Source: Slackia sp. (lineage in GTDB: Bacteria; Actinomycetota; Coriobacteriia; Coriobacteriales; Eggerthellaceae). From it: DNA of 47,513 nucleotides. The notes beneath the pieces were generated by a model. The model did no database searches. It was not told the origin of the DNA and was given only the letters and a program-made list of their open reading frames with translations. A program made the position numbers and the translations under genes. The stretch's first letter is position 1; each line of letters begins with the position of its first letter. The stretch is from contig JAUNDR010000005.1 in NCBI GenBank assembly GCA_030525985.1, positions 22,587 to 70,099 of the forward strand, written 5' to 3'. Of this stretch, positions 1 through 47,513 are shown piece by piece.

Positions 1-99
1 GGGCGCGCGGTTGGGCGGATTATTCAAATTATCGAAACAAACCGCGGCGATCGTCATCGCGGTTCCGCGTGCGGAAAGCGACGTCGCGCGGGGCCGTGC

Positions 100-2286
100 C
101 TAGCGTTTCAGCAGCGGCGTGATGGGACCCGGCGCAAGGATGGTGATGCGCCCCGTCGCGCGCGAGATGCTCGTGTAAAGGCGGTTTCTCGCCACGCGCT
201 CGTCACCGAACACCTCTTCGCGCGCATCGGGGATGATCACGTGGTCGAATTCGAGGCCCTTGGCGAATTCGAGCGTCATGAGCACCGCGCCGCTTGCGGG
301 AAGCGTCGCTTCGTCGTCGATGACGACCGGCGCGTCGCTGCCGAGCATCTTCGCGATGCGCTTGAGCGTTGCACGGTCGTCGGCGATAAGCGCCGTTAGT
401 CCGGCGTTTTCTTTCGCTTCGAGGACGGCTGCGCGCAGGGCGTTTTCGTAGGCGGCCTCATCGGCGAATGCGGCGATCTTCGGCTCGTCGCGCAGATGCT
501 GGACCGAGGAGACGCGCATGCGGTCGCCCTCGGGCATCAGGGCGGCGAACAGCTCGGTGATCTGCGGGGATGAGCGATAGCTCGTCATCAGGCGGCATTC
601 CTCCACCTGCAGGCCCGTCTGCTCGAAGAGCGCCCGCACGTCGGCAAACGACGCGGTGTGCGCCTTGATGGCCTGGTTCTCATCTCCCAAAAGCAGGAAG
701 CGCGCCCGGCGGAAGTAGCGGCGCAGCACCATGAGCTGGGCGCACGTGTAGTCCTGCACCTCGTCGATCATCACGTATTTGACGCTTGCGTCGCTCATGC
801 CCGTGATCGCCATCTTGAGATAGGCCCATTCCACGGGCAAAAAGCCCTCGACGTGCAGAAGGCGCATGCCGATGCGGTCGATGCGCAGCCACTCGTCGCG
901 CTCGACGACATCGAAGGCGGCGGCGAAGCGGTCGTTAAGATAGGTCAGGGCGCACTCGCGCATCTCGGCATCGGTCTGAGGCGCGATGGTCTCGTGGAAG
1001 ATACGCACTTGCTCCTGGACGGAAAGCGCGGCGGTTTCGTTTTGCGCGCGCTCGGTGGCCGCCATCTGCTTCAGACGGCTTCGCAGGCGTTTGTGCAGCT
1101 CTTCGCGCATGAGCGTGACCAGGTGGGGTCCTGCCGGGATGCGCTTGAACTTGTCGGCGACCTGGCGGATCTGGCCGGCGGATATCAGCTGCACGCCGTC
1201 GCAGACGATGTCTTTGAAGTCGTCGGCGTCGAAGCGCAGCATGCGCACGGCATCGTCGATGCGCGCGAGCGACGAAAGCTCGACATCCGCGCGCCCGCGG
1301 CTGCGCTCGGCGGGCATGATGCTTGCCATGAACTGGTTGAACGTCATGGTTTCGGGGTTGCGCTCTCCTAGGTCGGGAAGCACCTGCTCGATATAGCGGC
1401 TGAATACCGGATTCGGGGTGATCAGCTGCACCTCTTCGGGACGCAACGTTTCGCGCTGGCGGTAGAACAGATAGGCGATGCGCTGCATGAGCACCGAGGT
1501 CTTGCCCGATCCGGCGATGCCGTTGACCAACAGCACGTCGCAATCTTCGTGGCGGATGACCTCGTTTTGCTCCTTCTGGATGGTGGCGGTGATCGCTTTC
1601 ATCTGCGCGGTGCGCTCTTTGGAAAGCGAGGCGAGCAGCATGGCGTCTTGGATGGCCACCGTGGTATCGAAATAGGCGTTGAGGCGGTCGGCTTCGATGT
1701 CGAATTGGCGGCGCAGCTTCAGGTCGGCCTTGATGGTGCGCCCGTTGGCGACATACGAGGTGGGGCCGTTTTCCTGGTTGTAGTACGTTTCGGCGACAGG
1801 GGAGCGCCAGTCCACCACGAGGCGCTTGTAATTCTCGTCGGAGATGCCGGCGTTGCCGATGTAGAGCTCTTTGGGCGCGTCGCCCGGCTTGTACTGCAAA
1901 ACCACCTTCGCGAAATACGGCTGGTGCAAAAGCATGCGCACCTTTTGGAGGTTTTGGAAATTCAGCTCCTGCGTGGCGTTGTACAGGTCGATCGATTTGT
2001 TCGCCGAGGCGAATTCGGCATAGGTTTCGAACGCCTCGCCCATGCTGGCGAAGTTGCCGGTCAGCTCGTCTGCGAGCATTTCCTTATCGGCCGCCACCTC
2101 GTCATCGAGCTTCTGGATCCTGGCGACAAGCGAGCGCTCCATGCCGTTGAGCGTGGCGAAGACATCCGAAAGATGGCGCTGCTCTTCTTGGAAGACGGGA
2201 TCGGCGGCGTTCGCCGCGCGTTCGGCTTCGACGGTTTCCTCGTCGGTCGGTCGGGGGATGTTCGGCTGTGCTGGGTCGGTGAACAC
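100..2286 (-). CDS. helD: HelD-like superfamily 1 (UvrD/Rep-type) helicase
   Basis: Superfamily 1 ATPase of the HelD type. Family knowledge: in Gram-positive bacteria HelD binds RNA polymerase and recycles stalled complexes. Visible motifs: a charged, probably coiled-coil N-terminus (about residues 15-90); Walker A GIAGSGKTS near residue 255, set far from the N-terminus as in HelD; motif II IDEVQDY near 512; and GLEFDHVII (motif V type) near 680. The frame is open to 2409, but the start is placed at a GTG (2284-2286) because AAGGAG lies 5 nt upstream on the minus strand. The upstream in-frame ATGs have no Shine-Dalgarno. This gives 728 aa, in the usual HelD range. The gene stands alone and is divergent from the next helicase. 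DNA helicase IV would be the alternative name; the N-terminal architecture favours HelD. Confidence 0.85.
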   Translation of the reverse strand: MFTDPAQPNIPRPTDEETVEAERAANAADPVFQEEQRHLSDVFATLNGMERSLVARIQKLDDEVAADKEMLADELTGNFASMGEAFETYAEFASANKSIDLYNATQELNFQNLQKVRMLLHQPYFAKVVLQYKPGDAPKELYIGNAGISDENYKRLVVDWRSPVAETYYNQENGPTSYVANGRTIKADLKLRRQFDIEADRLNAYFDTTVAIQDAMLLASLSKERTAQMKAITATIQKEQNEVIRHEDCDVLLVNGIAGSGKTSVLMQRIAYLFYRQRETLRPEEVQLITPNPVFSRYIEQVLPDLGERNPETMTFNQFMASIMPAERSRGRADVELSSLARIDDAVRMLRFDADDFKDIVCDGVQLISAGQIRQVADKFKRIPAGPHLVTLMREELHKRLRSRLKQMAATERAQNETAALSVQEQVRIFHETIAPQTDAEMRECALTYLNDRFAAAFDVVERDEWLRIDRIGMRLLHVEGFLPVEWAYLKMAITGMSDASVKYVMIDEVQDYTCAQLMVLRRYFRRARFLLLGDENQAIKAHTASFADVRALFEQTGLQVEECRLMTSYRSSPQITELFAALMPEGDRMRVSSVQHLRDEPKIAAFADEAAYENALRAAVLEAKENAGLTALIADDRATLKRIAKMLGSDAPVVIDDEATLPASGAVLMTLEFAKGLEFDHVIIPDAREEVFGDERVARNRLYTSISRATGRITILAPGPITPLLKR

Positions 2287-2485
2287 GTATGCTCCTTGCG
2301 GTTCGTCGGTTGTGTGGCGGGGCGGCGCAGACGCAAACGCCGCCGCCATGAAAACGTATCCCGGGTACAATGGCATATGCGCGTCCGTCCGTGGGGGGCG
2401 ACGCGTCATTTTGCACGATAATTACGGCTTGCCCGCGCATCGCGCGGCGTTTTCCGACGCCGCTTTTCGCTCTATCGCATGAAGC

Positions 2486-5344
2486 ATGCGGATGCGCGGA
2501 GCCATGACGGATGGAATCGATTCGATGACTGATAAGGATGGCGGAGTGGAAGAAAACGCAGAAGAGGCCACAGGCGGTGCCGACGCCGCGGCTTACGGAT
2601 CGCTCGGCGCCCTCGTGCCCGATGCGGTATGGGACAAATATTGGGATTACTCTCAGGACGAAGAAGGCGGCTGGGCTGAGGCCGGTTTGTCGGATGAGTT
2701 CGATCCCGGGGATGCGGAAGAGGAGGGACGCCATACTCAAACAGTCCTGAGCTCGCACGATCGCCCCGCTGGGGCAATCGGCTCGTGCGGAACTGCGCGT
2801 GGCATCCCTCCTCTTCCTTCGGATGGCAAGAGCGTGCCCCGAGACTCGGCGCCCTCTCTTCCGACCGCGGAAGAGGCGCTCGAGATGTTTTTGGAGTGGG
2901 TGGACGAGCGCGGCATCGAGCCGTGGCCTCATCAGGAGGAAGCTCTCATGGGGCTTATGATGGGCGATCACGTGATCTTGGGCACGCCCACCGGTTCGGG
3001 CAAATCGCTTGTGGCGCTGGGTATGCATTTCATGGCGATCATGACGGGCAAGGTGTCGTATTACACGGCGCCGATCAAAGCGCTTGTCAGCGAGAAGTTC
3101 TTCTCGCTCGTCGAGGTGCTCGGCCGAGAGAACGTGGGCATGATCACGGGCGACGTGTCCATCAATCCCTACGCGCCCGTGGTGTGCTGCACGGCGGAAA
3201 TCCTCGCCAACCAGGCGTTGCGCGAGGGCGAGCGCGCCGATGTGGGTTGCGTGGCGATGGACGAGTTCCATTTCTACGGCGACCCGCAGCGCGGCTGGGC
3301 GTGGCAGGTTCCGCTGCTCACGCTTCCGCATACGCAGTTTTTGCTGATGAGCGCCACGCTCGGCGACACATCCCGCATCGTGGAAACGCTCAAAGAGCAT
3401 ACCGATTTCGACGTGGACGTCATCGCCGACGCGCCGCGTCCGGTGCCGTTGAGCTATCAGTACGTGACCACGTCGCTGGAAGGCACGGTGGAGCTCGCCA
3501 TCCGCGCGCAGGAAACGCCGCTTTACATCGTGCATTTCTCGCAGGATGCCGCCCTCGACACCGCGCAATCGCTTGCGAGCTACGGCGTTGCCACCAAGGA
3601 GCAGCGCGAGGCGATCAAGCAGGCCATCAAGGGCGTGCGCTTCACCACGGCATTCGGCAAAACGCTGCAGCGCTTGCTCGGCTGCGGCGTGGGCGTGCAT
3701 CATGCGGGCATGCTGCCGCGCTACCGCCTTGCGATGGAGAAACTCGCCCAGCAGGGGCTTTTGCCGGTCATCTGCGGCACCGACACGCTCGGCGTGGGCA
3801 TCAACGTGCCCATCCATACGGTGATTCTGACCGCGTTGACGAAGTTCGACGGCTTCAAGATGCGCCGCCTGCGCGCCCGCGAATTCCATCAGATCGCCGG
3901 TCGTGCGGGGCGTTCGGGGTTCGATACCGAAGGCATGGTGATAGCCGAGGCTCCCGAGCATGAGATAGAGAACGCCAAAGCCGCCATGAAGGCGGCGGGC
4001 GACCCGAAGAAGCTGCGCAAATTGAAGAAGAAAAAGCCGCCCGAGGGATTCGTCGGCTGGAACGAAGACACGTTCAAGAAGCTGATCGACGCCGCCCCCG
4101 AAACGCTCAAGCCGCGCATGCGCATCACGCATTCCATGGCGCTGGCCGTGGTCTCGCAAGGGGGAGACGCGCTTGCGCGCGTGCGCAAGCTGATCGACGA
4201 TTCGGCGCAAGAGCCTGAAGAGAAGGCGAAGCTCCATGTGCGCGCCGACGAGGTGTTCGCCACCCTGATCGACGCGGGCGTGGTGGAGCGCGTCGAAGGC
4301 GCCGACGGCGCGATCGAGTACCGCGCTACGGTCGACGTTCCCGACGATTTCGCTCTCGACCAGCCGCTTTCTCCGTTCTTGCTTGCGGCGCTCGAATTGC
4401 TCGATCCGGAAAGCGAGACGTATGCCTTCGACCTTATCTCCATGGTGGAGGCGACGCTCGAGAACCCGCGTCAGGTGTTGCGCGCGCAGGAGCGCAAGGC
4501 GCGCGAGCGCGCTCTGGCGGAGATGAAGGCCGACGGCGTCGAATACGAGGAACGCCTCGACCGCATTGCCGACATCACGTACCCCAAGCCGCTCGAGGAT
4601 TTGCTGAATGCGGCGTTCGCCCAGTACTGCGAATCGGTTCCGTGGGCGCGCGACTACGAGCTCGCGCCGAAATCGGTTTTGCGCGATATGCTGGAAACGG
4701 CGTCCGACTTCAAGGAATACGTGGGGCGCTACGGCATGGCGCGCAGCGAAGGGACGTTTTTGCGCTATCTGTCTGATGCCTATCGCGTGCTCGACCGCAC
4801 GATTCCCTTCGATAAGCGCGACGAGCGTCTGGAAGATATCGTGTCATGGCTCGGCCTGGTGGTGCGATCGGTCGACTCGAGTCTGGTGGACGAATGGGAA
4901 TCGGCGGGCACGATGGAAGATGCCGCGCCGCCGACGGAAGCCGATGCCGTGGTGCGCGACCGCCGCGGCTTGACCGTGCTGGTGCGCAATGCCCTGTTCA
5001 GGCGTGTGAGCCTTGCGGCGCGCAACGATTGCGACCAGCTCGGCGATATCGATACGGAATGGGGCTTCGGCGCGCGCCGTTGGCAAGAGGCGCTCGACGC
5101 GTTTTACGAGGAGCATGAAGAGCTGCTGCTCGATGCCGATGCGCGTTCGAATGCGTATTTCGTGGTGGACGAGGCCGACGAGCGCAGCGCCCGCGTCTGG
5201 CACGTGCATCAGATATTCCACGACGGCGAGGGCGATAACGATTTCGGTATCATGGCCGATGTCGATTTGGACGCTACGCAGGAAACGGGCGCGGTGGTGT
5301 TCGCGAACTACCGCGTCGGATTCGCGGAGGATATCCTGGGATGA
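2486..5344 (+). CDS. Ski2-like DEAD/DEAH-box RNA helicase with DUF3516-type C-terminus
   Basis: Superfamily 2 helicase. Motifs: Walker A GTPTGSGKS (about residue 166), motif II DEFH (about 259), SATLG motif III, GTDTLGVGINVP, and QIAGRAGRSG motif VI (about 469). The remaining 450 residues resemble the DUF3516 region of actinobacterial Ski2/Mtr4-like helicases. A role in RNA turnover is inferred from the family. The first 125 residues are acidic and low in complexity, and residues about 79-109 are encoded by a 94 bp palindrome. The start is uncertain: in-frame ATGs at 2486, 2492, 2504 and 2525 all have poor ribosome-binding sites. The longest is given, but 2525 has GGAA 8 nt upstream and may be right. 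A TACAAT hexamer at 2366-2371 could be its -10. A clear terminator follows the stop. Confidence 0.88.
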   Translation: MRMRGAMTDGIDSMTDKDGGVEENAEEATGGADAAAYGSLGALVPDAVWDKYWDYSQDEEGGWAEAGLSDEFDPGDAEEEGRHTQTVLSSHDRPAGAIGSCGTARGIPPLPSDGKSVPRDSAPSLPTAEEALEMFLEWVDERGIEPWPHQEEALMGLMMGDHVILGTPTGSGKSLVALGMHFMAIMTGKVSYYTAPIKALVSEKFFSLVEVLGRENVGMITGDVSINPYAPVVCCTAEILANQALREGERADVGCVAMDEFHFYGDPQRGWAWQVPLLTLPHTQFLLMSATLGDTSRIVETLKEHTDFDVDVIADAPRPVPLSYQYVTTSLEGTVELAIRAQETPLYIVHFSQDAALDTAQSLASYGVATKEQREAIKQAIKGVRFTTAFGKTLQRLLGCGVGVHHAGMLPRYRLAMEKLAQQGLLPVICGTDTLGVGINVPIHTVILTALTKFDGFKMRRLRAREFHQIAGRAGRSGFDTEGMVIAEAPEHEIENAKAAMKAAGDPKKLRKLKKKKPPEGFVGWNEDTFKKLIDAAPETLKPRMRITHSMALAVVSQGGDALARVRKLIDDSAQEPEEKAKLHVRADEVFATLIDAGVVERVEGADGAIEYRATVDVPDDFALDQPLSPFLLAALELLDPESETYAFDLISMVEATLENPRQVLRAQERKARERALAEMKADGVEYEERLDRIADITYPKPLEDLLNAAFAQYCESVPWARDYELAPKSVLRDMLETASDFKEYVGRYGMARSEGTFLRYLSDAYRVLDRTIPFDKRDERLEDIVSWLGLVVRSVDSSLVDEWESAGTMEDAAPPTEADAVVRDRRGLTVLVRNALFRRVSLAARNDCDQLGDIDTEWGFGARRWQEALDAFYEEHEELLLDADARSNAYFVVDEADERSARVWHVHQIFHDGEGDNDFGIMADVDLDATQETGAVVFANYRVGFAEDILG
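2720..2813. repeat. Palindromic (REP/MITE-like) element inside the helicase reading frame
   Basis: The outer arms GAGGAGGGACGCCA (2720-2733) and TGGCATCCCTCCTC (2800-2813) are inverted with one mismatch. Inner pairs continue: CAGT/ACTG, GCACGA/TCGTGC and GCCCC/GGGGC around a 3 nt loop at 2768-2770. The element adds about 31 in-frame residues without a stop to a poorly conserved part of the helicase N-terminus. Its size and symmetry resemble a bacterial repetitive extragenic palindrome that landed in frame. No second copy was noticed in the window. Confidence 0.55.
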
Positions 5345-5370
5345 GAAAAGGACGCTTCGGCGTCCTTTTT
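5345..5370 (+). terminator. Rho-independent terminator after the helicase
   Basis: The stem AAAAGGACGC / GCGTCCTTTT closes on a TTCG tetraloop and runs into a T-tract. It starts directly after the helicase stop codon. It is followed by about 140 bp of spacer before the convergent metallo-hydrolase gene. Confidence 0.88.
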
Positions 5371-5508
5371 CGTGCGGAGGCGAGGCGTTCGCTTGCGAAT
5401 GGCCTTCGGTTTTCATCTGCTCGCGACGCGTCGGTCCGGGCGACGGCACGCCGATAGGGGTAATTGCCTGGCTGCGCGCCGCGCGCGAGCTTTGTCGCTC
5501 TCGGGCGT

Positions 5509-6303
5509 TTAGGCGAGCGTAGTCAGACGTCCTTGGTATCCGCAGACGACGCGCGCGGCGTGCCCTTCGCCTGCAAGGGCGGCTTGTAAATTGCGTTTCG
5601 CCAGGTCGTATTCGTTGTTGTTTTCCGATATGTGCATGGCGGCCACCGCTTCGAGCCGATCGCTCAAAAGCGCGACGAGTTCTTCGGCTGCCTGGTTGTT
5701 GGAAAGATGCCCCGTATCGGAGGCGATGCGCTGTTTGATCGCATAGGGGTAGGGCCCCTCGCGCAGCATCTTTTCGTCGTGGTTGCTTTCCAGCGCCAGC
5801 AGGCGCACGTTTTCTAGATGGGCATGCGCGGCGCTTGTCACGATGCCGGTGTCGGTCATGAATCCGGCCGCATCGCCGTTCGCTTCGATGCGGAATCCGA
5901 ACGAAACGTCCGTATCGTGCGAGGTGGGGAAGGGAAAAACGGAAAGCCCCGCCGCCGACACGAGATGCTCGGTCGAAAGCGCCTGCACGCCGTATGCGTC
6001 GTCCGCCTCCTGCAAGGGCTTGCTTGCCCGCAGCGTTTCGGGGGCGGCGTAGATAGCGGGGCGGCGCCCGATTTTCGCAAGCCCGCGCATGACCACGCCG
6101 ATTCCCTTGGTGTGATCGCCGTGCTCGTGGGTGATGAGAATGGAGTCGATTTTGGCGGGGTCGATGCCCGATTCGTCGCATCGGGCGAAGAAATCACGCT
6201 TGCAGACGCCGCAGTCGATAAGCACGCCGCGGCCGGTGTCGGCGTTTTCGACCACGCAGGCGTTGCCGCGGCTTCCGCTGGCAAGGACATGAAGCTTCAG
6301 CAT
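5509..6303 (-). CDS. walJ: MBL-fold metallo-hydrolase, WalJ/YycJ type
   Basis: Metallo-beta-lactamase-fold hydrolase. The THEHGDH metal motif lies near residues 57-63, with later TSHDTD and SENNNE segments matching the WalJ/YycJ family. The N-terminus (LHVLASGSRGN) is also typical of that family. Family members are 5'-exonuclease-like proteins linked to cell-wall control or mismatch repair in Firmicutes. There is no walRK operon next to it here, so the role is inferred from similarity alone. GAGGAA lies 5 nt before the ATG. Length 264 aa, normal for the family. It may be co-transcribed with the small membrane protein upstream of it on the same strand (27 bp gap). Confidence 0.88.
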   Translation of the reverse strand: MLKLHVLASGSRGNACVVENADTGRGVLIDCGVCKRDFFARCDESGIDPAKIDSILITHEHGDHTKGIGVVMRGLAKIGRRPAIYAAPETLRASKPLQEADDAYGVQALSTEHLVSAAGLSVFPFPTSHDTDVSFGFRIEANGDAAGFMTDTGIVTSAAHAHLENVRLLALESNHDEKMLREGPYPYAIKQRIASDTGHLSNNQAAEELVALLSDRLEAVAAMHISENNNEYDLAKRNLQAALAGEGHAARVVCGYQGRLTTLA

Positions 6304-6330
6304 GGAATTCCTCGAGTGTCGGATTGCGGT

Positions 6331-6714
6331 TTAGTTGCCCGTGGAGAACATGATGATGCCGGTTTGCCCGAGGCCGATTACGCACATGGCCACGCCCACG
6401 ATGCCCAGGATGAGGCCTGCGGTGGAGGCGTTGTTGCCCTGGGTTCCGCTGAATGTCTTATGGGCGCGCGATGCGGCGATCGCGGCCAGTCCGAGCACGA
6501 GGGCGAAAGGAATGCCGATCACGCCGAAAATCGTGCCTTCGATGGCTGCGATGATACCCATGACCAGCGAGGCCGCAGCGCAGCTGTTCGTGTTCGCCCC
6601 GCTTTTCGCGCGAAGCCACAAAACGACGCCCGCTACGGCTCCGCCGACGAACAACGCGATGGCGGGCGTGACTGCGATGAGAAGCTCGGAAGCTCCGAAA
6701 CCGAAAATCTTCAT
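6331..6714 (-). CDS. Small membrane protein (DUF4190-like), paralogue of the next gene
   Basis: Unknown function. The 127 aa protein has three or four hydrophobic stretches: one near the N-terminus (ELLIAVTPAIALFVGGAVAG), a central GTIFGVIGIPFALVLGLAAI, and a C-terminal GLILGIVGVAMCVIGLGQTG. It is therefore almost certainly integral to the membrane. The open frame extends upstream to 6891, but the ATG at 6714 is chosen because GAAGGG sits a few nt before it and the upstream extension is Arg/Pro-rich junk. The central segment resembles that of the 126 aa protein encoded at 6869-7249, which suggests an old tandem duplication. Confidence 0.72.
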   Translation of the reverse strand: MKIFGFGASELLIAVTPAIALFVGGAVAGVVLWLRAKSGANTNSCAAASLVMGIIAAIEGTIFGVIGIPFALVLGLAAIAASRAHKTFSGTQGNNASTAGLILGIVGVAMCVIGLGQTGIIMFSTGN

Positions 6715-6868
6715 GGAATTCCCTTCGGTAAAGAAACGACTGCTGCTTAGTATAGGGGTTGCCGAGGGAATCCTGCGCGTGCGGGCGAAAACGATGCCGT
6801 CCGGTTTCCAGAGCGGCGGTTGTGCGCGGCGCTTTGCCGGGCTTCGACGCCGGTTTCGCTGCGGCGGG

Positions 6869-7249
6869 TCAGAAAACGAGCGCCGCCGCAACCGTGGCGA
6901 CGGAGAACGTGCTTGAAATCACGCCGAAAAGCCCGGCTGCGAATCCGATCCGATAGGCGCTGCTGCGCGATGCGGTGCGTTTGCGGTAGCCGCGCGCTTT
7001 GGAGAGCGCGCCTATGCCGAGCGCCGCTGCGAAGGGCGCCCCCATCACGCCGAAGACGGCCAGCTCGACCACGGAGGCGATGCCTGCGATGACGGCGGCG
7101 GTCGCAAGGCGCCGCTCGCCGCCCTTGCGATGCGCGTTTCTGGAAACGATGCTTGCCGCAAGGAAAGCGGCGAGCATCACGATGGCCGCGACGAGCGCGA
7201 CGATGAGCGTCTGCGCAGCCGCCGGGATTCCTGGAAAAAGCGCGCTCAT
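6869..7249 (-). CDS. Small membrane protein, paralogue of 6331-6714
   Basis: Unknown function, 126 aa. There are hydrophobic helices at about residues 13-35, 48-62 and 100-125. The middle one (ELAVFGVMGAPFAAALGIGAL) matches the central helix of the downstream paralogue, including the FGV-G-PFA pattern and the following basic segment. The ATG is supported by AAAGG 6 nt upstream. The gene lies 154 bp upstream of its paralogue on the same strand, possibly in one transcript. No enzymatic or transport motif is visible. Confidence 0.68.
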   Translation of the reverse strand: MSALFPGIPAAAQTLIVALVAAIVMLAAFLAASIVSRNAHRKGGERRLATAAVIAGIASVVELAVFGVMGAPFAAALGIGALSKARGYRKRTASRSSAYRIGFAAGLFGVISSTFSVATVAAALVF

Positions 7250-7450
7250 GGAAAACCTTTCGTATGAGACGATGCGATTTTCGCTTCAGTATAAACGTAT
7301 GCCTCGGGCGTGCATCTGAAGGAGCCGTACCGTTTCGCATGCGCCGGCGCGCTGAAAGCGCCGAAGGCTTTTGCGATGCGCCGGCGTTTTCGGGCGGCGG
7401 GGTATACGGACGGGCGCAGAGCCGCGCAACGCGTCCGTCCGCGCGTCTCG

Positions 7451-9160
7451 CTATGCGACCGGCGCCCCGCAGGGGTGCGTCGGGCGGGCGTCGAATGCGG
7501 CGTCTTTGGCGACGGTCGCATACAGCCGCCATCCGCCCGCCAGATTCGAGCAGTCGAAGCCGCGGCCGGCAAGCATCCTGCATGCCACGTAGCTGCGCAG
7601 GCCGCTGTGGCAGTTCACGAATACGGGGCGGCCCGCGTCGAGTTCGCCCAGGCGTTCGCGCAGATCATCGAGCGGGATGTTGACCGATCCGTCGATGTGC
7701 CCCTCGGCGTATTCCTTCGCCGTGCGCACGTCGAGCAGCTGCGCGCCCTGCGCGGTCAGCGCGTCCACATCGTGCCAATGATGCTGCTTCACGAGGCCGC
7801 ATCGGAGATTTTCGATGACGAATCCCGCCATGTTCACGGGGTCTTTCGCCGAGGAGTACGGCGGCGCGTAGGCCAGGTCGAGGTCTTCCAGGTCGGCGGC
7901 GGTCATGTGCGCGCGGATGGCCGTGGCGAACACGTCGATCCGTTTGTCGACTCCTTCGAAGCCGACGATCTGCGCGCCGAGAATGCGCCCGCTTTCGGGG
8001 TCGAAAAGGGTCTTCACTGACATGCCGCGCGCGCCTGGGTAATACGTGGCATGCGAAGGCGACGACGTGAACGCCTTGTCGCAGGCGAGGCCGGCGCGCT
8101 GCGCCGCCGTTTCGCTCAGGCCCGTGGCGGCGATGGTCATGTCGAAGACCTTCAGGACGGAAGAGCCCTGCGGCGCGGCGAAGGAGCGGTTGCGTCCGCA
8201 GATGGCATCGGCCGCCACGCGGCCCTGCTTGTTCGCGGGGCCGGCGAGCGAGATGAGCGCATCGTCGTCGCTGACGAAGTGTTTCACCTGCACGGCATCG
8301 CCTACGGCGAAGATCGACGGATCGGAGGTGCGCATCTGCGCATCGACGACGATCGACTTGCGGATGCCCAGTTCAAGTCCCGCTTCTTCGGCAAGATGGG
8401 TTTCAGGGGCCACGCCGATGGCAAGAATGGCGAGCGATGCGGGAATCGATTCGCCGTTGCCGCCGAGCACGCGCACCTCGTCGCGTTCGTCATCGGGTGC
8501 AAACCCCACGACATCGAAGCCGAGCCTCAAGTCGATGCCGCGCGAGCGCAGATAGGCGTGCACTTCGCATGCCATGTCGTAGTCGAGCGTGGGCATGACG
8601 TGGTTTCCGCGCTGAAGCAGCGTGACGGAGAAGCCGCGGTGCGCGAGGTTCTCGGCCATTTCGAGCCCGATGAAGCCGCCGCCGATCACGACGGCATTCG
8701 TTTTGCCCGCTTCGACCAGCTCGTCGGCGCGCTTTTTGATGGCGAAGGTATCTTCGACGGTGCGAAGCGTGTCGATGCGCGCATCGTCGATGCCGGGCAG
8801 GGAGGGCACGACCGCCTTCGCGCCAGGGGAGAGGATCAAATAGTCGTAGGACTCCTCGTAAAGACCGCCGTCGTCGAGACGGCGGATGGCCACGGTTTTC
8901 GCCGCGCGGTCGATGCGCACGGCTTCCTGGCGCACGCGCACGTCGATATCGAAGCGCGCGCGGAAGCTTTCGGGGGTCTGAAGCGTGAGTTTGCCTTCGT
9001 CTTGGATGGTCTCTCCGATGTAGTAGGGAAGGCCGCAGTTGGCGTAGGACACGTAGCCCGTGCGTTCGATCACGACGATTTCGGCCTGCTCGTTAAGGCG
9101 GCGAAGACGCGCTGCCGCCGTGGCGCCGCCCGCGACGCCTCCGATGATGACGACTTTCAT
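7451..9160 (-). CDS. CoA-disulfide / persulfide reductase with C-terminal rhodanese domain
   Basis: FAD/NAD(P)H-dependent pyridine nucleotide-disulfide oxidoreductase. Residues 1-440 contain the FAD-binding GGVAGGATAAAR, the single-cysteine active site SYANCGLPYY (Cys42), the NAD(P)H site GGGFIGLEMAENL, and the second FAD motif IFAVGDAV. Residues about 460-569 are a rhodanese domain with active cysteine in NCHSGLRSY (Cys517). This is the CoADR-RHD architecture; characterised relatives reduce CoA-disulfide, CoA-persulfide or polysulfide. AAGGAG precedes the ATG. A single-domain rhodanese ends 21 bp upstream, so the two form an operon for sulfane-sulfur handling. It is probably cytoplasmic, as no signal peptide is seen. 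Both catalytic cysteines are intact. The true substrate is not decided by sequence. Confidence 0.9.
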   Translation of the reverse strand: MKVVIIGGVAGGATAAARLRRLNEQAEIVVIERTGYVSYANCGLPYYIGETIQDEGKLTLQTPESFRARFDIDVRVRQEAVRIDRAAKTVAIRRLDDGGLYEESYDYLILSPGAKAVVPSLPGIDDARIDTLRTVEDTFAIKKRADELVEAGKTNAVVIGGGFIGLEMAENLAHRGFSVTLLQRGNHVMPTLDYDMACEVHAYLRSRGIDLRLGFDVVGFAPDDERDEVRVLGGNGESIPASLAILAIGVAPETHLAEEAGLELGIRKSIVVDAQMRTSDPSIFAVGDAVQVKHFVSDDDALISLAGPANKQGRVAADAICGRNRSFAAPQGSSVLKVFDMTIAATGLSETAAQRAGLACDKAFTSSPSHATYYPGARGMSVKTLFDPESGRILGAQIVGFEGVDKRIDVFATAIRAHMTAADLEDLDLAYAPPYSSAKDPVNMAGFVIENLRCGLVKQHHWHDVDALTAQGAQLLDVRTAKEYAEGHIDGSVNIPLDDLRERLGELDAGRPVFVNCHSGLRSYVACRMLAGRGFDCSNLAGGWRLYATVAKDAAFDARPTHPCGAPVA

Positions 9161-9181
9161 GATGGCTCCTTCGTCAGGCGT

Positions 9182-9487
9182 TTATTCGATCGGACCGCGA
9201 TAGCTCATGATGCCGCCGAGGTTCGTGACGTCGAGAAAGCCCCGGCTTTCGAGCACGCGCGCCGCCTGCGAGCTGCGCGCGCCGCTTTGGCAATAGACGA
9301 ACAGCGGGGTGTCGGGGGCGGCTTCAAGCGAGTCGATGCGGTCGAGGGGCACGTTCTCGGCGCCGGGCACATGGCCCGAGCGGTATTCCTGCGTCGTGCG
9401 CACGTCGATGATGCGCGCGTTTTCGGTCGCGCGCGCTTCTTCGAGCTTCGTGTCGAATCCTTTGCCGAACATGTCGAATATGCCCAT
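9182..9487 (-). CDS. Single-domain rhodanese-like sulfurtransferase
   Basis: A 101 aa rhodanese domain with the typical DVRTTQEYRSGHVPGAENVPL segment and active-site loop YCQSGARSS (Cys66). Family role: transfer of sulfane sulfur through a cysteine persulfide. The ATG at 9487 is chosen over the upstream ATG of the open frame (9547) because AAAGGAA lies 6 nt before it and homology begins there. It is followed after 21 bp by the CoA-disulfide reductase-rhodanese fusion, which implies co-transcription. A CATAAT hexamer on the minus strand at about 9550-9555 could be the operon's -10; no good -35 accompanies it. Confidence 0.88.
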   Translation of the reverse strand: MGIFDMFGKGFDTKLEEARATENARIIDVRTTQEYRSGHVPGAENVPLDRIDSLEAAPDTPLFVYCQSGARSSQAARVLESRGFLDVTNLGGIMSYRGPIE

Positions 9488-9835
9488 GACGTTCCTTTCG
9501 TCGTGCGCCGCGAAGGCGCCTGTCTTGTTCGGCGCCAAGCGTAGCAAAGATTATGCAATCGAAAGGGTAACAAATGGGCAAAGGGCCTTACGGTCGCATG
9601 GGTGCACAAGATATTTCTCGCGTTTTCTTCTGTTTCGCTGGTTTGCGCATCCGGGCACGCCCGTCGACCGATATGGTATGTTCGAACGAATCGAAGGATG
9701 CCCGACGCCTACCCGACGCCGTCGCGTCCTGTTACGGCTGCGATTCGGAGCCGGCCGGGCCGACGCGGGCGGACCGCTTCTGTCTGGGGCGCTTCGATTC
9801 GCGTCGCCGCCCGCTTGTTGCGAAAAGGAGAATCC

Positions 9836-10687
9836 ATGGCAGGACGTCTTGTCATATGCCCGACGCCGATCGGCAATCTCGGCGATATGACGCTGCGCAC
9901 GCTCGAGGAGCTGCGCGCTGCCGATACGGTATGCGCGGAAGACACGCGCGTTACGGGAAAGCTTCTGGCCCATTTCGGCATAGAGAAGCGTCTCGAACGC
10001 CTCGATGAGGCGGCGATCACGCGGCAGGCGGGCCGCATCGCCGAGCGCATCGCGGCGGGAGAAACGGTGGCGTTCTGCAGCGATGCCGGCATGCCGGGCG
10101 TGTCCGACCCGGGCGCGCGCCTGATCGAGGCGACGCGCGCGGCGGGCGGGCAGGTCGAGGTGCTGCCCGGGGCTTCGGCGGCGGTGACCGCGTATGTGGC
10201 GAGCGGCTTCAACAATCCGCGGTTCTTTTTCGGCGGGTTTTTCCCGCGCAAAGACGCGGAACGGCGCGAGACGCTCCGAGCGCTTTCGTCTTTGGATGCG
10301 GTGCTGATGTTCTACGAAAGCCCGCGCCGCATCGTATCGGCGCTTTCCGCGGTCGCCGAAATGCTGCCGAAAAGGGAGGTCGCGGTTTGTCGGGAGCTTA
10401 CCAAGGTGCATGAAGAGGTCGCGCGCGGCCCGGTTTCCGCGATTCTCGACGAATTCGCCCGCCGCGATGAAGAAGGCGGCGTGAAAGGCGAGATCGTGCT
10501 GGTCATAGGCCCTGCGACGCAGGCCGAAGAGGAAGAGCGCCGCGCTGATGCCGCCAGCTCGGCCGCGGCGCGTGCCGCCGAGCTGATCGCGCAGTCGGAT
10601 ATGACGCGCAAAGAAATCGTCAAGGCGTTGCGCGACGAGTTCGGCATTCCGCGCAACGAGGCTTACGACCTCGTCATGAAGGCGTAG
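9836..10687 (+). CDS. rsmI: 16S rRNA (cytidine-1402-2'-O)-methyltransferase
   Basis: SAM-dependent tetrapyrrole-methylase-fold enzyme that 2'-O-methylates C1402 of 16S rRNA. Diagnostic segments: CPTPIGNLGDMTLR at the N-terminus, ADTVCAEDTRVTGKLL, FCSDAGMPGVSDPGARL, LPGASAAVTAYVASG, and FYESPRRI. Length 283 aa, normal for RsmI. The open frame begins at 9602, but ATG 9836 has AAAAGGAG about 6 nt upstream and coincides with the family's start, so the upstream part is dismissed. Its promoter must lie in the divergent spacer shared with the rhodanese operon. The monocistronic look fits a housekeeping gene. Confidence 0.95.
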   Translation: MAGRLVICPTPIGNLGDMTLRTLEELRAADTVCAEDTRVTGKLLAHFGIEKRLERLDEAAITRQAGRIAERIAAGETVAFCSDAGMPGVSDPGARLIEATRAAGGQVEVLPGASAAVTAYVASGFNNPRFFFGGFFPRKDAERRETLRALSSLDAVLMFYESPRRIVSALSAVAEMLPKREVAVCRELTKVHEEVARGPVSAILDEFARRDEEGGVKGEIVLVIGPATQAEEEERRADAASSAAARAAELIAQSDMTRKEIVKALRDEFGIPRNEAYDLVMKA

Positions 10688-10873
10688 GGCGTCGGGTCGG
10701 CATCATCGCGGGTGCTTGCGTTTTCCCGCATCGCGCTTCAACGGCGCGGGCTTTCTTTCGGCCCGCCGTCTCGTTCGCGCCCTCCTTTCCCCTCGTTTGT
10801 CGCGCGTGTCTTGGCGCAGGGCGGGCGACGCGATAGGATGGCGCAAGGTCAAAACGCTGAAAGCGAGGAGCGT

Positions 10874-12130
10874 ATGAACAACTTCACTTATTATTCGCCG
10901 ACCGAGTTCGTGTTCGGCCGCGGGGTCGAAGAGGGCGTGGGCGCGAAAGCCGCCGCATGCGGTTTCAAGAAGGCCCTGATCGTGTACGGAAAGGGTTCCG
11001 TGGTGCGTTCGGGCCTGCTCGACCGCGTGAAGGCATCGCTCGATGCGGCGGGCGTGGCGCATGCCGACCTTGCGGGAGTTCGCCCGAATCCCGAGGTCGA
11101 AAGCGTGCGCGCGGGCATTCGCACGGTGCGCGAACAGGGGATTGACCTTATTCTGCCCGTCGGAGGCGGCAGTGCGATCGATTGTGCCAAGGCCGTCGCG
11201 TTCGGCGCGCTCTACGACGGCGATGTGTGGGATTTCTTCTGCGGCAAGGCCGCAGTTGATCGCGCGCTGCCGATTTTTTGCGTGCTCACCATTCCCGCGG
11301 CGGGTTCGGAGGCATCCAGCTCGTGCGTGATCAGCAACGACGAACTGCATGCCAAACGCGGCACGAACGGCGACGCGTTCCGTCCGGCCGTGGCGTTCAT
11401 GAATCCCGAAATCACGTTCACGCTGCCGCCCTATCAGACGGCCGCCGGCGTGACCGATATGGTCGCCCATATTTGCGAGCGGTGGTTCTCGGGCGTCGGC
11501 GCGGTTCCCGTGACCGATCATATCGCGGCGGGCCTCATCCGCACGCTGATCGATGCCGCGCCGCGCGTGCTGGAGAATCCCGAAGATTACGACGCCCGCG
11601 CCGACATCATGTGGGCGGGCATGCTGGCTCACAACGATATCGCAGGTTGCGGGCGCGCGCTTGCGCCGAAGGGTCGCGCGGGCGGCTGGGAGAGCCACGG
11701 CCTCGAACACGAGATGTCGGCGTTCGATACGTCGATCACGCACGGCGCAGGCCTTGCGGTCATCATGCCCGCCTGGATGCGCTTCGTATGGCGCGAGGAT
11801 CCGAGCCGTTTTCTGCAGTTCGCCCTCGATGTGTTCGATATCGAGCCGATCGACGAAAGCGACGAGGCCGTCGAGGACGCGGTCACGGCGGCGATCGACG
11901 AGCTGCAGGCGTTTTTCGTGGATATGGGCATGCCGAAAACCATGGGCGAGCTCGGTTTGCACGAGCAGGATATCGACGCGATCGCCGAAACGCTGCGTGC
12001 TACGAAAGGCGATGTGTTCGGCGCGTTCAAGCCGTTGACTATAGACGATGCCAAGGCTATTTACCGGTCGGCTTTCGCCGACCCCGCCCTGCCTTCGCTC
12101 GACGAGGCGGATGGGGCCGACGAGGAATAG
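10874..12130 (+). CDS. Iron-containing (NAD(P)H-dependent) alcohol dehydrogenase, butanol dehydrogenase type
   Basis: Group III iron-dependent alcohol dehydrogenase, 418 aa. Nucleotide-binding LPVGGGSAIDCAKAVAFG is near residues 93-110. Metal-ligand segments follow: GVTDMVAHICERW (Asp and His, DxxxH) and SHGLEHEMSAFDTSITHGAG with the remaining histidines. N-terminal NFTYYSPTEFVFGRG matches the YugJ/BdhA subgroup, which reduces aldehydes such as butanal to alcohols during fermentation; the substrate here is inferred only. The start is placed at 10874, preceded by GAGGAG at close (3 nt) spacing; ATG 10838 in the same frame is an alternative. The last 15 residues are acidic. A strong terminator follows. 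Confidence 0.9.
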   Translation: MNNFTYYSPTEFVFGRGVEEGVGAKAAACGFKKALIVYGKGSVVRSGLLDRVKASLDAAGVAHADLAGVRPNPEVESVRAGIRTVREQGIDLILPVGGGSAIDCAKAVAFGALYDGDVWDFFCGKAAVDRALPIFCVLTIPAAGSEASSSCVISNDELHAKRGTNGDAFRPAVAFMNPEITFTLPPYQTAAGVTDMVAHICERWFSGVGAVPVTDHIAAGLIRTLIDAAPRVLENPEDYDARADIMWAGMLAHNDIAGCGRALAPKGRAGGWESHGLEHEMSAFDTSITHGAGLAVIMPAWMRFVWREDPSRFLQFALDVFDIEPIDESDEAVEDAVTAAIDELQAFFVDMGMPKTMGELGLHEQDIDAIAETLRATKGDVFGAFKPLTIDDAKAIYRSAFADPALPSLDEADGADEE

Positions 12131-12235
12131 CCGCAGCATTCGGCGGCCGTGGTTTTCGATCGCGGCTGCCGAACGATAGACGGTCGAGGCTCTGCGAGCT
12201 TTCGTCGCGGCGCACGGATGCGGTCGGGCTCGATG

Positions 12236-12265
12236 CCGGCTCGGGTTTCCCGAGCCGGTTTTTTT
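12236..12265 (+). terminator. Rho-independent terminator after the alcohol dehydrogenase
   Basis: The stem CCGGCTCGGG / CCCGAGCCGG closes on a short TTT loop and is followed by seven T residues. It lies 105 bp after the alcohol dehydrogenase stop. Confidence 0.88.
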
Positions 12266-12720
12266 ATCGTCCGCTTCGGTTCGGGCGGGCATCGTTGCTA
12301 CTCCGTGGGATCGCGTCATGCCTGCTCGGCGGTTGGCCGGAATTCGATATTTTCCCGGACGAAGCCGTTTTACGCCGCTTCTTTTTGCCTGTTGTCGAAT
12401 GGGGGGTCGGGGTTCGCGGAGCGTTCTTGCGTCGAACGGCCGAGCGCTTCCATGGATAAGCATCGGCGCGTCTTGCATGGATATGATTCGCCGGACTCGA
12501 TGAAGCGCGATGGCGGCATTTTCCCTGGTTTCGTCGGCGTGTTCTCGCATGGTCGCGATTTGCGGGATTCGCTCGCCGTCGGCTCATCGGTCTATCCTCG
12601 CGGATCGGCGCCGGCGTCTCGGCTCGCAACTCGATGCGATGCGAATGCGCTGTCGGATTCCTCGCTCGGCCGCCGTCGTACTGTCGGCCGGCGCGATCGG
12701 GATTCCTGCTGGAAAACGCG
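12266..12720. other. Gene-free stretch, no recognised content
   Basis: No open frame here has a plausible start, composition or family similarity. Reading frames on both strands are Arg/Ser-rich shadows. I saw no strong hairpin, tRNA or repeat. It presumably holds the promoter of the following DUF559-like gene. Confidence 0.5.
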
Positions 12721-13797
12721 ATGAAACGCGATGAATTCCGACAAGGTTGCCCCGCTATGCTGTGCGGCATGGGTTTTTGCCTCTCGCATATATCGGCTTT
12801 GGAATACTGGCGCTCGCTCGACGCCTTCGGTGCCGCGCGTCTTCTCGGGACCGGGGCGACGAGCAGGACGGTTGTGCCGTCCCCGGCGGAAGATGGCATC
12901 GTGTCTTCCATCGGCATCGAGGACGAGATTCTTTCAGCAGCCGGTCCCTTGTCGCATCCCGCTCATGTGCTGATCGCCTCCGAGTCGAGCCGCAGGGCGT
13001 CGCCGGACGTTTCTTTCCATGCTCGAACGGCCCCGCTTCCGCGGGGTCATCTCTATCGAATCGCGCGAAACGCCTACGTTGTTTCTCCTGAGCTTGCATT
13101 CGTCCAGCATGCACAAGGCGCTTCTTTTGCGGAGCTCTTGAAAATAGGCGCTGAAATAACGGGTTCTTACAGGACGTTTTTATCTGACGATCGTTTCGAT
13201 TCGTCCGCTTCGGGCTTCGCTTCCGGCTTGCCATTGACCGACGCCGCTAAAATGAGCGCGTTCATCTCGAAAGCGGCGTGCGAACGCGGAGTGAAAAACG
13301 CGCGGCGCGTTGCGCGCTACCTTGTCGAAGGGTGCGCATCGCCTATGGAGGCGGTGCTTGCGGCGCTTCTTCACGTGCCGCGCTCGCGCGGCGGCTACGG
13401 ACTGCCGAAACCGCTCGCCAACTATCGCATCGACATGCGTCGCGGCGATTCGAAGGCGGCGGGCGGATCGTATTACGTATGCGACTTGTATTGGCCTGAT
13501 GCCCGACTATGCGTCGAGTATGACAGCGATATGTTCCATACGGGTTCCGAACGCATTGCGAGCGACTCCTCCCGAAGGAACGCGCTTGCGTTCCGTGGCA
13601 TCTCGGTCGTATCCGTGACGAGACGCCAGATTATGAGCAGGGAAGAGATGGACCGGGTGGCTCATCTTCTTGCCAAGAAGCTCGGAGTCAGATTTTCGAG
13701 CCCCTTGTATGATTTCGGAGAGCGTCAGCGTGCGCTAAGGGCGGAGCTGCTCTCGTTCGGCAGTGGGATTGTCGGGCGGAACGTCTGGCGTGCATGA
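12721..13797 (+). CDS. AbiEi/DUF559-like protein with C-terminal Vsr-like nuclease-fold domain, unknown role
   Basis: Not assigned to a pathway. The middle region (RNAYVVSPELAFVQHAQGA, then LLKIGAEITGSY) resembles the AbiEi-like N-terminal half seen in many actinobacterial proteins. The C-terminal 100 residues carry the DUF559/Vsr-like PD-(D/E)XK pattern: CDLYWPDARLCVEYDSDMFH, then DSSRRNALAFRGISVVSVT. Asp, Glu and Asp of the putative metal site are present, so it could be an active nuclease. The start is uncertain: ATG 12721 (weak GGAAA upstream) or ATG 12757 (AAGG about 10 nt upstream). Codon use is less GC-extreme than its neighbours, and gene-free DNA flanks both sides, as for an accessory gene. 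No partner toxin gene is adjacent, so a toxin-antitoxin role is not supported. Confidence 0.68.
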   Translation: MKRDEFRQGCPAMLCGMGFCLSHISALEYWRSLDAFGAARLLGTGATSRTVVPSPAEDGIVSSIGIEDEILSAAGPLSHPAHVLIASESSRRASPDVSFHARTAPLPRGHLYRIARNAYVVSPELAFVQHAQGASFAELLKIGAEITGSYRTFLSDDRFDSSASGFASGLPLTDAAKMSAFISKAACERGVKNARRVARYLVEGCASPMEAVLAALLHVPRSRGGYGLPKPLANYRIDMRRGDSKAAGGSYYVCDLYWPDARLCVEYDSDMFHTGSERIASDSSRRNALAFRGISVVSVTRRQIMSREEMDRVAHLLAKKLGVRFSSPLYDFGERQRALRAELLSFGSGIVGRNVWRA

Positions 13798-13937
13798 TTT
13801 TTCCAGTTTCCAGCTCCTTTGTTTCTCCCAGCGCAAGTCAAGCGGGATAAAACCCCAGGTCGGTGTTTTCGATTTGCGTTCCAAGAGGGTCATGCGGCGT
13901 CTTGAGGTCGCTGCGGGAGCTGGAAAACGGAAAAATC
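13796..13937. repeat. 142 bp element bounded by 22 bp inverted repeats
   Basis: The left arm (13796-13817) and right arm (13916-13937) are inverted with 20 of 22 matches, ending ..CCAGCTCC / GGAGCTGG... An inner stretch CAGCG..TCAAG.CG is also partly inverted. The left arm overlaps the last two bases of the preceding stop codon. Size and symmetry fit a MITE-like or REP-pair element. No transposase is encoded and no target-site duplication could be identified. Confidence 0.5.
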
Positions 13938-14288
13938 GTGTTGCTCATTGAGATTTCGCGACGGCCGTTACGTTTTGTTGCGCGAAGGGCGTTATGCATG
14001 CAGGGGTTATACGCTGTTTCCTCCAGGCCCTTCCTGGGGAAAGCGAGCTGCGCGTTCGTTTGGGGCGTTTGCCGAATGCGGGAACGGGCGTGTCTGGGGA
14101 GAATCGTCGGATTCGCGAAACCGACCAAGGTGCATCGGGCGGGAAAGCGGCATAGTGCGGTCGGGACGGAAGGGTTGCCGCCGTGTTTACCGTGTGTGCA
14201 GGAATACCGCCGTGAAAGCTCGAGGTCGTTCTCGCGAATGCGGGATTGAAAAGCGTTGCGACGAATAGGGCGGAGTCGATAGGACGGC
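13938..14288. other. Gene-free stretch after the inverted-repeat element
   Basis: About 350 bp with overlapping open frames on both strands (up to 170 aa on minus, 128 aa on plus). None has a convincing start, ribosome-binding site or family resemblance. A short CCAGG/CCTGG hairpin is seen near 14023-14037. A GAATGCGGGA decamer occurs twice (about 14074 and 14236). Nothing else is recognised. Confidence 0.4.
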
Positions 14289-14885
14289 ATGGTGGGAAAA
14301 AGGGAAAAATCACGAGGGCGTACTTGCTCGACGATCGTTATCGACGGCATCGAGGTGTCGGTGGTACGTCGAGCGGGGCAGAAACGCGCTTATATCAGAG
14401 TGAAGCCGCCTGACGGGCGCGTGGAGATATCGGCTCCCATGGGCATGAGCGATGCGGCCATCGCCCGCTTCGTGCGCGAGCACGCGGATTGGATAGGACG
14501 CCATCGTCGCCGTGCGGTTGCTCGGGCGGTCGAATCGCCCGGTGCGCCGACGCCCGAGGAGTTGGCCGAGTGGCGTGCCGTCGTGGAGGCGTTCACGCCG
14601 GCGCTTGTCGAGAAATGGGCGCCCGTCATGGGCGTCGAACCCGGAAAGCTCGCATATCGCAACATGGTGAGCCGATGGGGGAGCTGCAATGTGAAAACGG
14701 GGCGCATCTGCATCAACGTGCAGCTGGCGGCGCATCCGCCCGAGTGTCTCGAGTATGTCGTGGTGCATGAGTTGTGCCACCTGCTCGAAGCGAGTCACGG
14801 TCCGCGTTTCAAAGCGTTGATGGACGCGTTTTTGCCCGACTGGCGTATCCGCGAAGCGAAACTGCGCGGCGGCATCAGACGCTGA
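14289..14885 (+). CDS. YgjP-like (DUF45/M48-type) zinc metallopeptidase
   Basis: 198 aa protein of the YgjP/DUF45 family. Diagnostic elements: N-terminal RRAGQKRAYIRVKPPDGRVEISAP, central NMVSRWGSCNVKTGRICIN, and the zinc motif VVHELCHLLEASHGPRF (HExxH in the variant HELCH) near residues 157-173, followed by the third ligand region. Family members are predicted metal-dependent hydrolases; in E. coli YgjP has been reported as a UTP pyrophosphatase, so the proteolytic label is uncertain. The ATG at 14289 is the first in the frame and has no strong Shine-Dalgarno. It stands immediately upstream of the metG promoter region. Confidence 0.88.
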   Translation: MVGKREKSRGRTCSTIVIDGIEVSVVRRAGQKRAYIRVKPPDGRVEISAPMGMSDAAIARFVREHADWIGRHRRRAVARAVESPGAPTPEELAEWRAVVEAFTPALVEKWAPVMGVEPGKLAYRNMVSRWGSCNVKTGRICINVQLAAHPPECLEYVVVHELCHLLEASHGPRFKALMDAFLPDWRIREAKLRGGIRR

Positions 14886-15043
14886 TCGTTTTCTGTCGTC
14901 CGCCGACTGCGTTACAATGGGCGGGTTTGAAAATCCGTCGCCGCGCAGCCGTCGCAGCCGCGCGGCGCGAAGGTCGGGCCGTCGCGGCGGCCCATGAGGC
15001 GAAGGCGGCATCATCAGTCGTCCGAGCACGAGAGGAACATCAT

Positions 15044-16621
15044 ATGACCAAGCCGGCTTATTCGATCACCACGCCCATCTATTACGTGAACGCGGCGCCT
15101 CATCTGGGCACCGCCTACACCACCGTCGCCGCCGACACCGTGGCGCGTTATCAGCGCATGAACGGCTACGACGTGTCGTTCGTCACCGGTCTTGACGAAC
15201 ACGGTCAAAAGGTCGCCGAAACGGGCGAGAAAAACGGCATGACCCCGCAGGAGTGGTGCGATTCCATGGTTCCCGCGTTCAAGGAAGCCTGGGAAATGCT
15301 GGATATCACCTACACCGATTTCGTGCGCACCACCGAAGAGCGCCAGACGCGCAGCGTGCAGAAATTCTGGACCGACCTTTACGACAAGGGCTATCTCTAC
15401 AAGAGCGCCTATGAGGGCTGGTATTGCGTGCACGAGGAAACCTACTACGCCGAAAGCGACCTCGAGAAAAACGAGGAAGGCGAGCTGGTGTGCCCCGACT
15501 GCCATCGTCCCGTGCGTCGCGCGTCGGGCGAGGAGAACTGGTTCTTCAAGCTCTCTGAGTTCCAGGATCCGCTGCTGAAGTTCTATGAGGAGCACCCCGA
15601 CTTCATCCGCCCCGAGACGCGCAAGAACGAAATCGTCACGTTCGTGAAAGGCGGTCTGCAGGACCTCTCCATCAGCCGTTCCACCTTCGATTGGGGCATT
15701 CCGCTGCCCTTCGATGAAGGTCATGTGTGCTACGTGTGGGCCGACGCGCTGCTGGCGTATTTCACGGGCAACGGCTATGCCGACCCCGAGCGCGAGGGCG
15801 AGTTCGAGCGCCGTTGGCCGGTGCAGTACCACTTCGTGGGCAAAGACATCACGCGCTTCCATTGCGTGATCTGGCCCGCCATGCTCATGGCTGCGGGTCT
15901 GCCCGTCGCCAACACGGTGTTCGGCCACGGCTTCTTGCTCGTGGGCGGCGAAAAGATGTCCAAGTCCAAGGGCAACGGCATCAAGCCCGCCGATCTGGTG
16001 GAAGTCTTCGGCGTGGACGCCTATCGTTACTACTTCATGTCCGACGTGCGTTTCGGCGCCGATGGCAACATCTCGGTCGAGCGCATGACGCAGGTCTATA
16101 ACGCCGATCTGGCGAACACCTGGGGCAACCTGTGCAGCCGCGTGTTCAACATGGTGGGCAAGTATTTCGACGGCAAGGTTCCCGAGGTGCCGGCGGAACT
16201 CGCCGCGGCGGGCAATCCGCTCAAAGACATCGCCGACGGCCTGTATGAGAAATACGACGCCTGCATGACCGACGTGAACTTCACCGACGCCGCCGCCGCC
16301 GTGCAGGAGCTGGCAAGCCGCGTGAATCTTTATGTCGAGGAAAGCGCGCCGTGGAATCTGGCGAAATCCGACGAAACTCGCGGCGAGCTGGCGAACGTGC
16401 TCTACAACGCGCTCGAGGCATGTCGCATTCTGGCGCTGTTCTTCGCGCCGTTCATGCCCAACACCTCCGCGGAAGTGTTCCGCCGCCTGAGCCTGGGTGC
16501 CATCGAGGATGTCGATGACATCAAGGCGGCAAGCGCATGGGGCCAGCTGCCCGCCGGCAACGAGGTCGAAAAGGGCGATCCGCTGTTCCCGCGTCTCGAC
16601 GTGAAGGACATCCAGCTGTAG
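15044..16621 (+). CDS. metG: Methionyl-tRNA synthetase
   Basis: Class I aminoacyl-tRNA synthetase charging tRNA-Met. The HIGH-type motif is HLGT (AAPHLGTAYTTVAAD, about residues 17-31) and the second signature is KMSKSKGNG. CPDC-type cysteines lie in the connective domain (ELVCPDCHRPV). At 525 aa it is the short form: the C-terminal tRNA-binding EMAP-like domain of many MetGs is absent. ATG 15044 has AGAGGAAC about 5 nt upstream and matches the family start. The upstream open frame from 14774 is a shadow. A TACAAT hexamer at 14913-14918 is a likely -10, giving a leader of about 120 nt. Hairpins follow the stop. Confidence 0.96.
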   Translation: MTKPAYSITTPIYYVNAAPHLGTAYTTVAADTVARYQRMNGYDVSFVTGLDEHGQKVAETGEKNGMTPQEWCDSMVPAFKEAWEMLDITYTDFVRTTEERQTRSVQKFWTDLYDKGYLYKSAYEGWYCVHEETYYAESDLEKNEEGELVCPDCHRPVRRASGEENWFFKLSEFQDPLLKFYEEHPDFIRPETRKNEIVTFVKGGLQDLSISRSTFDWGIPLPFDEGHVCYVWADALLAYFTGNGYADPEREGEFERRWPVQYHFVGKDITRFHCVIWPAMLMAAGLPVANTVFGHGFLLVGGEKMSKSKGNGIKPADLVEVFGVDAYRYYFMSDVRFGADGNISVERMTQVYNADLANTWGNLCSRVFNMVGKYFDGKVPEVPAELAAAGNPLKDIADGLYEKYDACMTDVNFTDAAAAVQELASRVNLYVEESAPWNLAKSDETRGELANVLYNALEACRILALFFAPFMPNTSAEVFRRLSLGAIEDVDDIKAASAWGQLPAGNEVEKGDPLFPRLDVKDIQL

Positions 16622-16632
16622 GAGCGTTTCTC

Positions 16633-16708
16633 GACGCGCGGTTTTTCGTTGCGCGTCCGCAAAGGTCGCCTTTGTTCGGGGGTTGCAGGCGTATGCTTGC
16701 AACCCCCG
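16633..16708 (+). other. Two hairpins downstream of metG
   Basis: GACGCGC / GCGCGTC (16633-16656) is followed by a perfect 11 bp stem CGGGGGTTGCA / TGCAACCCCCG (16677-16708). Neither ends in a T-run, so they are not classic terminators. They may stabilise the metG mRNA end or act as a weak terminator. Confidence 0.45.
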
Positions 16709-16900
16709 ATGCGTCGTATGTTCCGGACGGCGCCGGGTTCGGCATCCTGCTTTCGCGGGGTGCCGAAGCGTCGAAAAGCCGCGGCGTGTGAAATCGCATC
16801 GCGTCGGCGACGCGCGGTTTGCGCGCGCAGTCGGGAAGAAGCGTCGCGGACTGTATGCCCGCTCTGCCGGAGCCGGGCGGTTGAAGAGGAGTGGATGGAC

Positions 16901-18046
16901 ATGGTGGAAGAGACGCCGGCGCCCGATGCGCTCGGCATCGAAGAAGAAAATGCGGCGATTCGAGGCATCGACCCCGAAAGCCCCGCGGGCTATCTGGCGT
17001 TTCGCGATGCATTGTTTCGCAAGAAGAAGAAAAACGGCTGGAAATACGTCGAGTCGCCCTATCCGCTGCTCGAGGCGGCCCTGGCTGACACCCATGCCCA
17101 TCTGGCGCTTTTGAGCGATCCGGCGCTTTCGCTTGCGCGCTGTGCGATCGGCGGCGTCGATTTCGTCTGCACGATCGTGGACGCTTACGAAGACGGCGAC
17201 GCCACCTATGGCCTGCTCGACGAGTGGCGCGGCGAAGCGCTGCGCATTCTGCCCGATGTGTTCGATGCCACGCGTGCGGCCCTTGCCGTCGAACGGGAGC
17301 GCGGCGGTATGCAGCTTTCCCACGAAGGCATGGCGGCCGACGAATGGCGCGCGAATCGCTGCCCGTGCGAGGTTCCCGCTATTCCCGCTGTGCGCGTGGC
17401 GGCGGGCGTGCATCCGCACAACGCATCGCATTGGGATGAAGACGTCGAGTCGCGCCTTTACGCCATGCTTGCCGATTTCGCGACATGCGCGCTCGGCGAA
17501 GTGGGGCTGGACTATCACTACGACCTTTCGCCGCGTGCAGTCCAGCGCGACGTGTTTCGCCGCCAGATCGCCATGGCGCACGAATGCGGCCTGCCGCTTA
17601 TCCTGCACATGCGCGATGCGCACGACGACGGCTTCGCCATCCTCGAAGAGGAAGGGTGGCCCGCGGCGGGCGTGCTGCTGCATTGCTGCAGCGTAGGACC
17701 TGACGAACTGTCTCGTTGGATCGAGCGGGGAAGCTACGTGGCGTTCGGCGGAGCGGTGACGTTTTCCCGCAGCGACGATCTGCGTGCGTCGGCGAACATC
17801 GTGCCCGAGAATCGTCTGCTCACCGAAACCGATGCGCCCTATATGGCGCCCGTTCCGTTCCGGGGCATCGAATGCGCACCCGAATTCACCGCGTTCACGG
17901 CGGCGTATCTCGCGCAATTGCGCGATATCGAGGCGGGCGGCGATCGCGAGGCGTTTCTCGCGGCGCTTCATATGAATGCGCTGCGTCTGATGGGGCGTGG
18001 CCCCACGCCGTGGCAGCAGACGCACGGCGAAGGTGGGCGCGCATGA
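16901..18046 (+). CDS. tatD: TatD-family metal-dependent DNase
   Basis: TIM-barrel metal-dependent hydrolase of the TatD family. Seen: DTHAHL (metal His pair), GVHPHNA, GEVGLDYHYD (metal Glu), LILHMRDAHDDG, LHCCS, and TETDAPYMAP (final Asp). Relatives are 3'-5' exonucleases involved in DNA repair. It is longer than the usual 260 aa: about 60 N-terminal residues precede the barrel, and about 50 extra residues sit between the first strand and GVHPH. The ATG at 16901 has AAGAGGAG 9 nt upstream; ATG 16895 is in frame but only 3 nt from the same site. The stop overlaps the next start (ATGA), so it is translationally coupled to the flavodoxin-like gene and near rsmA, the common tatD-rsmA neighbourhood. 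Confidence 0.9.
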   Translation: MVEETPAPDALGIEEENAAIRGIDPESPAGYLAFRDALFRKKKKNGWKYVESPYPLLEAALADTHAHLALLSDPALSLARCAIGGVDFVCTIVDAYEDGDATYGLLDEWRGEALRILPDVFDATRAALAVERERGGMQLSHEGMAADEWRANRCPCEVPAIPAVRVAAGVHPHNASHWDEDVESRLYAMLADFATCALGEVGLDYHYDLSPRAVQRDVFRRQIAMAHECGLPLILHMRDAHDDGFAILEEEGWPAAGVLLHCCSVGPDELSRWIERGSYVAFGGAVTFSRSDDLRASANIVPENRLLTETDAPYMAPVPFRGIECAPEFTAFTAAYLAQLRDIEAGGDREAFLAALHMNALRLMGRGPTPWQQTHGEGGRA

Positions 18047-18639
18047 CGGCGCAAGGCGGTACTGCGGCGCGCAATGCATTGCTGATCTGCGGGTCCGTGC
18101 GTCGTCGCGGCGTTTCGGCGCGCTATGCCGACGAGCTTGCGGCGCGTCTTGAAGGAGAGGGCGCGCGCGTGGTCCGTTGGAATGCGGCGGATTGCGATGT
18201 CGCCGATTGCATCGGATGCGCGGCGTGCCGCCCCGATGCTCCGGAGGAATATGCGCCCGAAACCCGTCATGCCGACTGCGTGATCGACGACGATATGGGC
18301 GGGTTGTACCGGCTGCTCGACGACGCCGACGAAGTCCACCTGGTGTGTCCCGTGTATTTCGCCGGACCCACGGGCCGCTTCAAATGCGTGCTCGACCGCC
18401 TGCAGCCGTATTGGGAGTGGCGCATCGGTCCTGCCGCCCGGCTCGATCGGGCGCGCGAGGTCAAGCGCCCCGTTCATCTTCACGTGATCGGGGCGGGCGG
18501 CGATCCGTTCGGTTACGACGCGCTTGTCTCGATTGTGCGTTCGGCGTTCGGCTCGGCCGGGTTTCGCCTGGACGACGTGGTCGATCGCATCGGTTGGGGC
18601 CAGCCCGACGAAGAGGGCGGCAAACAGCGTTTCTCCTGA
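18043..18639 (+). CDS. Flavodoxin-fold NAD(P)H-dependent FMN reductase-like protein
   Basis: 198 aa protein of the NADPH-dependent FMN reductase / iron-sulfur flavoprotein family. N-terminal LLICGSVRRRGVSARYADEL is the FMN phosphate loop. CIGCAACR supplies the short CxxCxxC-type cysteine cluster typical of the family, and VCPVYFAGPTGRFKCVLDRL is the second FMN segment. Likely a cytoplasmic flavin-dependent electron carrier or reductase; the substrate is unknown. The start overlaps the tatD stop by 4 bp, so it has no separate ribosome-binding site beyond coupling. rsmA follows after 44 bp. The open frame extends upstream inside tatD, but that part is a shadow. Confidence 0.85.
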   Translation: MTAQGGTAARNALLICGSVRRRGVSARYADELAARLEGEGARVVRWNAADCDVADCIGCAACRPDAPEEYAPETRHADCVIDDDMGGLYRLLDDADEVHLVCPVYFAGPTGRFKCVLDRLQPYWEWRIGPAARLDRAREVKRPVHLHVIGAGGDPFGYDALVSIVRSAFGSAGFRLDDVVDRIGWGQPDEEGGKQRFS

Positions 18640-18683
18640 CGGCGTCCGGTATGCTTGATGCGTCATTCGAAGAAAGAGGGTCC

Positions 18684-19592
18684 ATGTCCCACGTTTCCTA
18701 TCTTGCCACGCCTGCGGCGACGCGCGCCGTGCTCGAACGCCACGGCCTTGCCACGAAAAAGGCGCTCGGGCAGAATTTCCTGGTCAACGATTCGGTCATA
18801 GCGAAAATCTGCGCATTGTCTGAGGTGTCCGCCGACGATTCCGTGCTCGAAGTAGGGCCGGGCATCGGTACGCTGACGGTGGCGTTGCTCGCTCGTGCGA
18901 GGCAGGTGCTTTCGGTCGAGCGCGACGCCGACCTTCCCGCGGTGCTTGCGGAAACGTGCGCCGATTTCGACAATTTCACGTTGCTTTCGAAAGACGCGCT
19001 TGCGCTTTCGCAGGAAGACCTGAACGAAGCGTTCGGCGATTCCGCCTGCCATGGAGCAGCGCCGAACAAGTTCATCGCGAACTTGCCGTATGCGGTGGCG
19101 GCGACGCTCGTGCTCGATTTCTTCCAGCGTTTCTCGTCTGTGCAAAGCGCGACGGTCATGGTGCAAAGCGAGGTCGCCGACCGCATGATGGCGAAGATGG
19201 GCACGAAGGACTACGGCGCCTATACCGTGAAACTCAACCTGATCGCGAAGCCTGCAGGGCGTTTCCAGGTTGCTCCCGGCAGCTTCTTCCCGCCGCCGCG
19301 CGTGACGTCGGCGGTCATCAGGCTCGACCGTCGCGACGATTCGGGCATCACGTCCGAAGAGGCGCACGTCGCTTCGCTTATGGCGGATGCCGCATTCGCC
19401 ACCAGGCGGAAAACGATCGCCAATTCCATGAAGACGTTTTTCTCGGGTCGCAAAGGCGCCGACGGCGTGGTGGAAAAGCTTCCTGCCATTCTTGAGAAGG
19501 CGGGCATCGATGCGCGCCGTCGCGGCGAAAGCCTGACGCTCGAGGAATTCATCGCGCTTGCGCGGGCATTTTCCTCGATGACGGGGGCATAG
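18684..19592 (+). CDS. rsmA: 16S rRNA dimethyladenosine transferase (KsgA/RsmA)
   Basis: SAM-dependent enzyme that dimethylates A1518 and A1519 of 16S rRNA. Motifs: KKALGQNFLVND (motif X), VLEVGPGIGTLT (motif I), SVERD (motif II), and the catalytic NLPYAV (motif IV), then the family's VAPGSFFPPPRVTSAVIRL and RRKTIANSMK segments. Length 302 aa, normal. The ATG has AAAGAGGG 3-7 nt upstream. It lies downstream of tatD and the flavodoxin-like gene and upstream of veg, an order also known from Firmicutes and Actinobacteria. Confidence 0.96.
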   Translation: MSHVSYLATPAATRAVLERHGLATKKALGQNFLVNDSVIAKICALSEVSADDSVLEVGPGIGTLTVALLARARQVLSVERDADLPAVLAETCADFDNFTLLSKDALALSQEDLNEAFGDSACHGAAPNKFIANLPYAVAATLVLDFFQRFSSVQSATVMVQSEVADRMMAKMGTKDYGAYTVKLNLIAKPAGRFQVAPGSFFPPPRVTSAVIRLDRRDDSGITSEEAHVASLMADAAFATRRKTIANSMKTFFSGRKGADGVVEKLPAILEKAGIDARRRGESLTLEEFIALARAFSSMTGA

Positions 19593-19792
19593 CGGCAGCC
19601 TGCGCGCATTGCGAGGCCTGCATATGCGGCCGTCGTCGCTCGAATATCGTGCGCTCGAATTCGCTTGCCGCCGATTTCCAGTTGACAATCGATACGAAAT
19701 GTGGTTTTCCTCGGGTGAATGACGGGATGCTTGACAAGTCGTGATAGCATGGCGGTTCGCACAGTCGCACACCCGATTGAAGGAACATATAT

Positions 19793-20149
19793 ATGGAACT
19801 TGAAAAGCAGGCGCGCATTGTCGACGACATTCGCGCAGAGCTTCAGGACCGCATCGATACGCGCCTGAAGGTACGTGCCAATATGGGCCGTTCGAAGGTC
19901 ATCGAATGCGAAGGCATGCTCATGCAGGCCCATCCGTCGCTCTTCATTCTGGAGATCGATCGCAAGCGCGGCCGCAAAGCCCGTCAATCGTACCAGTACG
20001 TCGACGTGCTGACCGGCATGGTCGAGCTCTACGACGTCGAAACGGGCCAGCCTATTTTCGGGTCGTTCGTCGACAACGGCGAAGAGGCCGCTCCGTTGCA
20101 TATGTCTGACGATGAAGAGGACGAAGGCGACGACGAGGATCTCCTGTAG
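19793..20149 (+). CDS. veg: Veg family protein
   Basis: 118 aa Veg homologue. The core (KVRANMGRSKVIECEGMLMQ, HPSLFILEID, SYQYVDVLTGMVELYD) matches the small Veg proteins, with a C-terminal acidic tail (DDEEDEGDDEDLL) that Bacillus Veg lacks. In B. subtilis Veg stimulates biofilm gene expression; its biochemical role is not settled. Its place just after rsmA is the conserved neighbourhood. The ATG is preceded by AAGGAAC about 7 nt upstream. An extended -10 like TGATAGCAT (19742-19750) would give a leader of about 40 nt. Confidence 0.88.
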   Translation: MELEKQARIVDDIRAELQDRIDTRLKVRANMGRSKVIECEGMLMQAHPSLFILEIDRKRGRKARQSYQYVDVLTGMVELYDVETGQPIFGSFVDNGEEAAPLHMSDDEEDEGDDEDLL

Positions 20150-20225
20150 GCTCTCCATCGCCTGTGCCGTTTCAGGCATTCGGCAGATGCCGGATCGGAC
20201 GGCGAAAAAAAGATGGAATAGCTTC

Positions 20226-20254
20226 TTGACATTCGGTTGATACAAGAGCAAAAT
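20226..20254 (+). promoter_or_regulatory. Sigma-70-type promoter of tRNA-Ala
   Basis: TTGACA (20226-20231), a 17 nt spacer, and CAAAAT (20249-20254). The tRNA begins 18 nt after the -10, as expected for a short leader. Confidence 0.75.
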
Positions 20255-20272
20255 ACCGTCTTGTCCATTTAC

Positions 20273-20348
20273 GGGGATGTAGCTCAGCTGGGAGAGCACC
20301 ACGTTCGCAACGTGGGGGCCGAGGGTTCGAATCCCTTCATCTCCACCA
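20273..20348 (+). tRNA. tRNA-Ala (CGC anticodon)
   Basis: Complete cloverleaf. Acceptor GGGGATG/CATCTCC contains the alanine identity pair G3:U70. The D-arm is GCTC..GAGC. The anticodon stem CCACG/CGTGG holds loop TTCGCAA, so the anticodon is CGC (20306-20308), reading GCG. The T-arm is GAGGG-TTCGAAT-CCCTT, the discriminator is A (20345), and CCA (20346-20348) is encoded. The 3' end is duplicated 191 bp downstream. Confidence 0.95.
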
Positions 20349-20460
20349 CGAATTGACAATGCAGGTCGAGCAATCGGCCTGCATTTTTTATTTTGCGGCG
20401 CAAAGGGATTCGAACCGATAAGGTGGAATTCCGTGAAGAAAACCGTCCGGCGGACGGTTT
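20329..20460 (+). repeat. Direct repeat copy 1: tRNA-Ala 3' end plus downstream terminators
   Basis: 132 bp unit beginning inside the tRNA T-loop (GAATCCC..) and running through the tRNA terminator and a second hairpin. It matches 20520-20651 with 2 differences, both in the 3 nt loop of the second hairpin. On the opposite strand it contains GGTTCGAATCCCTTT, a tRNA T-arm-like motif, at about 20400-20416. Confidence 0.9.
20358..20389 (+). terminator. Rho-independent terminator of tRNA-Ala
   Basis: AATGCAGG / CCTGCATT stem with a 12 nt loop, followed by a T-run; it lies 10 bp after the tRNA. The identical structure recurs in the second repeat copy. Confidence 0.85.
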
Positions 20461-20462
20461 TT
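20439..20462. terminator. Second, bidirectional-looking terminator hairpin
   Basis: AAAACCGTCC-GGC-GGACGGTTTT: perfect 10 bp stem with A-run and T-run flanks, so it could work in both directions. The second repeat copy carries the same stem with loop AGT (20630-20652). Confidence 0.65.
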
Positions 20463-20519
20463 AGGAATTCGCTCGAAGGCTTCAGCCTGAGAGGAAGAGC
20501 GTCCGCGGAGCGGGCGCGG

Positions 20520-20651
20520 GAATCCCTTCATCTCCACCACGAATTGACAATGCAGGTCGAGCAATCGGCCTGCATTTTTTATTTTGCGGCGCAAAGGGAT
20601 TCGAACCGATAAGGTGGAATTCCGTGAAGAAAACCGTCCAGTGGACGGTTT
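20520..20651 (+). repeat. Direct repeat copy 2: tRNA-Ala 3' end fragment plus terminators
   Basis: Offset exactly 191 bp from copy 1. It starts with the last part of the T-loop and acceptor strand of tRNA-Ala including CCA, but the rest of the tRNA is missing. The 59 bp before it (20461-20519) is unrelated to an intact tRNA 5' half. It includes copies of both terminator hairpins (20549-20580 and 20630-20652). Confidence 0.9.
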
Positions 20652-21114
20652 TAGAATCCTTTCGGACATTGCGGAGCGCGGGTCGAAAACGTATCCAGGG
20701 CGCTCGCTCGCCGTCCGCCGGCCGCGATGGATGCGTGGGATTCGCTTCGGTTTGCGCTCTCATTGGATTTCGTCGCCTTCGCACCCCGTCCTTTCGCTTC
20801 GGCGTCGTTATCCGAAGGCTTCGCCCCGTGCGTTTTTCCGACCCATGCGGCATTCGGTGCCCATTGCGCCCAGAAGGGCCGTTTTTGCGGTAAAAGGCGG
20901 CAAAAACCCGCTCATATACGTTCAGAGGGGTAATTTCCCCCCAAATGGGTGATACCTTTTTGCTGTCTCTGTGAAGGATGTGTGCTAAAGTCTTTGCTGC
21001 ATTTCGCCTACGGTTTACCCATGGTTGCGTCGTCTCGGCTTTTCTCACGGCCTTGCCGCATCCCCTCCAGATCGTATGCGGAATACAGAGGAAGAAGGAA
21101 GAGAGAAACCGAGA
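20652..21114. other. Gene-free leader region upstream of the multihaem cytochrome
   Basis: No credible gene. Features seen: GTTTTTGC (20881-20888) inverted against GCAAAAAC (20900-20907) with an 11 nt gap, and GGGG-TAATTT-CCCC near 20937. A possible weak promoter is TTGCTG (20960-20965) with a poor TAAAGT near 20986. The transcript start and any regulator binding are unknown. The palindrome is a plausible operator for the cytochrome gene. Confidence 0.4.
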
Positions 21115-21873
21115 ATGGGGGTATCCATGGCTGAGGAAACCAAGACCGAGGTCGCTGCGACCGAGGAACCCGCCAAGGATGCCAAGCAGGCTAAACAGGG
21201 GAAGAAGAAGTGGCCGATCGTCGTCGGCGTCGTCGCCGTGGTGCTCGTCGCCGCGGGCGCAGGCTTCTTCGTGTGGCACGAGCAGCCCAGCTTCTGCAAC
21301 GCCATCTGCCACACGCCGATGGATGCATATGTCGAGACCTATGTCGACGGCAGCAAGGATAAATACGGCAACGAGCTGACCGAAGAGGCCGACAAGATGT
21401 CCATGATGGCCTACGCTCATGCCAACACCACCGAGGGCGAGACCACCAACTGCCTCGGCTGCCATGTTCCCACCATCGGCGAGCAGATCACCGAGGGCAT
21501 GAACTGGATTTCCGGCAACTACGAGGTCGCCGGCGAAAACAAGGTCGGCCAGACCATCCTTGAAGAGCGCGAGCTTTCCGACCTCGTCGAGGCCCGCGGC
21601 ATCACCGAGGACGAGTTCTGCCTGAACTCCGGCTGCCACCATGTCACCGACGACGGCACCGAAATCACCTCCCGCGCCGACCTCGAGGCCGCTACCGCAG
21701 ACCTCGACAAAGAGTACAACCCGCACAAGGCCCAGCACGGCGAGTATGCCTGCAGCCAGTGCCATAAGGCCCACAGCCAGTCTGTGAACTACTGCACCCA
21801 GTGCCACAGCAGCGCCGTCGTTCCCGACGGTTGGCTGACCACCTCCGAGGCGAAGAAGGTTGCGACGCTCTAA
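21115..21873 (+). CDS. Membrane-anchored pentahaem cytochrome c (NrfH/NapC-like)
   Basis: 252 aa. A charged N-terminus is followed by one helix (WPIVVGVVAVVLVAAGAGFF, about residues 38-57) that is not followed by a cleavage site, so it is probably an uncleaved anchor. The exported domain has five haem motifs: CNAICH (CX3CH, with HTPM after it as in NrfH haem 1), CLGCH, CLNSGCH (CX4CH), CSQCH and CTQCH. Family role: quinol oxidation and electron delivery to an exported reductase. No catalytic partner is adjacent; the next genes make the haem-attachment machinery. Start choice is uncertain between ATG 21115 (after GAGAG) and ATG 21127 (after GGGGGT). A terminator follows, so it can be transcribed apart from the ccm genes. 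Confidence 0.85.
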   Translation: MGVSMAEETKTEVAATEEPAKDAKQAKQGKKKWPIVVGVVAVVLVAAGAGFFVWHEQPSFCNAICHTPMDAYVETYVDGSKDKYGNELTEEADKMSMMAYAHANTTEGETTNCLGCHVPTIGEQITEGMNWISGNYEVAGENKVGQTILEERELSDLVEARGITEDEFCLNSGCHHVTDDGTEITSRADLEAATADLDKEYNPHKAQHGEYACSQCHKAHSQSVNYCTQCHSSAVVPDGWLTTSEAKKVATL

Positions 21874-21988
21874 GGCTTCGCGCCGGCATGCCGATGCGCA
21901 TCGGCGCATGCGGAAAGCATGGTGAGACGCCGCTGCGCAAGGCCGCCTACGCTCTCGAACGTAAATCGCTCGAAGGGTGTGAAACACG

Positions 21989-22018
21989 AAAGGGCCCGCC
22001 CTCTGGACGGGCCCTTTT
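21989..22018 (+). terminator. Rho-independent terminator between the cytochrome and ccmE
   Basis: AAAGGGCCCG and CGGGCCCTTT arms enclose a short loop, ending in a T-run. It separates the cytochrome gene from the ccm cluster. Confidence 0.88.
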
Positions 22019-22087
22019 GCTGAATAATGATGGATTCGGGCATCGGGTCCTTTCGGTATTCGACCGCGTGTCGCAAGGAGCAGGGAA

Positions 22088-22765
22088 ATGAACACGAAAA
22101 CAAAGCGCAGGCTCGTCGCGGTAACGGGCGTGATCGTCGTTGTCCTGGCGATCGTTTTGGCCGTCGTGGGAAGCGGCGGAGCTGCGAAAACGGTATCGGT
22201 CGCCGAGGCGCTCGGCGGTTCCTACGATTCGGGTCGCGTCCAGGTTTCGGGCAATGTGGTCGATAATTCCTTTGCCACCGAAGACAACGTGCTCACCTTC
22301 GATATCTATGACCCCGAAGGCGATGCGTCGCAGACGCTGCGCGTGCGCTACGAAGGCGCGGCTTCTTCCACGTTCGGCAACGGCGTCACGGCCATCTGCA
22401 CCGGCAGGCTGGACACGTCGAACGGCGTTGAGCTGGTGGCAAGCGAATTGGTGACCAAATGCCCCTCGAAATACGAGAGCGCGACCGACGCGCTGACGGT
22501 CGCCCGCCTGACCGAATACGGCGACAGCATCGTCGATACCACGGTCAAGCTCGCGGGCGTGCTCGTTGAAGGAAGCCTGTCTTCCGTGGATGGACAAGGA
22601 CCCCGCTTCATCGTGGCGGATGCGTCGGATGCCTCTTTGCAGGTTCCCGTCGAATTCGACGGCGCCCTGCCTGAAACCATCGGAGACGGCACTTCGGTCG
22701 TCATCACCGGCTCGCTTTCCGACGCCGGTTCGTTCGTCGCGACCGATGTCGCGCAGGAAGGATAA
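22088..22765 (+). CDS. ccmE: CcmE-like haem chaperone, CX3Y type, with an additional OB-like domain
   Basis: 225 aa. An N-terminal signal anchor (VAVTGVIVVVLAIVLAVVG, about residues 10-28) puts the rest outside the membrane. Residues 33-138 have the CcmE OB-fold pattern (VQVSGNVV, LTFDIYDPEGD, LRVRYEG, NGVTAICTGRL, VASELVTKCPSKYES). The haem-binding His of classical CcmE (HX3Y) is replaced by Cys: CPSKY. This is the CX3Y variant known from sulfate reducers and archaea. Residues about 143-222 repeat an OB-like pattern (VKLAGVLVEG, FIVADASDASLQVPVEF, GTSVVITGSL) that ordinary CcmE lacks. AAGGAG lies about 8 nt upstream of the ATG. ccmF starts 6 bp after the stop, so the two are one operon. Confidence 0.82.
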   Translation: MNTKTKRRLVAVTGVIVVVLAIVLAVVGSGGAAKTVSVAEALGGSYDSGRVQVSGNVVDNSFATEDNVLTFDIYDPEGDASQTLRVRYEGAASSTFGNGVTAICTGRLDTSNGVELVASELVTKCPSKYESATDALTVARLTEYGDSIVDTTVKLAGVLVEGSLSSVDGQGPRFIVADASDASLQVPVEFDGALPETIGDGTSVVITGSLSDAGSFVATDVAQEG

Positions 22766-22771
22766 TCGTCT

Positions 22772-24955
22772 ATGTCCACCTTCGGATTGATCGGCCTTAT
22801 CGTCGCATTCGCCGGCGTGGCCGTATCGGCGGTCTGCCTGCTCGTCGGGCAGATTCTTCGGAAGTCCGGCAAGGCTTCCGCCGCCGACACCGCATCGTGG
22901 GGCGGCTGCGTCGCCTCGCTTTTGACCGCCGCCGCCCTTACGGTGTGCTGCGGCGTCTTGGTGTATTGCTTCATGTCGGGCGACACCTCGATCGAATACG
23001 TGCTCATGGAGCGCTCCGATGCCGACGGCGTCTTGGGCGTGCTGTATCGCCTGAGCGGCTTGTGGGCGGGTCGCGAGGGTTCGCTTCTGTTCTGGGCATG
23101 GCTCATCTCCGTCTTCAACGCGACGCTTTCCGTGCGCGCCATGAAAAAGCTCGACGCGCTCGATTGCATGGCGCTGTTCGTGTCGAATCTGGTGCTTCTC
23201 GCCTTCGTCGCGGTGTGCCTGTTCTCTGAAAGCAACATGCCCTTCATCGCCACCGCTGCGCCTTATATCGACGAGAACGGCAACCTGACCGCCATGGCTT
23301 CGGCGCTCGGACTCAATCCGCTGCTCGAGCATTGGGCGCAGGCGATTCATCCGCCGACGCTGTTCATCGGCTACGCGGGCCTGACCATTCCGTTCGCCTA
23401 CGCTATCGCTGCGCTTATCGTGAACGATTCGAGCGCCAAATGGGTGGCGCGCGCGAGCCGCTACGCCATGTTCTCGTGGCTGTTCTTGGGAATCGGCATC
23501 GGTCTGGGCGCCATCTGGGCATACGTCGTGCTCGGATGGGGCGGCTACTGGGCATGGGATCCGGTCGAAAACGCCAGCCTGCTTTCGTGGATGGTGGCGC
23601 TTGCGCTCGTGCACAGCTTCACGGTGTATCGCCAGCGCGGAGCGTTCAAGCGCTGGAGCATCATGTGCGCCTGCCTGACGTTCGCGTTCGTCATCGTGGG
23701 CACCTTCATCACGCGCTCCGGCATCGTGCAGTCGGTCCATGCCTTCGAGGGCGACCCGGTGTCGCTCATGCTCTTCGGCGGTCTGATCGCCGTTGCGGTG
23801 CTCGTGGGCATCGTGGGGCTCGCCATTCGCTGGAAGTCCTTCAAGTCCGATGATGCGATCGAATCCATGGCGTCGAAGGCTGCGGCGTACTACTTCAACA
23901 ACGTGATCATGATCGTGTTCACGTTCGTGCTGTGCTATCTCACGGTGGCAAGCGCTCTGCCGACGTGGCTTCCCTTCGGCGGCCAGGCGCTTTCCGCCGG
24001 CACCTACGACGCGATCGCCCGCCCGCTGGGCATCGTGTACTGCCTGATCATCGCCGTGTGTCCGCTGCTCGCCTGGACGAAAACCGATCGCGCGGAGTTC
24101 TTGCGCATGGCGAAGGTTCCCGCGATCTGCGCCGCCGTGCTCTTCACCGTGCTCATGGCGTATTTCGTGACCACGCTTTACCCGGCGTACGACGCGATCA
24201 TTCAGGCGGGTGCCGCCGAAGGCGCGTCGCAATCCGCGATCGCCGCCGCCGACGATCTGCTCGCGCAGGGCCCCGTGTGGTATTACAACGGTCTTGCGGT
24301 GGTCGGCTTCGCCGTGGCGAGCCTGCTGTTCTTCAACACGCTGTTCATGATCGCCCGCGCCGCTTCCAAGCGCGCCAAGGCGACCGGCAAAAACCCCGTG
24401 GCGGCGTTCTTCGGCATGCTGGGCGCGAATTCCTCCAAATACGGCGGATACATCGCCCATTTCGCCATGGCGGTCATCCTGGTGGGCCTGATCGGCTCCT
24501 CGATGTATGTCACTGAAAAAACCGGCTACATCGCCTACGACGAGGAAAGCGATACGGCGGAAAGCTTCGTGATCGACGATTACGAGCTGCGCTACACCGG
24601 CAACAGCGTCGAGACCATGGCGAACGGCGACGATGTGGTGTACCAGGTCGAGTTCGACGTTTACGATGCCGTCGACGGCGCATACATCGGACATGTCGAT
24701 CCTTCGGTGCAGCTGGCGGCCTCCACGCAGCAGACCAAGCTCAACGCGTCGGTCATCGGCTTTCCGACCGAAGACCTCTTCGTGGTGTATCGCGGCGTGA
24801 ACGAGGCGGGCGATTTGTCCATGGACGTGCGCGTGAATCCGCTGGTGAGCTTTGCTTGGGTCGGTTTCGGCCTGCTCATGCTCGGCACGGCTATCGCGCT
24901 GTTCGGCCGCCGTCGCGACCAGCGCGACGAGGTTTCCGGGAAAGAAGGCGAATAG
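22772..24955 (+). CDS. ccmF: Cytochrome c haem lyase CcmF
   Basis: 727 aa polytopic membrane protein that ligates haem from CcmE to exported apocytochrome c. Seen: N-terminal WAGREGSLLFWAW, the conserved IHPPTLFIGYAGL (periplasmic-facing His), the WWD signature WGGYWAWDPVENASLLSW, the following THSF-equivalent LVHSFTVYRQRG, and IVGTFITRSGIVQSVHAF. A large exported C-terminal loop (about residues 580-700) precedes a last helix and a charged tail. Length is close to typical CcmF (about 650 aa). AAGGA lies about 9 nt before the ATG. Position directly after ccmE and before ccmABC supports the assignment. Confidence 0.95.
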   Translation: MSTFGLIGLIVAFAGVAVSAVCLLVGQILRKSGKASAADTASWGGCVASLLTAAALTVCCGVLVYCFMSGDTSIEYVLMERSDADGVLGVLYRLSGLWAGREGSLLFWAWLISVFNATLSVRAMKKLDALDCMALFVSNLVLLAFVAVCLFSESNMPFIATAAPYIDENGNLTAMASALGLNPLLEHWAQAIHPPTLFIGYAGLTIPFAYAIAALIVNDSSAKWVARASRYAMFSWLFLGIGIGLGAIWAYVVLGWGGYWAWDPVENASLLSWMVALALVHSFTVYRQRGAFKRWSIMCACLTFAFVIVGTFITRSGIVQSVHAFEGDPVSLMLFGGLIAVAVLVGIVGLAIRWKSFKSDDAIESMASKAAAYYFNNVIMIVFTFVLCYLTVASALPTWLPFGGQALSAGTYDAIARPLGIVYCLIIAVCPLLAWTKTDRAEFLRMAKVPAICAAVLFTVLMAYFVTTLYPAYDAIIQAGAAEGASQSAIAAADDLLAQGPVWYYNGLAVVGFAVASLLFFNTLFMIARAASKRAKATGKNPVAAFFGMLGANSSKYGGYIAHFAMAVILVGLIGSSMYVTEKTGYIAYDEESDTAESFVIDDYELRYTGNSVETMANGDDVVYQVEFDVYDAVDGAYIGHVDPSVQLAASTQQTKLNASVIGFPTEDLFVVYRGVNEAGDLSMDVRVNPLVSFAWVGFGLLMLGTAIALFGRRRDQRDEVSGKEGE

Positions 24956-25000
24956 CGCGCCGTTTCGAAGGCGTGCGACGCTTCGCGAAAGAAGACATGC

Positions 25001-25714
25001 ATGACTGATGCTTTGGAAATACGCGGATTGACGAAGGTATTCGGCGATCGCAAGGCCCTCGACAAGGTGACGTTCTCGTTGCCTGAGGGGGCCTTCCTCT
25101 CTATTTTCGGACCGAACGGGGCGGGCAAGACCACGCTTTTGCGCATGCTGTCCACGCTCGCGCGGCCCACATCGGGCTCCATCCGCGTGATGGGGCAGGA
25201 TGCCAAAGAGGAACCTGACAAAGTGCGCGAGCATATCGGGCTGATTTCGCACAATTCGATGCTTTATCCCGATTTGACGGCGTTGGAAAACCTCATGTTC
25301 GCAGCGCGTCTGTACGGCGTCGAAGAACCCGAGCAGCGCGTGCGCACGCTGCTGCGCGCGGTCGAGCTCGACCATCGCCGCTTCGACACGGTGCGCACGT
25401 TCTCGCGCGGCATGACCCAGCGCCTGTCGATCGCGCGCGCTTTGATCAACGATCCCGACGTGGTGTTTCTCGACGAGCCCTATGCGGGCCTCGACCCTCA
25501 TGCGACGGAGATCTTCGATACGCTGCTCGCCGACCTTCGCGACGGCCGCACGTTCGTTATGGTGAGCCACGACCTGCAAAAGGGCTTCGATGCCTGCACC
25601 CATGCATTGGTGCTCGCGCGCGGTCGCGTGGTGGCGTTCGCGCCGAAAGAGGAACTCGATTTCGACGAGTTCACGCAGCTGTACCGAAAGACCGTGGGAA
25701 TGGGGGTGTCCTGA
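25001..25714 (+). CDS. ccmA: ABC transporter ATP-binding protein CcmA
   Basis: 237 aa ABC ATPase. Walker A GPNGAGKTT (about residues 39-47), Q-loop region LISHNSM, signature FSRGMTQRLSIARAL (SRGMTQ in place of LSGGQ, usual for CcmA), Walker B VVFLDEPYAGLD, and switch His in VMVSHDL. Family role: ATP hydrolysis that releases haem-loaded CcmE from CcmC, with CcmB as membrane partner. The stop overlaps the ccmB start by one base (TGATG), so the subunits are coupled. It follows ccmF by 45 bp. On its own the sequence could be called a generic ABC ATPase; the context decides. Confidence 0.9.
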   Translation: MTDALEIRGLTKVFGDRKALDKVTFSLPEGAFLSIFGPNGAGKTTLLRMLSTLARPTSGSIRVMGQDAKEEPDKVREHIGLISHNSMLYPDLTALENLMFAARLYGVEEPEQRVRTLLRAVELDHRRFDTVRTFSRGMTQRLSIARALINDPDVVFLDEPYAGLDPHATEIFDTLLADLRDGRTFVMVSHDLQKGFDACTHALVLARGRVVAFAPKEELDFDEFTQLYRKTVGMGVS

Positions 25715-26436
25715 TGGCGCGAACGACTGCGATGAGGCGTCCGTCCACGTGGGCGCATTATGTCGCACTGCTGAAGAAGGACCTGTCCCAGGAGCTGCAT
25801 ACCAAAGACATGCTCACCTCCATGGGGCTGTACGCCCTGCTCGTGCTCGTGGTATACGGCGCCGCTTTGGCCCAGGCGGGAAGCGAGCTCGACATCCTTC
25901 AGATGGCGGGCGGCCTTTTGTGGGCCGTCGTGCTGTTCACGAGCTTGATGGGCCTGAACCGTTCGTTTTCGCACGAGAAGGAACAGGGCTGCCTCGAGGG
26001 CATCCTGCTCGTTCCCATGGATCGATCGGTGATTTTTTTGGCGAAGGCCACCGCGAATCTGATCTTCTTGCTCGCGGTGACGATCGTGGTCGTGCCGCTG
26101 TTCTTCTTTTTCTTCCTCGGGCAGGCGGGCGCTGCGCCGTCGTGGCCGCTCGCATTCGTGTGCCTGCTCGTCGGGGCGGTCGGCATCGCCGGCGTGGGAA
26201 CGATGCTTTCCACGATAACGATGAACACGCGCGGCAAAGACGTGATGCTCGCGGTGCTGTTCATCCCGCTGATGTTTCCGCTTCTGTGGGCCTGCGTCTC
26301 TGCCACGACGGCCGTCATGTGCGCGACGGACGGATTCATGGACACCTTCGTCACCTCCATGGCGCTTGCCGCGGGCTACGACGTGGTGATGATCCTGGTC
26401 TCGTGGGTGCTTTACGACTTCGTGGTTTCGGCGTGA
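25714..26436 (+). CDS. ccmB: Haem exporter membrane subunit CcmB
   Basis: 240 aa with about six transmembrane helices (for example LYALLVLVVYGAALA, FLLAVTIVVVPLFFFFFLG, LAFVCLLVGAVGIAGVG, AGYDVVMILVSWVLYDFVV). The cytoplasmic segment SFSHEKEQGCLEGILLVPMD is the conserved CcmB motif. It pairs with CcmA, whose stop codon overlaps its start. GGGGGT a few nt upstream inside ccmA may act as a ribosome-binding site. 140 bp separate it from ccmC. Confidence 0.92.
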   Translation: MARTTAMRRPSTWAHYVALLKKDLSQELHTKDMLTSMGLYALLVLVVYGAALAQAGSELDILQMAGGLLWAVVLFTSLMGLNRSFSHEKEQGCLEGILLVPMDRSVIFLAKATANLIFLLAVTIVVVPLFFFFFLGQAGAAPSWPLAFVCLLVGAVGIAGVGTMLSTITMNTRGKDVMLAVLFIPLMFPLLWACVSATTAVMCATDGFMDTFVTSMALAAGYDVVMILVSWVLYDFVVSA

Positions 26437-26576
26437 TCGATCCGGTCGTTATTTTCGCCCGTTTCGCATGCTCGCGGTGTCCGGGAGCGTTTTTTCGCAA
26501 GAAACAGGAGCATCAGGGGCGGATGCCGGGCTTTGCAAGGCCGTCTTCAAGGCGGCGTGGATGAAAGGATTGTTGG

Positions 26577-27344
26577 ATGGCTGATGAGAAAACGGCGCGT
26601 CTGCCGCGCGTCGGCGGGCGTCTCGATTCGCTGGCGCCTTGGGCGCTCGCCCTCGGCGCGCTGCTGGCGATCGCGGGCTTCGTGCTCAATTTCACCGTTG
26701 CCCCGCTTGTCAACGGCGCAACGGTCGCCGAGCCTGCCGTGATCGGCGGCACGCTTGTGGGCAACAAGCTGCTGCTTTCGCAGAAGATCTTCTACTGGCA
26801 TATGCCCGTGGCCATGGCGAGCTTCGCCGCTCTCGTGTTCACGGCGTATTACAGCATTCGCTTCCTGATGACCAAGGAATACCGCTACGACGTGCGTGCG
26901 AAGCTCGCTACCGAGACATCGCTCGTCTTCGTGCTGTGCACCATGGCGACAGGAGAGATGTGGACGCGCTTCGAGTGGGGCGTCTGGTGGACGTGGGAGC
27001 CGCGACTGACCACGTATTTCGTGCTGATGCTCATGATCTTCGGATACTTCATCCTGCGCAACGCCGTGGAGGATACCGAGCGGCGCGCGGTGTATTCCAG
27101 CGTGTTCGGCATCTTGATCTTCATCGATGTGCCGATTTGCTTCATGATCACGCGCCTGATTCCTTCGAGCGTTCATCCGGTGATTTTCCGAACCGATTCC
27201 GGGCTGTCTCCCGAAATGCTGCTGCCGCTGCTGCTTTCGCTTTTCGGATTCCTGCTCATCGCGTTCGGCCTGTATCGCTTGCGCCTGCGCGTGCAGTTGA
27301 TGGAAGATGCGCTCGTCCGCATCCAAGATAAATTGGAGGATTAA
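26577..27344 (+). CDS. ccmC: Haem exporter protein CcmC
   Basis: 255 aa six-helix protein that hands haem to CcmE. The tryptophan-rich WWD signature is WGVWWTWEPRLTTYF (Glu where most CcmCs have Asp). Histidine-containing segments KIFYWHMPVA and IPSSVHPVIF match the two axial histidines expected on the outer face. The C-terminus LRLRVQLMEDALVRIQDKLED is a short cytoplasmic coiled coil. AAAGGA lies about 8 nt upstream of the ATG. The stop is 2 bp before the ccmD-like start, with a GGAGG inside its last codons. Confidence 0.93.
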   Translation: MADEKTARLPRVGGRLDSLAPWALALGALLAIAGFVLNFTVAPLVNGATVAEPAVIGGTLVGNKLLLSQKIFYWHMPVAMASFAALVFTAYYSIRFLMTKEYRYDVRAKLATETSLVFVLCTMATGEMWTRFEWGVWWTWEPRLTTYFVLMLMIFGYFILRNAVEDTERRAVYSSVFGILIFIDVPICFMITRLIPSSVHPVIFRTDSGLSPEMLLPLLLSLFGFLLIAFGLYRLRLRVQLMEDALVRIQDKLED

Positions 27345-27346
27345 CC

Positions 27347-27526
27347 ATGGATCCCATTCTGGCTGAAATCTATTCCACCGTATTCGACGCCGCGCCGTTC
27401 GTGATCGCCGCCTACGCGCTGCTGTTCGCGATTCTGTGCGGATACGTCGTGTTCATCATGGGCAAGCTCAAGCGCACCGAGAAAAAACTCGCCGCCCTCG
27501 AGGAGCATGTCGACGAGCAAGAATAG
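27347..27526 (+). CDS. ccmD: CcmD-like small membrane protein
   Basis: 59 aa protein starting MDPILAEIYSTVFDAAPF. It has one transmembrane helix (VIAAYALLFAILCGYVVFIM, about residues 19-38), then a charged coiled tail (KLKRTEKKLAALEEHVDEQE). This is the CcmD plan: a small helix followed by a charged coiled tail, placed directly after ccmC. CcmD stabilises the CcmABC-CcmE complex in other bacteria. A strong GGAGG sits 7 nt upstream, within the end of ccmC. Similarity at residue level is weak, as always for CcmD, so the call relies on position and topology. Confidence 0.8.
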   Translation: MDPILAEIYSTVFDAAPFVIAAYALLFAILCGYVVFIMGKLKRTEKKLAALEEHVDEQE

Positions 27527-27592
27527 CGATCGGGCGAAGCTCTCGCGAAGTTTGCGCGAGCCTTCGTTCTACGTGGTCGAAAGGTTGAAGAG

Positions 27593-27638
27593 CCCGTTCG
27601 CCGCGTCTCGAGGGAGGGATGCGGCGAACGGGTTTTTT
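27593..27638 (+). terminator. Rho-independent terminator ending the ccm operon
   Basis: CCCGTTCGCCGC (27593-27604) pairs with GCGGCGAACGGG (27621-27632) across a 16 nt loop, followed by six T. It lies 67 bp after the ccmD-like stop. The remaining about 260 bp before galU hold no gene; a TAAAAT at 27781-27786 may be the galU -10. Confidence 0.85.
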
Positions 27639-27902
27639 CATGCAGGGGCCCTCAGCGGGCGAGCGTTGCCCGTCCGCGTTCGCCATCCGATGGCACGCGT
27701 GCGGCCGTCGCAATACGGAGCGTGAAAAGGAGACTCGCCGCATTCCTGCGGTTGCGCTGCGGCTGCGTTGACGGCTGAAGTAAAATAAGCGAATTGCGCG
27801 GGCGTCGCTCGTCCGCATTCGACGAAAACGGCGTCTGTGCCGCACGCCTTCCGGGCGGTCGGGCATATCGGCGCCGGCATCGATAGAACAGGAGATTTCC
27901 GC

Positions 27903-28724
27903 ATGAAGGCTTTGATTCCCGCTGCCGGCATGGGCACGCGCTTCCTTCCGGCGACGAAGGCCCAGCCGAAAGAGATGCTGCTGGTGGTCGACCGTCCCGC
28001 CATCCAGTACGTGGTCGAAGAGGGTCTCGCTTCGGGCGCCGACGAGGTCGTCATCATCAACAGCCGCGAGAAGAAATCGATCGAGCAGCATTTCACGCCC
28101 GACCCCGAATTGGTGGAAACGCTGCGTGCCAAGGGCAAGGATGCGCTCGCCGATGCCGCCGAGCACGCCGGCTCGCTCAACGTCTCCTACGTGTATCAGG
28201 ACGAGCCGCTCGGTCTGGGCCATGCCATCCACTGCGCCGCCGAGACCTGCGCAGGCGAGCCGTTTTTCGGTTTGCTGGGCGATGTTTTGGTTCCCGACAA
28301 CGCCATTTGCCCCAAGATGCTCGAAATCTCGCGCGCGCACGGCGGCGCGAGCGTCATCGCGGTGCTTCCCGTGCCCGACGACCAGGTGAGCCGCTTCGGC
28401 ATCATCGCCGGCCGCGAAGTGGAAGAGGGCGTGTGGAAGGTCGACGGCCTGGTCGAGAAGCCCAAGCTCGAAGACGCGCCGTCCAACCTGTCGGTGTTCG
28501 GCCGCTATCTGCTCAGCCCGCGCGTCATGGGGCTGCTCGCCGACGTGGAGCCGGGCGTGGGCGGGGAAATCCAGCTCACCGACGCGCTCGACGCCGTGCT
28601 GAAGGAAGAGGAGATGTACGCGCTCGTCATTTCGGACGAAGACGGCTTCGACACCGGCACGCCGGAAAGCTGGCTTGCAGCCAACAACGCGCTGTTCGCC
28701 CGCAAACAGGCCGCACAGGCGTAG
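27903..28724 (+). CDS. galU: UTP-glucose-1-phosphate uridylyltransferase
   Basis: 273 aa nucleotidyltransferase that makes UDP-glucose from UTP and glucose-1-phosphate, feeding glycolipid, polysaccharide or teichoic acid synthesis. Signature N-terminus IPAAGMGTRFLPATKAQPKEML is the UTP-binding loop. QDEPLGLGHAIHCA, FFGLLGDVLVPD, GLVEKPKLEDAPSNLSVFGRY and PGVGGEIQLTDALD are all GalU-specific. The ATG at 27903 has AGGAG about 8 nt upstream; the longer frame from 27837 is rejected. Length is normal for GalU. alr follows after 36 bp on the same strand, probably co-transcribed. Confidence 0.96.
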   Translation: MKALIPAAGMGTRFLPATKAQPKEMLLVVDRPAIQYVVEEGLASGADEVVIINSREKKSIEQHFTPDPELVETLRAKGKDALADAAEHAGSLNVSYVYQDEPLGLGHAIHCAAETCAGEPFFGLLGDVLVPDNAICPKMLEISRAHGGASVIAVLPVPDDQVSRFGIIAGREVEEGVWKVDGLVEKPKLEDAPSNLSVFGRYLLSPRVMGLLADVEPGVGGEIQLTDALDAVLKEEEMYALVISDEDGFDTGTPESWLAANNALFARKQAAQA

Positions 28725-28760
28725 CATTTCGAAAAATCGAAGCACGGAAGAAGGAATAAC

Positions 28761-30041
28761 GTGGGTTTCAATGCGTTTTCAGGGGCATCGGGGCAGGACT
28801 TCTCCGATCTTCTGAAGAACACGAGAGGTTATGCGGGCGCCGCGGATGCGTCGCGCGCCGCAGCGGAGTTTCCCGCCGAAAGCCTCGATGCCATCACCGG
28901 TCCCGAACGTCGTTGGTCGTGGGTGGAGATAGACCTTTCTGCGATCAGGCATAACGTGGCGGTTGCGAAGCGCCGCCTTTCGCCCGGATGCCGTCTGATG
29001 GCGGTGGTCAAGGCGAATGCATACGGCCACGGCGCCGTTCAAGTGGCGAAAACGGCGATTTCCGCCGGCGCCGCCCAGTTGGCGGTCGCCACGGTCAACG
29101 AGGGCGTGCAGCTGCGCCGCGCCGGCATCGAGGCGCCCATCCTGGTGCTTTCCGAGCCTCCCGCCTCCGCCATTCCGCTGCTGCTGCACCATAATCTCAT
29201 GCCATCGGTCTATACGGTGGAATTCGCCGTCGCCTACGGGGAAATCGCCGATCTGCACGGCGTGCGTGCGCCGTTCCATCTGGCGGTGAACACGGGCATG
29301 AACCGTATCGGCGTGCGCTTCGACGAGGCGGTCGAGTTTTTGCGCCAGATCGCGTTCCACCGCGCGCTCGAGCAGGTGGGCACGTTCACCCATTTCGCAA
29401 CGGCCGATTGCGCCGAGACGCTCGATTTCAACATCCAGCTGCGCCGCTTCAAAGAGACGGTCGAAGCCATTCGCGCCGCCGGCATCGATCCGGGACTCGC
29501 GCACTGCGCCAACTCCGCCGCCATCCTGCGCTATCCCGAGACCCACATGGACATGGCGCGTCTGGGCATTTCCCTGTACGGATTCCATCCTTGCCCGGAA
29601 ACGCGGGGCTATTTCGATCTGCATCCCGCGATGAGCGTGCATGCGCGCATCACGGCGGTGAATACGCCTCCTATGAGCGAAGGCGTGAGCTACGGCATGA
29701 ACTATCGCAGCACGGGAAGCGTGAAGATATGCGCGGTTCCCGTCGGTTACGCCGATGGCTATGTGCGCGCCCTGTCGGGTCGCACCTCGATAATCTATGC
29801 GGGGCATCGCTGCCGCCAGGTGGGCAACATCTGCATGGACCAATGCATGTTCGAGGTCGATCTGCGCAGCCACGGCACGTATCGCCGGCTCGATCCCCAT
29901 GTGGGCGATGAGGTGCTGCTTGTCGGCTCTCAAAACGGTGCGGCGGTCACCATCGAAGACCTCTGCGATTTGCTCGATACCATTCCCCATGAACTGTGCT
30001 GCGGTTTTTCCGCCCGAATGCCGAAGGTGTATTTGCGATGA
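28761..30041 (+). CDS. alr: Alanine racemase
   Basis: PLP enzyme interconverting L- and D-alanine for peptidoglycan. The PLP lysine motif is AVVKANAYGHG (about residues 79-89) and the second catalytic tyrosine lies in GVSYGMNYRS near residue 312. NMCMDQ-equivalent NICMDQCMFEVD and the substrate-binding Arg region are present. A GTG start at 28761 is used, with AAGGAA 4 nt upstream. At 426 aa it is about 50 residues longer than typical Alr because of an N-terminal extension (residues 1-50, Ala/Ser-rich) that precedes the usual WVEIDLSAIRHN. The stop overlaps the start of the uracil-DNA glycosylase gene (ATGA). Confidence 0.95.
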   Translation: MGFNAFSGASGQDFSDLLKNTRGYAGAADASRAAAEFPAESLDAITGPERRWSWVEIDLSAIRHNVAVAKRRLSPGCRLMAVVKANAYGHGAVQVAKTAISAGAAQLAVATVNEGVQLRRAGIEAPILVLSEPPASAIPLLLHHNLMPSVYTVEFAVAYGEIADLHGVRAPFHLAVNTGMNRIGVRFDEAVEFLRQIAFHRALEQVGTFTHFATADCAETLDFNIQLRRFKETVEAIRAAGIDPGLAHCANSAAILRYPETHMDMARLGISLYGFHPCPETRGYFDLHPAMSVHARITAVNTPPMSEGVSYGMNYRSTGSVKICAVPVGYADGYVRALSGRTSIIYAGHRCRQVGNICMDQCMFEVDLRSHGTYRRLDPHVGDEVLLVGSQNGAAVTIEDLCDLLDTIPHELCCGFSARMPKVYLR

Positions 30042-30661
30042 GCGTTATCAACGACCACTTTGCGACGATCGTGCCTCAAACGGGGGAGTCGTCCGAGCGT
30101 TTGCTGGAAGATATCGCCGCTCAGGCGGCGGCGTGCCGGAAATGCGCGCTGTGCGAGGGACGCATGAACGTCGTTCCCGGCTTCGGAAATCCCGAGGCGC
30201 GCGTCATGCTGATCGGCGAGGCGCCCGGCAAAAACGAGGACCTGCAGGGCAGGCCTTTCGTGGGCGCGGCGGGCAAGTATCTCACCGAGCTTTTGGAGTA
30301 TGCGGGCCTGACGCGCGACGAGGTATTCATCGCGAACGTGTTGAAATGCCGTCCGCCCTCGAATCGCAATCCGCGTCCTGACGAAATCGAGCTGTGCACG
30401 CCGTATCTGCGCGACCAGGTGCGCGCGATCGGTCCGGAATACCTCGTCACCATGGGCAATTTCGCGACGAAATTCATTCTGAAAACCGACCGCGGCATCA
30501 CGGGTCTGCATGGAAAGCCCCATATGGCGGGGCGCTTCATCGTGTATCCGGTGTTTCACCCTGCCGCGGCGATTTACGACCGCAGCAAGCGCGATGCGCT
30601 CGAGGCCGATTTCACCGCATTGGGCGAGCGTCTGAAGCAGCCGCGCAGCGACGTGAAATAG
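30038..30661 (+). CDS. Family 4 uracil-DNA glycosylase (4Fe-4S)
   Basis: 207 aa. Removes uracil from DNA as the first step in base-excision repair. Family 4 hallmarks: CRKCALC at residues 33-39 (Cys33 and Cys36), motif 1 GEAPGKNEDLQGRPFVG (residues 60-76), KCRPPSNRNP (Cys104), LCTPYL (Cys120), and HPAA in the C-terminal motif. The four cysteines (33, 36, 104, 120) would bind the 4Fe-4S cluster. The ATG overlaps the alr stop by 4 bp, so it is translationally coupled. The in-frame ATG at 29996 lies inside alr and is rejected. This pairing of a wall enzyme with DNA repair looks coincidental. Confidence 0.93.
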   Translation: MSVINDHFATIVPQTGESSERLLEDIAAQAAACRKCALCEGRMNVVPGFGNPEARVMLIGEAPGKNEDLQGRPFVGAAGKYLTELLEYAGLTRDEVFIANVLKCRPPSNRNPRPDEIELCTPYLRDQVRAIGPEYLVTMGNFATKFILKTDRGITGLHGKPHMAGRFIVYPVFHPAAAIYDRSKRDALEADFTALGERLKQPRSDVK

Positions 30662-30763
30662 CCGATAGCGGATATCGCCCCGGTTCGGTCGGCGGCGCGC
30701 GTCGCTCGGTCGCGTACCGCCGGGGGTTTTGCGCATATCGCGAGCGATTCTGCGTCGTCGCCT

Positions 30764-30769
30764 TATAAT
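30764..30769 (+). promoter_or_regulatory. Probable -10 of folC promoter
   Basis: A perfect TATAAT lies 87 bp upstream of the folC start, in an intergenic stretch. No good -35 is seen at 16-18 bp, so it is called from the -10 alone. Confidence 0.45.
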
Positions 30770-30855
30770 ACGCGCACGCCGATGCCGTGCGAGCGGCTCG
30801 GCGTCGAAGGTTTTTCCGATGCGCGGTCTGCGCATCCGCAGGATAGGAGCGACAG

Positions 30856-32208
30856 ATGGCGCAAAGCGAAGCGATGCCGACGAGCCGGGGCGGCCGCTAC
30901 GATTTCGATCCGAAGGAATATTTGCAGCAAGGTCCGTGGCGCGACGTGCGTCTGGGGCTGCATCGCACCGAAGAGCTGCTCGAGCGGCTGGGCCGTCCGC
31001 AGGATGCATTGAAGATCGTGCATGTGGCGGGGACGAACGGGAAAGGCTCCACCAGCGCGTTCATTGCGGGCATCCTGCAGGCGGCGGGATATAAGACGGG
31101 ATTGTTCACATCGCCCTATATCCTGCGGTTCAACGAACGCATTCAAATCGATCGGCACGATATCTCCGACGCCGATCTGCTCGAGGTGGCGGCCGACGTG
31201 CGCGAGCAGGCGCTGCTCATGGACGAGCAGCCCACGGCGTTCGAGTTGATCACGGCGGCGGCGCTGCTTCATTTCGCGCAGCAGCGCTGCGACGCCGTGG
31301 TGCTCGAAGTGGGGTTGGGCGGCAGGCTCGATTCGACGAACGTGGTGACGCCCGAGGTGAGCGTGATCACGCCGATCGACCTCGACCATACGCACGTGCT
31401 CGGCGACACGATCGAAAAGATCGCGCGCGAGAAGGCGGGCATCATCAAGCCGGGCGTTCCCGTGGTGAGCTATCGCCAGAAACCCGATGCGAAGCGCGTG
31501 ATAGAGGCGGCCGCCGCCGAACGCGGGTGCGCGGTGACCGTTCCCGATTTCGATGCCGTCGATACGCGCATCGAGGCATTGTCCCAGGTGTTTTCCTATC
31601 GCGGCCTGCACGATGTCCGCTTGAAGCTTGCGGGGTCGTATCAGCCGAATAACGCGGCCATGGCGGTGGAGACGGCATTCGTCCTGCGCGAGCGTGGATT
31701 CGACATCTCCGACGATGCCATCAAGCACGGTCTTGAATCCACGGTATGGCAGGGCCGTTTCGAAGTGGTCGATGATGCGCCGATCACGATCGTCGACGGC
31801 GGCCATAACGAGCAGGGCGCCGCTGCTTTGGCGTCGTCGCTGCGCGCGTATTTCCCCGAAGGGGGCGTGGCGTTCGCCATGAGCGTTCTGTGCGACAAGA
31901 ATTACCGGGCCATGATCGCCGACGTGCTGCCTTTGGCGCGCGCGTTTTTCTGCTTCGAGCCGCCCGATAACGACCGCGCCCTTTCGGCGGACGATCTGGC
32001 CGATGCGGTGCGCGCCGCCGTTGCCGAGCGTGCGGATGATTTTTCGACCTGCGTCGCCCATCCGCAGATTTTCTCCTGCGCGACCCCGCGCGAAGCGGTG
32101 ATGGGCGCTCGGGCGCTGGCGGGCGCGGACGGCGTGGCGTGCTGCTTCGGCTCGCTGTATTCCATCCAAGAGATCATGGCGGCGATCGACGAGGACAAAC
32201 GCCCGTAG
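30856..32208 (+). CDS. folC: Folylpolyglutamate / dihydrofolate synthase
   Basis: 450 aa Mur-ligase-family enzyme that adds glutamate to dihydropteroate or folate. The N-terminal ATP loop is HVAGTNGKGSTSAF (about residues 55-68). LFTSPYILRFNERIQID, VGLGGRLDSTNVV, TPIDLDHTHVLGDTIEKIAREKAGIIK and VDGGHNEQGA are FolC signatures. The lysine in KAGIIK is the usual carbamylated one. ATG 30856 is preceded by AGGAG at 7 nt. Transcription probably begins after TATAAT at 30764-30769. A bidirectional terminator separates it from the convergent acetyltransferase. Confidence 0.95.
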   Translation: MAQSEAMPTSRGGRYDFDPKEYLQQGPWRDVRLGLHRTEELLERLGRPQDALKIVHVAGTNGKGSTSAFIAGILQAAGYKTGLFTSPYILRFNERIQIDRHDISDADLLEVAADVREQALLMDEQPTAFELITAAALLHFAQQRCDAVVLEVGLGGRLDSTNVVTPEVSVITPIDLDHTHVLGDTIEKIAREKAGIIKPGVPVVSYRQKPDAKRVIEAAAAERGCAVTVPDFDAVDTRIEALSQVFSYRGLHDVRLKLAGSYQPNNAAMAVETAFVLRERGFDISDDAIKHGLESTVWQGRFEVVDDAPITIVDGGHNEQGAAALASSLRAYFPEGGVAFAMSVLCDKNYRAMIADVLPLARAFFCFEPPDNDRALSADDLADAVRAAVAERADDFSTCVAHPQIFSCATPREAVMGARALAGADGVACCFGSLYSIQEIMAAIDEDKRP

Positions 32209-32241
32209 ACAGGCGCTTGTTCGTCGAATGCATCGTCATAA

Positions 32242-32279
32242 GAAAAAAGAGGCGGTTCGCTTGCGACGAACCGCCTCGT
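32242..32279. terminator. Bidirectional terminator between folC and the acetyltransferase
   Basis: GAGGCGGTTCG / CGAACCGCCTC perfect stem with a 7 nt loop. An A-run precedes it, giving a strong T-run for the minus-strand gene; the plus-strand tail is short (CGTTC). Confidence 0.78.
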
Positions 32280-32326
32280 TCATGGTGCGGATATCGACCC
32301 GCCGCGTGCGATGGTGCCGATTTCGG

Positions 32327-32911
32327 CTACTTGCGGCCTTCCAGGACGGCGGCAACCGCTTCGGCGTCGAGTGCGCCGATCGGAGTGACGGGCTCGGGTG
32401 CGCAGGAGAAATCGCCCAGAAGCTTTTCGTAGTGCGCGACATCGCGCCATTGTCCCAGCTTGAAGCCCACGTTGTCCATGACGCCCACCAGGCGGAATCC
32501 CATGGCCAGATGCAGCTTGTCGCTTTTCTCGTTCGGCTCGGTCACCTTGCCGTGGGCGCTGCGCACGCCCTGCATTTCGAGCAGCGCGAGCAGGCGGTCG
32601 TAGAGCGCGCGACCCAGGCCGCGGCCGCGGCAATCCTGGGACAGATAGACCGAAAGCTCCACCGCCCAATCGTAGGCTTGGCGGGCGAAGAGCCTGCTCG
32701 CGTAAGCGTATCCTACGGGCACGCCGTCTTCTTCGCACACGATGTAGGGATACAAACAGATGCGCTCTTCGATGCGCTTGCGGAACTCGTCGACGTCGGG
32801 ACAGATGCATTCGAACGTGATGGACGTGTCCACGTAGGGCGCATAGATTGCCTGCAAAGCCTCGGCGTCGTCGGTGGTGGCAAGACGGTACGTGTACACG
32901 GGTTCGTTCAT
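32327..32911 (-). CDS. GNAT family N-acetyltransferase (PAT-like)
   Basis: 194 aa acetyltransferase. The GNAT acetyl-CoA loop is SQDCRGRGLGRALYDRLL (Q/RxxGxG/A pattern), following WAVELSVYLS. The overall pattern (YRLATTDDAEALQAIYAPYVDTSITFE at the N-terminus and FRLVGVMDNVGFKLGQWRDV near the C-terminus) is that of phosphinothricin/methionine-sulfone acetyltransferases. These N-acetylate small amines or antibiotics; the substrate here is unknown. The start is set at ATG 32911, with AAAGGAG 5 nt upstream; the longer frame from 32989 is rejected. About 25 residues after the GNAT core are unassigned. Confidence 0.87.
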   Translation of the reverse strand: MNEPVYTYRLATTDDAEALQAIYAPYVDTSITFECICPDVDEFRKRIEERICLYPYIVCEEDGVPVGYAYASRLFARQAYDWAVELSVYLSQDCRGRGLGRALYDRLLALLEMQGVRSAHGKVTEPNEKSDKLHLAMGFRLVGVMDNVGFKLGQWRDVAHYEKLLGDFSCAPEPVTPIGALDAEAVAAVLEGRK

Positions 32912-33102
32912 AGTGCTCCTTTCGAAAGCCTCTGTCGGTGCGGTCGGAATGCGAAGCGCGCCTCGATCGACGAGACGGCGGTCCTGCATATGCGAACATG
33001 TGGAATGCGGATGAAACGCTCAGTGATGCGACGCATTTTACACCCAAAAGCACACGCCGGACGCCGCGACGCGCCGTTTTTCGAAGCCGCGCGTTTCCTG
33101 TC

Positions 33103-34419
33103 CTATCCGCGTGCGGCGCGCGCCGTGTCGAGGAAGGAGGAAAGCGAGCGGCGCAAATCGGGTTCGACGGTGAACGCGAATGCGTGCTCTTTGCGCGTTT
33201 TCCTCAAAAATCCCAGTTCGACGAGGCCGAGCAGGTCGGCGCGTGCCGTCGCGTAGGCGATATTCGCCATGGCGCGGTGCGTTTCTATCTTGAAGACGGC
33301 TTCAGGGTTGTCGAGCGCCTGCTGCAAGATCATGCGTTGCCGATGGTTGATATCGAACGTTCCCTGCAGATCGTGGGAAAGCCTGGTGTCGCGGCGAACG
33401 ACGCGGTTGAATTCGGCTTCCATCTCGGCGATTTTTATCGTGACGAGCTTCGTGTACACGTCGACATAGGCGGTGAAGTCGACCTCGCTTCCGATCAGCG
33501 TCTCGGAATCTTTCGGCTCGACCGACACCAGGGGCGGACGATACAGCCCGCCCATCCAATCGCGCTGCGCCTTCATGATGGGCGCGTGCGTCAGAACGGG
33601 AAGGCCGGCCTTCAGGTAGAGAAGCTTCATGGCGAGGCTCGCCGCCGCACCGTTCCAGGCGGGCAGCGGCAGATGGCTCATGAAGATGTGACGGATGCCT
33701 TGCGCAAGCAGGAGCGGGTGTTCTTCGCGGTCGACGCCGCGTCTTTCGATGATGTTCGCGACGAGCTCGAGCGATTCGGCGCGGTTGCGCCGCGCTTTCT
33801 TCCAGACAAGGGGCGTTTCGGGTATCGGGTCGGCGGCCTGCCCCTCGATGCCGTGCGCAAGCTGCGCATGCAGGTCGAAAAGCATGGCGGGGGTGCAGGG
33901 CGTGTCCGCCATGGCAGGAAGGCTTCTTTGGATGCGGCGCACGTTGGCGAGCAGCTGCTCTTCGGGGCTTTCGGGCGCCCTTTCTTCAAGGATGAGCTCG
34001 CGCGCCCTTTCGTGGCCGATCGACATGCCGTCGCCGCGGATGGATTCGATGGCGTCGTCTATATTGCTTTCAAGCAGGAAATACGTCGCGTTTTTCGACG
34101 AGATGGCAAGATCGAGCGCCGATCCCGTTTTGCACGAGCGGTCTATTTCGGCGAGGTTGCGCGCGATCGATTTCGTCGGAACGTACCAGCCCCTTTTGCC
34201 TTGCGCGTCGGTCACGGGGATGGTGACGGCCATGGTTTTGCGCAGGGTCGAAAGAAGCGTCCACGCCTGCGCGCGGGTCACGCCGTCGGGCAGGGGCATC
34301 GTCTCGAATTCCGAGAAAAGCAGGGGCCGCTCGCCTGCGATGCGTCGTATTTCCGAGAAGGACTCGTCGTCAAGCACGGCGATGAGCCGGGCGAAAAGCT
34401 CGTCTGACAGATGCTCCAT
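33103..34419 (-). CDS. Fic-fold protein with degenerate active site and C-terminal winged helix
   Basis: 438 aa. Residues about 160-300 follow the Fic fold (LFDLHAQLAHGIEG, then RRNRAESLELVANIIERRGVD and LLLAQGIRHIFMSHLPLPAWNGAAASLAMKLLYLKAGLP). The HPFx(D/E)GNGR AMPylation motif is reduced to LPLPAWNGA: His, acidic residue and Arg are all lost. Residues about 360-435 look like a winged helix (HRAMANIAYATARADLLGLVELGFLRKT). The N-terminal 60 residues may be a second helical module. It is probably a non-catalytic, DNA-binding Fic relative; this is inference. AAGGAG lies 6 nt before the ATG. A perfect palindrome lies 24 nt upstream of the start, as for autoregulation. It is divergent from the Tat-exported flavoprotein gene. 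Confidence 0.72.
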   Translation of the reverse strand: MEHLSDELFARLIAVLDDESFSEIRRIAGERPLLFSEFETMPLPDGVTRAQAWTLLSTLRKTMAVTIPVTDAQGKRGWYVPTKSIARNLAEIDRSCKTGSALDLAISSKNATYFLLESNIDDAIESIRGDGMSIGHERARELILEERAPESPEEQLLANVRRIQRSLPAMADTPCTPAMLFDLHAQLAHGIEGQAADPIPETPLVWKKARRNRAESLELVANIIERRGVDREEHPLLLAQGIRHIFMSHLPLPAWNGAAASLAMKLLYLKAGLPVLTHAPIMKAQRDWMGGLYRPPLVSVEPKDSETLIGSEVDFTAYVDVYTKLVTIKIAEMEAEFNRVVRRDTRLSHDLQGTFDINHRQRMILQQALDNPEAVFKIETHRAMANIAYATARADLLGLVELGFLRKTRKEHAFAFTVEPDLRRSLSSFLDTARAARG

Positions 34420-34442
34420 CGACGCTCCTTGTCTTCAAAGCG

Positions 34443-34463
34443 AACTATCGAAAAACGATAGTT
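34443..34463. promoter_or_regulatory. Perfect palindrome in the Fic-like gene leader, candidate operator
   Basis: AACTATCG and CGATAGTT arms (8 bp each) with a 5 nt AAAAA spacer. It sits 24-44 nt upstream of the Fic-like ATG. A related but imperfect site (AACTATC at 34570-34576, GATATTG at about 34585) borders the -35 of the divergent flavoprotein gene. Confidence 0.5.
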
Positions 34464-34589
34464 GTGCGGGTTGAGGCTTTCGGAAATGCGAAAAAGCCGT
34501 TTCAGCGTATATTTCATCTATTCTATCTGGCTTTTCGCGAAATCGCTTCGCCATCCTTCCGATATTGGCAACTATCAATTAATGCGATA

Positions 34590-34619
34590 TTGACAGTTTC
34601 TGTAAAACGCCTGGAAAAT
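34590..34619 (+). promoter_or_regulatory. Promoter of the Tat-exported flavoprotein
   Basis: TTGACA (34590-34595), an 18 nt spacer, and GAAAAT (34614-34619), with the start codon 47 bp further on. An AACTATC half-site overlaps the region just upstream. Confidence 0.55.
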
Positions 34620-34666
34620 GCCCCTGTCGGCGCTTTGCCGATGCTTACTGAGGGAGGGAATCGATT

Positions 34667-36175
34667 ATGGATAAGACGCAAGGACTGAGCCGTCGAGGCT
34701 TTCTCGGCGCAGGATTCGCGGCCGCGGCAGGCGTTGCCGCAACGGCCATGCTGGGCGGTTGCGCCCCGAAGGGCGGAGCTTCCGACGAGCCGTCTTGGAG
34801 CGAGGAATACGACGTCGTCGTGATCGGCGGCGGCGCGGGCGGCTATGCGGCGGCCATCGAGGCGGCGGAAAACGGCGCAAGCGTCGTCGTGCTGGAGAAA
34901 GCGGAGAAGATCGGCGGCGATTCGGCGCTGTGCGACGGCATTCTCGGCGGCTGGGGAACGCGCCTTCAAAAGGATGCGGGCATCGAGCTGACCGCCGACG
35001 AGGTGTTCGCATGGTTCACGGCGAACCCCGAGTGGTACGGCTCGTTCGACCTCGAGGTCGCCCGCCTCAATGCCGATAAATGCGGCGAGACGATCGACTG
35101 GCTGCAGGATATCGGCGTCGAGTTCGAACCCGAGGTGGGCCCGCGTTTCGGATACACCGAGCTTCCCGCGATCCATCAGGTGGTCGGCAAGGGCGCGGCC
35201 ATGATGGACGTGCTCGCCCAGGCCGCCGAGGCCGCCGGCGTGAAAACCTACACCGGATCGCCCGCGGTCAGGTTGGTCGCCGACGAGGCGGGCCGCATCA
35301 TCGGTGTGCGCGCCAAAAAGGGCAGCGACGATTTCGACGTGAAGGCGAACAAGGGCGTCGTCATCGCGTCGGGCGGTTTCGCCGGCAGCAGCGAGGTGCT
35401 GACGGCGTTCAATTCCGAAAGCGCGGGGCTGATGGCTCGCTCCGATCCCAATATGACGGGCGACGGCCTGCTTATGGCCATGGAGCACGGCGCGCATATC
35501 TGCAAAGCAGACCGACTTCCCCTTGTCAGCTCCCTTGCGGGGCTGGAGACGAAGTCTCCCGTCAACCTGAATTACGCCTTCCGTCTGCATGAAATCTGGC
35601 TCGATGCCGAGGGCAAGCGATTCTTCGACGAATCCACGCCGTTCGAAAGCCCGCTGGGACACAATGCCATCCTGCGCAAGCAGAACGCCCAGGGCGGCGC
35701 CCAGCCGATAGCCTTCATGGGAACGACCCCCGAACTCAAGGCGCTTTCCGAGAAGATGCCCATGCAGTGGCCGAGCGCCGAAACCGTGGAGGAGGCGGCC
35801 GCTCTTGCGGGCCTCGATCCCGTCGCGGTGAAGGCGACCGTCGATGCCTACAATGCGGCATGCGCGGCGGGTCGCGACGACGAATGCGGCCGTCCTGCCG
35901 AGTATCTGATCCCGCTCGAGCCGCCGTTCTACGTGGCGCCCATCACGTCGATGACCACGCTGAGCCTGGGCGGTTTGAAAATCGACGTCGACGCCCATGT
36001 CCTGCGCATGAAAAACCCCGCCGACAAGGGCGCGGTGCACCAGCCGATCGCGGGCCTGTATGCGGCAGGCGAGACGTGCGAGTGGAATTGCGCAGCCGGT
36101 TGGACGGTTCTCACGGCCATGACCACCGGCCGTATCGCGGGCCGCAATGCGGCTGCCGAACAGGTCGAGCAGTAG
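34667..36175 (+). CDS. Tat-exported FAD-dependent reductase (fumarate reductase flavoprotein-like, haem-less)
   Basis: 502 aa. The N-terminus has a twin-arginine signal (SRRGFLGAGF) and a lipobox-like LGGC (Cys31), so it is probably Tat-translocated and perhaps lipid-anchored. VVVIGGGAGGYAAAIEAAENG (about residues 48-68) and IAGLYAAGE are FAD-binding motifs. The HEIWLDAEGKRFFDES segment is usual for flavocytochrome c-type reductases. It has no CXXCH, so electrons must come from a partner such as the NrfH-like cytochrome. The HTMGG-type motif is LSLGG, and the usual C-terminal Arg region differs, so fumarate is unlikely as substrate. GGGAGGG lies about 10 nt before the ATG. This family is greatly expanded in Eggerthellaceae for anaerobic respiration. 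Confidence 0.87.
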   Translation: MDKTQGLSRRGFLGAGFAAAAGVAATAMLGGCAPKGGASDEPSWSEEYDVVVIGGGAGGYAAAIEAAENGASVVVLEKAEKIGGDSALCDGILGGWGTRLQKDAGIELTADEVFAWFTANPEWYGSFDLEVARLNADKCGETIDWLQDIGVEFEPEVGPRFGYTELPAIHQVVGKGAAMMDVLAQAAEAAGVKTYTGSPAVRLVADEAGRIIGVRAKKGSDDFDVKANKGVVIASGGFAGSSEVLTAFNSESAGLMARSDPNMTGDGLLMAMEHGAHICKADRLPLVSSLAGLETKSPVNLNYAFRLHEIWLDAEGKRFFDESTPFESPLGHNAILRKQNAQGGAQPIAFMGTTPELKALSEKMPMQWPSAETVEEAAALAGLDPVAVKATVDAYNAACAAGRDDECGRPAEYLIPLEPPFYVAPITSMTTLSLGGLKIDVDAHVLRMKNPADKGAVHQPIAGLYAAGETCEWNCAAGWTVLTAMTTGRIAGRNAAAEQVEQ

Positions 36176-36200
36176 TCCGCTCGAGCCGAGACGTTTGCAA

Positions 36201-36240
36201 AAAAGGACAGCCGGCGGCCCCTCCCGCCGGCTGTCCTTTT
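36201..36240 (+). terminator. Rho-independent terminator after the flavoprotein
   Basis: A perfect 17 bp stem, AAAAGGACAGCCGGCGG / CCGCCGGCTGTCCTTTT, with a 6 nt loop and T-run. It begins 25 bp after the stop. Confidence 0.92.
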
Positions 36241-36672
36241 GCAGATATGCATCCGAAAGCAACGCCCGAAGGCATGCCGCCGCGACAGCGGACGGCGCGC
36301 CTTCGGGCATCGTCGATTCAAGGCATGAAACAAGCCTCGCCCCCGGCCTAAGGATGAACCCACCTCGTCAAGGTGGGTGCTCGCAACGCGCTGCAAAGCT
36401 TTCGTGTCAACGGACGCGAATCCCTGTATTCACGCGTAATATGAAGCTCCCTCAAGTAATGCATCGGTCCATCGCAAAAAGACGGCTTCGGAAGCAAGGC
36501 TTGGTTCGAGTATATACGAGGCTTCGATGAAAAATACCCCTTGACATGAAATTTCAACCGTGGGTTTTTCGCTAGCGTCCTTTCGGCTACAAAGCGTTTT
36601 CGAATGAAGGTGGCCGGGTGCGGCCTGCGCTACAATGAGCCGATGCGAACCGCGGTCGAAAGGGGGAGCGTC
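36241..36672. other. Structured gene-free stretch upstream of the UbiB-like gene
   Basis: Two further hairpins: GCCCGAAGGC..GCCTTCGGGC (36264-36308, with an inner GCCG/CGGC stem) and ACCCACCT-CGTCA-AGGTGGGT (36358-36378). TTGACA at 36541-36546 has no good -10 at normal spacing. TACAAT at 36631-36636 is a likely -10 for the UbiB-like gene. Between 36380 and 36540 I see no gene with a plausible start; short frames exist on both strands. Confidence 0.45.
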
Positions 36673-38349
36673 ATGGCGCGTGCCAAAGACGTGGTCAAAC
36701 TCGTGCGCGACGGCCTGGGCGACACCACCTCGGCCGCTCGATTGCGAGAAATCATAAAGGTTCTCAAGCACACCGAGGTTTCCAAGGGGCTTACGCCTGC
36801 AAAGTTGGTGAACCTGCTCGAAGAGCTCGGGCCGACGTTCATCAAGCTCGGCCAGATCCTTTCGTCGCGCTCGGACATGCTTCCGCAGGAGTACTGCAAT
36901 GCGCTTCAGACGCTTCGCAGCTCGACCACGCCCGAATCGTTCGAGCACGTGAAGCGCAGGTTGAGCGCGCTGTACGGCGAAGATTACAGCGCCATTTTCT
37001 CCGATATCGAGCAAGATCCGCTCGGATCGGCTTCCATCGCCCAGGTCCACAGGGCCCATCTTGCCGCGGACGACACGGCGGTTGCGGTGAAGATCAGGCG
37101 CGATCACGTGAAGCAGGATATGCAGCGCGACATCCAGCTGATGCGCCGCGCCGCCGACTTGCTCAATCTTGCGGGTCCCTCTATGCTCGCGGGCGTCGAT
37201 CTGGGCACGGTGATAGACGAATTCGACCGCACGGTATGCGAGGAAATCGACTTCACGGTCGAGCGCGACAACCTTCTCCGATTCGCCCGCGGCCTGCGCG
37301 GGACGCAGGGGGTTTCCTGTCCCGCGGTATATCCCGAATACTCCGATGCCACGGTGCTGGTGATGGAGTTCATCGAAGGCATCTCGCTCGAGCACGTCGA
37401 CGCGCTGAGGGAGGCGGGATACGACCTGCGCGACATCGGGGACAGGCTGGCGAACTCCTACATGCACCAGATGGTGGACACGGGGTTCTTCCACGCCGAC
37501 CCCCATGCCGCCAACGTCATCGTGCGGTCCGCGCTCGGCGATGAAGAGCGCGCCGCCGGCAAGAAGGATCGCGGGGAAGTGGTGTGGATCGATTGCGGCA
37601 TGATGGGAGAGCTTTCCCCTCATGAGCGGGGGTTGTTCTTCGACATGATGAAGGCGATGGTCTTCAAGGACGGCCATGCCCTGACCGATTTGTTCATCGA
37701 ATGGGGGCGCGTAAGCGATGCTCCCGGCAAGAAGCTGAATTACGGACGGCTTTTGCAGGATTTGACCGCGCTGGTCAATCGCTATGCTGCCGAAGACGCC
37801 TACTCCATGGATATCGCGCAGCTGTTGAACGACATCATGGCGATCCTCGACACGGCGAACGTCGTCATGCCGCGCAGCTTCGTCATGCTCGTGCGCGGCT
37901 TGGCGTCGTTGCAGGGCACGCTGCTCTCGCTCACGCCTGAAATCAGCATCCTCAAAGTGGTGGAGGGCTATGTCAAAGAGCGCGGCACGAAGCATTTCGA
38001 CCCGATCAAGGAGATGGAATCGCGCACGATGGCGGCGGTCGCCGCGGCTGATAAGGCTGTCGAGATTCCGGGGCGCATCGTCAATGTGCTCGACATGGCG
38101 GAAAAGGGCCGCCTGAAGCTCGGGTTCGACCTTGCCGAGGCCGACCGGCCTATGGAAAAGCTCGGCAAGATCGTCGACCGGCTGAGTCTGGCGATTATCA
38201 CGGCGGGCCTGTTCATCGGCTCATCGACGATCTATTCGGCAGGCATGCAGCCGCAGCTGTTCGGGGTTCCCATCGTCGGGTTCTTGGGATATTTCGGCGC
38301 CGCTGTTTTGAGCCTGTACATCATCCGCAAGATCAGCAAGGGTGATTGA
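36673..38349 (+). CDS. UbiB/AarF (ABC1/ADCK) family atypical kinase
   Basis: 558 aa. ABC1-family signatures: LGPTFIKLGQILSSRSDMLP (KxGQ motif), PLGSASIAQVHRAHL, VAVKI (ATP-binding Lys), CEEIDFTVERDN, VMEFIEGISL, FFHADPHAANV and WIDCGMMGEL (catalytic and metal residues). Two C-terminal hydrophobic helices (about residues 498-518 and 528-550) anchor it to the membrane. In proteobacteria UbiB supports ubiquinone synthesis; this lineage is expected to use menaquinone, so the role here is open. The start is set at ATG 36673, preceded by GGGGGAG; the longer frame from 36604 overlaps its probable TACAAT -10. Confidence 0.88.
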   Translation: MARAKDVVKLVRDGLGDTTSAARLREIIKVLKHTEVSKGLTPAKLVNLLEELGPTFIKLGQILSSRSDMLPQEYCNALQTLRSSTTPESFEHVKRRLSALYGEDYSAIFSDIEQDPLGSASIAQVHRAHLAADDTAVAVKIRRDHVKQDMQRDIQLMRRAADLLNLAGPSMLAGVDLGTVIDEFDRTVCEEIDFTVERDNLLRFARGLRGTQGVSCPAVYPEYSDATVLVMEFIEGISLEHVDALREAGYDLRDIGDRLANSYMHQMVDTGFFHADPHAANVIVRSALGDEERAAGKKDRGEVVWIDCGMMGELSPHERGLFFDMMKAMVFKDGHALTDLFIEWGRVSDAPGKKLNYGRLLQDLTALVNRYAAEDAYSMDIAQLLNDIMAILDTANVVMPRSFVMLVRGLASLQGTLLSLTPEISILKVVEGYVKERGTKHFDPIKEMESRTMAAVAAADKAVEIPGRIVNVLDMAEKGRLKLGFDLAEADRPMEKLGKIVDRLSLAIITAGLFIGSSTIYSAGMQPQLFGVPIVGFLGYFGAAVLSLYIIRKISKGD

Positions 38350-38442
38350 CGGCGCGTTGCGGCCGATCGCGAGGGGGCGCATGCGGCGGTCGACTCGCGC
38401 TCATCGGTCGGCGGGCCGTCCTTTTCGAATGACCCTCGTAAT

Positions 38443-38464
38443 CGAACAAGTGTTCTTATATAAT
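38443..38464 (+). promoter_or_regulatory. rarA promoter with LexA-like SOS box
   Basis: TATAAT (38459-38464) is a perfect -10. Just upstream lies CGAAC-AAGT-GTTCT (38443-38456), matching the Gram-positive LexA consensus CGAAC-N4-GTTCG at 9 of 10 positions. A LexA dimer here would block RNA polymerase. The -35 is poor. Confidence 0.55.
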
Positions 38465-38505
38465 AGCGGAGGCAGAGAAAACGGCAATGCCGTCGTTTCG
38501 GACGG

Positions 38506-39900
38506 ATGGAAGGCGTGAAGCGTTTTATGGACACTCTTTTCACGGAAATGGACAATGCGGCGAAGTTCGCGGCGGCGCCGCTCGCCGTGCGCATGCGCCC
38601 TCGCACGCTCGACGAGCTGGCCGGCCAACAAGATGCCGTAGGTCCCGGAAGCTGGCTGTTCGCCGCTATCAAATCCGATTCGCTGTCCTCGGTCATCCTG
38701 TTCGGCCCGGCGGGAACGGGCAAGACCAGCATCGCGCATATCGTCGCCGAGGGAACCCGCGCGGCCTTCGTCGAGGTTTCCGCCATCGGCGGCACCGTGG
38801 CGGACCTGCGCCGTGAGATAAGCGCCGCGGAAAAGCGGCTTATCGTCAACGGCATGCGCACCATCCTTTTCGTCGACGAGATCCATCGTTTCAACCGAAG
38901 CCAGCAGGATGCGCTTTTGCACGCGGTGGAAGACCGCACGGTGATTCTTGTCGGCGCCACGACCGAGAATCCCTATTTCGAGGTGAATTCCGCGCTCATC
39001 TCCCGTTCGCGCGTCATCGAGCTTCAGGCGCTTTCCGATCAAGATATCGTTTCCATCCTGCAACGGGCGCTCGTTGACGAACGGGGGCTGAAGGGGGAGT
39101 TCGTCGTCGAAGACGACGCGATCGACGCCATCGTGAATCTTTCGGGCGGCGATGCCCGCAGCGCTTTGACCACGCTCGAGCTGTCGGCGGGCCTGGCATG
39201 CGAAAACGCATCGCACGCATCGGATGGGGCAGGCGGCGCGGAGGGGGAGGATGCCGAGGCGCGTGTCGAGAAGGGCATCGTCATCACCGCCGACATGGTG
39301 GAACTCGCCACGCCGCATAGGTCGCTTCCGTACGACAAGAACAAAGACATGCACTACGATGTGATCAGCGCATTCATCAAATCGATGCGTGGCAGCGATC
39401 CCGATGCGGCTCTTTACTGGCTTGCCCGCATGATCGATGGCGGAGAAGACCCGAAGTTCATCGCCCGCCGCATTTTCATCCTGGCAAGCGAAGACATCGG
39501 CAACGCCGATCCCCAGGCGCTGCTCATTGCCGAAGCGGCGTTTCGCGCCGTCGAGGTCATCGGGCTTCCCGAGTGCCGTATCAACCTCGCTCAGGCGGTG
39601 ATCTATATGGCGCTCGCGCCGAAAAGCAACGCCGCAGAGGCCGGCATCGATGCCGCTTTGGCGGAAGTGCGCCGCGGGCCGCGCCGTGATGTGCCGAGCT
39701 ATCTTCGCGACCGGCATCGTCCGGGGTCGGAGCATTACGGGCAGTACCTCTATCCGCATGATTATCCGGGCCACTGGGTCGATCAGCGCTATTTGCCCGA
39801 TGGGCTCGAGCGAGGGTGTTTTTATCATCCGAGCGAGAACGGATGGGAGTGTTATCGCGTGGAGGCGGTGCGTCGCGACAGGGCGCAACGCAATCAGTGA
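38506..39900 (+). CDS. rarA: Replication-associated recombination protein A (RarA/MgsA)
   Basis: 464 aa AAA+ ATPase related to clamp loaders that acts at stalled replication forks. Motifs: APLAVRMRPRTLDELAGQQD at the N-terminus, Walker A FGPAGTGKTS (about residues 65-74), Walker B ILFVDEIHRFN, sensor GATTENPYFEVNSALISR, and the C-terminal MRGSDPDAALYWLARMIDGGEDPKFIARR and DVPSYLRDRH typical of RarA. An acidic insert of about 25 residues lies before the C-terminal domain. The start is uncertain: ATG 38506 or ATG 38527 (which better matches the family's MDxLF start). Its promoter holds a LexA-like box. The DUF948 gene begins 48 bp after its stop. Confidence 0.95.
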   Translation: MEGVKRFMDTLFTEMDNAAKFAAAPLAVRMRPRTLDELAGQQDAVGPGSWLFAAIKSDSLSSVILFGPAGTGKTSIAHIVAEGTRAAFVEVSAIGGTVADLRREISAAEKRLIVNGMRTILFVDEIHRFNRSQQDALLHAVEDRTVILVGATTENPYFEVNSALISRSRVIELQALSDQDIVSILQRALVDERGLKGEFVVEDDAIDAIVNLSGGDARSALTTLELSAGLACENASHASDGAGGAEGEDAEARVEKGIVITADMVELATPHRSLPYDKNKDMHYDVISAFIKSMRGSDPDAALYWLARMIDGGEDPKFIARRIFILASEDIGNADPQALLIAEAAFRAVEVIGLPECRINLAQAVIYMALAPKSNAAEAGIDAALAEVRRGPRRDVPSYLRDRHRPGSEHYGQYLYPHDYPGHWVDQRYLPDGLERGCFYHPSENGWECYRVEAVRRDRAQRNQ

Positions 39901-39948
39901 TACACTGAAAAGCTTGGTAATCCCGATAAAACAAGGGAGATGGAAGAT

Positions 39949-40575
39949 ATGGATATGTCGGTTATTTCCGAGGTCGTGCTGCCGGTCGTGTTCGTGGTGG
40001 TCGGCATCGCCTTGATTTGGCTCTTGGTGGAGCTTGTTATGTTTTTGCGTCACACCCGCTCGACGATCGATGCCATGGAAGCGCAGGTGACGCCTCTTTT
40101 GAAAGATGCGAAAGAAATCACGGAAAGCATCAAGCCCGCAGTCGACAAGGTCGATCCTCTGGTCGAGCGCGTGTCGCTTGCGGTGGATGCGGCGAACCTC
40201 GAAATCATGCGTCTTGACGGCATTTTGGAAAACGTCGGCAAGATCACCGAAACCACGGCAAGCGCCGCGAATGCGGTCGATACCGTGGCGAATACCCCGC
40301 TGAAACTGGTCAACAGCGCAACCGAAAAGCTTCGCAGCGCTTTTTCCGTGCGCAAGGCATCCGAGGAATCCGCCTCGCTGGCCCGATCCGCCGAATCCGA
40401 GCCCTTCGCCGATGCTCCCGTCGATGGCCTTTCGCCGCATGGCGAGGCGGATGCTTTCCCGATGGCGTCCGGCTCCGATGCCGCATGCGAGCCGTCTCGC
40501 TTCGAGGAAGAGCAGGAGGCCGAGCGCTCCGAAGCCGATTTGTATTTCACGTACGCTTCCGATAAGGAGGATTAG
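39949..40575 (+). CDS. DUF948-domain membrane protein
   Basis: 208 aa of unknown function. One N-terminal helix (VISEVVLPVVFVVVGIALIWLLVELVMF) is followed by a long amphipathic, coiled-coil-like stretch (about residues 40-120) as in DUF948 proteins of Gram-positive bacteria. The C-terminal 90 residues are acidic, Ser/Ala-rich and probably disordered. Among in-frame ATGs at 39940, 39949 and 39955, 39949 is preferred because AGGGAG ends 9 nt upstream. TGATACACT at about 39898 could be an extended -10 overlapping the rarA stop. The stop is 5 bp before the permease start, so the two are coupled. Confidence 0.75.
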   Translation: MDMSVISEVVLPVVFVVVGIALIWLLVELVMFLRHTRSTIDAMEAQVTPLLKDAKEITESIKPAVDKVDPLVERVSLAVDAANLEIMRLDGILENVGKITETTASAANAVDTVANTPLKLVNSATEKLRSAFSVRKASEESASLARSAESEPFADAPVDGLSPHGEADAFPMASGSDAACEPSRFEEEQEAERSEADLYFTYASDKED

Positions 40576-40580
40576 GTTCT

Positions 40581-41906
40581 TTGCAGGAAAAGCAGGCCGT
40601 CTCATACGAAAACGATGCGCGCGCCCGTCGCGGCGATGATGCGCGCCGCCGTTTCTATCAAGTATGGATGCTGATCGGCGCCGCCGCTGTCATCTACGTT
40701 CTCGGGTTCGCCCTCGATGTGCTCTCCACCCCCGTCGCCATCATCGCGTGGACGACGGTCATCGTGCTGTGCCTTCGCACCCCTGTCGCCCGTCTCGAGA
40801 CGCTCGGCATTCCGCGCGTGGTCGGCACTGCGGTGTCCTACGTCGGAACCGCGGTCGTCATCGGCGCGCTTGTCGCCGTGATGTTCTCGCCCGCGTCGGG
40901 TATCGCCGAGCAGTTCTCCGACATGATGGCGGGCCTTCCCGGCTACGTTCAGGCGGCGATCGACTGGGCGAACGGGTTCTACGAGCAGTACGCATCGGTT
41001 TTCCAGGACGAATCGGTGCGCGATTGGCTCAATTCCGCCGCCGAGGCCTTGACCTCGTGGGCGTCCGCCGCCGCCCGCCTGTCGGCAGATGGGGTGGTCG
41101 GGTTCGGCACGGGAATCGCGAACTCGCTCATGGTGATCGGATTCGCCCTGGTCGTCGCGTTTTGGATTCTCATGGAACTTCCCGCTATCGGCCGCGAGGC
41201 GAAGCGCTTCATTCCCGCGCATCGCGCCCAGGAAGCCGAGATGTTCCACCTTACGTTCACACGCGTCATGGGCGGATACATCAAGGCGACGATCGTGCAG
41301 TGTTTTTTGATCGGCGTGGTTTGCGGTGCGGGCTTCCACGTCATCGGCATTCCCAATGCCACGGCGCTCGGCCTGATCACGGGCGTCATGAACGTGATCC
41401 CCGTTGTGGGCCCCTGGATCGGCGGCGCGGTGGCGGCGTTGGTGGCGCTGTTCGTCGGGCCGTGGGTATCGCTTTCGGCTTTGGTTCTGACGATTGTGGT
41501 GCAGCAGTTCGTTTACACGTTCATCTCGCCGAAGATCATGGCCGATTCGGTCGACGTGCACCCGGCGCTCGTCATCGTCTCCCTGTTTGTGGGAAGCGCC
41601 GTGGGCGGCGCCATGGCGGGGCTTGTGGGAAGCGTTGTGGGAATGCTGCTTTCCATCCCGCTCGTCGCGATCGCCAAATCGGTATTCGTCTTCTATTACG
41701 AGAAGCGCACCGGAAGGCAGGTGATATCCGAAGACGGCGTGTTCTTCAGGGGAACGCCTACGTCGTTGGAATCCGATTCGAGCTTGCCCGACGCCGTGGC
41801 CGATGCCGTGGCTCCCGCTCGCCCGCGGGCGGCATCGTTCTGGGGACGTCGTCGCGGCGCCTCCGATGGTGACGGACCCGAAGGTGCGCCCGACGATCGG
41901 GGCTAA
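40581..41906 (+). CDS. AI-2E family (PerM/YdiK-like) permease
   Basis: 441 aa polytopic membrane protein of the AI-2 exporter/PerM family. About seven or eight helices; the conserved C-terminal block includes MGGYIKATIVQCFLIGVVCG, GVMNVIPVVGPWIGG and VQQFVYTFISPKIM followed by VHPALVIVSLFVGSAVGG. Relatives export autoinducer-2 or act as Na+/H+ antiporters, so the substrate is open. The start codon is TTG at 40581, with AAGGAGG 10 nt upstream inside the end of the DUF948 gene. The last 60 residues are a hydrophilic Asp/Arg/Pro-rich tail. alaS follows after about 127 bp. Confidence 0.88.
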   Translation: MQEKQAVSYENDARARRGDDARRRFYQVWMLIGAAAVIYVLGFALDVLSTPVAIIAWTTVIVLCLRTPVARLETLGIPRVVGTAVSYVGTAVVIGALVAVMFSPASGIAEQFSDMMAGLPGYVQAAIDWANGFYEQYASVFQDESVRDWLNSAAEALTSWASAAARLSADGVVGFGTGIANSLMVIGFALVVAFWILMELPAIGREAKRFIPAHRAQEAEMFHLTFTRVMGGYIKATIVQCFLIGVVCGAGFHVIGIPNATALGLITGVMNVIPVVGPWIGGAVAALVALFVGPWVSLSALVLTIVVQQFVYTFISPKIMADSVDVHPALVIVSLFVGSAVGGAMAGLVGSVVGMLLSIPLVAIAKSVFVFYYEKRTGRQVISEDGVFFRGTPTSLESDSSLPDAVADAVAPARPRAASFWGRRRGASDGDGPEGAPDDRG

Positions 41907-42033
41907 ATGCGTGGATTGGAAAGAATGCGTTCATCCCGTATTCGCGTGCAGCCTGCATTTTGGCTATTATTTCGCTGTTCAAGAAAAAAGGCGCAAGAGC
42001 GCCCGTGAGAGAAACGAGAGTGAGACCCGCTAC

Positions 42034-44667
42034 ATGAAGTACATGACCACTGCGGAAATCCGCGAGAAATACCTTCGATTCTTCGAAGAGAAGGGGTGCA
42101 AGCGCATGCCTTCCTCCTCGTTGATCCCCGACGATCCGAGCCTGCTGCTTACCAGCGCCGGCATGGTGCAGTTCAAACCCTACTTCCTCCATGTCAAGGA
42201 GTTCGATCCCGCTTATGTCGGCTCCACCACCGTGCAGAAGTGCGTGCGTACGAACGACATCGATATCATCGGCACCACCGGTCGCCATCTGAGCTTCTTC
42301 GAGATGCTGGGCAACTTCAGCTTCGGCAAATATTTTAAAGACGAGATGTGCGCCTGGGCTTATGAGTTCGCCACCGAAGAGCTCGAGCTTCCCAAGGACA
42401 AGCTGTATTTCACCGTATTCGAAGACGATGACGAGACGATTGAAATTTGGAAGAGCCTCGGCGTTTCCGAAGATCATATCTCCCGCCTGGGCGAGGATGA
42501 CAACTTCTGGCGCGCCGGTCCCACCGGTCCGTGCGGCCCGTGCTCCGAAATCTATTTCGATCAGGGTCCCGATTTCGGTTGCGGCAGTCCCGATTGCGCT
42601 CCCGGCTGCGATTGCGATCGCTTCCTCGAGTTCTGGAACTGCGTGTTCACCCAATACGACGGCCAGGAAGACGGCACGCTCGCACCGCTTCCCACGAAGA
42701 ATATCGACACCGGCATGGGCCTCGAGCGCATGGCGGCCATCATGCAGGGCGTGCAGTCTAATTACGAGACCGATGTCATGCGCGACCTCATCGGCGTGGG
42801 CGAACGTTTGAGCGGCAAGGCTTACAAGGCCGACGCTGCCGACGATCTGTCGCTTCGCATCGTGGCCGACCACAGCCGCAGCGTTTCCTTCATGATCGCC
42901 GACGGCATCCTTCCCTCCAACGAGGGCCGCGGATACGTGCTGCGCCGCTTGCTGCGCCGCGCGGTCATGCATGGTCATAAGCTCGGCATCGAGGGCGCAT
43001 TTCTGTCCAACTACGTCGACGCCATCGTTCGCCTGATGGGCGAGGTCTATCCCGAAATCGTCGACAATCGCGAGCTGGTCGAGCGCGTCATCCTTTCCGA
43101 GGAAGAGCGTTTCGGCGTCACGCTGCGTCAGGGCCAGGCCTACCTTGCCGACGCGCTGGAGAAGCTCGAGGGAGGCGTTCTCGACGGAGAGACCGCTTTC
43201 ACGCTGCACGACACGTACGGCTTCCCGGTCGAAATCACCGAGGAGATCTGCGCCGATGCCGGCATCACGGTGGATAAGGCGGGCTTCGAGCAGTGCATGG
43301 ACGAGCAGCGCGCCCGCGCCCGTGCCGCCACGAAAGACGATGCCGAGGCGGCGTGGAGCACCTACGGCGGCATCCACGACGAGTTGCTGAAAGAGCTGGG
43401 CGCCACGGGATTCGTGGGCTATGACCGCCTGAGCGCTTCCGCCGAGGTCAAGGCCCTCGTCAAAGACGGCGTTCGCGTCGATGCGCTTGCCCAAGGCGAA
43501 GAGGGCGAGGTCATCCTGAGCCTGACTCCGTTCTATGCCGAGATGGGCGGCGAAGTGGGCGACACCGGCACGATCGAGGCCGAGGGTATCAAGCTCGATG
43601 TCGTGGATACCAAGGCGCCTGCCAAGGGCCTGGTCTGCCATTCGGCAAAGGTCGTCGAGGGCACGCTGCGCGTGGGCGATACCGTGCGTGCGATCGTCGA
43701 CGAGCTGCGCCGTAAGCGCATCACGCGCAACCATACGTGCACGCATCTGCTGCATTCCGCATTGCGCCAGGTGCTCGGCGAGCATGTCAAGCAGGCGGGC
43801 AGCTATGTCGGCCCCGACCGTCTGCGTTTCGATTTCACGCATTTCGAGGGCATGACGCCCGAGCAGATCGCCGAGGTGGAGCGCGTCGCCAACGATGCGA
43901 TCATGCGCGCCATTCCCACGACCATCTACGAGACGTCCCTCGATGCCGCCCGCGAGTCCGGCGTCACGGGCCTGTTCGGCGAGAAGTACGGCGATGTCGT
44001 GCGCGTCGTCGAGGCGGGCGAGTTCTCTCGCGAGCTGTGCGGCGGCTGCCATGTCGCCAACACCGCCGAAATCGGCTTCGTGAAGATCGTTTCCGAGGCA
44101 AGCGTCGGCGCGAACGTGCGCCGCATCGAGGCGGTGACGAGCTTCGATGCGTTGACGTACATGAACAAAATCGAAGCCGAGCTGAAAGATGCTGCCGGCG
44201 AGCTCAAGGTTCCGATGTTCGACGTCTCCGAGCGCACCGCCGCCAACATCCGTCTCATCAAAGAGTTCGAGGCGAAGGCGAAGCAGGCGAAGAAGGCGGC
44301 CGCCGAAGGCAACGTGGCGGAGCATATCAAGGCGATGGTCGATGTGGGCTATCCGCTGGTCATCGCTCGCATCGACGGACTTGACGCGGGCGCATTGCGC
44401 AACGCATGGGATGTCTTGCGTTCGCGCATGCCCAAGCCCGGCGCCTGCGTTATCGGCACGGTGAACGACGACAAGCCGGTCATCATGGCGGCAGGCACCG
44501 ATGAAGCGGTCGCTGCAGGATTCAACGCCGGCGCGCTCATCAAGGAAATCGCCTCCAACATCAAGGGCGGCGGCGGCGGAAAGCCCACCATGGCGCAGGC
44601 AGGCGGCAAGGACGCCTCCGGCATGGATGCCGCTCTGGATGCGGCGCGTCAGGTGCTCGGCGCATAG
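42034..44667 (+). CDS. alaS: Alanyl-tRNA synthetase
   Basis: 877 aa class II synthetase charging tRNA-Ala. Begins MKYMTTAEIREKYLRFFEEKG as most AlaRSs do. TTVQKCVRTNDIDIIGTTGRH and FFEMLGNFSFGKYFK belong to the catalytic core. The editing domain carries HTCTHLLHSALRQVLG and CGGCHVANT (zinc site). The C-terminal GGGGGKPTMAQAGGKDASGM is the C-Ala motif. ATG 42034 is taken as start; ATG 42043 is close by, and the ribosome-binding site is weak (GAGAGTGAGA). The longer frame from 41803 overlaps the permease gene and is rejected. Confidence 0.97.
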   Translation: MKYMTTAEIREKYLRFFEEKGCKRMPSSSLIPDDPSLLLTSAGMVQFKPYFLHVKEFDPAYVGSTTVQKCVRTNDIDIIGTTGRHLSFFEMLGNFSFGKYFKDEMCAWAYEFATEELELPKDKLYFTVFEDDDETIEIWKSLGVSEDHISRLGEDDNFWRAGPTGPCGPCSEIYFDQGPDFGCGSPDCAPGCDCDRFLEFWNCVFTQYDGQEDGTLAPLPTKNIDTGMGLERMAAIMQGVQSNYETDVMRDLIGVGERLSGKAYKADAADDLSLRIVADHSRSVSFMIADGILPSNEGRGYVLRRLLRRAVMHGHKLGIEGAFLSNYVDAIVRLMGEVYPEIVDNRELVERVILSEEERFGVTLRQGQAYLADALEKLEGGVLDGETAFTLHDTYGFPVEITEEICADAGITVDKAGFEQCMDEQRARARAATKDDAEAAWSTYGGIHDELLKELGATGFVGYDRLSASAEVKALVKDGVRVDALAQGEEGEVILSLTPFYAEMGGEVGDTGTIEAEGIKLDVVDTKAPAKGLVCHSAKVVEGTLRVGDTVRAIVDELRRKRITRNHTCTHLLHSALRQVLGEHVKQAGSYVGPDRLRFDFTHFEGMTPEQIAEVERVANDAIMRAIPTTIYETSLDAARESGVTGLFGEKYGDVVRVVEAGEFSRELCGGCHVANTAEIGFVKIVSEASVGANVRRIEAVTSFDALTYMNKIEAELKDAAGELKVPMFDVSERTAANIRLIKEFEAKAKQAKKAAAEGNVAEHIKAMVDVGYPLVIARIDGLDAGALRNAWDVLRSRMPKPGACVIGTVNDDKPVIMAAGTDEAVAAGFNAGALIKEIASNIKGGGGGKPTMAQAGGKDASGMDAALDAARQVLGA

Positions 44668-44733
44668 GTTGCATATGTCTTCGGTGCGCCGCCGCAAAGC
44701 GTCTTCGCGCGGCGGCGTATCGAAAGCGATTCA

Positions 44734-44757
44734 GACGGGTCCGTTCACGGACCCGTC
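44734..44757 (+). other. Hairpin between alaS and ruvX
   Basis: GACGGGTCCG-TTCA-CGGACCCGTC: perfect 10 bp stem with a tetraloop but only a short T-tract after it. It may be a weak terminator or an attenuator ahead of ruvX. Confidence 0.6.
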
Positions 44758-44779
44758 TTCATGAACGAAGGGGTTTTGT

Positions 44780-45202
44780 ATGAGGACGCTTGCTCTCGAC
44801 ATCGGGGAGGTGCGCATCGGTCTTGCCGTCAGCGACGCGGCAGGCAGGGTGGCGACTCCTTTGAAGGTGCTTCCCGCCAAAGACGTGCTTTCCGACGGCG
44901 CCGAATTCAGGCGCATCGTGCAAGACTGGGAGATAGAGCGCCTGGTATGCGGCCTTCCTTATACGCTTGCGGGCGAAGAGGGGCCCCAGGCGACATCCAT
45001 CAAGGAGCGGGCGAGCCGCATCGCCAAGGCGCGTTCGCTGCCGCTGTTTTTCGCCGATGAGCGCATGAGCTCTCGCGAGGCGAAACGCATTTTGCGTGAA
45101 GAGGGTTTGGACGAGCGGGCCATGCGCGGTAAAGTAGACATGATTGCGGCAAGTCTGTTCCTGCAATCATGGCTCGATGCCGAAAACGGCCGCGAGTTCT
45201 GA
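44780..45202 (+). CDS. ruvX: Holliday junction resolvase-like / pre-16S rRNA nuclease RuvX (YqgF)
   Basis: 140 aa RNase H-fold protein. N-terminal LALDIGEVRIGLAVSDAAG holds the first catalytic Asp, VCGLPYTLAGEEGPQA the conserved Gly-Leu-Pro segment, and FFADERMSSREAKRIL the Glu-containing motif. VDMIAASLFLQSWL holds the final Asp. Family role: processing of the 5' end of 16S rRNA. ATG 44780 has AAGGGG about 8 nt upstream. Order alaS-ruvX-mltG is conserved in Gram-positive bacteria. Confidence 0.94.
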   Translation: MRTLALDIGEVRIGLAVSDAAGRVATPLKVLPAKDVLSDGAEFRRIVQDWEIERLVCGLPYTLAGEEGPQATSIKERASRIAKARSLPLFFADERMSSREAKRILREEGLDERAMRGKVDMIAASLFLQSWLDAENGREF

Positions 45203-45245
45203 GCTCGCGCAGCATTCCTGCGCCCGATCACAGATAAGGAAATCC

Positions 45246-46427
45246 ATGCGTCGTAAGCAGATTACGTATAGCTCCCATCCCAATCATCGCGCTCGCATGG
45301 TACATGCGCAGGGCGAGCGTCAGTTCAGAACCTACGATACGTCCCATATTCGCCCGCGCAAGAGCAAGGCCCCCTTCGTCATAGCCTGCGTTCTTGTTGC
45401 AATCGTCGTTGCGGCGGGCGCCGTGTTCGCCTTCGGTGCGGTGAAGGGCTGCTCGGCAGACACCGAGGCGATCGGTTCCGAGCAGGTCGTTTCTTCCGAT
45501 GTGCGTGCTACCGTCCTCGAGGGCGCCACGGCATCGGATGTCGCATCCGCCCTTGCGGCGGCAGGCGTCATTCCCAATGCCGACGATTTTCTCGCTCGCG
45601 CCAAGGCGCTCGAGCTCGACGGTCTTTTCCAGGCGGGCACCTACCATTTCCATGCCGGCATGACGCTCGACGACGTGGTGCGCGCCGTCTCCTCGGGCGA
45701 TTTGGGCACGGTTTCGCTCACTATCCCCGAAGGCTATAAACTCGCGGACATCGCCGCCGCCGTGGAGCAGGCGACCGAGGGCCGCGTGAGCGCCGCCGAT
45801 TTCAGCGCGGCCGCGTCCGATGCGCGCTCGTATGCGTCCGATTACGCGTTTCTTGCGGATGCTCCCGAAGGCGTGTCGCTTGAGGGGTTCCTGTTCCCCA
45901 AGACCTATGAATTGGGAAGCGATGCCACGGCCGATTCGATCGTGCGCATGATGCTTTCCCAGTTCAAGACCGAAACGGCATCGCTTGACTGGTCGTATCC
46001 CGAAAGCCTGGGGCTGTCGGTCTACGATGCGGTGACGCTCGCCTCCATCGTCGAGAAGGAATCCAGCGGCGACGAGCGGATACGCTCCCAGGTGGCGGCG
46101 GTGTTCTACAACCGCCTGAGCTCCCGCAACGTCGAGACCAACGGCTTTTTGCAGTCGGACGCCACGACGGCCTACGAAGTGGGCCACGATCCGAGCGCCG
46201 AGGAAGTGCAGGCCGCGACGCCTTACAGCACGTATGCCAATCCCGGGCTGCCGCCCACGCCGATCTGCTCTCCGAGCATCGATTGCCTCCAGGCGGTGTG
46301 CGCTCCCGCGTCCGATTACGACGACTATTACTACTTCATTTTCTGGAATAACGATGCCGGCGAAGTCGAATATGCGTTCAGCAAAACCTACGAAGAGCAC
46401 CAGCGCGCTATCGCCGAGCATCTGTAG
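45246..46427 (+). CDS. mltG: Endolytic murein transglycosylase MltG (YceG)
   Basis: 393 aa. Cytoplasmic N-terminus (about 43 residues), one transmembrane helix (FVIACVLVAIVVAAGAVFAF, about residues 44-63), then an exported LysM-like region and the YceG domain. Catalytic Glu is in SIVEKESS (Glu270). FLFPKTYEL, LQSDATTAYEVG and YSTYANPGLPPTPICSPS are the other diagnostic blocks. It cleaves nascent glycan strands and sets chain length. The ATG has AAGGAA 5 nt upstream. yqeG follows 8 bp after its stop. Confidence 0.94.
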   Translation: MRRKQITYSSHPNHRARMVHAQGERQFRTYDTSHIRPRKSKAPFVIACVLVAIVVAAGAVFAFGAVKGCSADTEAIGSEQVVSSDVRATVLEGATASDVASALAAAGVIPNADDFLARAKALELDGLFQAGTYHFHAGMTLDDVVRAVSSGDLGTVSLTIPEGYKLADIAAAVEQATEGRVSAADFSAAASDARSYASDYAFLADAPEGVSLEGFLFPKTYELGSDATADSIVRMMLSQFKTETASLDWSYPESLGLSVYDAVTLASIVEKESSGDERIRSQVAAVFYNRLSSRNVETNGFLQSDATTAYEVGHDPSAEEVQAATPYSTYANPGLPPTPICSPSIDCLQAVCAPASDYDDYYYFIFWNNDAGEVEYAFSKTYEEHQRAIAEHL

Positions 46428-46435
46428 GAAGCATC

Positions 46436-46933
46436 ATGTCGTTTTTCAAGCCTGACCGTTTTTTGACGCGCATCACCGACCTCGATCCCGTTTCCGATAT
46501 CGCCGATGCGGGCTTCTCGCACGTGTTCCTCGATCTTGACAACACGCTTCTGACGCGCGATACGCACGAGGTTCCCGAAGACATCCGCGCCTGGCTCGAT
46601 CGCGTGCGCTCTGTCGGCGTAAGCGCATGCATCCTCACGAACAATTGGCACCACGGCGCGCATGAATGGGCGCAGCGTCTCGGGCTTCCCATCGTTTCGC
46701 ACGCCGTGAAGCCGTTGCCGTTCGCCTATCTCGTCGCAATGAGGAAAACGGGGGCGCGCCGTAAATCGACGCTGTGTATCGGCGACCAGCTTATCACCGA
46801 TGTCTGGGGCGCCCATGTTTCCGGCATGCGTGTGGTTATGACGAAGCCGCTGGTCGAGGCCGATTTGAAGCACACGCTCATGCTGCGTCACGTGGAGAAG
46901 CTCTTCATGCGCGACGTTCGTCCCGAGCGCTAG
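46436..46933 (+). CDS. yqeG: YqeG-family HAD-IIIA phosphatase
   Basis: 165 aa HAD-superfamily phosphatase. DLDNTL at residues 33-38 is the nucleophile loop (Asp33, Asp35); ILTNNWHHGA, HAVKPLPFAYLVAM and CIGDQLITDVWGA are motifs II-IV. YqeG members are often encoded near shikimate genes and resemble phosphatidylglycerophosphatase GEP4; the substrate in bacteria is not settled. It starts 8 bp after mltG, so it is in the same transcript. The next gene is the AroC-like one, in keeping with the yqeG/shikimate neighbourhood. Confidence 0.93.
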   Translation: MSFFKPDRFLTRITDLDPVSDIADAGFSHVFLDLDNTLLTRDTHEVPEDIRAWLDRVRSVGVSACILTNNWHHGAHEWAQRLGLPIVSHAVKPLPFAYLVAMRKTGARRKSTLCIGDQLITDVWGAHVSGMRVVMTKPLVEADLKHTLMLRHVEKLFMRDVRPER

Positions 46934-47010
46934 CTGCAAGTTCGCGCCGGAGCATGCGGCGGGTTTGCCGCGTGCTACAATCGTCGCGAAAATACGACTA
47001 TGTTGGGGGC

Positions 47011-47513
47011 ATGATGCGTTACGAAATCGCAGGAGAGCCGCGAAGCGCCGTTTTGACGGCCATCATACAAGACGTTCCCGCGGGCTTGCCCGTGCGATGC
47101 GACGCCATCGACGCCGATGTGGCGCGATGGGCGCATGCGAACGATTGCGCCGAAGAAACTCCCGGCGTCGTGCTGCATTCCGGCATTTCTTGCGGGCGTA
47201 CGACGGGCGCACCCATCATGATGACGCTCGACAACGTCGCCTATGCGCAGGCGGCGGGCAGGCGCGTGCGCAAACGCAGCACTCCGTGTCCCGGCACTCC
47301 CGAAGCCGTCGGCATGCAGAAATATGCGCTCGATAACGCCGATCTGCTCGAGTATCGCTGCGCATCGCGCCTTGATGCTATGCGCGTCGCGGCGGCGGGC
47401 ATAGCGCGGGAATTCCTCGCCGACTTCGGGGTCGATATCGTGTCGTGCGTGACGCGCATCGGCAAAGCCGCCATGCATGCCAGCCCCTTCGATGCGCCCA
47501 AGCCTCCCTCGCC
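47011..47513 (+). CDS. Chorismate synthase-like protein, divergent (5' part only)
   Basis: Partial: 167 codons to the window edge, frame open throughout. Alignment to AroC by eye is clear: YEIAGEPRSAVLTAIIQDVPAGLPV corresponds to the GESHG..VPxGxPL start, SGISCGRTTGAPIMMTLDN to SGxxxGxTTGxPIxxxxxN, and QKYALDNADLLEYRCASRLDAMRVAAAGIAREFL to the KYG...SARETAxRVAAGAIA block. The conserved catalytic SHG is PRS, RPGHAD is CPGTPE, and the RR pair is RW, so both active-site histidines are missing. Either a non-catalytic paralogue or a strongly altered enzyme; it is not obviously a pseudogene, as no stop or frameshift is seen. Start: ATG 47011 or ATG 47014, after GGGGG. TACAAT at 46976-46981 may be its -10. 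Confidence 0.75.
   Translation, partial: MMRYEIAGEPRSAVLTAIIQDVPAGLPVRCDAIDADVARWAHANDCAEETPGVVLHSGISCGRTTGAPIMMTLDNVAYAQAAGRRVRKRSTPCPGTPEAVGMQKYALDNADLLEYRCASRLDAMRVAAAGIAREFLADFGVDIVSCVTRIGKAAMHASPFDAPKPPS

What the first reader, a model, noticed from the sequence alone, without database searches (positions are those of the whole stretch)
47011..47513. Chorismate synthase-like protein lacking both catalytic histidines
The fold-level pattern of AroC is intact over 167 codons (VPAGLPV, SGISCGRTTGAPI, MRVAAAGIAREFL), but the SHG and RPGHAD motifs are PRS and CPGTPE, and the RR and SARET motifs are altered too. The frame is clean, so it seems to be kept by selection. It may be a regulatory or scaffolding paralogue, or a lineage-specific enzyme with a new active site.
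Basis: partly seen in the sequence, partly recalled or inferred. Interest (0 to 1): 0.68.

Follow-up and report, generated by a model that had tools for sequence, protein, structure and literature searches.

The report
Slackia chorismate synthase pseudoenzyme beside AroK
Nearly every Slackia species (anaerobic animal-associated bacteria) keeps a second, catalytically dead-looking copy of the enzyme chorismate synthase under natural selection, apparently the leftover of an aromatic-amino-acid operon whose enzymatic job was taken over by another gene cluster.

Summary
The ORF at 47014 runs past the window (378 codons, across a 10-N scaffold gap) and encodes a full-length chorismate-synthase (AroC) homologue without the SHG and RPGHAD histidines. 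The host is a Slackia species (Eggerthellaceae).

A canonical aroC exists elsewhere in the genome, so this copy is redundant for catalysis. It lies at the ancestral family locus (alaS-ruvX-mltG-yqeG-aroE-aroC-aroK-aroB-aroQ), of which Slackia kept only aroC' and aroK'. The working aroC belongs to another AroC clade shared with other Coriobacteriales families.

Eleven of 12 Slackia genomes sampled carry aroC'. All eleven lack the RPGHAD histidine, nine the SHG histidine, and the EPSP- and FMN-site residues are mostly gone. The predicted fold is intact (pLDDT 90; Z 44 to M. tuberculosis AroC), frames are open, and dN/dS is 0.15-0.30, against about 0.9 in neutral simulation.

Two lineages independently deleted the body of aroC'. 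They kept its promoter-like block, start region and the junction with aroK'.

Best reading: a genus-wide AroC pseudoenzyme, co-expressed with a modified AroK paralogue and probably acting as a non-catalytic partner. That last step is inferred. I found no described AroC pseudoenzyme in the papers available.

The parts
46973..46982 (+). TGCTACAATC block, extended -10-like, 31 nt upstream of the aroC' start
   Evidence: Found in 12 of 13 Slackia loci, including both that lost aroC'; G007 has GTGCTAGAATC. Single match in the window, 0.03 expected by chance. No -35 was found by the consensus scan.
47014..47513 (+). aroC' (AroC pseudoenzyme), 5' part of a 378-codon ORF that continues past the window end (G000:C9:69600-70733)
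   Evidence: Pfam PF01264 1.2e-54; ORF across the scaffold gap; profile match 558 bits.
47038..47046 (+). former S-H-G motif, now P-R-S (residues 9-11)
   Evidence: Read directly. H10 is kept in 2 of 11 Slackia copies and in 32 of 32 other AroC sequences aligned.
47128..47130 (+). former EPSP-site Arg39, now Trp39
   Evidence: W in 9 of 11 Slackia copies, R in 32 of 32 others.
47287..47304 (+). former R-P-G-H-A-D motif, now C-P-G-T-P-E (residues 92-97)
   Evidence: Read directly. The histidine is T, S or C in 11 of 11 Slackia copies and H in 32 of 32 others.
46436..46933 (+). yqeG (HAD-family) upstream neighbour; part of the syntenic anchor alaS-ruvX-mltG-yqeG
   Evidence: Same order in the Slackia loci and in most other Eggerthellaceae loci.
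44780..45202 (+). ruvX, syntenic anchor
45144..46427 (+). mltG-like ORF, syntenic anchor (coordinates are the whole mechanical ORF)

Best explanation
aroC' is a fold-preserving pseudoenzyme, the direct descendant of the Eggerthellaceae aroC. Slackia gained a second aro cluster (aroB, aroC, chorismate mutase-AroE-AroK fusion, aroQ) whose aroC is of another Coriobacteriales type. The old operon then lost aroE, aroB and aroQ, and its aroC and aroK were released from their pathway roles. aroC' lost its EPSP and FMN sites but kept its fold, and is expressed with aroK', whose ribosome-binding region overlaps its stop codon. It most likely acts as a non-catalytic protein partner, most simply of AroK', a shikimate-kinase paralogue with an altered substrate loop (GGG to GEG). 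Shown here: homology, synteny, residue losses, predicted fold, purifying selection, overlapping or adjacent reading frames and two independent losses. Inferred: that the protein is made, is inactive, and binds AroK'.
For: A canonical aroC and an aroA are elsewhere in the genome. 11 of 12 Slackia genomes carry both copies; in a class-wide scan only Slackia showed such a diverged extra copy. Tree: aroC' plus family aroC form one side with SH-aLRT 100, and Slackia canonical aroC groups with other Coriobacteriales families. Synteny. S9, H10, R39, H108, K311, R337 and D339 are invariant or nearly so in 32 other AroC and mostly lost in aroC', while 52 of 170 family-conserved columns are kept in at least 10 of 11. 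Model pLDDT 89.9, pTM 0.90; Z 43.9, rmsd 2.0 A over 369 residues to 2qhf. dN/dS 0.195 [0.13-0.28] and 0.148 [0.10-0.21], low in every 75-codon window, against 0.64-1.33 and 0.61-1.29 in neutral simulation. aroK' start overlaps or lies within 5 nt of the aroC' stop in 11 of 11. AroK' keeps 33 of 48 family-conserved residues, with G to E in 13 of 13.
Against: Two Slackia lineages have independently lost all but the 5' end of aroC' while keeping aroK', so the protein is dispensable in some settings and AroK' does not strictly need it. Nothing here shows expression, inactivity or physical interaction. aroC' evolves faster than canonical aroC in most pairs. The two AroC' copies from S. equolifaciens and a close MAG still have the first histidine.
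Confidence: 0.55

Rival explanations
1. Passenger held in place by cis effects. The open frame persists mainly because its 5' end carries the promoter and start site and its 3' end the ribosome-binding site for aroK'; the protein itself is on its way out.
For: aroK' is in all 13 Slackia loci seen, aroC' in 11. Both losses are internal deletions keeping the promoter-like block, start codon, about 4-20 codons and the junction with aroK'. Stop and start overlap or nearly do.
Against: Coupling would select against stops and frameshifts, not amino-acid changes, yet dN/dS is 0.15-0.20 in the informative pairs and low across the whole gene. 52 ancestral core positions are kept in at least 10 of 11 copies.
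Confidence: 0.22
2. A new enzyme on the AroC fold, using a remodelled pocket for another substrate, perhaps made by AroK'.
For: Fold and purifying selection. A few clade-specific conserved residues, such as W39 (9/11), T/S/C at the old His108 and D312 (10/11). The neighbouring AroK' substrate loop is also altered.
Against: Former active-site columns are as variable (mean top-residue share 0.51) as ordinary variable columns (0.54), well below other family-invariant ones (0.70). Nearly all fully invariant polar residues are ancestral.
Confidence: 0.15
3. Still a chorismate synthase, weak or regulated, with catalysis tolerating loss of the histidines.
For: Full fold; the arginine of SARET and the first asparagine of NN are kept in 10 of 11. 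Two orthologues pass the TIGR00033 cut-off.
Against: EPSP-site arginines (R39, R45, R337), the H108 site and K311 are lost together, and a canonical aroC with a complete cluster is present. The window protein is below the TIGR00033 cut-off (185.1 against 212.2).
Confidence: 0.06
4. Sequencing or assembly artefact, or frameshifted canonical gene.
For: The gene spans a 10-N scaffold gap just beyond the window.
Against: Ten other Slackia genomes, including a finished genome and type-strain assemblies, have the same kind of gene at the same locus with open frames.
Confidence: 0.01

Closest known systems
Chorismate synthase (AroC, EC 4.2.3.5; PF01264, TIGR00033)
   Same: Full-length homology, predicted beta-alpha-beta AroC fold (Z 43.9 to M. 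tuberculosis 2qhf), position in the family aro operon.
   Different: No RPGHAD histidine in any Slackia copy, mostly no SHG histidine; EPSP-site arginines and several FMN-site residues gone; found beside a working aroC of another clade.
Plant shikimate-kinase-like proteins SKL1 and SKL2 (PMC2593004)
   Same: Shikimate-pathway duplicates that lost the ancestral activity or binding sites yet were retained; SKL1 has a required role in chloroplast biogenesis.
   Different: Derived from shikimate kinase in plants, not chorismate synthase; SKL1/2 gained extra domains or motifs, whereas no extra domain is seen in aroC'.
Bacterial pseudoenzymes in general (catalytically dead paralogues acting as scaffolds or allosteric subunits; general knowledge)
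   Same: Fold kept, catalytic residues lost, purifying selection, active homologue in the same genome.
   Different: Partner and role unknown here; here the dead copy is the vertically inherited gene and the active one belongs to a different, apparently incoming, lineage.
Shikimate-kinase-like homoserine kinase (NF040667)
   Same: Shikimate-kinase-family paralogue with changed specificity, considered for AroK'.
   Different: AroK' scores 68 against a cut-off of 197 and below true shikimate kinases; Slackia has a regular ThrB.

Membership tests
Chorismate synthase (active AroC) | AroC domain over the full length | tested here: met
   PF01264 1.2e-54, profile 1-325 of 327.
Chorismate synthase (active AroC) | Two invariant catalytic histidines (SHG and RPGHAD) | tested here: not met
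   R10 and T95 in the window protein; H108 lost in 11/11, H10 in 9/11 Slackia copies.
Chorismate synthase (active AroC) | EPSP- and FMN-site residues (R39, R45, R337, D339, K311, second Asn of NN) | tested here: not met
   R39 0/11, K311 0/11, second Asn 0/11, R45 2/11, D339 2/11, R337 3/11. Site assignment follows general knowledge and homologous sites in PMC11633415 and PMC7144000.
Chorismate synthase (active AroC) | Equivalog score TIGR00033 at least 212.2 | tested here: not met
   Window protein 185.1; orthologues range from 130.3 to 245.2.
Chorismate synthase (active AroC) | AroC fold | tested here: met
   AF2 model of the S. faecicanis orthologue, Z 43.9, rmsd 2.0 A, 369 residues.
Chorismate synthase (active AroC) | Turnover of EPSP with reduced FMN; tetramer | not testable with these tools
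   Needs biochemistry.
Pseudoenzyme | Loss of catalytic residues with retained fold | tested here: met
Pseudoenzyme | Maintained by purifying selection | tested here: met
   dN/dS 0.148-0.195 in informative pairs; neutral simulation 0.61-1.33.
Pseudoenzyme | Active homologue in the same genome | tested here: met
   Canonical aroC at C38 with RPGHAD.
Pseudoenzyme | Protein is made and has a non-catalytic function | not testable with these tools
   No proteome or genetics available.
Pseudogene | Disrupted frame or dN/dS near 1 | tested here: not met
   No stops in 11 full-length copies; dN/dS well below 1.
Pseudogene | Loss tolerated in relatives | tested here: met
   Two independent deletions: G003 and the second strain in the G002 bin.

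The most novel reading that the evidence does not exclude
AroC' and AroK' form a new two-protein module: a dead chorismate synthase acting as regulatory or scaffold subunit of a shikimate-kinase-derived kinase with a changed substrate. It was born when a second aro cluster displaced the original operon, and is being streamlined to AroK' plus a short leader in some Slackia lineages.
Probability: 0.25. Interest if true: 0.7.

Novelty: new variant of a known kind. Interest (0 to 1): 0.5.

Why it matters
Chorismate synthase is a nearly universal bacterial enzyme, and the papers searched here describe no conserved inactive paralogue of it. Slackia offers a natural series: intact relatives, eleven inactivated but constrained copies, and two independent deletions in one genus, with the displaced operon still in place. 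That makes it testable how a displaced metabolic enzyme is either given a non-catalytic role or eroded. It also warns annotation pipelines: some of these copies pass the chorismate synthase cut-off and would be named as active enzymes.

Tried and rejected
Homoserine kinase role for AroK': rejected, since Slackia has a regular ThrB and AroK' scores far below the NF040667 cut-off.

Frameshift or assembly error: rejected by ten orthologues.

New active site: looked for clade-specific invariant residues; only weak signals such as W39 and D312.

Translational coupling as sole reason for the open frame: not enough, given low dN/dS along the whole gene.

Structured RNA at the locus: no Rfam match in 44000-47513. 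Sigma-70 scan found no promoter by its strict rule; the conserved TGCTACAAT block is the only support.

The phylum-wide scan for that block with a fixed 30-nt spacer was badly designed and uninformative.

YN00 dN/dS often failed; NG86 with bootstrap was used instead. aroK' rates are spoilt by upstream stop-to-stop sequence and are replaced.

The key paper on the two histidines (Kitzing 2004) is not held.

Full report
OBSERVATION. The reading frame at 47014 encodes an AroC homologue in which SHG is PRS and RPGHAD is CPGTPE. The window stops at a 10-N scaffold gap. In the host genome the frame continues to 378 codons (C9:69600-70733), with homology to AroC on both sides of the gap. Pfam Chorismate_synt matches over essentially its whole length at 1.2e-54. 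The NCBI equivalog model TIGR00033 gives 185.1 bits, below its cut-off of 212.2.

HOST AND CANONICAL COPY. Named records identify the genus as Slackia: S. faecicanis, S. piriformis, S. equolifaciens and S. isoflavoniconvertens carry the gene at the matching places. G009 has exactly the 3,165,038-bp length of S. heliotrinireducens. The genome also holds a canonical aroC (C38, 396.9 bits) with RPGHAD intact. It lies in a cluster aroB, aroC, a chorismate mutase-AroE-AroK fusion and aroQ. An aroA above its cut-off lies elsewhere. The pathway therefore does not need the window gene.

DISTRIBUTION AND ORIGIN. Of 12 Slackia genomes, 11 carry both copies. Other Eggerthellaceae genera carry one aroC, with one exception (G024, a highly fragmented genome, has two high-scoring copies), and a scan of 246 genomes of the class found no other diverged extra copy. 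The window gene sits where the family's only aroC normally sits: alaS-ruvX-mltG-yqeG-aroE-aroC-aroK-aroB-aroQ-pepP. In Slackia aroE, aroB and aroQ are gone, leaving yqeG-aroC'-aroK'-pepP. In the tree, aroC' and the family's aroC form one side with support 100. Slackia canonical aroC falls with the AroC of other Coriobacteriales families. The simplest history is gain of a second aro cluster, then release of the old aroC and aroK. Transfer direction was not tested.

RESIDUES. In 32 aligned canonical AroC sequences S9, H10, R39, R105, H108, S130, R132, R337 and D339 are invariant and K311 nearly so. In the 11 aroC' copies H108 is T, S or C throughout; R39 is W in 9 and never R; K311 is never K; H10 survives in 2, R337 in 3 and D339 in 2. 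Only R132 and the first asparagine of the NN motif are held (10/11). These sites vary within the clade about as much as ordinary variable columns (0.51 against 0.54), while other family-invariant columns stay at 0.70. 52 of 170 family-conserved columns are kept in at least 10 of 11 copies. So catalytic constraint was lifted and structural constraint was not. That argues against a shared new active site, with W39 and D312 as weak exceptions. Site roles follow general knowledge of AroC structures and the discussion in PMC7144000 and PMC11633415.

FOLD. The S. faecicanis orthologue is predicted with mean pLDDT 89.9 and pTM 0.90. It aligns to M. tuberculosis chorismate synthase with Z 43.9, rmsd 2.0 A over 369 residues, and to chain 1qxo_A (chorismate synthase with FMN and EPSP) with Z 43.5 (Foldseek agrees). 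The alignment contained canonical family members, so this shows compatibility with the fold rather than independent proof.

SELECTION. dN/dS (NG86, bootstrap range) is 0.195 (0.13-0.28) for S. faecicanis against G010, where canonical aroC gives 0.207. It is 0.148 (0.10-0.21) for S. equolifaciens against G004, where canonical aroC gives 0.085. Against G000 it is about 0.29, with dS above 1 and so less certain. Neutral simulation of the two informative pairs gives 0.64-1.33 and 0.61-1.29, and on average 4.6 and 7.2 stop codons, against none observed. The ratio is low in every 75-codon window. This is purifying selection on the protein, somewhat relaxed in most pairs compared with canonical aroC.

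COUPLING AND LOSS. The aroK' start overlaps the aroC' stop (GTGA) or lies within 5 nt of it in all 11 loci, and the GGTGA at that stop would serve as the aroK' ribosome-binding site in most. A TGCTACAATC block precedes the aroC' start in 12 of 13 loci. In G003 and in a second Slackia strain within the G002 bin, the body of aroC' is deleted. What remains is the block, the start codon, about 4-20 recognisable codons and the junction with aroK'. The concatenated tree forces two independent losses. AroK' is present in all 13. It keeps the P-loop, the RPLL arginine and other shikimate-kinase residues but has glutamate at the middle of the GGG substrate loop in 13 of 13. That loop is part of the shikimate pocket in M. 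tuberculosis (PMC7144000).

INTERPRETATION. Full-length purifying selection, loss of the active site, conserved core, coupling to aroK', and tolerance of loss in some lineages fit a pseudoenzyme with a non-catalytic, conditionally useful role. Because aroC' was never seen without aroK' and aroK' can do without aroC', AroK' is the most economical partner. That step is inference. The main rival is a passenger whose ends matter in cis; it explains the deletions but not the low dN/dS.

PRECEDENT. Plant SKL1 and SKL2 are shikimate-kinase duplicates that lost activity and were retained (PMC2593004). Searches for a chorismate synthase pseudoenzyme found no such case. The library covers only openly licensed papers, and second AroC copies outside the class were not surveyed, so novelty is provisional.

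LIMITS. dN/dS is pairwise and saturated beyond the close pairs. G002 is a contaminated bin (83% complete, 5% contaminated). G003 is 84% complete, but its aroC' absence is read directly from a contiguous locus. Expression, oligomeric state and activity are untested.

Noticed in passing
L003:2232-2683 (G000:C9, just outside the window); L154, L158 and other Slackia loci: The shikimate kinase paralogue AroK' is present in all 13 Slackia loci, strongly conserved, with glutamate in the middle of the GGG substrate loop in all. It may have a new substrate.
   Followed up: partly
L154:7208-8480 (-) and L158:4467-5710 (+): Two Slackia lineages independently deleted the body of aroC', leaving a short leader ORF directly upstream of aroK'.
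   Followed up: yes
L156:6552-7082, L159:5219-5797, L160:5374-5880, L161:5494-6042: The non-Slackia Eggerthellaceae sampled lack a ThrB over the TIGR00191 cut-off, and most carry a second shikimate-kinase-family gene; four tested match the SK-like homoserine kinase model NF040667 best (159-173 bits, cut-off 197). Probably their missing homoserine kinase.
   Followed up: partly
L004:1772-3502 (-): Slackia canonical cluster encodes a chorismate mutase-AroE-AroK fusion beside aroC. In S. heliotrinireducens (G009) a shikimate kinase is instead found as a stand-alone gene at C1:771905.
   Followed up: no
   Followed up: yes
G002 (C15, C187 and C86, C195): This Slackia bin mixes two strains, one S. 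piriformis-like with aroC' and one without.
   Followed up: partly
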